Of a stretch of DNA of 39,542 bases, positions 1 through 39,542 are shown in pieces. Below the pieces are notes generated by a model. That model searched no databases and had not been told where the DNA came from. It saw nothing but the letters and a program-made list of their open reading frames with translations. The translations under genes were made by a program, and so were the position numbers. The stretch is from Nitrospirota bacterium (lineage in GTDB: Bacteria; Nitrospirota; Nitrospiria; Nitrospirales; Nitrospiraceae), in NCBI GenBank assembly GCA_028876065.1, contig JAGWTI010000024.1:1-39542 (forward strand), read 5' to 3'. Position 1 is the stretch's first letter. Each line of letters begins with the position of its first letter.

Positions 1-8
1 GCGATGCC

Positions 9-398
9 TTAACGCTTGGAGAACTGGAACCGCTTCCTGGCTCCCTTCTGCCCGTACTTCTTCCGTTCCTTGACGCGCGAATCGCGGGTCAGGAGGCCTT
101 CCTTCTTGAGGGGCTCCCGCAACGCCGGATTCATGGTGACCAGCGCTTTCGCAATGGCATGGCGCAACGCACCGGCTTGGCCGGTCGTGCCGCCGCCGCA
201 GAGCGTGGCCTTGACGTCGCATTTGCCGGCGAGACCGGTCACTTCGAGCGGGAATTGGATCAGGCTCTGCAAGGACGGGCGGGGAAAATACTGCGCCAGC
301 GGCCTGGTATTGACGACGATGGCGCCGTTGCCGGCGGACACCCACGCCCTCGCGATCGCATACTTACGTTTACCGGTTGCATACTGTGTTGCGGCCAT
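9..398 (-). CDS. rpsI: 30S ribosomal protein S9
   Basis: Ribosomal protein S9 of the small-subunit head; its C-terminal tail reaches the P-site tRNA. The 129-residue product has the usual family length. It carries the conserved GGGTTGQAGALRHAIAKAL segment in the middle and ends in the typical basic tail (KKYGQKGARKRFQFSKR), with the terminal Lys-Arg that contacts tRNA. The ATG at 398 follows a good Shine-Dalgarno AAGGAGG. It lies 38 bases downstream of rplM, the near-universal L13-S9 pairing, so the two are almost certainly co-transcribed. The stop codon sits at the very left edge of the window, so what follows cannot be seen. Identification is secure. Confidence 0.98.
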   Translation of the reverse strand: MAATQYATGKRKYAIARAWVSAGNGAIVVNTRPLAQYFPRPSLQSLIQFPLEVTGLAGKCDVKATLCGGGTTGQAGALRHAIAKALVTMNPALREPLKKEGLLTRDSRVKERKKYGQKGARKRFQFSKR

Positions 399-436
399 TC
401 GACGATGCCTCCTTCAGTCCGGCGTCAATGTCAGGG

Positions 437-865
437 TTAGAGTGCGAGCACTTCCGGGCGTTGCGCATGGTGCGGATGTTCCGCCCCCGGATAGACCTTG
501 AGCTTTCTGGCCATCTGCTTCCCCAAGGTGTTCTTCGGGAGCATGCCCTTGATCGCTCGGGCCAACAGCTCCGTGGGGTTCTTCGCGTGCAGGTGCTCGG
601 CGGTCGTGGTCTTGAGGCCACCCGGATAGCCCGAATGGTTGATATACAACTTGGTGCGCATCTTGTCCCCGGTCAGATGCACCTTACCCGCATTGATCAC
701 CACGACATGGTCCCCTGTGTCGACATGGGGCGTGAACGTGGGCTTGTGTTTGCCGCGCAATACGGTGGCCACCCGGGCCGCCAAACGGCCCAGCGTCTTG
801 CCGTTCGCATCCACCAAATACCATTTGCGCACGACATCCGCCGGCTTTTCAAGATAAGTTCCCAT
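437..865 (-). CDS. rplM: 50S ribosomal protein L13
   Basis: Ribosomal protein L13, an early-assembling 23S rRNA-binding protein of the large subunit. The 142-residue product matches the bacterial family length. Hallmarks seen are [15 protein letters not shown] near the N terminus, GDHVVVINA in the middle, the [12 protein letters not shown] stretch, and the [19 protein letters not shown] segment near the C terminus. Only 48 bases separate it from the upstream DUF151 gene and I see no good promoter in that gap, so transcription probably enters from the nuclease genes. rpsI follows directly. Start ATG at 865 is preceded by purine-rich AGGAAGG and AGAGGA tracts. Confidence 0.98.
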
Positions 866-913
866 GATCCTCTTCCATCCTTCCTGTGACCGATGCTTGT
901 TCCCGATAACGAG

Positions 914-1390
914 TTATTTGCCGAGGTTCTTTGTCCCGAACCGCTCCAGCCATGCATCCAGATTCGTGCCGCCCCGCTGCCGCAACACCTCTTGCGTCAC
1001 GAAGATCGGACAGTTGGTGCGGAGCGCCAGGGCGATCGCGTCGCTGGGACGCGAATCCACCTGGTGTTCACCCGACTCGGTGACCAAGTGCACCTTGGCG
1101 AAATAGGTATTGTTCTTCACATCCGTGATGACGGCTTGAGAGACCTTGATGTTCAAATGCTCCGTGAAGCTCCGAATCAAGTCGTGGCTCATGGGGCGGG
1201 CCGCGACCGTTCCGTCCAGCGCCATTTTGATCGCGCCACCTTCCGCCGCGCCAACCCAGATCGGCAGCACATCCGCATGCTGTGCATCCCGAAGAATGAC
1301 GATATACGTGTCGGTGTTCTGATCGGGCAAGACCCCGTGCACCGTCAGGCGAACCAGTTCACCAGTATCTATGTCGTCATCGGCTGCCAT
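914..1390 (-). CDS. Bifunctional nuclease (DUF151/BFN) family protein, copy 1
   Basis: A 158-residue protein of the bifunctional nuclease family (DUF151), the fold known from Thermotoga TM0160 and from plant BBD proteins, which have been linked to DNase/RNase activity. The family pattern is plain: TYIVILRDAQHADVLPIWVG near the N terminus, RPMSHDLI in the middle, and SRPSDAIALALRTNCPIFV towards the C terminus. It is a paralog of the gene directly upstream, with the same motif order and length, and carries a slightly longer N terminus (MAADDDIDTGE). It lies 77 bases downstream of that paralog and 48 bases upstream of rplM. The actual substrate is unknown, and some family members may not be nucleases. 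Confidence 0.85.
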   Translation of the reverse strand: MAADDDIDTGELVRLTVHGVLPDQNTDTYIVILRDAQHADVLPIWVGAAEGGAIKMALDGTVAARPMSHDLIRSFTEHLNIKVSQAVITDVKNNTYFAKVHLVTESGEHQVDSRPSDAIALALRTNCPIFVTQEVLRQRGGTNLDAWLERFGTKNLGK

Positions 1391-1467
1391 GGTCGTCCGT
1401 GGTCGCGTGTGATTGCGGTTGCACGAGGCCCGATCGGTCGGTCCCGGCCTCGCCCAATGCCCGGCGG

Positions 1468-1923
1468 TTAGGATTCAGACTTTCCGAAATCTTCCGGCTT
1501 GAGGTTCTCCAGCCACTGTCCTAATTCTTCCGTCGCCTGCTGGCGAATCACATCTTCTTTGGCGAAAATCGGCGCATCGGCCCGCAGCGCCAGCGCGATC
1601 GCGTCGCTGGGCCTGGCGTCGATGGAATATTCCGAATCTTCGCTCATTAAATGGACTCGTGCGTAGTAGGTGTTGTCCTTCAAATCCGTGACGACCACGC
1701 TGATCACTTTGGCGCCGGCTGCGTCCAAGACGGCCTTCATCAGATCATGGGTCATCGGCCTCGGCGCCGCCACTCCCTCCAACGCAAAACTGATCGCGCT
1801 GGCCTCCGATTTCCCGACCCAAATCGGCAACATATCGACGTTATGCTCGTCCCGCAGGATGACCACAAAGGTATTGCTGTAGGGGTCAAACGTCAGCCCC
1901 CGGACTTTCATCTGTGTAATCAT
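1468..1923 (-). CDS. Bifunctional nuclease (DUF151/BFN) family protein, copy 2
   Basis: A 151-residue DUF151/BFN protein and the first gene of the apparent bfn-bfn-rplM-rpsI unit. It has the same motif order as its downstream paralog: TFVVILRDEHNVDMLPIWVG, RPMTHDLMKAVL, then DARPSDAIALALRADAPIFA. The C terminus ends in an acidic KPEDFGKSES tail not seen in the paralog. The ATG at 1923 lacks a clear Shine-Dalgarno; an in-frame ATG at 1911 is possible. A promoter-like element lies just upstream (1953-1982), which gives a short leader of about 22 bases. Two adjacent copies suggest duplication followed by divergence. Function beyond family membership is inference. Confidence 0.85.
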   Translation of the reverse strand: MITQMKVRGLTFDPYSNTFVVILRDEHNVDMLPIWVGKSEASAISFALEGVAAPRPMTHDLMKAVLDAAGAKVISVVVTDLKDNTYYARVHLMSEDSEYSIDARPSDAIALALRADAPIFAKEDVIRQQATEELGQWLENLKPEDFGKSES

Positions 1924-1952
1924 AGAGTCTGGCTCTCTGGCACAACCGAGTC

Positions 1953-1982
1953 TCTATACCATCCGCCGATGGCACTTGTCAA
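1953..1982 (-). promoter_or_regulatory. Promoter for the bfn-bfn-rplM-rpsI unit
   Basis: On the minus strand, a -35 TTGACA (1977-1982) and a -10 TATAGA (1953-1958) are separated by 18 bases. A TGG just upstream of the -10 gives an extended -10 element. The predicted start is near 1946, about 22 bases before the ATG at 1923. No comparable element is visible in the gaps before the second DUF151 gene or rplM. Confidence 0.65.
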
Positions 1983-2013
1983 CGAAACCCCTCGCCAGTC
2001 TTGTCGGAAGGCT

Positions 2014-2742
2014 TCACAGCCGATCGGCAAAACCGAGCGCCTTTCCCGACAAGGCTGGCGTCGCCGATAACACGACGCGAAGCAGGGCCTGGGCCACTTC
2101 TGACGGAGCATGCAAGCGCCGCCGATCTTCATGTGGATAGGCTCGGGCCCGCATGGCGGTCTTCGTGCCTCCCGGGTTGAAGGTCGCCACGACGATCCCT
2201 TGCTCCCGTAGCTCATCGGCAAGAACCTGGCTCATGCCCTCCACTCCGAATTTCGAAACCGCATAGCCGCCCCAATTCGCACGCCCGGCCCGGCCCACCG
2301 AGGACGAGATCGTGACGATGCACCCGTGCCTCTGAGCAGACATCAGTTTCGCCGCCTCCTGGGTGACGACAAACGTCCCGGTCAGGTTCACACGCAGAAC
2401 CTTGGCCCAATCACGCAAGGGGTAGGCCACGAGAGGCAGCAGCGGCCCCAGAATTCCGGCGTTATTGATAAGAATGTCCAGCCGGCCATACCGCTGCCGG
2501 GTCAGGGCCACCAGACTCCGTGCCTGCCTTGCCGACCCAATATCTGCCACCCGCGCGACCGCTTCCCCGCCGGCTTTGGTGATGGCCTGTCGCGTCGCCG
2601 CGAGCTGCCGTTTGGTTCTGGCACACAAGACCACCCGGGCGCCCGCTCGTGCAAACAGCTCGGCCGTAGCCCGTCCGATGCCGCGACCGGCACCGGTCAC
2701 CAGCGCCACTCGGCCGGCAAGCGGACGGGACTCCAATTCCAT
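2014..2742 (-). CDS. SDR family NAD(P)-dependent oxidoreductase
   Basis: A classical short-chain dehydrogenase/reductase of 242 residues. The Rossmann nucleotide-binding motif VTGAGRGIG lies near the N terminus. It is followed by a CART segment after beta-2 that often goes with NADPH preference, the NNAG motif, the catalytic Ser in TISSSVG, and the YAVSK Tyr-Lys pair. The substrate cannot be told from sequence; FabG-like ketoacyl reductases and sugar or retinol-type SDRs share these features. I chose the ATG at 2742 because the longer reading from 2814 would need a TTG start and adds a low-quality basic leader. It is separated from the DUF151 genes by the promoter at 1953-1982 and from the YggX-like gene by about 107 bases. 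Confidence 0.88.
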   Translation of the reverse strand: MELESRPLAGRVALVTGAGRGIGRATAELFARAGARVVLCARTKRQLAATRQAITKAGGEAVARVADIGSARQARSLVALTRQRYGRLDILINNAGILGPLLPLVAYPLRDWAKVLRVNLTGTFVVTQEAAKLMSAQRHGCIVTISSSVGRAGRANWGGYAVSKFGVEGMSQVLADELREQGIVVATFNPGGTKTAMRARAYPHEDRRRLHAPSEVAQALLRVVLSATPALSGKALGFADRL

Positions 2743-2849
2743 ACCGGCGTCCGTGACGGGCGAGAAGCGAGGGGAGGAGCCACGCGGTTGTCGGGGGAAG
2801 CGGTGTGATTTCAAGGCAAGACGACAATCATCGTGCCGTCGATTCTGCG

Positions 2850-3128
2850 TTACGACTGGGGCTTGAAATTTTGCTGCAGCTTGCTGGTGTCAACCGCCTC
2901 GCCGAGATTGAGAAAGGCCCGCATCTGTTTCTTGACGAGTTCTCGCCCGCTCTCCTCGCCGAGATTGACTTGGTACTCGTTAATGACCATCACCCTCATG
3001 CCTTCCCACTGTTTCCAGCAATCCTTACACACCTTGGCCTTGATTTCCGCTTCGAGCTTTCCCATGAAGAGCGTATCGGTGATCGCCTCGCCCTCTTTCG
3101 CGCACTTGACGCATTGCACAGCAGCCAT
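2850..3128 (-). CDS. YggX-like (Fe(2+)-trafficking family) protein with two CxxC pairs
   Basis: A 92-residue protein that aligns by eye with E. coli YggX, a protein linked to iron trafficking and protection of Fe-S clusters. The match covers the W-x-x-W helix (CWKQWEGMRVMVINEYQVNL, compare [20 protein letters not shown]) and the following helix ending in MRAFLN. Unlike YggX, which has one Cys near the N terminus, this protein has C6-x-x-C9 and C34-x-x-C37, a spacing suited to a zinc-ribbon or rubredoxin-like metal site. The ATG at 3128 is chosen over a longer reading because AAGGAGG lies ideally upstream. It is transcribed away from tRNA-Leu. The metal and function are inferred. Confidence 0.75.
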   Translation of the reverse strand: MAAVQCVKCAKEGEAITDTLFMGKLEAEIKAKVCKDCWKQWEGMRVMVINEYQVNLGEESGRELVKKQMRAFLNLGEAVDTSKLQQNFKPQS

Positions 3129-3250
3129 CAGAACATCCTCCTTCGCCTTTCCACACGGACATGCATGCGATAGAACCCACCCCATAATTAAGTGAAGCAG
3201 GGACGGCATTCTAGCATTCACGCCGAGAGAAAGAAAAGGGGCGCGCCAGG

Positions 3251-3279
3251 TTGACGGCTCGCCGACATCATGTTAAAGA
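3251..3279 (+). promoter_or_regulatory. Promoter for tRNA-Leu
   Basis: A -35 TTGACG (3251-3256) and a -10 TAAAGA (3274-3279) are separated by 17 bases, with a TGT extended -10 just upstream. The predicted transcript starts near 3286, about ten bases before the mature tRNA 5' end, as is common for single tRNA genes. Confidence 0.6.
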
Positions 3280-3295
3280 AGCGCCATTATTGTCG

Positions 3296-3382
3296 GCCCG
3301 GATGGCGGAACTGGCAGACGCGCGAGACTCAAAATCTCGTTCTCGCAAGAGAGTGGGAGTTCGATCCTCCCTCCGGGCACCA
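3296..3382 (+). tRNA. tRNA-Leu (anticodon CAA)
   Basis: An 87-base leucine tRNA that reads UUG codons. The acceptor stem GCCCGGA (3296-3302) pairs with TCCGGGC (3372-3378), followed by discriminator A and an encoded CCA (3380-3382). The anticodon stem CGAGA/TCTCG closes the loop CTCAAAA, which gives anticodon CAA. The long variable arm typical of class II tRNAs (Leu, Ser) follows, then a T arm with GTTCGATCC. Seven T residues come straight after the CCA. The gene stands alone with its own upstream promoter. Confidence 0.97.
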
Positions 3383-3501
3383 TTTTTTTCACCATCACGA
3401 AACCCTGGTTCGGTGACAGATGGTCGAGGAACTCCACAGGACCGTACCACCCCAGGTAGTGGAATGGACGCCCGCTTGCCACAACCACCGGAATTTCTCT
3501 C

Positions 3502-3530
3502 TTGACAGACGAAGTTGAATACCCTAATAT
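3502..3530 (+). promoter_or_regulatory. Promoter for the secreted-protein gene
   Basis: A perfect -35 TTGACA (3502-3507) lies 17 bases from a -10 TAATAT (3525-3530). The predicted start is near 3537, leaving a leader of about 90 bases before the ATG at 3627. Apart from this element I see nothing definite in the 244 bases between the tRNA and the gene. Confidence 0.65.
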
Positions 3531-3626
3531 CCGCGCCTGTCTATCTATACAAGCGCCCATGAGCAGCGTACGTTACATTGGTTTTCTCGTTCATCATTCA
3601 TAGTCTAACTCACAAGGAGGCAGGAC

Positions 3627-4376
3627 ATGCGTAACGCGTTAGCACTAGGAGCTGCGATGCTGTTGGCCGGCTCCGTTAGTGTCGCAGTGGCTCAGGAGCG
3701 GTTGCCGCAATCATCGGCCGGATCCGGCTTTGGAGTCGGAGCGGGCGTGGGAGATGTCTCTGGCAATTCCGGCCGTACCAGCGCCTTCGACAAGAGCGCG
3801 TTCCTGGAGCGGCTCTCGCAGAACGAGACGGTCTACGGGCGCGTGCTGGCCATCGACATTCCCGGCCGCAAGATGCACCTGGAGACCGGCGGCAGCTCGC
3901 ACGACGAAGGTCGGGCGGGGACCGGGGCCATGTCCTCTCTGACCGTCTACATGGACGGCGAGACCAACATGGAGTTGATTAAGACGCTCAACGCCGGCGA
4001 TGACGTGATCGTGATGGCCCGCGAAGAAACCTCGGCGTCCCAGCCGTTCGGCACGGGCCGGAAGTTGGTTCGTGACGTCAACGTCCTGCGCGGCAATGAA
4101 AAGTTGGCCGGTTTCGGCGGCCTCGGCCAGCGGCCGAACCCCAATACCGAGCGCGGCATTGAAACCAATTCCGGTTCCGGGACCGGCGGGCCGGTTGGGC
4201 AGGTTCTTCCCGGCGAGGTGACCGGCGCCAAGGGCTTCACCAGCCAGATCGGCGAAGTGACCGGCGCAGCGCCCTGCTGGAACTGCGATCCGCAGCCGGG
4301 CTGGGGCTACGGGAACAGCACCAAGAGCGACTACGGCAGCTCCGACAAGCCGTCCTACACCAAGGGGCTGCAATAA
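3627..4376 (+). CDS. Secreted protein of unknown function
   Basis: I do not recognise a named family. The 249-residue product starts with a clear Sec signal peptide: Met-Arg-Asn, a hydrophobic stretch, then AVA before Gln23, so cleavage is likely after residue 22. The part from about residue 60 to 155 (YGRVLAIDIPGRKMHLE, LTVYMDGETNMELIKTL, GDDVIVMAREE) reads as a small beta-barrel resembling the DUF5666/OB-like pattern. The remaining third is rich in Gly, Asn, Pro and Ser, with a CWNC motif at residues 217-220 near the end. A strong Shine-Dalgarno (AAGGAGG) precedes the ATG. It has its own promoter and a strong terminator, so it is a single-gene unit. A periplasmic or cell-surface location is inferred. 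Confidence 0.8.
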   Translation: MRNALALGAAMLLAGSVSVAVAQERLPQSSAGSGFGVGAGVGDVSGNSGRTSAFDKSAFLERLSQNETVYGRVLAIDIPGRKMHLETGGSSHDEGRAGTGAMSSLTVYMDGETNMELIKTLNAGDDVIVMAREETSASQPFGTGRKLVRDVNVLRGNEKLAGFGGLGQRPNPNTERGIETNSGSGTGGPVGQVLPGEVTGAKGFTSQIGEVTGAAPCWNCDPQPGWGYGNSTKSDYGSSDKPSYTKGLQ

Positions 4377-4410
4377 GTCTCGACTCGGTTCCGACAGCTA
4401 GAACGTGAAG

Positions 4411-4443
4411 GCGGTGGCGGCGACAAGCCGCCACCGCTGTTTT
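4411..4443 (+). terminator. Rho-independent terminator
   Basis: A perfect 11-bp inverted repeat, GCGGTGGCGGC (4411-4421) and GCCGCCACCGC (4427-4437), encloses the five-base loop GACAA and is followed by TGTTTT. It sits 35 bases after the stop of the secreted-protein gene and ends that transcript. Confidence 0.88.
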
Positions 4444-4467
4444 CAGCCCCTGCCATCCGGTGAAACA

Positions 4468-4734
4468 ATGAGCCAGTCTTCACAACCAGTCCTCGACAAT
4501 CCGCCAATCGATGCGGAGCTGGATTTGCGGGGGGTGATTTGTCCCTACAATTTCGTCAAAACCAAGTTGAAGCTGGAGAGCATGCAAGCGGGACAAGTCT
4601 TGGCAGTCCTTCTCGACGAAGGCGACCCCATCCGCAACGTGCCGCAAAGCGTGTCCGACGATGGACATACCGTACTGAAGCAGGAACCGATGGCGGGAGC
4701 CTATCGCGTCACGATCCGGAAACGCGCTTCCTAA
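4468..4734 (+). CDS. TusA/SirA-like sulfurtransferase family protein
   Basis: An 88-residue protein of the TusA (SirA/YeeD) family, small persulfide carriers used in tRNA thiolation, molybdenum cofactor synthesis or sulfur oxidation. The family signature is seen as LDLRGVICPYNFVKTKLKLE, with the expected active Cys at residue 25, followed by the GQVLAVLLDEGDP strand and the NVPQSVSDDGH region. The usual Cys-Pro-x-Pro motif is altered to Cys-Pro-Tyr-Asn, so the second proline is missing. I start at 4468 because the longer reading from 4405 would run through the terminator stem at 4411-4437. The gene overlaps the 3' end of rsmI on the other strand by 26 bases. The sulfur pathway it serves is unknown. 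Confidence 0.82.
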   Translation: MSQSSQPVLDNPPIDAELDLRGVICPYNFVKTKLKLESMQAGQVLAVLLDEGDPIRNVPQSVSDDGHTVLKQEPMAGAYRVTIRKRAS

Positions 4735-5494
4735 GGCGCACGTGTGCTTTCCGAGTCAGTTCAGCCCTTCCCCGACACCCTTCAATCACCAGCGTAATGG
4801 ATCCGTCAAGGGGCTCGTGGAGAACCTGGCTCAAGACCTCGCTAGCCTTGCCGCGGATGCACCGTTCCCCGGGCATCGTCAGGTCCTTCGCCACAGCAAT
4901 ATAGCGCTCTCCGAGGATTTTCCGAACAGCGTGGAGAGCCTTGCTCAGTCCGCCCGCAGACGCAAAGAGCACCAAGGTACGATGTTCCTTCCGCAAGGTC
5001 CGCAAGAGGCGATGCAAGGCCACGGATGTGCCGGGCAGGGAGCCCTGAAAAAGAAACCGATCTCCCGACAGACCGGAAACCGCCACGGCTGCCATGGTAG
5101 CGGACGGTCCCGGCACCGGAGCCACCCGGATACCAGCCTGGATGGCTTCGCGGATCAGAAACCGTCCGGGATCGGCGATCACCGGGGTTCCCGCATCTGA
5201 AACCAGGGCGATACTATCCCCCGCGCGGAGACGTGCGAGCAGAACCGCGGCCTTCTCTTCCTTGTTGTCGTTGTGATAACTCGTCAGCGGCGTCCCGATC
5301 TCATACCGTTCACTGAGCGCACGGGTCTGTTGCGGATCTTCCGAGGCGATCACGGCAACATCCCTCAGAACGCGTAGCGCCCGCAAGGTCACATCTTCGA
5401 GATCGCCGATTGGGGTACTGACAACGTACAACGTTCCCCAGCTCGCATTCGGCTTCACGTACCCCCCACATTTCGAGCCAACTTTGCCGGCCAT
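4709..5494 (-). CDS. rsmI: 16S rRNA (cytidine(1402)-2'-O)-methyltransferase
   Basis: RsmI methylates the 2'-O of C1402 in the ribosomal decoding centre using S-adenosylmethionine. The 261-residue protein has the tetrapyrrole-methylase fold with family motifs in order: LYVVSTPIGDLEDVTLRAL near residue 25, SEDPQQTRAL, TSYHNDNKEEK, LVSDAGTPVIADPG, and PVPGPSA. The C terminus (GSITLVIEG then a basic tail) is slightly short for the family. The ATG at 5494 has AAGGA upstream. The gene runs convergent to the TusA-like gene with a 26-base overlap of coding ends. The region upstream is shared with the heme-cluster promoter on the opposite strand. Confidence 0.94.
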   Translation of the reverse strand: MAGKVGSKCGGYVKPNASWGTLYVVSTPIGDLEDVTLRALRVLRDVAVIASEDPQQTRALSERYEIGTPLTSYHNDNKEEKAAVLLARLRAGDSIALVSDAGTPVIADPGRFLIREAIQAGIRVAPVPGPSATMAAVAVSGLSGDRFLFQGSLPGTSVALHRLLRTLRKEHRTLVLFASAGGLSKALHAVRKILGERYIAVAKDLTMPGERCIRGKASEVLSQVLHEPLDGSITLVIEGCRGRAELTRKAHVRLRKRVSGS

Positions 5495-5577
5495 CCTACT
5501 GATCCTTTTCGGAGAAAGTCCAGCCGCTCAAAGGAAACGCTGGCCGCAAATTAACTCCCGCGTGAAGCGGCCCTTCC

Positions 5578-5607
5578 TTGACCCTCTTCTACGCTTGCAG
5601 CTATAAT
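5578..5607 (+). promoter_or_regulatory. Promoter of the heme cluster
   Basis: A -35 TTGACC (5578-5583) and a perfect -10 TATAAT (5602-5607) are 18 bases apart. The predicted start is near 5614, giving a leader of about 45 bases to the ATG at 5659. The element covers the TTG of a longer in-frame reading, which argues against that earlier start. Confidence 0.75.
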
Positions 5608-5658
5608 GATGTTCTTTTAGAGAGGAATTTTCTCTGTGAAGTTGCGAGGATAGGTCGG

Positions 5659-6462
5659 ATGCCGGCCACATTCTTTATCGCGACCCTTGTCTTCTACTTC
5701 ATTGGCACGGGATTTTTCCTGGCCTACTTGTTGCGTCGCTCGGAGGCGCTGTCAAACGTCTCCCTCGGCGTGACGGCTGTCGGGTTCGTGACCCATACCC
5801 TCGCCCTGCTCACGCGCATGCTGGAGGCGGGGCAGGTTGCGCTGGCCAGTTTCCACGAAGCCATGTCGTTTTTTTCCTGGGCCTTGGTGCTGGTGTTCCT
5901 GTTCGTAGAGTTTCGTCATCGTATCCACGTTCTTGGCTCATTCATCCTCCCCCTGGCTTTAATTTCTTTGCTGTCCGCCGCAGCCCTGCCCAAGGAAGTC
6001 CCGACGCTGGAGCCGGTGCTCAAGACGGTATGGGTCCACGTCACGCTCAGCATGCTGGGCACGGTTGGGTTCGCCGTCGCGTTCGTGGCCGGCATCATGT
6101 ACGTGATCCAGGATGGCTTGCTCAAATCCAAGCGCTTCAACGTCCTGTACAGCAAGTTGCCGCCGCTGGATTTCCTGGACCGGCTCAATCAACAGTCGAT
6201 CGTAATGGGCTTCCCGCTTCTGACCTTGGGCATCATCGCCGGGGCTCTTTCCGCCGAATTTGCACGAGGCTCGTACCTCAGTTGGAACCCCGAGCAATTG
6301 TGGGCGTTGGTCACATGGCTGTTTTATTTCGTCGTGCTGATGGGGCGGTTGACCGTCGGGTGGAGGGCCAAACGCGCCGCCTACCTGACGATCATCGGAT
6401 TTGCCGGGGTGGTTTTGACCTTCATCGGCGTGGTGATGAAAGCGCATGGAGCCGTCGCGTGA
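5659..6462 (+). CDS. HemX/CcsA-family membrane protein
   Basis: A polytopic inner-membrane protein of 267 residues, with about eight hydrophobic segments, of the cytochrome c assembly (CcsA/HemX) family. Conserved histidines are seen in VTHTLAL, SFHEAMSFFSW and VWVHVTLSMLG. The heme-handling WWD region is recognisable but degraded: RGSYLSWNPEQLWALVTW, where CcsA has Trp-Gly-x-Tyr-Trp-x-Trp-Asp. This and its place directly before hemA favour a HemX-like role (in Bacillus HemX influences GluTR level) over a true cytochrome c synthase. GAGGA lies eight bases before the ATG at 5659. It is the first gene of the tetrapyrrole cluster; hemA follows after 22 bases. Confidence 0.83.
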   Translation: MPATFFIATLVFYFIGTGFFLAYLLRRSEALSNVSLGVTAVGFVTHTLALLTRMLEAGQVALASFHEAMSFFSWALVLVFLFVEFRHRIHVLGSFILPLALISLLSAAALPKEVPTLEPVLKTVWVHVTLSMLGTVGFAVAFVAGIMYVIQDGLLKSKRFNVLYSKLPPLDFLDRLNQQSIVMGFPLLTLGIIAGALSAEFARGSYLSWNPEQLWALVTWLFYFVVLMGRLTVGWRAKRAAYLTIIGFAGVVLTFIGVVMKAHGAVA

Positions 6463-6484
6463 GCGCATCCGTGAGGCCCGGGTC

Positions 6485-7885
6485 ATGAACGTCATCGCGG
6501 TCGGTTTGAGCCACAAGACGGCTCCCGTGGAAGTGCGCGAACGGTTGGCCGTGCCGGAGAGCCGACTGGGCGAAGCGCTGCACCGGCTCTGCGCCTACCA
6601 GGGGATCAAAGAGGGCGTCCTGCTTTCCACCTGCAACCGCGTCGAAGTCTACGCCGTCGTGGACGACGTCGACGCCGGATTTGCACGGGTGCAGGAATTC
6701 CTGGCCGACACGCACCTTTCTCTGTCTTCCGAACAGCTGACGCCGCACCTCTACTGGCACACCGACGGCCGCGCGATCAGCCATTTGTTCCGGGTGGCCG
6801 CCAGCCTGGACTCGATGGTCGTCGGCGAGCCGCAGATCCTGGGTCAGCTCAAAGACGCCTTCGAGGCATCGCTGACCCACAAGGCCAGCGGCGTGGTGCT
6901 CAACAAGCTGCTCCAAAAAGCGATCTCGGCGGCCAAGCGGGTCCGGACGGAAACCAAAATCGCCGAAACCGCGGTGTCCGTCAGCTATGCCGCCGTGGAA
7001 CTCGCCAAAAAAATCTTCTCGAACCTCAACGAAAAGACGGTCTTGCTGGTCGGGGCCGGAGAGATGGCCAAACTGGCCGCCAAGCATCTGATCAACAACG
7101 GCGTGCAGCGGGTGATGATCACCACCCGCAACCCCCAGGGCGCGATCGAGCTGGCGCAACGCTTCAACGGAACCTCGATCCCGTTCGATGAGTTCCGTCG
7201 GGCCATGTCGGAGGCCGACATCGTCCTCTGTTCAACCGGCGCCGCCCACTACTTGATCGGAACCTCCGACGTGGAAGACGCCATCCGGCGGCGCATGAAC
7301 CGCCCCATTTTCCTGATCGACATCTCCGTGCCGCGCAATATCGAGCCGGCCGTCAAGGACATCGACAACGCGTTTCTGTTCGACATCGACGACCTGGAAA
7401 TGCGGGTCGAACAAAATCGGGAAGAGCGTCGGCGCGAAGCGGTGAAGGCGGAAGGGATGATCGAGGAAGAGGTTGCCGCCAGCCTCCAATGGCTCAAGTC
7501 GTTGGACGTGACGCCGACGATCGTGGCCCTGCGCAAGCGGGCTGAAGACATCAAGCAAGCCGAAATCGACAAAGCCATGGCCCGGCTCGGACACCTGTCG
7601 ACGGAAGAACGCAGCGCGATCGAGGGATTGGCCTCCGCCATCGTCAACAAACTGCTGCACGGCCCGCTCGTTACGCTCAAAACCGAGGCCAATTCCGCCG
7701 GCAGTTCCATGTATGTCGAAGCCGCCAAGCGCTTCTTCGGCTTGGAGGCAGGGCCGGACGCGGCCGCGCTTCCGGCAAAACGTAGGCCGGCCAAGGACGA
7801 GGAGGGAACCGCCGCGCCAGGCCGAGCGCCGGTCGTGGCCATGCAACAGCGCGATCCAGGGGAACCGGAGCACAAACGGGCGTGA
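6485..7885 (+). CDS. hemA: Glutamyl-tRNA reductase
   Basis: HemA reduces glutamyl-tRNA(Glu) with NADPH to glutamate-1-semialdehyde, the committed step of the C5 route to heme. The 466-residue protein starts with MNVIAVGLSHKTAPVEVRE. The catalytic Cys50 is in STCNRVEVY, followed by the SMVVGEPQILGQLK segment, the NADPH-binding VGAGEMAKLAAKHL, and the helical dimerisation domain from about residue 320. The last 45 residues are a Pro/Ala/Arg-rich tail beyond the conserved domain. I chose the ATG at 6485 because it gives the canonical N terminus and has GTGAGG upstream; the ATG at 6446 lies inside the preceding gene. Confidence 0.97.
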   Translation: MNVIAVGLSHKTAPVEVRERLAVPESRLGEALHRLCAYQGIKEGVLLSTCNRVEVYAVVDDVDAGFARVQEFLADTHLSLSSEQLTPHLYWHTDGRAISHLFRVAASLDSMVVGEPQILGQLKDAFEASLTHKASGVVLNKLLQKAISAAKRVRTETKIAETAVSVSYAAVELAKKIFSNLNEKTVLLVGAGEMAKLAAKHLINNGVQRVMITTRNPQGAIELAQRFNGTSIPFDEFRRAMSEADIVLCSTGAAHYLIGTSDVEDAIRRRMNRPIFLIDISVPRNIEPAVKDIDNAFLFDIDDLEMRVEQNREERRREAVKAEGMIEEEVAASLQWLKSLDVTPTIVALRKRAEDIKQAEIDKAMARLGHLSTEERSAIEGLASAIVNKLLHGPLVTLKTEANSAGSSMYVEAAKRFFGLEAGPDAAALPAKRRPAKDEEGTAAPGRAPVVAMQQRDPGEPEHKRA

Positions 7886-7903
7886 CCGACCAAAGGCGAG
7901 GCG

Positions 7904-8230
7904 ATGGCACAGGGCCCTCAACTGTTCACCTGCCCCAAGTGCCGGCATCGGTACCTCGGCCATGAACCGCTTCCCGACTGTCCCCGATGCGGATACGACT
8001 ACCGGGAACGTGAGGGGTTTCGGTGGGACGTGTTGATGTACTTGTTGGCCATCATGGGGTTACTGAGCTTTTTGCTCGTGGCATCTTACTACCGAGGCAA
8101 CTTGGGTGTGATGTCGCGAGAAACGGCCGCTGCGCCACAGGATGGGCTTGAAAAATTGCCCGGCGGATCTCCTCCGGCTGACTCGTCGGGAACGCTCTCC
8201 CCGAATCCTGATCGAAAACCGGGTCGGTGA
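7904..8230 (+). CDS. Zinc-ribbon, single-pass membrane protein of unknown function
   Basis: A 108-residue protein I cannot name. The N terminus holds two CxxC pairs (CPKC at 10-13 and CPRC at 26-29), a zinc-ribbon pattern. After FRWDVL comes one hydrophobic segment (about residues 44-63, MYLLAIMGLLSFLLVASYY), then a Pro/Gly/Ser-rich, probably disordered tail. The ribbon is therefore expected in the cytoplasm with the tail outside, though the reverse cannot be excluded. It lies 18 bases after hemA and 37 bases before hemC, so it is probably co-transcribed with heme genes. A role in tetrapyrrole synthesis is suggested only by position. Confidence 0.75.
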   Translation: MAQGPQLFTCPKCRHRYLGHEPLPDCPRCGYDYREREGFRWDVLMYLLAIMGLLSFLLVASYYRGNLGVMSRETAAAPQDGLEKLPGGSPPADSSGTLSPNPDRKPGR

Positions 8231-8267
8231 ACGCCGCCGGCGGGAAGGCTCAGACAGTACCAGGAAC

Positions 8268-9218
8268 ATGAAAACACGGACGACCACAACGCGTTCCTCA
8301 TTGATCATCGGAACCAGGGGCAGCAAACTGGCCCTCTGGCAGGCCGAATGGGTCCAGGCCAGCCTGCAGGCGTTGGCCCCGGAACTCTCGGTCACGCTCC
8401 AGACCATCAAGACCTCCGGAGACAAGATTCTGGACGTGCCCCTGGCCGCGATCGGCGGGAAAGGCCTCTTTGTGAAAGAAATCGAAGAGGCGCTGCTGCG
8501 AGAGGATATCGACCTGGCCGTCCACAGCATGAAAGACGTGCCCACGCAACTTCCCGAAGGACTCGCGATTCTGTGTATCCCCGAACGGGAGGACCCGCGC
8601 GACGCGTTGATCAGCCGAAACGAACTCAAACTGGCTGACCTGCCGCCCGGAGCCCGCGTCGGCACGAGCAGCCTTCGCCGGCAAGCCCAACTCCTGCACC
8701 ATCGGCCGGACCTCCGTATCCAGATGCTGCGCGGCAATCTGGACACCCGCCTGCGCAAGGTGCGCGACGGGGACTACGAGGCCATCGTGCTCGCGGCGGC
8801 GGGACTGTCCCGTTTAGGCTGGTCGGACCAAGTGTCGGAATATTTGCCGTACCAGGTCAGCTTGCCGGCCATCGGGCAGGGGGCGATCGGGATCGAGGGA
8901 CGCCGCGACGACGCCTTTGTGCGCTCCCTCGTCCAACAACTTGATCACCAGGCGACTCATACGGCCGTGACCGCGGAACGGGCCCTGCTGGAGCGGCTGG
9001 AAGGAGGGTGCCAGGTCCCCATTGCCGCCCATGCGGTCCTCCGGGGAGACACCCTGCTCATGGACGGGCTTGTGGCCAGCGTCGATGGACAACAGGTGCT
9101 GCGCGAGACGATCGAGGGGCCGGCGACCGAGGCCGAACGTGTGGGACGCCGACTGGCGGAACAGCTGCTGGCCCGCGGCGGCCGCGCGATTTTGAGTCAG
9201 GTGTATGGGAACCGCTGA
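8268..9218 (+). CDS. hemC: Hydroxymethylbilane synthase (porphobilinogen deaminase)
   Basis: HemC joins four porphobilinogens into hydroxymethylbilane. The 316-residue protein shows IGTRGSKLALWQAEWV at the N terminus, KTSGDKI, GGKGLFVKEIEEALL, DLAVHSMKDVPTQLPEGL, GTSSLRRQAQL and LRGNLDTRLRK. The Cys that carries the dipyrromethane cofactor is Cys248 in EGGCQVPIAAHA. The ATG at 8268 is used because the upstream in-frame extension overlaps the zinc-ribbon gene and lacks family similarity; its Shine-Dalgarno (CAGGAAC) is weak. It is one base from the start chosen for cobA-hemD. Confidence 0.97.
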   Translation: MKTRTTTTRSSLIIGTRGSKLALWQAEWVQASLQALAPELSVTLQTIKTSGDKILDVPLAAIGGKGLFVKEIEEALLREDIDLAVHSMKDVPTQLPEGLAILCIPEREDPRDALISRNELKLADLPPGARVGTSSLRRQAQLLHHRPDLRIQMLRGNLDTRLRKVRDGDYEAIVLAAAGLSRLGWSDQVSEYLPYQVSLPAIGQGAIGIEGRRDDAFVRSLVQQLDHQATHTAVTAERALLERLEGGCQVPIAAHAVLRGDTLLMDGLVASVDGQQVLRETIEGPATEAERVGRRLAEQLLARGGRAILSQVYGNR

Positions 9219-9219
9219 C

Positions 9220-10767
9220 ATGGCCAAGAAGAACGGCATGGTCTATTTAGTCGGGGCCGGGCCGGGCGACCCGATGCTCCTGACGCTGCGCGGCAAGGAA
9301 TGCTTGCAGCAGGCCGACGTGGTCCTCTACGATTACCTGGCCAACCCGCTGCTCCTCGCTCACGTCGCACCTCATGCCGAGCGCATCTATGTGGGCCGAC
9401 GGGGACGGGGACGGTACCAGGACCAGGAGGCCATTATCCGCCTCATGATCGAGCGCGCCCGAGCAGGCCGGATCGTCGTCAGGCTGAAAGGGGGAGACCC
9501 CTTCGTGTTCGGACGGGGCGGGGAGGAAGCGGAAGCTGTGGCGGCGGCCGGATTGCCGTTCGAAGTCGTGCCCGGCGTCACTTCCGCCGTGGCCGCGCCG
9601 GCCTATGCCGGCATTCCGGTGACCCACCGCACGTTGGCCTCGACCGTCACGTTCGTGACCGGACACGAAGACCCGGCGAAGGGAGCGGCCACTTTGGAAT
9701 GGCCTCGCCTGGCGGCAAGCCAGGGCACGCTGGTCTTTCTGATGGGCATGAAAAACCTGCCGACCATCGTCGAACACCTCTTGGCTGAGGGAAAGCCGGG
9801 CGAGACGCCGGTCGCCTTGATCCGCTGGGGAACCAGGTCCGACCAACGAACGGTCGTGGGCACGTTGCACACGATCGTCTCCCACGCCCAAGCGGCGGCC
9901 TTGGAGCCTCCCACCATCATTGTGGTCGGCGAGGTGGTGCGGCTCCGCGAGCAATTGAATTGGTTTGAAACCAAGCCCCTGTTCGGCAAACGCATTCTCG
10001 TGACCAGGGCCAAGGAACAAGCGGGGGAACTGACCCAGCTGCTCAGAGCCTATGGGGCAGACCCGGTTGAATGCCCGACGATCGACATCGTCCCGCCCGA
10101 GTCCTGGGAAGAACTGGACGGGGCGGTGGCCAGACTGGCTCGCTATCAATGGCTGATCTTCACCAGCGTGAACGGCGTTCGGCCCTTCATGGAGCGACTG
10201 CACCGGCAGGGCCTGGACAGCCGTACCTTGTCCGGCCTGCGGATTGCCTGCATCGGGCCGCGGACGGCCCAGGAATTAGCCACCTACGGCCTGCGCGCCG
10301 ACTTGCTCCCCTCGGAATTTCAAGCCGAAGGATTGGTGGAGGCCATGAAAGCCGCGGGGGTTGCCGGACAGCAGGTGCTGATCCCCCGCGCCGCCGTGGC
10401 GCGCGAGCTCCTTCCCGAACAGTTGCGCGCACTCGGGGCGGCCGTGTCGGTCGTCACGGCCTATCGGACGATCTGCCCGGCGGCGGACCGGGCCTGGGTC
10501 AAAGATCTCCTCCGGCGGGGTGCGATCCACGTCATCACCTTCGCCAGTTCCTCGACCGTCCGCAATTTTACACAGCTGTTCGACAGCCGGGATGAGATGA
10601 AGGCCCTGACCGCCGGCGCGGCCGTCGCCTGCATCGGCCCCATCACGGCCCAGACCGCCTCGGAGCTGGGCATGCCCGCAACCATCACGGCGGCCGAAAA
10701 CACCATCCCGGCATTGGTGGAGGCGATCCTCCGACATGCCGCGAGTCCGGCCATGGCCACTTCTTGA
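9220..10767 (+). CDS. cobA-hemD: Fused uroporphyrinogen-III C-methyltransferase / uroporphyrinogen-III synthase
   Basis: A two-domain fusion of 515 residues. The N-terminal half (about 1-245) is SUMT/CobA, which methylates uroporphyrinogen III towards siroheme and corrinoids. Its motifs are VYLVGAGPGDPMLLTLRG, GGDPFVFGRGGEE, VVPGVTSA and GIPVTHR. The C-terminal half (about 255-510) is HemD, which cyclises hydroxymethylbilane to uroporphyrinogen III; FGKRILVTRAKEQA and IFTSVNGVRPF are visible. The fusion puts the branch-point product and its first methylation in one polypeptide. An alternative ATG at 9205, overlapping hemC, would add five residues. It directly follows hemC, so translational coupling is likely. 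Confidence 0.94.
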   Translation: MAKKNGMVYLVGAGPGDPMLLTLRGKECLQQADVVLYDYLANPLLLAHVAPHAERIYVGRRGRGRYQDQEAIIRLMIERARAGRIVVRLKGGDPFVFGRGGEEAEAVAAAGLPFEVVPGVTSAVAAPAYAGIPVTHRTLASTVTFVTGHEDPAKGAATLEWPRLAASQGTLVFLMGMKNLPTIVEHLLAEGKPGETPVALIRWGTRSDQRTVVGTLHTIVSHAQAAALEPPTIIVVGEVVRLREQLNWFETKPLFGKRILVTRAKEQAGELTQLLRAYGADPVECPTIDIVPPESWEELDGAVARLARYQWLIFTSVNGVRPFMERLHRQGLDSRTLSGLRIACIGPRTAQELATYGLRADLLPSEFQAEGLVEAMKAAGVAGQQVLIPRAAVARELLPEQLRALGAAVSVVTAYRTICPAADRAWVKDLLRRGAIHVITFASSSTVRNFTQLFDSRDEMKALTAGAAVACIGPITAQTASELGMPATITAAENTIPALVEAILRHAASPAMATS

Positions 10768-10842
10768 ACGCGAATCATCGCAATACGCACGAGGTCGATC
10801 TCTGTTATTAACCGCCATCATCACCAGCAAACGGAGGGCAGT

Positions 10843-11235
10843 ATGGTTCCAGTGAAATCGTTCATGGTGCCGAAGGACAAATTCATTTCGGTGGACCGGG
10901 ACACGGATGTCCGGAAGGCGGCCCAGGTCATGCGCGACCGCAACATCGGCAGCGTCTTCATCACGAGGGATAACGAGATCATCGGCATTCTCACCGATAC
11001 CGACCTCGTGCGGCGCGTCGTCGCGGTGGGCGCCGATGCCGCCAAAACCCCCGTCGAGCAGATCATGTCGGCGCCGATCCTGACCATCGAGGAAAACAAG
11101 ACCATCCTCGACGCCAACGACATGATGGCCGCTCACCATTTGCGCCATCTCGGGGTGACCAGGAACGGCGCCTTGGTGGGGATGATTTCGGTACGCGACC
11201 TGGTCGTGTTCCTGACCAATCTCCCGAGAAAGTAG
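10843..11235 (+). CDS. CBS-domain pair protein
   Basis: A 130-residue protein consisting of two CBS domains in tandem (about residues 8-60 and 72-127), the Bateman module that senses adenine nucleotides or related ligands. Seen motifs are [23 protein letters not shown] with [11 protein letters not shown] in the first, and [16 protein letters not shown] with [11 protein letters not shown] in the second. There is no attached effector domain. GGAGGG lies just before the ATG. It is placed between cobA-hemD (75 bases) and hemB (8 bases). A regulatory role in heme synthesis is a guess from position; stand-alone CBS proteins occur in many contexts. Confidence 0.9.
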
Positions 11236-11243
11236 GGACGAGC

Positions 11244-12218
11244 ATGGCGTTTCCCTGTCAACGATTGAGGCGCTTGCGGCAGAGCGAGCCCCTGCGCCGG
11301 ATGGTCAGAGAGACGCACCTCAGACCGGAGGACTTGATCTATCCCTTGTTTGTGGTGACCGGCCGAGACCAGCGGCAGCCGATTGCTTCCATGCCCGGTC
11401 AGTTCCGCCTGTCGATCGATCTGCTGGTCAAGGAGGCCGCCGACGCCAGGCAGCTCGGCATTCCGGCCGTGATTCTCTTCGGCATTCCCGACAAGAAGGA
11501 CGAGCGGGGATCGGGCGCCTACGACCCGGACGGGATCGTTCAACGGGCCGTCAAGACCTTGAAGGAACAGGTGCCGGGGCTCGTCGTCATCACCGACGTC
11601 TGTATCGACGAGTACACATCCCACGGCCATTGCGGCCTCGTCCAAGACGGACGGATCCTGAACGACGAAACCTTGGAGTGTCTGCGGGCCATGGCCCTGA
11701 CCCACGCCAAGGCCGGGGTGGACATGCTGGCGCCTTCCGACATGATGGATGGGCGCGTCGGCGCCATCCGCGAGGAACTGGACCGAGGAGGATTCAGCGA
11801 GCTGCCCATTATGGCCTATAGTGCCAAGTTCGCCTCCTGCTTCTACGCCCCCTTCCGCGAGGCGGCGGATTCCAGCCCCAAGTTCGGCGACCGCCAATCC
11901 TACCAGATGGACCCGGCCAACGCGCGCGAAGCGCTCAGGGAAATCGACTTGGATATCGAGGAGGGGGCGGACATTGTCATGGTCAAGCCTGCCTTGCCCT
12001 TCTTGGACATCATCGCCGCCGCGAGGGCCAGGACCAACCATCCCATCGCCGCCTACCAAGTCAGCGGGGAATACAGCATGATCAAAGCCGCGGCTCACGC
12101 CGGCTGGTTGGATGAGACCCGGGCCATGCTGGAATCGCTCGTGTCGATCAAGCGGGCCGGCGCCGATCTGATTCTGACCTATTTTGCGAAAGAAGCAGCC
12201 CGGCTGCTTCACGGCTGA
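11244..12218 (+). CDS. hemB: Delta-aminolevulinic acid dehydratase (porphobilinogen synthase)
   Basis: HemB condenses two 5-aminolevulinate molecules into porphobilinogen. The 324-residue protein has both Schiff-base lysines, Lys195 in YSAKFAS and Lys248 in [11 protein letters not shown]. The active-site metal loop reads [14 protein letters not shown]: Cys120, Asp122 and Cys130. The zinc-type enzyme of E. coli has Cys at all three places, while magnesium-type enzymes have Ala/Asp/Asp, so this site is mixed. The allosteric region [10 protein letters not shown] is present. The gene lies 8 bases after the CBS gene and 4 bases before ribF, which suggests an operon continuing out of the heme cluster. 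Confidence 0.97.
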
Positions 12219-12222
12219 CCGG

Positions 12223-13170
12223 ATGAAAATCACCAGAGGCCTGGCCGCACACACACTGTCTCCCTACCCCGTCCTGACGATCGGGAACTTCGACGGCCAG
12301 CACCGGGGCCATCAGGCCCTGCTTCGGACCGTCGTGCGGACCGCCGCCGAGGCCGGCGGCACTCCGATGGTGCTGACCTTCGACCCGCACCCCATCACCG
12401 TGCTGAGACCCGGCATTGACCTGCTGCTCCTGACCCCTCCTGAGGAGAAGCTCGCGCGCTTCCAAGAGGCCGGCATCAAGGAAGTCCTGTGCCTGACCTT
12501 TGACTCGGCTTTGGCGGCGTTGACGCCGGAAGCGTTCGTATTCCAGGTGTTGCGGGACGGGATCGGCGTCAAGGAGCTGTTCGTCGGCCAACACTTTGCA
12601 TTCGGAAAAGGCCGGGCGGGGCGTATGGACGACCTGCTCCGCCTCAGCGCCCAAGCGGGATTTCGCGTTCATGCGGTCCCGCCCGTGCTGGTGGATGGGG
12701 AGGTGGTCAGTTCCACCAGAATCCGGCATCTGGTCCAAGCCGGGGAATTGCGCGCCGCCGCTCGCTGCCTGGGCCGTCCCTATGGATTCAACGGTTCCGT
12801 GATCATGGGAGCCCAGCGAGGCCAGGCCCTCGGCTGGCCGACCGCCAACCTTCGTCTCCCGCAGGGCCTTGCGCTTCCGCCCGACGGCGTATACGCCACG
12901 ATCGCGCATTGGAAAGGGGAGAAACTCTCCTCTGCCTCTTACATCGGCTCGCGTCCGACGTTCGACGCCGGTGAGCGACTCTTGGAAGTGCACCTCCTGG
13001 ACCACAAGGTCCATCTCTACGGAGAAGAGATTCGGGTCGAGTTTATCGAGCGAATCAGAGGAGACCTGAGGTTTGATTCCGCGCAGGAGCTATCCGCCCG
13101 TATTGAAGTGGACGTACGGCTGGCCAGAGAAGCGCTGGCGACCCTGCCGCAGACTCTGGCGGAAGCCTAA
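12223..13170 (+). CDS. ribF: Bifunctional riboflavin kinase / FAD synthetase
   Basis: RibF phosphorylates riboflavin to FMN and adenylates FMN to FAD. The 315-residue protein has the N-terminal nucleotidyltransferase domain with IGNFDGQHRGHQALL, LTFDPHP and SSTRIRHLVQAGEL. The C-terminal riboflavin kinase domain (from about residue 185) carries GQALGWPTANL and YASYIGSRPTF-type strands, with the acidic EVHLLD and DLRFDSAQEL ends. The ATG at 12223 lies four bases after the hemB stop; the longer reading would overlap hemB. The length is typical for the family. Confidence 0.95.
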   Translation: MKITRGLAAHTLSPYPVLTIGNFDGQHRGHQALLRTVVRTAAEAGGTPMVLTFDPHPITVLRPGIDLLLLTPPEEKLARFQEAGIKEVLCLTFDSALAALTPEAFVFQVLRDGIGVKELFVGQHFAFGKGRAGRMDDLLRLSAQAGFRVHAVPPVLVDGEVVSSTRIRHLVQAGELRAAARCLGRPYGFNGSVIMGAQRGQALGWPTANLRLPQGLALPPDGVYATIAHWKGEKLSSASYIGSRPTFDAGERLLEVHLLDHKVHLYGEEIRVEFIERIRGDLRFDSAQELSARIEVDVRLAREALATLPQTLAEA

Positions 13171-13185
13171 GGGAAACGCTTGCCC

Positions 13186-14664
13186 ATGCCCCGACGCACC
13201 ACGACAGAGACGAAGCCGGTACGGTTGGCACAGCTCGTTGCCGCGCGCGCGAGGGCTGCCGGCCTCATCGAGCCAGGCCAACAGATCCTGGTTTCCGTCT
13301 CCGGAGGACCGGATTCCGTGGCACTCCTGTCCATCTTGCAGGAACTGGCACCAACCTGGCGCCTCACGTTGCGCGCGGCCCACATCAATCATGAACTTCG
13401 CGGGGAGGAATCGGAAGAAGATGCCCGATTTGTGGCCCGTCTTTGCGGCCGGTTTGGCATTCCCTTGCATTGCGAACGGGTCCCCATGGAAAAATCCGGA
13501 GCGAAGGCCCACCGATCTTCGCTTCAGGAGCGAGCGCGAGAGGCGCGCTACCAGATTCTCCGGCGACTGAGCCAAGCCTTGGCGGCCGACCGAGTCGCGT
13601 TGGGGCATCAAGCCGACGACCAGGCTGAGACTCTGCTCATGTGGATGTTGCGCGGAGCCGGCACGACCGGGATGGCCGGCATCCCATCGATCCGTGAGTC
13701 GCTCTTCATCCGCCCGCTCCTGGGCATTTCTCGCGACGCGATCCTGCAATACCTCTGGAGTCGCGAGTTGCCCTTCCGGCTCGACTCGAGCAACGCCAAG
13801 CCCACGTATATGCGGAACCGAATCCGCCAGGAATTGTTGCCCGCGATGCGACGGTTCAATCCGGCCGTGGTCGAAAGTTTGGCTCGTCAGGCGGCCATTC
13901 TCCGGGAAGAAGACGCGTATCTGCATCAGGTGGCCTGCCAAGCGATGGGCACCCTTGTACACCACACGGATCGAGGCATTCTGGTCGACAGAGCCGGCTT
14001 TCTGGCCCTTCCCTTGACTCTCCAGCGGCGCATCCTTCGTCTCCTGCTCCAAAACTTGCACCCGCGCCGCCAAGGCCCCGGATTCAAGACCATCGCCTCG
14101 CTCCTGGAAACGGTGTTCAAGGGAAACGCCGGCTCGATCCTCTCTCTACAGGGCGTCCGCGTCACGCAGGAGTACGATGTCGTCCGGCTGCAAGCAAATC
14201 GGCACGCCCCTGCGGCCACATTCGCCGATGGCGCCCCTTCAGCCATGGCGCGCAGCGGTCTGACCTTGCCGGTTCCCGCGGCAATCCAGTGGCCTCTCAC
14301 CGGCCAAGTGATTCGCGCCAGCGTCGCATGCCCATGTCCCTCCCCAAGCCAGGCCCTGCCTCGCAACCTGGCTGTCTTCGATCTCGATCGCATCTCCATG
14401 CCGCTGACGGTTCGATCCTGGCGCACAGGCGACGCCTTTCAACCGGCAGGGATGGGCGGCCGCAGCAAAAAGTTGCAGGATTTTTTTTCGGACATCAAAG
14501 TGCCACGACAGGCCCGCAGGCTTATCCCCATCGTGCGTGCCCCCGAAGGCATCCTGTGGGTGGCAGGCTATCGGGCCGATCATCGTTTCCACGCTCAGGC
14601 TGGGACGCGGCGGATCGTGCGACTCGAATTGCTGGAGGCCTCGTCGGAAGGAGGAGCGGACTGA
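13186..14664 (+). CDS. tilS: tRNA(Ile)-lysidine synthase
   Basis: TilS attaches lysine to C34 of tRNA-Ile(CAU) so that it reads AUA and is charged with isoleucine; it is essential in most bacteria. The 492-residue protein has the PP-loop SGGPDS at residues 39-44, AAHINHELRG, ALGHQADDQAETLLM, and the RLDSSNAKPTYMRNRIRQELLP segment. The C-terminal TilS domain reads WRTGDAFQPAGMGGRSKKLQDFFSD with IVRAPEGILWVAGYR, so the full-length form is present. I chose the ATG at 13186; a TTG at 13180 would add two residues. One base separates it from hpt. Confidence 0.96.
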   Translation: MPRRTTTETKPVRLAQLVAARARAAGLIEPGQQILVSVSGGPDSVALLSILQELAPTWRLTLRAAHINHELRGEESEEDARFVARLCGRFGIPLHCERVPMEKSGAKAHRSSLQERAREARYQILRRLSQALAADRVALGHQADDQAETLLMWMLRGAGTTGMAGIPSIRESLFIRPLLGISRDAILQYLWSRELPFRLDSSNAKPTYMRNRIRQELLPAMRRFNPAVVESLARQAAILREEDAYLHQVACQAMGTLVHHTDRGILVDRAGFLALPLTLQRRILRLLLQNLHPRRQGPGFKTIASLLETVFKGNAGSILSLQGVRVTQEYDVVRLQANRHAPAATFADGAPSAMARSGLTLPVPAAIQWPLTGQVIRASVACPCPSPSQALPRNLAVFDLDRISMPLTVRSWRTGDAFQPAGMGGRSKKLQDFFSDIKVPRQARRLIPIVRAPEGILWVAGYRADHRFHAQAGTRRIVRLELLEASSEGGAD

Positions 14665-14665
14665 C

Positions 14666-15214
14666 ATGGAACGTATCTTCGGGCGTCCGATCGTCACACA
14701 GGAACAGATGCGCACCCGGATCAAGGATCTCGGCCGGGAAATCGCATCAGACTATGCCGACAAGGACCTCATTCTGGTGGGTATCCTCAAGGGCGCCTTC
14801 GCTTTTTATGCCGACTTGGCCCGGGCGATCCGTATCCCGCTGCGGGTGGACTTTTTGGTGGTCACCAGTTACGGCTCTCGGGCGAAGACGTCGGGCAAGG
14901 TCAAGATGGTGACGGATTTGACGGAAAACATTGCCGGACGGGACGTGCTGCTGGTCGAGGATATCGTCGACTCGGGCCTGACCTTGCAGTACCTGACCAA
15001 GACCCTGTCCAAGCGGAAACCCAAATCCATCAAGGCATGCGCCTTGTTGAACAAGCCGGACCGCCGCCAGGTGACGGTGCCGGTGGATTATGTGGGGTTT
15101 GAAATCCCCAACAAGTACGTGGTCGGCTACGGCCTGGATTACCAGCAGAAATATCGGAACCTGCCCTATCTGGCCGTCCTGGACCAGGTCGATGAAGAAG
15201 GGGAGGCGACGTAG
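14666..15214 (+). CDS. hpt: Hypoxanthine phosphoribosyltransferase
   Basis: Hpt salvages hypoxanthine and guanine to IMP and GMP with PRPP. The 182-residue protein has the PRPP-binding loop LLVEDIVDSGLTLQYL, the flexible loop VTSYGSRAKTSGKVKMV, the early LVGILKGAFAFYADLAR segment and the KPDRRQV / VGFEIPNKYVVGYGLDY C-terminal part. GGAGGAG stands nine bases before the ATG at 14666, which is why the longer reading into tilS is rejected. The tilS-hpt-ftsH order is widely conserved. It is probably the last gene of the transcript that starts at the heme-cluster promoter. Confidence 0.96.
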   Translation: MERIFGRPIVTQEQMRTRIKDLGREIASDYADKDLILVGILKGAFAFYADLARAIRIPLRVDFLVVTSYGSRAKTSGKVKMVTDLTENIAGRDVLLVEDIVDSGLTLQYLTKTLSKRKPKSIKACALLNKPDRRQVTVPVDYVGFEIPNKYVVGYGLDYQQKYRNLPYLAVLDQVDEEGEAT

Positions 15215-15221
15215 CATTCGG

Positions 15222-15251
15222 TTGTCAGCCTTTGAACAACTATGATAGTAT
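15222..15251 (+). promoter_or_regulatory. Possible ftsH promoter
   Basis: In the 90-base gap after hpt, a -35-like TTGTCA (15222-15227) lies 18 bases from TAGTAT (15246-15251). An overlapping TATGAT (15241-15246) has no good -35. The element is of moderate quality. Confidence 0.42.
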
Positions 15252-15304
15252 TCGCAATCGGTTTGATTCCTTGCCCCGGCTGTTGCGAAGGCTGAGGAGG
15301 AGCG

Positions 15305-17119
15305 ATGAATTCTCGGGTGAAAAATTTATTGTTCTGGGTCGTGGTGGGTCTGTTCATGATCCTGCTGTTCAACTTGTTCAGCGTGCCCACCCATGCGCCG
15401 GAAGAGGACGTCATCTTCAGCGACTTCATGGCCCAACTCGATAAAGGCGAGATCACGAAGGTGATCATCAAGGCGAACCACATCAGCGCCATTCTCAAGG
15501 ATGGCACGAGGATTCGCACCTATTCGGCCGACTACCCGGACATGGTCAAAACTCTCCGGGAGCGAAACGTACAGATCGAGGTGAAGCCGCCGGATGAGAA
15601 TCCTTGGTACATCACGTTTCTCGTCACCTGGGGGCCGTTCATCCTGTTCCTGGGGCTCTGGTTCTTCCTCATGCGGCAAATGCAGATCGGCGGCAACAAA
15701 GCCCTCTCGTTCGGCAAGAGCCGGGCGCGGATGCTGACCGAGGAGCGCAAAAAGATCACCTTCTCCGATGTCGCCGGCATTGATGAGGCCAAGGAAGAAG
15801 TCGCGGAGATCATCGAATTCCTCAAGGACCCTCGGAAGTTTCAGAAACTGGGGGGACGCATCCCGAAGGGTGTCTTGATCGTCGGCCCTCCCGGCACAGG
15901 CAAGACCCTCCTGGCGAAAGCCATCGCCGGAGAGGCGGGAGTGCCCTTTTTCAGCATCAGCGGTTCTGACTTTGTGGAAATGTTCGTGGGGGTCGGCGCA
16001 TCACGGGTGCGCGACCTCTTCGAGCAGGGCAAGAAGCACGCTCCCTGCATCATCTTTATCGACGAAATCGACGCCGTGGGGCGGCTGCGCGGGGCCGGAC
16101 TCGGTGGAGGCCACGACGAACGCGAGCAGACGCTCAACCAACTCCTCGTCGAAATGGACGGGTTTGACACCACCGAAGGGGTCATCCTGATTGCCGCCAC
16201 GAACCGACCGGATGTCTTGGACCCGGCGCTGTTGCGTCCCGGCCGCTTCGACCGCCAGATCGTGGTCAATCGCCCGGATTTGCGCGGACGGACCGAAATT
16301 CTCAAAGTGCACACCAAGAAAGTCCCGGTGGCCCCGGACGTGGAGTTGGAAAAGATCGCTCGGGGCACACCCGGCTTCTCCGGCGCCGACCTCGAAAATC
16401 TCGTCAATGAAGCAGCCTTATGGGCGGCGCGCCAGAATAAAAAGGTCGTGGAACTCGTGGATTTTGAAACCGCCAAGGACAAGGTCTTGATGGGCGCCGA
16501 ACGCAGGAGCATGGTCTTGAGCGATGAAGAGAAGCGGGTGACCGCGTATCACGAGGCCGGCCACGCGCTCATGGCCAAGCTGCTCCCGGGAACCGACCCG
16601 GTGCACAAGGTCACGATCATCCCGCGCGGACGGGCCCTCGGCATGACCATGCAATTGCCGACCGACGACCGGCACAACTACTCCAAAGAGTTTCTCTACA
16701 ACAACCTCGCTATTTTACTGGGCGGACGAGTCGCCGAGGAGTTGGTCTTACATCACATTACGACCGGCGCCGGGAACGACATCGAACGGGCCACAGACTT
16801 GGCGCGCAAGATGGTCTGCGAGTGGGGCATGAGCGAGAAGCTGGGCCCGCTGACCTTCGGCAAGAAGGAAGAGGAAATTTTCCTCGGCCGAGAAATCGCC
16901 ACCCGCCGCGACTTCAGCGAACAGGTCGCCCTCGAGATCGATCACGAAGTGAAGCGCCTGGTCACCGAGAACTATGAGCGGACCAAACGGATGCTGACCG
17001 AGCACATGGGAATCCTCAAAGCCCTGGCCGAGGCGCTTCTCGAAAAGGAAGTGCTCGATGCGCCGGAAATCGATCAGATCATTCAACAAGGCTCGTTGCC
17101 ACAGACCATGCCAGCCTGA
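15305..17119 (+). CDS. ftsH: ATP-dependent zinc metalloprotease FtsH
   Basis: FtsH is a membrane-anchored AAA+ protease that degrades misassembled membrane proteins and short-lived regulators. The 604-residue protein has a first membrane segment at about 7-25, a periplasmic domain, and a second segment at about 100-120. The AAA domain carries Walker A GPPGTGKT (194-201), Walker [12 protein letters not shown] and the second region of homology [19 protein letters not shown]. The zinc protease motif HEAGH is at 416-420. The C terminus is a helical region of ordinary length. GAGGAGG stands close before the ATG. folP and glmM follow, the same order as in E. coli. Confidence 0.98.
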
Positions 17120-17216
17120 TCCATATCGTGCATGCCTCGGGGGCGATCGAACGACTGCCCTTCTTCCGTCTGCTTCAGAGAACGATCCTGATCAGGCCCT
17201 CGTCAGGGGACAGGCG

Positions 17217-18125
17217 ATGACCGCTCCCTTCGTTGCTAACCCATATTCCCCGCCGACTCCTTTCAAGGCCCGGGCTTACTCGCTTCCCCTTCACAGCCGG
17301 GTCCACTTGATGGGGATCTTGAACGTCACGCCCGATTCCTTCTCGGACGGCGGCCGGTTCCTCGCCCCCGACGCCGCCGTCGCCCACGCGCTCGCCATGG
17401 TCGAGGCAGGAGCCGATATCATCGACATCGGGGCTGAATCCACAAGGCCCGGTTCGACCCCGGTGGACGAGCGGGAGGAAATCCGCCGGCTCATCCCCGT
17501 CGTGAGAGAAGTCTGCCGACGAATCTCCGTGCCGATCTCCGTTGATACGACGAAAGCGTCCGTCGCGAAATTGGCCCTCGAAGTCGGAGCCTCCATCATC
17601 AATGACATCAGCGCGTTGCGGAACGACGTGGAGATGGGTTCGGTCGTCGCCGAAGCCGGCGCCGGTCTCGTGCTCATGCACGCACAAGGCCCCCCTCAGA
17701 CCATGCAACAGGCTCCGACCTATCACGACGTTGTTGCAGAGGTCCGCCAGTTCCTGGCGGAGCGGGCCCGGACCGCTCTGGAGTTCCACATCAGCCCCGC
17801 CCAGATCATGCTTGACCCGGGTATCGGATTCGGCAAGAATTTGGACCACAACCTGACGTTACTGGCACATGTACCCGAACTGGTCTCCTTGGGCTATCCC
17901 TTGCTGGTCGGGGTATCGCGAAAAGCCTTCATCGGACAAGTCCTGGGGCGTCCGGTGGAGCAACGCACGATGGGGACGGCGGCCGCATCGGCGATGGCCA
18001 TCTTGGGTGGCGCACGAGTGATCCGGGTCCATGATGTCGGCGCAGTCCGGGACGTCGTGACCATGATAGAGGCGATCCGTCGAAGGCAACGACACCCAAG
18101 CCCCGCTTATCAAGACCCATCATGA
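17217..18125 (+). CDS. folP: Dihydropteroate synthase
   Basis: FolP joins p-aminobenzoate to dihydropterin pyrophosphate in folate synthesis and is the target of sulfonamides. The 302-residue protein has [71 protein letters not shown] and a final [11 protein letters not shown], all in the usual order. About 30 residues precede the first conserved strand. The ATG at 17217 has AGGGGACAGG before it; a longer reading would overlap ftsH. It follows ftsH by 97 bases with no visible promoter or terminator. Confidence 0.96.
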
Positions 18126-18159
18126 TCGGCAGGACAAGCGAATCAAGAGGAACAGCGGC

Positions 18160-19509
18160 ATGAGGAAGTTATTCGGCACCGACGGGATCCGGGGGGTGGC
18201 CAACCTCGAACCGATGACGAGCGAAACGGCGATGAAGCTCGGGCGAGCCGCCGCGTACTTGTTCAAACGCCGCTCCGGGCGGCATCAGATCGTGATCGGC
18301 AAGGATACCCGGCTCTCCGGTTACATGCTCGAATCCGCCCTGACGTCGGGGGTCTGCTCGATGGGCGTGGATGTGCTGCTGGTCGGCCCCATGCCGACCC
18401 CGGCGATCGCATTTCTGACGCGAAGCTTGCGGGCGGACGCTGGCGTGGTGATCTCCGCTTCGCACAATCCCTATCAGGATAACGGAATCAAATTCTTTTC
18501 CAACGACGGCTTCAAATTGCCGGACGAGCTGGAAGCGCGCATGGAGACGTTGATTACCTCCGATGAAATCCAGCACCTGCGTCCGACGGCGGACGAAGTC
18601 GGAAAAGCCTACCGGATCGATGACGCCGAAGGCCGCTATATCGAATTCGTGAAGCGGTCCTTGCCGCGCGACGTCGATTTCCAAGGATTCCGGATCGTCG
18701 TGGATTGCGCCCATGGAGCCGCATACAAGGTTTCTCCCAAAGTCTTGCGGGAACTGGGAGCCACCGTCTGGGTCATCGGAGACGAACCGGATGGTACCAA
18801 TATCAACGACGGGTGCGGCGCCGTTTATCCCCAGCGACTCCAGCAAGCGGTGCGCGAACACCATGCGCACATCGGCATCGCCCATGACGGAGACGCCGAT
18901 CGGGCTATCTTTGTGTGCGAGCAGGGCCACATTATCGACGGCGATCATGTCATGGCCATGGTGGCGCTGGATCTGCAGGAGCGAAACCTCCTGAAGCGGC
19001 AGACCGTCGTGGGCACGGTCATGAGCAATTTCGGCCTGGAATTGGCGTTGGCCAAGGCCGGAATCACGCTGGTGAGAACGGCTGTCGGAGACCGATATCT
19101 CCTCGAGCGTATGGTGGCGGACGGGTACAATTTCGGCGGCGAACAGTCCGGCCACTTTATCTTTCTGGACCACAATACCACGGGCGACGGGCTGATCTCG
19201 GCCTTGCAGGTCGTCGCCCTGATGAAGAGGACCGGGGCCTCCCTCTCCAAACTGGCCCAATGCATGACGGCCGTGCCGCAGATTTTATTGAACATCCGCG
19301 TCAATGAAAAACCCGACCTCAATCAGATACCGGAACTGATGCAGGGACTGCGGGCAGGGGAGGCCACGTTGAACGGAACCGGGCGCGTGCTGATCCGCTA
19401 CTCCGGCACAGAACCTGTGCTCCGGATCATGGTCGAGGGAGCCGAGGCCTCGCTCATTCGTCGAGTCGCCGACGACCTCTCCGCGATCGTACAGCGACGC
19501 CTCGGCTAA
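18160..19509 (+). CDS. glmM: Phosphoglucosamine mutase
   Basis: GlmM converts glucosamine-6-phosphate to glucosamine-1-phosphate for peptidoglycan and lipopolysaccharide precursors. The 449-residue protein shows FGTDGIRG at the N terminus, the phosphoserine loop [14 protein letters not shown], the metal-binding DGDADR loop, the sugar-binding GEQSGHFIF and the phosphate-binding [15 protein letters not shown]. All four domains of the alpha-D-phosphohexomutase family are therefore complete. It lies 34 bases after folP. The order ftsH-folP-glmM links it to the same transcript. Confidence 0.97.
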
Positions 19510-19586
19510 CGTCCGCCGCAGCCGCTCTTCCCGTTGGACCTCGGTCCCGCAATTCCGTCTCCCGGACACGCATTGCGACACCGCCT

Positions 19587-22124
19587 ATGCTGGTTCACGT
19601 CACGGCTGCCTTCCTCGCAGGGTTGCTCCTTGGGTCGTTCTTTCCATTCAGCCCCTTGCTGTGCATCGTCAGCCTCGCCCTCGCGGCCTTCTGCTTCGCC
19701 TGGCTTGTACGGTCAGGACGGCTGAACAGGCGCGAGAGTTTCCTCCTCTATGCCAGCCTTCTTGCCGGGCTGGTGTATTGGACCTACTGCGCCTGGCTCA
19801 ACGCTCCAGTTCCCTTAAGCCGCCTCGCTGGCAACGCGCCGGCCGTCATCACAGGGCAGATCGTAGGTCCGGTCCACTATGCGCCAGGACGGGCCTCGTT
19901 TCACCTCGCTGTCGGCCAATTAAACCATGTTCCAACGAAGGCCCTCGGAGGCGGCACGCTCCGTGTCACCTGGCGGGAGCCCGATCGCGATCTGCAGCGA
20001 GGCGATCTCGTGACACTCGTGGCGAAAGTCCACCCGCCTTCCGGACAAGTCAACCCCGGCGGATTCGACTATGCCGCCTACCTCGCCAGACATGGAGTGG
20101 ACGCCACCGCGTCCGTGTCCGGCCCCCGTGCCGTCAGATGGGTGGGAACAACGGAAGGTCCGTCGCCATGGTTGTTGTGGCGTCTGGTCGATGGATGGCG
20201 AGACCGTATCCGGCATGCGGCAACGGCATCGTTGCATGACCCGGCGCTGGGAATCTTCTTGGGGATCATCATCGGTCAGCCCGGCTACATCGCCCCCGAC
20301 GTGCGGGATGCCTTCATGGCCACCGGCACCGTGCACATTCTCTCGATCTCCGGATCCCATCTCAGCCTCGTCGGACTCCTGTCCTTCTTCCTGATCAAGC
20401 AGACCTGCCGCCACCTGCCTGCCCGGTGGCTGTTGAGCCTCTCCCGCCGCGTCACATCGACCCAACTTGCCGCGCTGTGGACGGCCGTTCCCGTCACAGT
20501 TTATGGGCTGTTGGCCGGAGCGGAAGTGGCAACGGTCCGCTCCTGGATCATGATCATGGTGTTCCTGTTGGCCGTCTGGTTGGGTCGGCAGGAGCGTCTC
20601 CTGCTGTCCCTTGCCTGCGCGGCATTCGTGATTGTCATACAGAACCCTCGGGCGCTGTATGACATCTCGTTCCAGCTGTCGTATTGCTCCGTCCTGGCCA
20701 TCGCCCTGGTGCTCCGCGCATCGCCGGAAGAGGAGAGAGACGGCCTTCCGCCAGTGCGCCGCATCCGAGACCGGTTCGGAACGTGGTTGACAACCTATGC
20801 CCGGATAACCGGCGGAGTCACCGTTGCGACACTGCCCCTCGTCGCGTACCATTTCAATCAAGTCGCCTGGCTTGGGCTTGCTGCTAATCTCCTCGTGGTG
20901 CCGTTGGCCGGACTGGTGCTCGTGCCCCTGGGCCTTGGGTCCGCCTTGTGGGTCATGGCGACCGGAAGCGAGACGCTTCCCGTCGCCACGCTCAACCAAG
21001 GCGGTTTTGAGTTCCTGTCCGACCTGGCACACGTGCTCGCCCGCACTCCCGGCGCAGCATGGCATGTCGCGTCGCCCGCATTGGTTTCGATCGTGCTTTT
21101 CTACGGGGTACTCCTCGCGGCCATGAGCCTACAGGCCCCTCGCCGGGTCCGGCTCGTCTGCCTGGGCGGGGTACTCTTCCTTGCCGGCTGGTGGATGTAT
21201 TCTCCCCGGAACTGGCCGCAGGGCGACACCCTCCGTGTGACCTTTCTTGACGTAGGCCAGGGAGATGCCACCGTCATCGAACTCCCGGACGGAAAGACGA
21301 TTCTCATCGATGCCGGAGCCAGGCACGATACATTGGACATCGGACGATCGGTCGTCAGTCCGTTTCTTTGGGACCAGGGCATCTTTCGCCTCGATCACGT
21401 TATCGCCACCCATCCCCAACTCGACCATATCGGGGGCCTCCCGGCAGTCCTTCGGCACTTTCCCGTCGGCCACTTCTGGAGCAACGGAGAGACCAGACCA
21501 GAACCGTTCTATCGCGAGCTCCAGCAAACCTTGCGCCGGCAGAGCCTCTCCGAGTCCGTCGCCCTCGAAGGACGGACGATTGTCGAGACGTCAACGTGCC
21601 GCCTGTCCGTACTCAACCCGGCCATGGGCCGGCAAGCCCAGGCGCTCACGAGGGCGGATAGCGGCAGCGCGTCGAACAACCAATCCATCGTCACGAGGCT
21701 GGCTTGTGGACCTCACTCATTCCTCTTCGCCGCCGACGCAGAATCACCGGCGTTGTCTCGTTTGACCACGGTGGAGGCCTCAGCCAGCGTACGCGTGCTG
21801 AAAGTTCCGCATCACGGAGCCAGGAGCTCCCTTGACGAACGGTGGATACGACATGTGGCGCCGGAAGTCGCCATCATTTCGGTAGGAAACCGCAACCCGT
21901 ATGGACATCCAAGAGAGGCCGTACTGCAAGCCTACGGACAGCAGGGGAGCCGGATATTCAGGACCGACAGAGACGGGGCCATCTCAATCATAGCCCGTTT
22001 ATCCTCACCCACGTATGAGCTCTCCCTGGCTCGCGAGGCCACGCTCACACCTGTCCGGATTGGCACCGCATTGCTCCAGGATGAACGTAGGAACTGGCAA
22101 CGTCTCAGCCATCAGATGCGTTGA
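19587..22124 (+). CDS. comEC: ComEC/Rec2 DNA uptake channel protein
   Basis: ComEC forms the inner-membrane channel for single-stranded DNA in natural transformation. The 845-residue protein is full length. It has N-terminal membrane helices with a DUF4131 beta-domain (about 30-190), the Competence domain with many helices (about 230-520, starting around GIIIGQPGYIAPDVRDAF and SISGSHLSL), and a C-terminal metallo-beta-lactamase domain with FLDVGQGDATVI, THPQLDHIGG and VLKVPHHGARSS. The MBL motif has Gln where other family enzymes often have His, as is usual for ComEC. No other competence gene is in the window. Transformability cannot be inferred from this gene alone. Confidence 0.95.
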   Translation: MLVHVTAAFLAGLLLGSFFPFSPLLCIVSLALAAFCFAWLVRSGRLNRRESFLLYASLLAGLVYWTYCAWLNAPVPLSRLAGNAPAVITGQIVGPVHYAPGRASFHLAVGQLNHVPTKALGGGTLRVTWREPDRDLQRGDLVTLVAKVHPPSGQVNPGGFDYAAYLARHGVDATASVSGPRAVRWVGTTEGPSPWLLWRLVDGWRDRIRHAATASLHDPALGIFLGIIIGQPGYIAPDVRDAFMATGTVHILSISGSHLSLVGLLSFFLIKQTCRHLPARWLLSLSRRVTSTQLAALWTAVPVTVYGLLAGAEVATVRSWIMIMVFLLAVWLGRQERLLLSLACAAFVIVIQNPRALYDISFQLSYCSVLAIALVLRASPEEERDGLPPVRRIRDRFGTWLTTYARITGGVTVATLPLVAYHFNQVAWLGLAANLLVVPLAGLVLVPLGLGSALWVMATGSETLPVATLNQGGFEFLSDLAHVLARTPGAAWHVASPALVSIVLFYGVLLAAMSLQAPRRVRLVCLGGVLFLAGWWMYSPRNWPQGDTLRVTFLDVGQGDATVIELPDGKTILIDAGARHDTLDIGRSVVSPFLWDQGIFRLDHVIATHPQLDHIGGLPAVLRHFPVGHFWSNGETRPEPFYRELQQTLRRQSLSESVALEGRTIVETSTCRLSVLNPAMGRQAQALTRADSGSASNNQSIVTRLACGPHSFLFAADAESPALSRLTTVEASASVRVLKVPHHGARSSLDERWIRHVAPEVAIISVGNRNPYGHPREAVLQAYGQQGSRIFRTDRDGAISIIARLSSPTYELSLAREATLTPVRIGTALLQDERRNWQRLSHQMR

Positions 22125-22185
22125 GAGACAGTCCTGATCGAATACGCTCAGGCTTCGTCTCGACACACCTGAACACCAGGGAACA

Positions 22186-22214
22186 TTGACAAAGCGGCAG
22201 GGCTGGCTTATAAA
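22186..22214 (+). promoter_or_regulatory. Strong promoter predicting a leaderless mRNA
   Basis: A perfect -35 TTGACA (22186-22191) and a -10 TATAAA (22209-22214) are spaced by exactly 17 bases. The expected start, about seven bases past the -10, falls at or next to 22221, which is the A of the downstream ATG. Confidence 0.72.
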
Positions 22215-22220
22215 GAACCC

Positions 22221-22580
22221 ATGCCGACACCTGTGATACGCACCCGCCGCCACCGCACCTATGGGGGGAAAGCCAGGCAAAACTGGAAGTTTGCCGTCGG
22301 CATGGCAAGTCTCTGCGGAGTCGTGGCCTTGGGAACCAGCATCGCGACCCAAGGGCTCGAATCCATGATGTCCCGCGCCTCGCTCGCCATGAAAGCCGTG
22401 GATGATCCGAGCAAACTCTCTTCGGAAGAGAAAGAACAAATCAAACAAATGGTCAAGACCAAGGGAGCCAAGGGAACGTTCGAGGCCCTCACTCCAGAAC
22501 AAAAGGAACAGGCCAAACAAGCCTTTGGCGGGATGAGCGAAGATCAAAAGAAAAAGTATCGCGAGATGTACGGCAAGTAG
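22221..22580 (+). CDS. Small membrane-anchored protein of unknown function
   Basis: I do not recognise this 119-residue protein. It has a very basic N terminus (RTRRHRTYGGKARQNWK), one hydrophobic segment at about 24-43, and then a charged, helical C-terminal half rich in Lys, Glu and Gln (LSSEEKEQIKQMVK, LTPEQKEQAKQAF, MSEDQKKKYREMYGK). The repeated T/S-x-E-x-K/Q pattern in this half suggests tandem amphipathic helices. The basic start and single segment suggest an inner-membrane anchor, with orientation uncertain. There is no Shine-Dalgarno before the ATG at 22221, and the promoter position implies translation from the mRNA 5' end. It stands alone between comEC and an oxidoreductase gene. 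Confidence 0.72.
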   Translation: MPTPVIRTRRHRTYGGKARQNWKFAVGMASLCGVVALGTSIATQGLESMMSRASLAMKAVDDPSKLSSEEKEQIKQMVKTKGAKGTFEALTPEQKEQAKQAFGGMSEDQKKKYREMYGK

Positions 22581-22730
22581 CGCAGCCGACCGTTCCTGCC
22601 ATTCCGCCTCCGTTTCCGCAAATTCGTGCCCCCTTCGACAGTGCCATTCGCAAACAATTCACCTCGACCTCTTCGCGGCCAGACCTGGCAATGAAGGCTG
22701 CCACATGTCGCAATGCCCACCCAATGCGTT

Positions 22731-22760
22731 TTGACAATTTCATCGGGCCTATGCTAAAGT
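22731..22760 (+). promoter_or_regulatory. Promoter of the flavoprotein gene
   Basis: A perfect -35 TTGACA (22731-22736) lies 18 bases from TAAAGT (22755-22760), with TG at 22752-22753 forming an extended -10. The predicted leader is about 58 bases. The rest of the 244-base gap (22581-22824) holds nothing I can name. Confidence 0.6.
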
Positions 22761-22824
22761 CCGCGAAAATTTATAGACTTCCGGACATAAACAGGCGTCC
22801 GGGCAGGAGACCGTACGGAGTAAT

Positions 22825-24219
22825 ATGATGGGGGCAGCGGCGGCATCGTCAACACATCTGATCATCGTCGTGGGCGCAGGACCGGCAGGCATGTCGGTCG
22901 CAAACCTCATGTCCAAAGCCGGGCATGAAGTGGTGATCGTGAATCGCGACGTGAAATTCGGCGGCCTGGCGGAATATGGAATCTTCCCCAATAAGCTCAA
23001 ACTGCGGGGCGGATTGCGCAAGACCTATTGGGAAATCCTCGAACGGCCCAACGTCCATTACTTCGGCAATGTCACCGTGGGGAACGGCAAGGACCTGACC
23101 GTCGAAGATCTGAGAAGCCTCGGCGCAAGCGCCCTGGTTTTTGCCAGCGGTGCTCAAGGCACCAAAACGATCGGCGTTGAGGGAGATTCGGCGCTCGGCG
23201 TGTATCATGCCAAAGATGTGGTCTTTCACTTCAATCGTCTGCCCGGCTTCGGCGACAAACCGTTCGACATGGGAAACCGAGTCGCCGTGATCGGCGTCGG
23301 CGACGTGATGGTGGATATCGCCCACTGGCTCGTGCGATACAAACAAGTTGAGCAGGTGACGGCCATCGCCCGGCGCGGTCCGGCAGAACGGAAGTACAAC
23401 CCCAAAGAAATCCGAGCGGTGTGCGCCAACATCGATCAAGCCGCGCTGGCGCAGGAGTTTGACCGTATTGCCCCGAGGCTCGCGGCGGCCGGCCAGCATC
23501 CCGGCGATATCCTCAAAGACATGAACGCCGAGTTCGCCAAATGCGAGCCGCTCAAGAGCAAGACCAAGATGGGTTTCCGCTTCCTGGCCTCACCCCGCCG
23601 GGTTTTGACGGACGCACACAATCGGGTACGCGGGCTCGAAATCGAAGAGACGAAGCTTGAGCCCAAGGGGAATGATTTCTCCGCAGTCGGGCTGAAACAA
23701 TACTACGAGTTTCCCTGCGACAGTGTCGTATTCGCCGTCGGCGACCGCGTAGACGAGACGGTCGGGCTCCCATACAAGAACGGCGTCTTTCTCACCAACC
23801 CTTCCTCAACAGGCAATGAGCCGGACGACGCGCTCTTTCAGGCGTATGACGAAGCCTCCGGCAAGATCCTTGAGGGAGTGTTTTTAACCGGATGGGCGCG
23901 CAAAGCCAGCGAAGGGCTGGTCGGGGTGGCGAAAAGAGACGGGGAGTGGTGCGCCGAAGTGGTTTCCCGATACCTGGCCGGACGTCCGGCACACACGCGT
24001 TCCGCCGTCGACAAGACCCTCGACCGCTTCAAAACGACGCTGCAGGATCGGAAGGTCGATGCAATTGATTTGACGGGGCTCCGTGCTCTGGAAGCGGCGG
24101 AGCGGGAACATGGTCCTTCGAACGACTGCATCGGCGAGTTTAAGTTTGGGGCCAACCAGGAGATGCTGGGGCAGATTCATCGCCGCCGAGACCGATCCGG
24201 ATCCTCAGCTCGATCCTAA
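22825..24219 (+). CDS. FAD-dependent pyridine nucleotide oxidoreductase (adrenodoxin reductase / GltD-like)
   Basis: A 464-residue flavoprotein with two dinucleotide-binding folds. FAD binding is shown by VVGAGPAGMSVANLMSKAG at about 15-34, followed by the GGLAEYGIFPNKLKLRGG segment typical of the glutamate-synthase small subunit / ferredoxin-NADP reductase FprA group. The NADPH site reads GVGDVMVDIAHWLVRY near residue 157. A late VFLTGWARKASEGLVGVAKRDG segment matches the adrenodoxin reductase end. It most likely moves electrons between NADPH and a ferredoxin-like partner; no partner gene is adjacent. The stop codon overlaps that of nadK on the other strand. GGAG precedes the ATG at 22825; a second ATG follows directly. 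Confidence 0.82.
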   Translation: MMGAAAASSTHLIIVVGAGPAGMSVANLMSKAGHEVVIVNRDVKFGGLAEYGIFPNKLKLRGGLRKTYWEILERPNVHYFGNVTVGNGKDLTVEDLRSLGASALVFASGAQGTKTIGVEGDSALGVYHAKDVVFHFNRLPGFGDKPFDMGNRVAVIGVGDVMVDIAHWLVRYKQVEQVTAIARRGPAERKYNPKEIRAVCANIDQAALAQEFDRIAPRLAAAGQHPGDILKDMNAEFAKCEPLKSKTKMGFRFLASPRRVLTDAHNRVRGLEIEETKLEPKGNDFSAVGLKQYYEFPCDSVVFAVGDRVDETVGLPYKNGVFLTNPSSTGNEPDDALFQAYDEASGKILEGVFLTGWARKASEGLVGVAKRDGEWCAEVVSRYLAGRPAHTRSAVDKTLDRFKTTLQDRKVDAIDLTGLRALEAAEREHGPSNDCIGEFKFGANQEMLGQIHRRRDRSGSSARS

Positions 24220-25070
24220 CCATCCCCCCATTTTAACTTCATTCGCAAGACATCGTAATACGTCCGGTCCGGAAACCGGATGAGCCGCGTGGCATGCTTC
24301 GAAGCGCTGACGGCGATCGTGTCGCCCTGGGTGATGGCCACTCCGACTTGTCCGTCGAACGTGGTCATCGCGCCTTCGTCCTTGCTGATGAGCGTCACCT
24401 CCAGTCCGGCATTGCTGGGAATCAGCAGCGGGCGATGCGTCAAGGTATGCGGCGAGATGGGGGTGAGAATGAGCGTCTGCACCGAGGGCGCAACGATCGG
24501 CCCGCCCGCCGAAAGCGAATAGGCGGTCGATCCTGTCGGAGTCGAAACAATCAAGCCATCGCCTCGCAAGCTGGTCACAAACCGGCCGTCGATGGCGATT
24601 TGCACCTCGATCATGCGCGCCAAGGTCCCCTTGTTGACGACCACATCGTTGAGAACCGTCGCCTGCGCCACATGTTCACCGTGGCGGTGGATTTGGGCCC
24701 GCAGCATGAGCCGATCTTCCAGGGTGAACTCGCCGGCAAATACCCGCTCAAGGGAAGGGTAGAGTTGATCCAGCGTCACTTCCGTCAGAAATCCCAACCC
24801 CCCCATGTTGACGCCGAGGATCGGCACGCTATGCTCTTCGACCAAACGGGCGGCGCTGAGAATCGTGCCATCGCCTCCCAGCACCAACACCATATCGGAC
24901 GTGGAGGCAATCTGGGTCTTCTTGGCCGTGCTCTGCTCCCCAATCAAGGACGCCGTCTTGGCGTCGAACGCGACCTCCATGCCTCGCTCCCTCAGCCAGG
25001 CCACAAGATCCTTGAGGATATGCCCGACATCGGGAAACTTCGGTTTAGTGAGGATACCGATCGTTTTCAT
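24216..25070 (-). CDS. nadK: NAD kinase
   Basis: NadK phosphorylates NAD to NADP. The 284-residue protein has the GGDG motif at 65-68 (LVLGGDGTILSAAR), NMGGLGFLTE, LNDVVVNKG, the DGLIVSTPTGSTAYSLSAGG substrate loop and PLLIPSNAGLEV. All are typical of bacterial ATP-NAD kinases. The ATG at 25070 has CCGGAG seven bases upstream and begins MKTIGILTKP, the expected N terminus; the longer reading to 25130 is rejected. It is convergent with the flavoprotein gene, with stop codons overlapping by four bases, and divergent from clpC. It has its own strong promoter. Confidence 0.96.
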   Translation of the reverse strand: MKTIGILTKPKFPDVGHILKDLVAWLRERGMEVAFDAKTASLIGEQSTAKKTQIASTSDMVLVLGGDGTILSAARLVEEHSVPILGVNMGGLGFLTEVTLDQLYPSLERVFAGEFTLEDRLMLRAQIHRHGEHVAQATVLNDVVVNKGTLARMIEVQIAIDGRFVTSLRGDGLIVSTPTGSTAYSLSAGGPIVAPSVQTLILTPISPHTLTHRPLLIPSNAGLEVTLISKDEGAMTTFDGQVGVAITQGDTIAVSASKHATRLIRFPDRTYYDVLRMKLKWGDG

Positions 25071-25148
25071 GGATCTCCGGGGCGTTGAACCAGGCACCCT
25101 TGTCTCACTGTAAGGGCGGCGGGCGAGCATGTCTGGGAAGCGGGGAGA

Positions 25149-25177
25149 ATTGTAACGAGCGCCCCAACGGTTGTCAA
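25149..25177 (-). promoter_or_regulatory. nadK promoter
   Basis: On the minus strand, a perfect -35 TTGACA (25172-25177) and a -10 TACAAT (25149-25154) are spaced by 17 bases. The predicted start is near 25143, giving a leader of about 73 bases to the ATG at 25070. Confidence 0.75.
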
Positions 25178-25289
25178 CGCATCACCATGGACCATGGATG
25201 AGAGCCGTCGCAGACTCTCCACGCCGAACCACAAGACAGACTGACATCGGCACGGCCTGCACCATCGCATCCGCATCCCACACCAGGAC

Positions 25290-25318
25290 TTGACAGAACC
25301 GCCACCTGCTTATAGAAT
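25290..25318 (+). promoter_or_regulatory. clpC promoter
   Basis: A perfect -35 TTGACA (25290-25295) and a -10 TAGAAT (25313-25318) are spaced by 17 bases, giving a leader of about 76 bases. It is a vegetative sigma-70-type element; no CtsR or CIRCE operator is apparent next to it. Confidence 0.72.
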
Positions 25319-25400
25319 TACACCAAGTTTCTAACGGGTTCCCGCGCTTCACCGCCTGCTCCGGATCGACAACCTGTGTCGGCAACCAGAAGGAGGAAGG

Positions 25401-27827
25401 ATGTTCGAACGATTCACGGACAAGGGTCGCAAGATCATCATCCTGGCCAGGGAAGAAGCTGAGCGTCACCAAAACGACTACCTCGGCACCGAACACCTGG
25501 TTTTGGCCATTCTTCGTGAGTCCGACGGGATCGCCCTCATGATCATCAAGAAGATGGGGCTGTCCACCGAGCAAATCCGCCTTGAGATCGAGCGGAATCT
25601 GCCCGGCGGCGGCACCACCATGACCTTCGGAGAAATTCCCTTCAGCCCGCGCGTCAAGAAAGTCATCGAATATGGAGTCGAAGAAGCGCGGCTGCTCGGC
25701 CACAACCACATCGGCAGCGAACACCTCCTGCTCGGCCTATTGCGAGAGGAAGAAGGGATCGGCGGCAAGATCCTGCGGAGCCTGGGCGCGAATCTTCTGA
25801 CCGCCAGACAGCTGACCGTCACGTTCCTCCGGAAGTCCGCTCCGCGCGAACGGGATCGCAAGAGCAACACGCCCGCATTGGATGAATTCGGACGGGACCT
25901 CACCCAGTTGGCTCAGGACGGCCAGCTCGATCCGGTGATCGGCCGCGCCGATGAAATCGAACGCGTGCTTCAAATCCTGAGCCGCCGCACCAAGAACAAT
26001 CCGGTCTTGATCGGGGAGTCGGGCGTGGGCAAGACCGCCATCGTGGAAGGCCTCGCCCAACGGATCGTGATGTCAGAAGTGCCGGACAATTTATTGTCGC
26101 GGCGCGTCATCGCCTTGGACCTGGGGTCCCTCGTCGCCGGCACCAAGTACCGCGGCCAGTTCGAAGAGCGGCTGAAGGTGGTCATGAAGGAAATCGTCCA
26201 GGCCGGCAACATCATCATCTTCATCGACGAGTTGCACACCCTGGTCGGCGCCGGCGCGGCAGAAGGTTCCATCGACGCCTCCAACATGCTGAAACCGGCC
26301 CTCTCGCGAGGGGAAATTCAGTGCATCGGCGCCACCACGCTCGATGAATACCGCAAGCACATTGAAAAGGACGGGGCGCTGAAGCGGCGGTTTCAGCCGA
26401 TTTATGTGCAGCCCCCATCGATTGACGAGACCATCCGCATCATCCAGGGACTGCGGGACCGATACGAAGAACACCATGGAGTGGAGATCACGGAAGAGGC
26501 CATCACCGAGGCCGTCAAGCTGTCCGATCGATACATTACCGACCGCTTCCTGCCGGACAAGGCGATCGACCTGATCGACGAAACCGGGTCGCGCGCGAAG
26601 CTCCAGACTTATGCTCTGCCCGGCGAGCTCAAGGCTCTGGAACAAGAGTTGAAGAAGGTGTCACGGGAGAAAGAACTCGCGATTTCGCTCCAAAACTTCG
26701 AGGAAGCCGTCAAGTTCCGCGAGGAAGAAGAGCGACTCCGCAAACTGCTGGACGAGTCCAAGCGCGAATGGAAAAAGAATCAGGAGAAGAACAAACCCGT
26801 CATCAGCAAAGACGATGTAGCCTACGTCGTCTCCAAGATGACCGGCATTCCTCTCTTCAAGCTGGAAGAGGAAGAGTCCAGCAAGCTGCTGCACATGGAG
26901 GAGTACCTCCACAAACGCATCGTGGGCCAGGAAGAGGCGATCTCCGCCGTCTGCCGCGCTATCCGTCGGTCACGTGCCGGCCTCAAGGAAACCAAGAAAC
27001 CCATCGGGTCGTTTATTTTCCTCGGCCCGACCGGCGTCGGCAAGACTGAACTGGCGCGCGCGCTGGCTGAGTTCCTGTTCAATTCCGAGGATGCACTGGT
27101 TCGCATTGACATGTCGGAATACCAGGAGAAATTCACCAGTTCTCGACTCTTCGGAGCTCCTCCCGGCTATGTCGGCTACGAAGAGGGGGGGCAGTTGACC
27201 GAGCGTGTTCGCCGCCGCCCCTATTCGGTGGTGCTGTTCGATGAGATCGAAAAGGCCCATCCCGACATCTTCAACCTGCTGCTGCAAGTGTTGGACGACG
27301 GCGTTCTGACGGACAGCCTGGGGCGCAAGGTGGACTTCAAGAATACGGTCGTGATCATGACGTCCAACCTCGGCACCAAGTTGATTCAAAAAGGCGTGTC
27401 GCTCGGATTCCAGCGCGCCGAAGCGGAGCAGAACCGACGTATCAAGGACGAAGTCTTGGACGAGCTACGACGCTCGTTCAGCCCGGAGTTCTTGAACCGG
27501 ATCGACGAAATCGTCGTGTTCCATCAACTCGAGAAAGAACAATTGGTGCGCATCGTGGACATCCTGATCAAGGAGCTCAACGGCCGGCTGTTGGAGCGCG
27601 GCGTCCAATTGGAGGTCGGCGACGACGTCAAACAGTGGCTCATCAAAGAAGGGTACCAGCCCCTCTATGGCGCCAGGCCCATGCGGCGCGCCATCCAGAA
27701 GAACATCGGCGATCCGCTGTCGGAGGAACTGATCAAGGGTCGCTTCAAAGATGTCCGGAAGATCAAGGTTCTTCTGCGGGACGGCCTGCCCATCTTCACG
27801 GAGGAAGAAGCGATGGCAGAGGTGTGA
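25401..27827 (+). CDS. clpC: ATP-dependent Clp protease ATP-binding subunit ClpC
   Basis: ClpC is the Hsp100 unfoldase that feeds ClpP. The 808-residue protein has the two-repeat N domain ([20 protein letters not shown] to about 145). The first AAA module has Walker A GESGVGKT at 205-212 and [23 protein letters not shown] middle region carries the UVR-type motif (about 415-450), which separates ClpC from ClpA. The second AAA module has GPTGVGKT at 542-549. AGAAGGAGG stands before the ATG. clpP is not in the window. No McsA or McsB partner is nearby, unlike in Bacillus. Identification is secure, though ClpC versus ClpA naming rests on the middle domain. Confidence 0.95.
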
Positions 27828-27897
27828 TTTCATCCACCACTGGACACTCACCGTCGCGTGATACAGCATTCTCTTCAGCCGTGGTCAATTGGACTGT

Positions 27898-27936
27898 ACG
27901 ACCCTCGCGGGAACTCCCCCGGGGGTCGTCTCGTTT
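27898..27936 (+). terminator. Possible terminator after clpC
   Basis: A hairpin with outer arms ACGACCC (27898-27904) and GGGTCGT (27923-27929), and an inner CGGG/CCCG pair, stands 71 bases after the clpC stop. Only a short, broken T tract follows, so termination would be inefficient or this is a stable RNA structure of other use. Confidence 0.4.
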
Positions 27937-28034
27937 GGAACCGATCGCACAGGGTTCCTCCATCCGCGGTTCATCACGTCTATCCCAATTCCCCCCCAGG
28001 CCGGTCCCGCACTGATGCTTAATCGTTGGCAGCC

Positions 28035-29132
28035 ATGCCCCTGATGATGACATCTTCGACACCCGTCATTCTCGGCATCGAGACCTCCTGCGATGAAACG
28101 GCTGCGGCCATCGTTGCCGGGACCGGACAGGTTCTCTCTTCGATCCTGACCTCACAGCACGATGTGCACGCCAAGTACGGCGGCGTGGTTCCGGAACTGG
28201 CGGCCCGGCGACATATTGAAACGATCGAGGTCCTGACCAGGGAAGCCGTGGAGCGCGCCGGCCTCCACTGGAGGGACCTGCATGCCATTGCGGCCACACG
28301 TGGCCCTGGCCTTGCCGGAGCCTTGCTGGTTGGGGTGAGTTACGGTAAAGCCTTGGCGTACGCCTTGCGCATTCCCCTGATTGGCATCCATCATCTGGAA
28401 GGACACGTAGCCTCAGCGTGGATCAATCGGCCTGACTTCCCCGTTCCCTGCGTCGTCCTCGTTGTGTCGGGCGGCCACACCCACCTCTACCTGGCAAGCC
28501 CGGATGACCGGTTTGAATTATTGGGGCATACGCTGGATGATGCGGCTGGCGAGGCCTTTGATAAGGCCGCAACGATGTTGGGGCTCGGGTTTCCCGGTGG
28601 GCCGGCCATCGATCGGATGGCTCGCACCGGGAATCCGCATGCCGTCCGCTTCCCCAGGCCCTATGCCAAGCCCGGCAATCTGGACTTCAGCTTCAGCGGC
28701 ATCAAAACGTCGCTCCGGTATTATCTGAGGGACCTCCAGCAGGCCGGCCATCCTGTACCGGTGGCGGACATCGCGGCGGGCTTTCAAGAAGCCATTGTGG
28801 ATGTGCTCGTGACAAAGACCTTCGACGCCGCCAGGCGGTGCGGGGTACGGGCCGTGGCGGTTGTCGGAGGGGTGTCAGCCAACAGCCGGTTGCGGGCTCG
28901 TCTCGCCCAACGTGCCCAAACAGAGGGGTTGCATCTGGCGCTGCCCGATCCGCTCTATTGCACCGACAATGCGGCGATGATTGCCGCCGCCGGCCTACGA
29001 GCCTATCGCCGAGGACAGATTTCCTCGTGGGACATGGAAGCGGAGGCGGGCTTGGTCTTTCCTGCGACCTCACGTCTTCGGGTTCGGAGCACATCCGGCA
29101 AACGACGAACGTCACGGGCCCAGCCGGCCTAA
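28035..29132 (+). CDS. tsaD: tRNA N6-adenosine threonylcarbamoyltransferase
   Basis: TsaD transfers the threonylcarbamoyl group to A37 of ANN-reading tRNAs (t6A), together with TsaB and TsaE, which are not here. The 365-residue protein shows ILGIETSCDETAAAIV, GGVVPELAARRHIE (ending the HxxxH metal region), ATRGPGLAGALLVG, IHHLEGH, VSGGHTHLY, FDKAATMLGLGFPGGPAID, FSFSGIKTS and VVGGVSANSRLR, all diagnostic. The last 25 residues are a basic tail beyond the usual fold. I use the ATG at 28035; a TTG at 28026 and ATGs at 28044 and 28047 are alternatives. hflX begins 14 bases after its stop. Confidence 0.96.
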   Translation: MPLMMTSSTPVILGIETSCDETAAAIVAGTGQVLSSILTSQHDVHAKYGGVVPELAARRHIETIEVLTREAVERAGLHWRDLHAIAATRGPGLAGALLVGVSYGKALAYALRIPLIGIHHLEGHVASAWINRPDFPVPCVVLVVSGGHTHLYLASPDDRFELLGHTLDDAAGEAFDKAATMLGLGFPGGPAIDRMARTGNPHAVRFPRPYAKPGNLDFSFSGIKTSLRYYLRDLQQAGHPVPVADIAAGFQEAIVDVLVTKTFDAARRCGVRAVAVVGGVSANSRLRARLAQRAQTEGLHLALPDPLYCTDNAAMIAAAGLRAYRRGQISSWDMEAEAGLVFPATSRLRVRSTSGKRRTSRAQPA

Positions 29133-29134
29133 TC

Positions 29135-29149
29135 GGGAGGCTTCACATT
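29135..29149 (+). promoter_or_regulatory. Ribosome binding site and AUU start codon of hflX
   Basis: GGGAGG at 29135-29140 is followed by six bases and ATT at 29147-29149, in frame with hflX. No ATG, GTG or TTG exists in frame between a GTG at 29027 (deep inside tsaD) and the start of family similarity two to four codons later. The spacing fits the ATT as start. Confidence 0.6.
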
Positions 29150-30847
29150 CCCACCGTTCTCGGCAATATCAACAATCTCAAAGCCAGCCAACTCCTGCAG
29201 TTGGAGCACCTGTACCGCCGTCGAGTGCCGGTCGACAAACTCATCAGCAACGAGTTGGCGCGGACCTGCACGGAATTATCCCAAGAACTGCGATGCCAAC
29301 TTGGCCTGCTCATCAACCGACGAGGGCTGATCGAGCAGGTCATTGTCGGCAACGGACACGAACTGATCCTGAACGACCTGTCCAAGTTGCGCTTGGGGAA
29401 TCGTCTCCTGCGAGGCGTGCGGCTGGTCCACACCCACCTGCATAACGAACCGCTCAGCAAGGACGACGTCACCGACCTGGCCTTGCTGCGGCTGGACCTG
29501 ATCGCCGCGATCGGCGTCGGCGCCAACGGTTTGCCGGCCGATGTGCACGTCGCCCATCTGTTGCCCCCGAATCCCCAGGGCCGCGTCTTCGACGTGATGC
29601 CCGCGACGTCTTTTTATACCCTCGACCTGGACTGTCAAAAATTCGTGGAGGCCTTGGAAGCCGAACTGGCCCGTGGGAAAGCCAGCCACGAGGTGAAGGC
29701 CGGCCACGAAACCGCCCTCCTGATCAGCGCATCCAAGCAATCACGAGCCGATCAGGAAGAGCGATTGGAAGAACTGGCCGAATTGGTTCGTTCCCATGGG
29801 ATCACCGTGCTGGGAACCGTGATCCAACGGACTCCGGAGATTCACCCCAAATATTTGCTGGGAAGGGGCAAACTCAAGGACGTGGTGATCATGGCGCTCC
29901 ATCAAAGCGCCGACCTGCTGATCTTCGATCAGGATCTTGCCCCGGCCCAGGTGCGCGCGATCGCAGACCTGACGGAAATGAAGGTCATTGACCGCACGCA
30001 ACTGATCCTCGACATCTTTGCCCGCCGCGCACACAGCCGCGAAGGCAAAGTTCAAGTGGAATTGGCCCAACTCCGTTATCTGTTGCCGCGCCTCTCGGGG
30101 AAAAGCACCGCCTTGTCGCGCCTCGGCGGAGGAATCGGGGGACGGGGCCCCGGCGAAACCAAACTCGAAACGGACCGACGTCGCGTTCGCGATCGCATCG
30201 GCCACCTGGAGCGGGAACTCGTGCATCTGACCCGCCATCGGGACCAACGTCGGGCGCGGAGAGTCCGCCATATGATGCCGATCATTTCCATCGTCGGGTA
30301 CACGAACGCCGGCAAATCCACGCTCCTGAATGCGCTCACCGACAGCACCGTCCCGGCCCAGGACCGGCCGTTCGAGACCCTGGATACGTCCAGCCGACGC
30401 CTCCGCTTTCCTCACGACCAGGAAGTGATCATCACCGACACGGTCGGCTTCATCCGCGACCTGCCCCAAGCCCTGGTGGGCGCATTCCGCACCACCTTGG
30501 AAGAACTCCGGGACGCGGATATCCTCCTGCATCTCGTCGACGCCAGCGCCAAAGATCCGTCCGCCCAGATCAAAGCGGTCGACACCATCCTCGCCCAACT
30601 CGACCTGACCGACATTCCCCACTTGTTGGTCTTCAACAAGTGCGACCGGCTGCCGCGCCATGAGGCGGACGCCTTGTGCCGGCGATTCGGAGCCATCGGC
30701 ATCTCGGCCCTGCAGCCGTCAACGCTCGCTCCGCTGGTACAACGGCTGGCGTCGGCGTTGCCCGCCGATATCATGCAGGCGCATTCGGAACAGCACCATG
30801 AACCGGCCTGGGCCGCCCTGGAAGCAGCCAGGGAGCAGTGCTCATGA
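29147..30847 (+). CDS. hflX: GTPase HflX (probable AUU start)
   Basis: HflX is a ribosome-associated GTPase that splits stalled or heat-damaged 70S ribosomes. From the ATT at 29147 the product is 566 residues, the long form with an extra N-terminal domain. Similarity to long HflX proteins begins at once (VLGNINNLKASQLLQLEHLYRRRVP). The HflX glycine-rich segment GGGIGGRGPGETKLE lies near residue 330. The G domain has G1 GYTNAGKST (from 384), G3 DTVGFIRDLPQALV and G4 NKCD. The stop overlaps the nth start (ATGA). If AUU is not used, the only in-frame alternatives are a GTG at 29027 overlapping tsaD by about 105 bases or a TTG inside the conserved N terminus. Confidence 0.9.
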   Translation: MPTVLGNINNLKASQLLQLEHLYRRRVPVDKLISNELARTCTELSQELRCQLGLLINRRGLIEQVIVGNGHELILNDLSKLRLGNRLLRGVRLVHTHLHNEPLSKDDVTDLALLRLDLIAAIGVGANGLPADVHVAHLLPPNPQGRVFDVMPATSFYTLDLDCQKFVEALEAELARGKASHEVKAGHETALLISASKQSRADQEERLEELAELVRSHGITVLGTVIQRTPEIHPKYLLGRGKLKDVVIMALHQSADLLIFDQDLAPAQVRAIADLTEMKVIDRTQLILDIFARRAHSREGKVQVELAQLRYLLPRLSGKSTALSRLGGGIGGRGPGETKLETDRRRVRDRIGHLERELVHLTRHRDQRRARRVRHMMPIISIVGYTNAGKSTLLNALTDSTVPAQDRPFETLDTSSRRLRFPHDQEVIITDTVGFIRDLPQALVGAFRTTLEELRDADILLHLVDASAKDPSAQIKAVDTILAQLDLTDIPHLLVFNKCDRLPRHEADALCRRFGAIGISALQPSTLAPLVQRLASALPADIMQAHSEQHHEPAWAALEAAREQCS

Positions 30848-31566
30848 CGACAACCGCTTCCCGCCGGGGCAGAAAAGGGGCTCGGCCCGTTCGCCGCCCG
30901 GCGCCGGTCGGCTCCGGCGGACCGACGCCTGAAGCCAAACGGCGAACCGCACGCATTCTCCGCCAGCTTGAGGAGAGCACGCCCGAGGCACGAGTTGAGC
31001 TGTCCCACCGCAATCCGCTGGAATTGCTCATCGCCACCATTCTCTCCGCCCAGTGCACGGACCAACGGGTCAATCAAGTCACGCCTCAGTTGTTCGCTCG
31101 CTATCGTCGGGCGGAAGACTATGCCCAAGCCGACCGCACGGAGCTGGAATCTCTGATCCGGCCCACCGGCTTCTTCAAGAGCAAGGCCCGCAACATCATG
31201 GCGTGCGCACAAGCCCTCGTCGGCCGCTTTCAGGGGAAGGTTCCGGCCGGCATGGAGGAATTGACCAGCTTGTCCGGCGTCGGCAGAAAAACCGCCAACG
31301 TCATCCTCGGCGCCTGCTTTGGCCAGCCGGCCGTGGTCGTGGACACGCACGTCAAACGTGTCGCGAACCGGTTGCGGTTGGCATCCACCGAAGACCCCGA
31401 GAAAATCGAATCCGCCTTGCAGCAACTGATACCGCCGCACCGCTGGACACAGGGCTCCCAACGGCTGCTCTTGCACGGACGCTATGTGTGCCTGGCACGA
31501 GCCCCCCGTTGCGAACATTGCCCTCTCTATCGTCTCTGCGATTGGCCGGGAAAGGCGCCCCGATGA
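30844..31566 (+). CDS. nth: Endonuclease III
   Basis: Nth is a DNA glycosylase/AP lyase that removes oxidised pyrimidines in base excision repair. The 240-residue protein has the HhH motif LSGVGRKTANVILG with catalytic Lys149, and Asp167 in VVVDTHVKRV, the same 18-residue spacing as in E. coli. The 4Fe-4S loop is complete (Cys216, Cys223, Cys226, Cys232). A 35-residue basic, Arg/Pro-rich leader precedes the fold. The ATG at 30844 overlaps the hflX stop as ATGA, and its own stop overlaps the yicC start in the same way, which suggests translational coupling. A GTG at 30838 is a weaker alternative. Confidence 0.96.
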   Translation: MTTTASRRGRKGARPVRRPAPVGSGGPTPEAKRRTARILRQLEESTPEARVELSHRNPLELLIATILSAQCTDQRVNQVTPQLFARYRRAEDYAQADRTELESLIRPTGFFKSKARNIMACAQALVGRFQGKVPAGMEELTSLSGVGRKTANVILGACFGQPAVVVDTHVKRVANRLRLASTEDPEKIESALQQLIPPHRWTQGSQRLLLHGRYVCLARAPRCEHCPLYRLCDWPGKAPR

Positions 31567-32441
31567 TCAAAAGCATGACCGGGTACGGCCGCCGTGAAGC
31601 CGGGTGGCCCGGGGGATCGGTGGCGGTGGAAATCCGCTCCGTCAACCACCGCCATTGTGAAATCCTCATCCGCTTGCCGAAAGGCCTGTCCGCATTGGAA
31701 GAGGGGCTCAAGCGAATCATCCAGACCCGCTGCCAGCGAGGGCGGATTGAAGCGACCGTGTCCCTCTTCGGCCGAGTGGACGGGGAGAAGCACGTGAGCC
31801 TTGACCGTGCTCTCGCCAAGCAGTACTATGTGGGATTGCAAGAGCTCAAAGCCAGCCTGCGCTTAAGCGGCCAGGTGGATGTGGCGCTGCTTGCCGGCTT
31901 CCGCGAGATTCTTGCGGTCACCGAGGCGCCGTTGGATGACCGGCTGTTGGGACAGAAAATTTCCCGGCTCACGTCCGGAGCCCTCACGGACCTCGACCGC
32001 ATGCGGAAGCGGGAAGGACGCACGTTGGCCCAGGACATCCGCCAACGATTGCGACTGGTCGGTCGGATCACCCACGCCATAGCCGCCCGCGCCCCTGATT
32101 CGGTGCGCGAGCACTTCGAGCGCATGCAGGCCAGGGTGGCGCAACTGAGCGGAACGGGGTCGCTCGACCCCAACCGACTTGCCCAGGAACTGGCTCTATA
32201 CGCCGACCGTTGCGATATAACCGAAGAGCTGACTAGGCTCGAGTCGCATGTCGCCCAGTTTGACGCGGCCCTCGCCGGTCGCGAGCCCGTGGGCCGGACA
32301 TTGGACTTTCTGCTGCAGGAGATGGGCCGGGAAGTGAACACGATCGGCTCCAAGGCGAACGACGCGGACATTGCCGGGCATGTCGTTCGCCTCAAGAGCG
32401 AAATGGAAAAAGTCCGGGAACAGGTCCAGAATATCGAATAG
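31563..32441 (+). CDS. yicC: YicC family endoribonuclease
   Basis: A YicC/YloC family protein, named for a stress-related E. coli gene and since reported as an RNase family. The 292-residue protein has the YicC N-terminal domain (MIKSMTGYGR, VEIRSVNHRHCEI, then RGRIEATVSL) and the C-terminal DUF1732 domain (LAQELALYADRCDITEELTRLESH, LDFLLQEMGREVNTIGSKAND). These carry the conserved Arg, His, Glu and Asp residues of the family. It directly precedes gmk, as in many bacteria. The start ATG overlaps the nth stop as ATGA. The RNA targets are unknown. Confidence 0.93.
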   Translation: MIKSMTGYGRREAGWPGGSVAVEIRSVNHRHCEILIRLPKGLSALEEGLKRIIQTRCQRGRIEATVSLFGRVDGEKHVSLDRALAKQYYVGLQELKASLRLSGQVDVALLAGFREILAVTEAPLDDRLLGQKISRLTSGALTDLDRMRKREGRTLAQDIRQRLRLVGRITHAIAARAPDSVREHFERMQARVAQLSGTGSLDPNRLAQELALYADRCDITEELTRLESHVAQFDAALAGREPVGRTLDFLLQEMGREVNTIGSKANDADIAGHVVRLKSEMEKVREQVQNIE

Positions 32442-32472
32442 CCTCGCAAGGCGCCATTCGACGACCAAACGC

Positions 32473-33171
32473 ATGCCGCACGATCCAGTACAACGCAAAG
32501 GATGGCTCTTCGTCGTGTCGGCGCCATCAGGCGCCGGCAAGACCACGCTCTGCAAGCAATTGGTCGCCACGGTTCCGGGACTGCGGCACTCGATCTCCTA
32601 CACCACGCGCAAACCCCGCCCCGGAGAAGTCCACGGCCGGGAATACTATTTCGTCGAGGAGCAGCTGTTTCAGGACATGATCCAGCGGAACGAATTCGCC
32701 GAATGGGCGCCGGTGTACGGACATTTTTACGGAACACCGCGCAGTGCGTTGAGCGGCATGATGAACCAGGGGTTGGACGTGCTGCTCGAGATCGACACCC
32801 AAGGCGCCACCCAGATCAAGAAACGGTTCGAGGACGCCGTCTATATCTACATTTTGCCGCCGTCGCTGGACACGCTGCGGACGAGGCTGGAAAAGCGCGG
32901 CGGCGACGCGCCGGAGGAGATCCAGCGCCGGCTCCAAAAAGCGCGGGAAGAGGTCTGGAGCTACCGCAATTACGACTACATCGTCCGGAATGACGACATG
33001 AAGCAGGCCTTGCAGGAACTCGAAGCGATCGTGTTGGCCGAACGCATCAAAACCAAACGGCTGGACATCGGTTGGCTCGAAGAAAACTTTATCCGCGAAA
33101 AGGACGCGGCGCCGACGGTCCAAGACGAAACGATCCTCACCCCACACAGGAGAGCAGACCCCCATGATTGA
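32473..33171 (+). CDS. gmk: Guanylate kinase
   Basis: Gmk phosphorylates GMP to GDP. The 232-residue protein has the P-loop SAPSGAGKT at 16-24, the GMP-binding SYTTRKPRPGEVHGREYYFV, EWAPVYGHFYGTP and DTQGATQIKKRF, followed by the lid and the YDYIVRNDD segment. The C terminus is about 20 residues longer than E. coli Gmk. The ATG at 32473 is chosen because the P-loop then sits at the expected place; the longer reading overlaps yicC. It overlaps rpoZ by eight bases. Confidence 0.96.
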   Translation: MPHDPVQRKGWLFVVSAPSGAGKTTLCKQLVATVPGLRHSISYTTRKPRPGEVHGREYYFVEEQLFQDMIQRNEFAEWAPVYGHFYGTPRSALSGMMNQGLDVLLEIDTQGATQIKKRFEDAVYIYILPPSLDTLRTRLEKRGGDAPEEIQRRLQKAREEVWSYRNYDYIVRNDDMKQALQELEAIVLAERIKTKRLDIGWLEENFIREKDAAPTVQDETILTPHRRADPHD

Positions 33172-33526
33172 CATGTTGTCGCTGTTGCCCGAGTCCAATC
33201 ACGAACTGTTCGATTCACGTCATCGCCTGGTGATCGCCGCCGCCCAACGGGCCAAACACCTGACGCAAGGCGCCCCCTTGATGGGCCCGACTCGATTCAC
33301 GAAGGAGACCACCCAGGCGCTCGACGAAGTGCTGCACGGACGGATCCACTTCCTCACGGGGAAGGAGGCCCGGCAGGCGCTCAAGGAAGTCAAGAAAGGC
33401 CGGGAAAGCGAGTTGGAGCGGGCCGTCACCGTCGAATCGGCGGAAGATGCTCGGGAGATCAAGAAAGAGCTGAGCGTCTATGTCGATGACTCGCCCAAGA
33501 CGACGGAATCGGACAGCGAGGAATAA
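33164..33526 (+). CDS. rpoZ: DNA-directed RNA polymerase omega subunit
   Basis: Omega folds around the C-terminal tail of the beta-prime subunit and helps assemble RNA polymerase; in some bacteria it forms part of a ppGpp site. The 120-residue protein shows FDSRHRLVIAAAQRAKHLTQGA, which matches the conserved omega helix. It is followed by a TQALDEVLHGRI segment and a long acidic C-terminal tail (DDSPKTTESDSEE) not present in E. coli omega. It starts inside the last codons of gmk; AGGAGA stands upstream. The gmk-rpoZ-coaBC order supports the call. Confidence 0.9.
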   Translation: MIDMLSLLPESNHELFDSRHRLVIAAAQRAKHLTQGAPLMGPTRFTKETTQALDEVLHGRIHFLTGKEARQALKEVKKGRESELERAVTVESAEDAREIKKELSVYVDDSPKTTESDSEE

Positions 33527-33538
33527 CGAGGCATCGCG

Positions 33539-34786
33539 ATGCCGCCGGAGTCGCCCATGAAGCTGGCCGGGAAGCGCCTGGTGCTCGGCGTGACCGGCAG
33601 CATCGCCGCCTACAAAGCCGTCGGCTTGTTGCGGGCGTTCATGCGGGAAGGCGCCGACGTCTCCGTCGTGCTGACGCAGGCCGCTACGCGCTTCGTGACG
33701 CCGCTCACATTCGAAACGCTCTCCAAGCATCCCGTCGCCACCGACCTCTTCGCCGCCCAGCAGGACATGCCGCACCTGATGCTCCCCGAGCGGGCCGACG
33801 CGGTCATCGTTGCGCCGGCGACCGCCAATTGCCTGGCCAAATGCGCGCTGGGTCTGGCGGACGACCTGCTCAGCACCTTGCTGCTGAACGTCACCGGTCC
33901 GTTGATCATCGCACCGGCCATGGACGGCGGGATGTGGCACCACCAGGCCGTGCAGACCCATGTCGCCACGCTTCGGTCGCGGGGAGTCCTCGTCTTGGAC
34001 CCGGACGAGGGCCCGCTTGCATCGGGCCGGGTGGGAATCGGACGCTTGGCCGAAGATTCGCGGATTCTGGCCGCACTCGAACAGGCCCTCGCCCAGAAGC
34101 TGGATTGGGTCGGGCAGCGGCTACTCGTATCCGCCGGACCGACGCAAGAGGCCATTGATCCGATCCGCTTCATCTCCAACCGCTCATCCGGGAAAATGGG
34201 ATACGCCATCGCGCAGGCGGCTCGTGCACGCGGCGCCGCCGTGACCCTGGTCAGCGGCCCCACGGCGCTTCCCCCGCCGTCCGGGGTCGATCTCGTCCAC
34301 GTCGTCACGGCCGAGGACATGCAAAAGGCCTTGCTGGCCCGCCTGGCCTGGTCCACGGTCGTCGTGATGGCGGCCGCCGTCGCAGACTTCCGCCCCCTGC
34401 GCGCGGCAACAGCCAAACTGAAGAAAGACGGCGGGTACTGGAAAAAGCTGGACCTGGCTCCGACGGATGACATACTCCTACAGCTCTCGCAACAGCGCCG
34501 CAGCCAGGTCCTCGTCGGATTCGCCGCCGAAACCGAATCCGTGCTGACCCACGCCGCCGCCAAGCTGAAACGGAAAGGGCTGGATCTGATCGTCGGCAAC
34601 AACGTCGCCGCCGAAGGCTCCGGATTCGGCTCGGACACCAACGCCGCGACCTTGATCGACCGTGAAGGCCGGGTCCAGGAGCTGGCGCTCATGCCGAAGC
34701 GGGAGCTGGCCGACCGAATCCTGGATGCGGCCCTGGCGCTGACACGCTCCCGCCCTGGGCGACCGCATTCCACGCGCAGAACCTGA
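33539..34786 (+). CDS. coaBC: Bifunctional phosphopantothenoylcysteine decarboxylase / phosphopantothenate-cysteine ligase
   Basis: CoaBC carries out two consecutive steps of coenzyme A synthesis. The 415-residue protein has the N-terminal FMN-dependent CoaC domain (LVLGVTGSIAAYKAVGLLRA, PHLMLPERADAVIVAPATAN) and the C-terminal CoaB domain (LLVSAGPTQEAIDPIRFISNRSSGKMGYAIA, AAVADFRP, AKLKKDG). In CoaC the usual PAMNxxMW motif reads PAMDGGMW (Asp129). The substrate-flap position that is Cys in E. coli (ACG) is Ser162 in LASG. Such variants occur in other phyla, so loss of function is not implied. GAGG stands before the ATG at 33539. Confidence 0.95.
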   Translation: MPPESPMKLAGKRLVLGVTGSIAAYKAVGLLRAFMREGADVSVVLTQAATRFVTPLTFETLSKHPVATDLFAAQQDMPHLMLPERADAVIVAPATANCLAKCALGLADDLLSTLLLNVTGPLIIAPAMDGGMWHHQAVQTHVATLRSRGVLVLDPDEGPLASGRVGIGRLAEDSRILAALEQALAQKLDWVGQRLLVSAGPTQEAIDPIRFISNRSSGKMGYAIAQAARARGAAVTLVSGPTALPPPSGVDLVHVVTAEDMQKALLARLAWSTVVVMAAAVADFRPLRAATAKLKKDGGYWKKLDLAPTDDILLQLSQQRRSQVLVGFAAETESVLTHAAAKLKRKGLDLIVGNNVAAEGSGFGSDTNAATLIDREGRVQELALMPKRELADRILDAALALTRSRPGRPHSTRRT

Positions 34787-34863
34787 CCGGAGCCGCTTCG
34801 CCTGCCGCGCAGCAACGTGCGAATCCTTGATGCCATCCCCAACCCAGCGTCGCCGTTCGTCTA

Positions 34864-34892
34864 TTTACTACCTACTGCAAGACTGTTACAAT
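34864..34892 (+). promoter_or_regulatory. Promoter of the aroQ-efp-accBC-thiE operon
   Basis: A -35-like TTTACT (34864-34869) lies 17 bases from the -10 TACAAT (34887-34892), which has a TGT extended element directly before it. The predicted start near 34899 leaves a leader of about 26 bases to the aroQ ATG. Confidence 0.65.
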
Positions 34893-34924
34893 ACACGACT
34901 TCGATACCTCATTTTGAGGAGGGC

Positions 34925-35419
34925 ATGGCGACTCGCTCCCGGATCAGCCCCGCGCGTTCAAAGCTCCGCATCCTGGTGTTGCACGGACCCAATTTGAACC
35001 TCCTTGGGACACGTGAGCGATCGCTGTACGGTCGCACGACGCTCAAGGCCATCGAGGCGCAAATGGCCGCGTTGGCCAAACAGGAGCACATTCAGGTGGA
35101 AAGCCGGCAATCGAACCTGGAAGGGGAGTTGGTCACCTGGATACAGGAAGCCCGCGACCGGTTCGACGCCATCGTCATCAACCCGGCCGGCTATACCCAT
35201 ACCAGTATCGCCATCCGAGACGCCATTGCCGCCGTGGAGATCCCGACCGTGGAAGTGCATCTGACGAATATCCATGCCCGGGAACAGTTTCGGCAGCAAT
35301 CGTATGTCGCCGGCGTGGCCGTGGGACAAATCGCCGGCTTCGGGCCCGCCGGCTACCTCTTGGGCATCAAAGCCGCTGCCGATCACGTTCGTCACGCACG
35401 TTCATCCGCCTCCCGCTGA
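34925..35419 (+). CDS. aroQ: 3-dehydroquinate dehydratase, type II
   Basis: AroQ carries out the third step of the shikimate pathway. The 164-residue protein has LVLHGPNLNLLGTRE with the catalytic Tyr35 following in SLYGR, SNLEGELVTWIQEA, VINPAGYTHTSIAIRDAI with the active-site His, and VEVHLTNIHAREQFR. These define the type II (dodecameric) enzyme. A basic leader of about 14 residues precedes the fold. GAGGAGGG lies directly upstream of the ATG at 34925, which is why the earlier reading from 34817 is rejected. It leads an operon with efp, accB, accC and thiE. Confidence 0.96.
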   Translation: MATRSRISPARSKLRILVLHGPNLNLLGTRERSLYGRTTLKAIEAQMAALAKQEHIQVESRQSNLEGELVTWIQEARDRFDAIVINPAGYTHTSIAIRDAIAAVEIPTVEVHLTNIHAREQFRQQSYVAGVAVGQIAGFGPAGYLLGIKAAADHVRHARSSASR

Positions 35420-35450
35420 GACGTCTGACGCAAGAAAGGGGTTCTGACTC

Positions 35451-36011
35451 GTGATTTCAACCGCAGATTTTCGTAACGGAAGCAGGATCATGGTGGAGGG
35501 GGACCCGTACTACATCGTCGAGTTTCAACATGTGAAACCGGGCAAAGGGGGCGCGTTCGTCCGCACCAAGCTGAAAAGCTACAAGACCAACAACGTCCTC
35601 GATCGGACGTTCCGTTCGGGGGAACGCTTCGAGGAACCGGACCTGGAAGAACGGAACATGCAGTTTTTGTACGCCTCCGGCGATTCCTACACCTTCATGG
35701 ACACGGAGACGTTCGAACAGTTCACCTATGAGAAAAAGCAATTGGGTGAGAACGCGGACCTCCTCAAAGAGAACATGATCGCGAAGATCCTGGTGTACGA
35801 ACACCGACCGATCGCCGTCGAGCTGCCCATTTTCATCGAGCTGAAAGTCGTGGACGGCGAACCGGGGGTTCGAGGCGATACCGCCTCCGGCGGGACCAGG
35901 CCCGTCATCGTGGAGACCGGCGCCGTAATCAAAGTCCCCCTCTACCTGGAAATCGGCGAAGTGATCAAGATCGACACCCGAACCAGGGAGTACGTGGAGC
36001 GCGTCAGGTGA
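35451..36011 (+). CDS. efp: Elongation factor P
   Basis: EF-P enters the ribosomal E site and relieves stalling at proline runs. The 186-residue protein is of standard length with three beta-barrel domains: the KOW-like start ([35 protein letters not shown]), the middle domain, and the C-terminal [29 protein letters not shown] signature. The loop residue that is modified in other species is Lys32 in KPGKGG. This suits lysine-type modification rather than arginine rhamnosylation, but no modifying enzyme is in the window. The start is GTG, preceded by AAAGGGG. Its stop overlaps the accB start (GTGA). Confidence 0.97.
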
Positions 36012-36580
36012 AGAAACCACAACCGCATCGTCCGTCGAAGAAAATCCCGGCCCGCGCCAAGCCCGCACAGCAGGAGAGCCGATTGCCGCGCACCGCCCCC
36101 GCGCAGGATCTCTCGAAGGCGCAGCGGAACTATATCGCGCAGCTCGTCGAGTTGTTGCAGCTGCACAACCTGACCGAGTTGGAGTTGGAACGGGACGGCG
36201 TCCGAGTCCGGTTGCGCCGGGACCTCACGCCGACCGCCGGCCAAGCGATCACCTGGGAAAGCACATCGGTCAGCCACGTGCTGCAACCGGAGCCCGGCGC
36301 CGAACCCAGTCCGACGGAGGACACCGCCGGAACCGTCACGGTGACCTCGCCGATCGTCGGGACGTTTTACCGGTCTCCTTCTCCGGACGCCGATCCCTAT
36401 GTGGAGGAAGGCGACTCGGTGAAGAAAGGCCAGGTGCTCTGCATCGTGGAAGCCATGAAGCTCATGAATGAGATCGAATCGGAGCTGGACGGCCGAATCG
36501 TCAAGATCCTGGCTGAGAGCACGAAGCCGGTCGAATACGGGCAACCGCTGTTCCTGATCATGCCCACGCCAGCGCCGTAA
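36008..36580 (+). CDS. accB: Biotin carboxyl carrier protein of acetyl-CoA carboxylase
   Basis: AccB carries the biotin that shuttles carboxyl groups in the first step of fatty-acid synthesis. The 190-residue protein has a basic, Pro-rich N terminus, a middle segment ([30 protein letters not shown]) and the biotinyl domain from about residue 110 ([25 protein letters not shown]). Biotin attaches at Lys151 in [10 protein letters not shown]. The GTG start overlaps the efp stop, and accC follows after 22 bases. Biotin supply is linked in place by bioD at the end of the window. Confidence 0.95.
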
Positions 36581-36602
36581 CGCCAACCCTCCAGGAGTCT
36601 CG

Positions 36603-37964
36603 GTGTTTAAGAAAGTACTCGTCGCCAATCGAGGGGAAATCGCCCTCCGGGTCATTCGGGCTTGTCAAGAGCTCGGCATTATGACCGTCGCGATCCATTC
36701 CGAAGCGGATGCGGCCTCGCTGCACGTCCGGGCTGCGGACGAGCACGTGTGCGTCGGCCCCGCGGACAGCGCGCTCAGCTATCGCAACATTCCCAACGTG
36801 CTCAGCGCCGCCGAGATTACCGGCGCCGACGCCATCCACCCCGGGTATGGCTTCCTGGCCGAGAACGCGCATTTTGCGGAGGTCTGCGAATCCATCGGCG
36901 TGAAATTCATCGGCCCCACCTCCGAAAACATCGCCATGATGGGGGACAAGGCCAAGGCGCGGGAGATCATGATCCGCCGCGGCATTCCGGTCCTCCCCGG
37001 CAGTCCCGGCGAACTGCGCAGCGAGAGCGACGCGCTGGAAGCCGCCCGCAAGATCGGGTTTCCGGTCATCATCAAGGCATCCGCAGGGGGCGGCGGGCGC
37101 GGCATGCGCGTGGTCAACAAGGAAGAGGAAGTGGTCCGGGCCTTTCAGACGGCCCAAGCCGAAGCCAAGTCCACCTTCGGCAACGAGGGCGTCTATCTCG
37201 AACGGTACTTTCTGGAGCCCCGTCACATCGAAGTCCAGATCCTGGCCGACGAGCGGGGCCGCGTGGTGTTCCTGGGGGAGCGGGACTGTTCGATCCAACG
37301 CCGCTACCAGAAGCTGGTCGAAGAAACCCCGTCGCCGGCCGTCGACGACCGGCTGCGCCGGGAGATGGGCCGCGTCGCCGTCGAAGCCATCAAGGCCGCC
37401 CATTACCGCAACGCCGGCACCGTCGAATTCCTGCTGGACAAGGACCAGAATTTTTACTTCATGGAGGTCAATGCCCGAATCCAGGTCGAGCACCCGGTCA
37501 CCGAAATGGTCACGGGCATCGACCTGATCAAGGAACAGATCCGGATCGCGGCGGGCATCCCCCTGGCTTTCCGGCAGCAGGACATCAAACTCTCGGGCCA
37601 CAGCTTCGAATGCCGGATCAACGCGGAAGACCCGGAAAAGTTCACCCCCTGTCCCGGCCCGATCTTCCGCTACCATCCGCCGGGCGGAATCGGCGTCCGG
37701 GTGGATTCGGCGATGGAAGCCAACAGCACCGTGGTGCCGCACTACGACTCGCTGATCGCCAAACTGATCACCCACGGCCAGGATCGCGATGAAGCCATGG
37801 CGCGCATGCGCCGGGCGCTGAACGAGTTTGTGATCGAGGGGATCAAAACCACCATCCCGCTCCATCGCCGGATCTTCAGCGACGCGGAATTCCAGAAAGG
37901 CCGAGTCTCGACCAGCTACCTCGAACGCTTCCTGGCCAACCATCCGGTCAACCCTGCGCCCTGA
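36603..37964 (+). CDS. accC: Biotin carboxylase subunit of acetyl-CoA carboxylase
   Basis: AccC uses ATP and bicarbonate to carboxylate the biotin on AccB. The 453-residue protein has the standard ATP-grasp plan: [24 protein letters not shown] at the start, [18 protein letters not shown], the glycine-rich ATP loop [27 protein letters not shown]-type (here [21 protein letters not shown]), and the active-site [20 protein letters not shown]. The C terminus is of ordinary length. The start is GTG with AGGAG upstream. A 475-residue open frame on the opposite strand is a GC-driven shadow of this gene. Confidence 0.97.
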
Positions 37965-37969
37965 CCCAG

Positions 37970-38611
37970 GTGGCTGCACACCCAACCCGTTCGTGTCCGC
38001 TCAAGGGCCTCTACGTCATCCTGGACCCCATGGCCTCCGGCCGTAAGCCGTTGGGGGAGCTGCTGCGCGAAGCGGCCGCCGCCGGCGCCCGCTTGTTTCA
38101 ATACCGCAACAAGACCGATTCCGCCTTGACCGCCTATCGCCAAGCCTTGTCCCTCCGCCAAGCGGCCGCCGACGCACAGGCGCTGTTCATCGTCAACGAT
38201 CGCTGCGATCTGGCCTTGGCCGTCGAGGCCGACGGCGTCCATTTGGGACAAGACGACCTGCCGTTGCCGCTCGCCAGAACCCTGATGGGACCGGACAAGC
38301 TGATCGGCCTCTCCACCCACCGGGCATCGGAGGTCCAATCGGCCACAGCCGAGGGCGCCGACTATCTGGGATTCGGTCCGATCTTTTCCACGGCCAGCAA
38401 ACGGGACCATGAGCCGGTGGTCGGCCTCGAAGGGCTGCGCCTCATCAGAACCCTGACCAGGCTGCCGATCTTTGCCATCGGGGGGATCACGCTGGAGAAC
38501 GTCTCGTCCGTCGTTCAGGCGGGAGCCGATGGGGTCGCGGTGATTTCAGCCCTGGCGCAGGCTGCCGACGTGGCGGCAACCGTCCGAGCCTTCAGGGCCT
38601 CGCTCGGTTGA
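37970..38611 (+). CDS. thiE: Thiamine-phosphate synthase
   Basis: ThiE joins the pyrimidine and thiazole halves of thiamine. The 213-residue protein shows LYVILDP, FQYRNKTDS (pyrophosphate-binding), FIVNDRCDLALAVEADGVHLGQDDLPL, GLSTHRASE, DYLGFGPIFSTASKRDH and FAIGGITLENV, all in the expected TIM-barrel order. The start is GTG, five bases after the accC stop, without a good Shine-Dalgarno, so coupling to accC is likely. No TPP riboswitch is present before it. The 3' end overlaps bioD on the opposite strand by 20 bases. Confidence 0.95.
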   Translation: MAAHPTRSCPLKGLYVILDPMASGRKPLGELLREAAAAGARLFQYRNKTDSALTAYRQALSLRQAAADAQALFIVNDRCDLALAVEADGVHLGQDDLPLPLARTLMGPDKLIGLSTHRASEVQSATAEGADYLGFGPIFSTASKRDHEPVVGLEGLRLIRTLTRLPIFAIGGITLENVSSVVQAGADGVAVISALAQAADVAATVRAFRASLG

Positions 38612-39356
38612 GCAGATCCGCCAAGGCCTCGATGCCCGGATCGCGGGACAGCTCCGACACCCCCTCGCGCTCCATGACGGCGAGACTGTCCAGATAGGGC
38701 AGGGGCCCGATTACGGGGACGCCGTTCCGCTCTTTCAGCAATTCGACCGTCGAGGCCAGCTGCACTGCTTCATCCGAGGCTGCCCGATACGGAGCCTGTC
38801 GATTCAACACAAGAGCCAGCAGGGGAATCCCACGGGCCCGCAACGCCTCGATCGTCAACAAGGCATGGTTGACGCCGCCGAGCGCACAGCGCCCCACCAG
38901 CACGACCGGCAAGGCCAGTCGCTCGATCAGATCCCGAACATCGTCCCGGTCGGTCAGCGGCACCAAGAGGCCGCCGGCCCCCTCGACCAGGATGGCAGGG
39001 TAGCGAGCCGCCAACCGCCTGTAAGCCTGGACGATACGATCCACACTGACGACGACTCCTGCTTGCCTGGCGGCGGCCAAGGGCGCAAGCGGAGCGGCAA
39101 ACCGATAGGGGCTCAGCAGGTCCATGGGAGCGTCGCACGCGGCACCGGCACGCAGCCGATCCGCATCGGAGGGGCCGGGAAGACCAGCCCCACAACCGGT
39201 CTCAACCGGCTTCATCACGCCCACCGAGAGCCCCCGCCGCCTCAAACAGACCGCCAGCGCGGCCGTAACCACCGTCTTGCCGACACCCGTGTCCGTTCCG
39301 GTCACAAAGCACCCGCGAGGCGGGCGGGGAGGCGAGCTGCTTGGGAGCCCGGTCAT
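38592..39356 (-). CDS. bioD: Dethiobiotin synthetase
   Basis: BioD closes the ureido ring of dethiobiotin from diaminopelargonic acid, CO2 and ATP. The 254-residue protein has the P-loop FVTGTDTGVGKTVVTAAL, KPVETG, the EGAGGLLVPL motif and VLVGRCALGGVNHALLT, then VLNRQ and VPVIGPLPYLD. A Ser/Pro-rich leader of about 14 residues precedes the fold. I chose the ATG at 39356; a longer frame to 39485 lacks family similarity and overlaps the upstream gene. It lies 16 bases after the stop of the partial SDR gene, so both probably belong to a biotin operon extending beyond the window. Confidence 0.95.
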   Translation of the reverse strand: MTGLPSSSPPRPPRGCFVTGTDTGVGKTVVTAALAVCLRRRGLSVGVMKPVETGCGAGLPGPSDADRLRAGAACDAPMDLLSPYRFAAPLAPLAAARQAGVVVSVDRIVQAYRRLAARYPAILVEGAGGLLVPLTDRDDVRDLIERLALPVVLVGRCALGGVNHALLTIEALRARGIPLLALVLNRQAPYRAASDEAVQLASTVELLKERNGVPVIGPLPYLDSLAVMEREGVSELSRDPGIEALADLLNRARP

Positions 39357-39372
39357 GCCTGCCGACCTGCCA

Positions 39373-39542
39373 TCAGATGATCCGACTGTCCAGGTTCCAC
39401 ACTTGGCCGGACGCAGCCGGCAACAAGGCCAGGTGATAGACGGAGCGAGCCACCGACTCCACGTCCGCCAACCGGCCCAGCACATGTTGGTTCACACCCA
39501 GCATCTCATGAAGTTCCGATTCCGCCGGCAGAGCCGCGCCGG
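39373..39542 (-). CDS. SDR family oxidoreductase, C-terminal part (cut by window edge)
   Basis: The minus strand is open from the window edge to a TGA at 39373-39375, giving 55 residues. The end reads ADVESVARSVYHLALLPAASGQVWNLDSRII, which looks like the C-terminal strand and helix of a short-chain dehydrogenase (family ends often read G-x-x-x-N-x-D-x-x). The catalytic part lies outside the window. It is directly upstream of bioD in the same direction. A role in making the pimelate moiety of biotin is possible, but this rests on position only. Confidence 0.65.
   Translation of the reverse strand, partial: GAALPAESELHEMLGVNQHVLGRLADVESVARSVYHLALLPAASGQVWNLDSRII

Follow-up and report, generated by a model that had tools for sequence, protein, structure and literature searches.

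The window, which is the whole stretch of 39,542 nucleotides analysed here, carries a cluster of tetrapyrrole genes on its forward strand. Their products come in the order HemX-like protein, HemA, a small zinc-ribbon membrane protein to which we give the working name ZRM, HemC, a CobA-HemD fusion, a CBS-domain protein and HemB. The first gene (5578–6462) encodes a HemX-like, CcsA-family membrane protein recognised by PF01578 (5.4e-33); its NCBIfam CcsB score of 166.7 bits lies under the cut-off of 187.6. The open reading frame of hemA, for glutamyl-tRNA reductase (GluTR), spans 6446–7885, with the methionine kept in relatives at 6485, and is followed by the ZRM gene (7904–8230, ATG start, TGA stop), by hemC for hydroxymethylbilane synthase (8268–9218), cobA-hemD (9205–10767), the CBS-domain gene (10843–11235) and hemB for porphobilinogen synthase (11244–12218). 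HemA, HemC, CobA-HemD and HemB all exceed curated cut-offs. The end of hemA at 7885 is separated from ZRM by 18 bases (7886–7903) with a purine-rich aaaggcgagg, by direct reading a candidate ribosome-binding site, and another 37 bases lead to the hemC ATG at 8268. The tight tetrapyrrole operon proposed in a preliminary description of this DNA is thereby confirmed, with its neighbours now supported by profiles.

The cluster has further features of its own. CobA-HemD is a natural fusion, and the stand-alone CBS protein between it and hemB is 60–95% identical across relatives and likewise placed in most related loci long enough to reach that position. HemA carries a long, variable C-terminal extension past its dimerisation domain (7760–7885 in the window; compared in loci L024–L036 and L100–L112). 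This extension is present in most genomes of the window's family (f1) and of family f3, with or without ZRM, and is short in family f4.

The ZRM gene encodes, as first described, a 108-residue protein with the cysteine pairs CPKC (residues 10–13) and CPRC (residues 26–29) and one hydrophobic segment. Residues 8–42 (7925–8029) form the zinc-ribbon segment with the pattern CPxC-x12-CPxCG, residues 43–65 (8030–8098) the membrane helix, and residues 66–108 (8099–8227) a C-terminal tail predicted to lie outside the cytoplasm. An AlphaFold2 model built from 28 sequences (mean pLDDT 67.4, pTM 0.33) places a β-hairpin at residues 6–9 and 16–19 and a helix at 41–68, the latter within a block of pLDDT 92–94, followed by a low-confidence tail. 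Conservation was read from two alignments, A1 with 23 rows and A2 with 28, which overlap in that many rows are one gene fetched twice. The four cysteines are invariant in both (23/23 and 28/28), so that the loss of cysteines in homologs, named beforehand as a refuting outcome, was not found. Between the pairs lie 12 residues in f1 rows and 14 in f2-type rows of A2, where a glycine follows the second pair in every one of the 28 rows and the first pair in none.

Basic residues flanking the helix are at least as numerous on its N-terminal as on its C-terminal side in 28/28 A2 rows, and strictly more numerous in 27, which favours a ribbon-in topology with a cytoplasmic N-terminus; in our reading of the sequence the protein has no signal peptide. 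We infer that the N-terminal CPxC-x12/14-CPxCG knuckle is a cytoplasmic structural zinc ribbon, and that the helix sits at the inner membrane. The tail had been called disordered, for which its low model confidence speaks, but it contains the motif EKLPG (residues 83–87; 8150–8164), kept in 28/28 A2 rows, and a C-terminus conserved within f1 (consensus PYxExGR in A1), from which the copy in the window has diverged. Proteins of the f2 type terminate at EKLPGR, while those of f1 extend further, often to near PYHEPGR. Variants of the motif occur outside A2, namely EKPPG (L002), KKLPS (L088) and EKLPA (L071/L097), and the L017 copy ends before it.

How widespread is this protein? In a sample of 41 genomes, the window's own included, drawn mostly from its genus, family and order, 23 carry it, and it occurs at 31 loci in a species-genome collection. 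Thirty of these loci bear Nitrospira- or Nitrospirota-type labels; the remaining one, L071, is labelled Nitrospinota, and the protein read from its ZRM frame is identical to that of L097 in genome G390, a genome assigned by the database used to family f3 in the window's order. A profile search of the phylum matched 31 of 395 genomes, 28 strongly (E ≤ 2.7e-18) and three weakly. The strong matches fall within a single order, with 23 in f1, 3 in f2 and 2 in f3. The weak matches, in G337 (3.2e-4), G240 (7.1e-4) and G124 (7.7e-4), were set aside: the first is a different, unlinked small ribbon-plus-helix protein beside an HU-like gene (L098, 1459–1710), and the frames of the other two hold three stops and one stop, respectively. 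A search of the window's own genome at E up to 10 gave no second copy. A literature search of the available papers found none joining Nitrospira, hemA, hemC and a zinc ribbon, and among the titles and abstract openings it returned none describes the gene.

Selection on the gene is evident from comparisons within the genus, where the dN/dS figures are rough because some dS values are saturated. Against L002 the ratio (NG86) is 0.118 overall, 0.07 for the ribbon, 0.165 for the tail and 0 for residues 43–65, in which no amino acid changes at a pS of 0.52. When L002, L003 and L004 are compared with each other, the helix is again without amino-acid change (pS 0.11–0.22), with ratios of 0.04–0.15 for the ribbon and 0.28–0.40 for the tail. 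Residues 43–65 are thus identical across four same-genus genes at pS 0.11–0.75, and the unchanged helix suggests that this segment may be more than a greasy anchor. Judged from these sequences, ZRM is a genuine, selected, order-restricted and uncharacterised family.

Where the family occurs, its position is nearly constant. The gene is flanked by HemA and HemC in 22 of the 23 loci of the 41-genome sample, in 30 of the 31 species-collection loci and in 25 of 26 further phylum loci (L072–L097). The exceptions at L011 and L053, each with HemC alone, count as one case since they share the same protein and both lie on 21,570-base contigs; the third, L075, is genome G013 again. In G013, ZRM stays with hemC, cobA-hemD and the CBS gene and is separate from hemA; the genes upstream of it at L053 are divergent and, as read from their open reading frames, murA-like and hisG-like. 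The hemA of G013 is on another contig and runs to the contig end, and no 12-mer is common to that end and L053. A real rearrangement looks likely, an assembly fault being the other possibility. All strong homologues with a readable neighbourhood adjoin hemC. The proposed conservation of the placement across Nitrospirota therefore holds for nearly all loci that have the gene but not for the phylum, given that strong matches are confined to 28 of 395 genomes and one order. As for relatives unlinked to heme genes, which were to count against a heme role, no strong homologue lies off such genes, but the G013 copy has come away from hemA.

Many relatives do without the protein altogether. Of the 41 genomes 18 lack ZRM, and 17 of those gave a HemA match. 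In the ZRM-less loci of 16 of these and 11 more genomes, HemA stops 7–193 bases before the aligned HemC start (the incomplete L040 was left out of this measurement), a gap too short for ZRM, and none of the 27 loci holds a replacement gene. In the eight of these 27 gaps that were inspected by eye in three forward frames, no ZRM relic was recognised. A FastTree phylogeny of HemA plus HemC (65 tips, 732 columns) comprised 38 tips with ZRM and 27 without; the carriers L053, L054 and L062 were dropped for short sequence, and the ZRM of L019 is identical to that of L064. Fitch parsimony counts seven changes of presence on this tree, compared with a mean of 21 and a minimum of 14 after shuffling, and nine losses are required if a single gain is placed at the ancestor of all carriers. 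As reconstructed from these sequences, the tree is compatible with a single early gain followed by about nine losses, from which ZRM would appear useful but dispensable and cannot be a core part of the pathway. Over 18 genomes, ZRM and HemA distances are closely correlated (r 0.97), as expected under vertical descent. Two copies are frameshifted, L017/L095 (L017, 1501–1960) and L071/L097 (L071, 2916–3260); they look broken, which may reflect either decay or assembly error.

Comparison with known families gives no assignment. Neither a Pfam nor an NCBIfam model reaches its cut-off with the window protein, in agreement with the earlier remark that it matches no heme-pathway enzyme. The weak profile matches fall mostly into zinc-ribbon classes, namely PhnA/YjdM, DUF983, MJ0042-type and rubrerythrin-like. 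PhnA/YjdM, rubrerythrin-like and MJ0042-type ribbons share the knuckle class of ZRM and are all under cut-off, and none of them is known to have its helix and tail. DUF983 (PF06170) resembles ZRM in a CPxCG followed by a membrane segment, and 13 of the 28 members match it weakly (best E 0.00053); the window protein, however, scores 12.7 bits against a cut-off of 22.6, with the match confined to residues 24–53. DUF983 genes have been depicted within COX operons (PMC4013037); ZRM has no adjacent oxidase genes.

In structure searches the top Foldseek match is the ZitP zinc finger at E=0.84, with nothing below E 0.001. A second structural comparison gives Z of at most 2.5, and a sequence search of solved structures returns weak zinc-ribbon matches, for example ribosomal protein L32, with a best E of 0.06. 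The predicted fold, zinc-ribbon-like plus a helix, thus appears to be without a confident structural relative, which is not evidence of a new fold.

Caulobacter ZitP likewise has an N-terminal CxxC...CxxC ribbon, one membrane segment and a C-terminal part beyond the membrane. ZRM has four cysteines in its N-terminal segment; PF13719 (zinc_ribbon_5), the model for the ZitP ribbon, is not among the matches listed for the window protein, and the related PF13717 scores 12.5 against 30.3 bits and is weak in 11/28 members. The ZitP papers report a spacing of 19 (PMC5182063), as opposed to 12 or 14 in ZRM, and a long cytoplasmic linker and a DUF3426 domain at residues 128–245 (PMC5182065, PMC5182063), as opposed to a tail of about 43 residues. 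ZitP is moreover a polarity protein, whereas the ZRM gene sits in a hem cluster. No DUF3426 match is listed for the window protein or the 28 members, and ZitP was rejected as a family assignment for this reason.

Can the neighbours tell us with whom ZRM works? Over 18 genomes, partial rate correlations reach 0.53 for HemA and 0.51 for HemX, above HemC. Within f1 (14 genomes) they become 0.59 for CobA-HemD, 0.29 for HemA, 0.25 for HemX, 0.24 for HemC and 0.13 for the CBS protein, so that the 18-genome signal is not upheld. Columns conserved in carriers only number none in HemX, one in HemA and five in HemC, mostly with conservative changes; by this measure, the loss of ZRM seems to be barely reflected in either HemX or HemA.

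HemB was considered for its metal site. The motif DxCxDEYTxHGHCG, which we take to be linked to zinc, occurs in 29 of 30 loci (the window and L113–L141; 17 with ZRM, 11 without, 1 unknown), the HemB of G038 being missed by the motif pattern. Since it is alike with and without ZRM, HemB metal type was rejected as the reason for the gene. Zinc-type HemB enzymes have three cysteines at these positions; the window HemB (11244–12218) has a hybrid cysteine-aspartate-cysteine motif. A second HemB match, 52% identical, is present in a ZRM-less genome (G009:C1:182823-183761).

Our tentative best explanation is that ZRM serves the early steps of tetrapyrrole synthesis as a bitopic membrane adaptor. The cytoplasmic ribbon, held at the inner membrane by the helix, would dock one of the early heme enzymes (GluTR/HemA or HemC), recruiting it to the membrane next to HemX or else adjusting its amount, and the EKLPG tail would meet a partner on the other membrane face. 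Because many relatives have lost it, ZRM would fine-tune heme synthesis and not enable it. Residence in the hem cluster, invariant cysteines, the unchanged helix, the ribbon-in charge pattern and the single copy in the window's genome are all sequence features consistent with this role.

Two precedents together support the adaptor reading. ZitP is reported to be bitopic, its cytoplasmic zinc ribbon binding PopZ directly and the rest anchoring it (PMC5182065, PMC5182063). HemX of Bacillus and Staphylococcus is a hem-operon membrane protein, with a HemX-like protein present in the window too, but a PF01578 protein, whereas ZRM is a single-pass zinc ribbon without a PF01578 match. In S. aureus HemX keeps GluTR low by a mechanism described as undefined (PMC5801465). 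A further precedent comes from plants, where GluTR is down-regulated by the membrane protein FLU, a case of membrane-tethered control (PMC4726326). What speaks against the adaptor are the weak structural matches and the partner covariation that was not upheld, and we put its probability somewhat below even. Repeated loss and the G013 separation from hemA weaken a dedicated GluTR role in particular.

An unlikely but serious alternative is a ZitP-like membrane zinc-ribbon protein whose job is unrelated to heme and which is kept in the operon by descent. Whether or not ZRM is present, the genes of the cluster keep the same order throughout, so position alone is modest evidence of function and may reflect shared descent only; moreover, about nine losses left the cluster undisturbed, and f1 gives no partner signal. 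Such a passenger would not, however, be expected to have its strong homologues confined to the hem cluster, nor to remain with hemC, cobA-hemD and the CBS gene after the break in G013.

The adaptor reading has a more far-reaching extension, which we regard as speculative and rather doubtful: ZRM might represent an undescribed class of bacterial tetrapyrrole control protein, a zinc-ribbon hub that would collect GluTR and hydroxymethylbilane synthase at the inner membrane, or restrain them there, on signals from its outer-face EKLPG tail. Taken jointly with this, and equally doubtful, it could control heme, siroheme and related cofactors in nitrite-oxidizer lineages, as a counterpart of plant FLU made from unrelated parts. 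FLU is a TPR protein, a type unlike ZRM, and no homology is claimed.

A sensor seems quite unlikely. The four-cysteine site would gain or lose zinc, or oxidise, and ZRM would then shift pathway flux, matching for example heme synthesis to metal supply. The invariance of the site and the cysteine-containing metal motif of HemB in the same cluster fit this, but that motif does not follow the presence of ZRM, and the 12–14-residue spacing and CPxC knuckles seem to resemble ordinary structural ribbons. Rubredoxin knuckles usually carry a glycine after the cysteine pair. An iron site passing electrons at the membrane is very improbable, as the glycine is missing after the first pair in all 28 members, the window protein falls under the cut-offs (12.7 vs 23 for PF00301, 16.6 vs 32 for NF033497) and no adjacent pathway step needs such a donor, even though its best NCBIfam match is a rubrerythrin-like domain (E=0.0048; 11/28 members match) and Pfam Rubredoxin is weak in 5/28.

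If ZRM is a passenger, it joins the other small membrane zinc-ribbon families that are uncharacterised. If the adaptor reading is true, the protein would be a minimal system in which to test how bacteria hold the enzymes of the first tetrapyrrole steps at the membrane or limit them there, set in heme-demanding nitrite oxidizers, with the natural ZRM losses as ready comparison strains.
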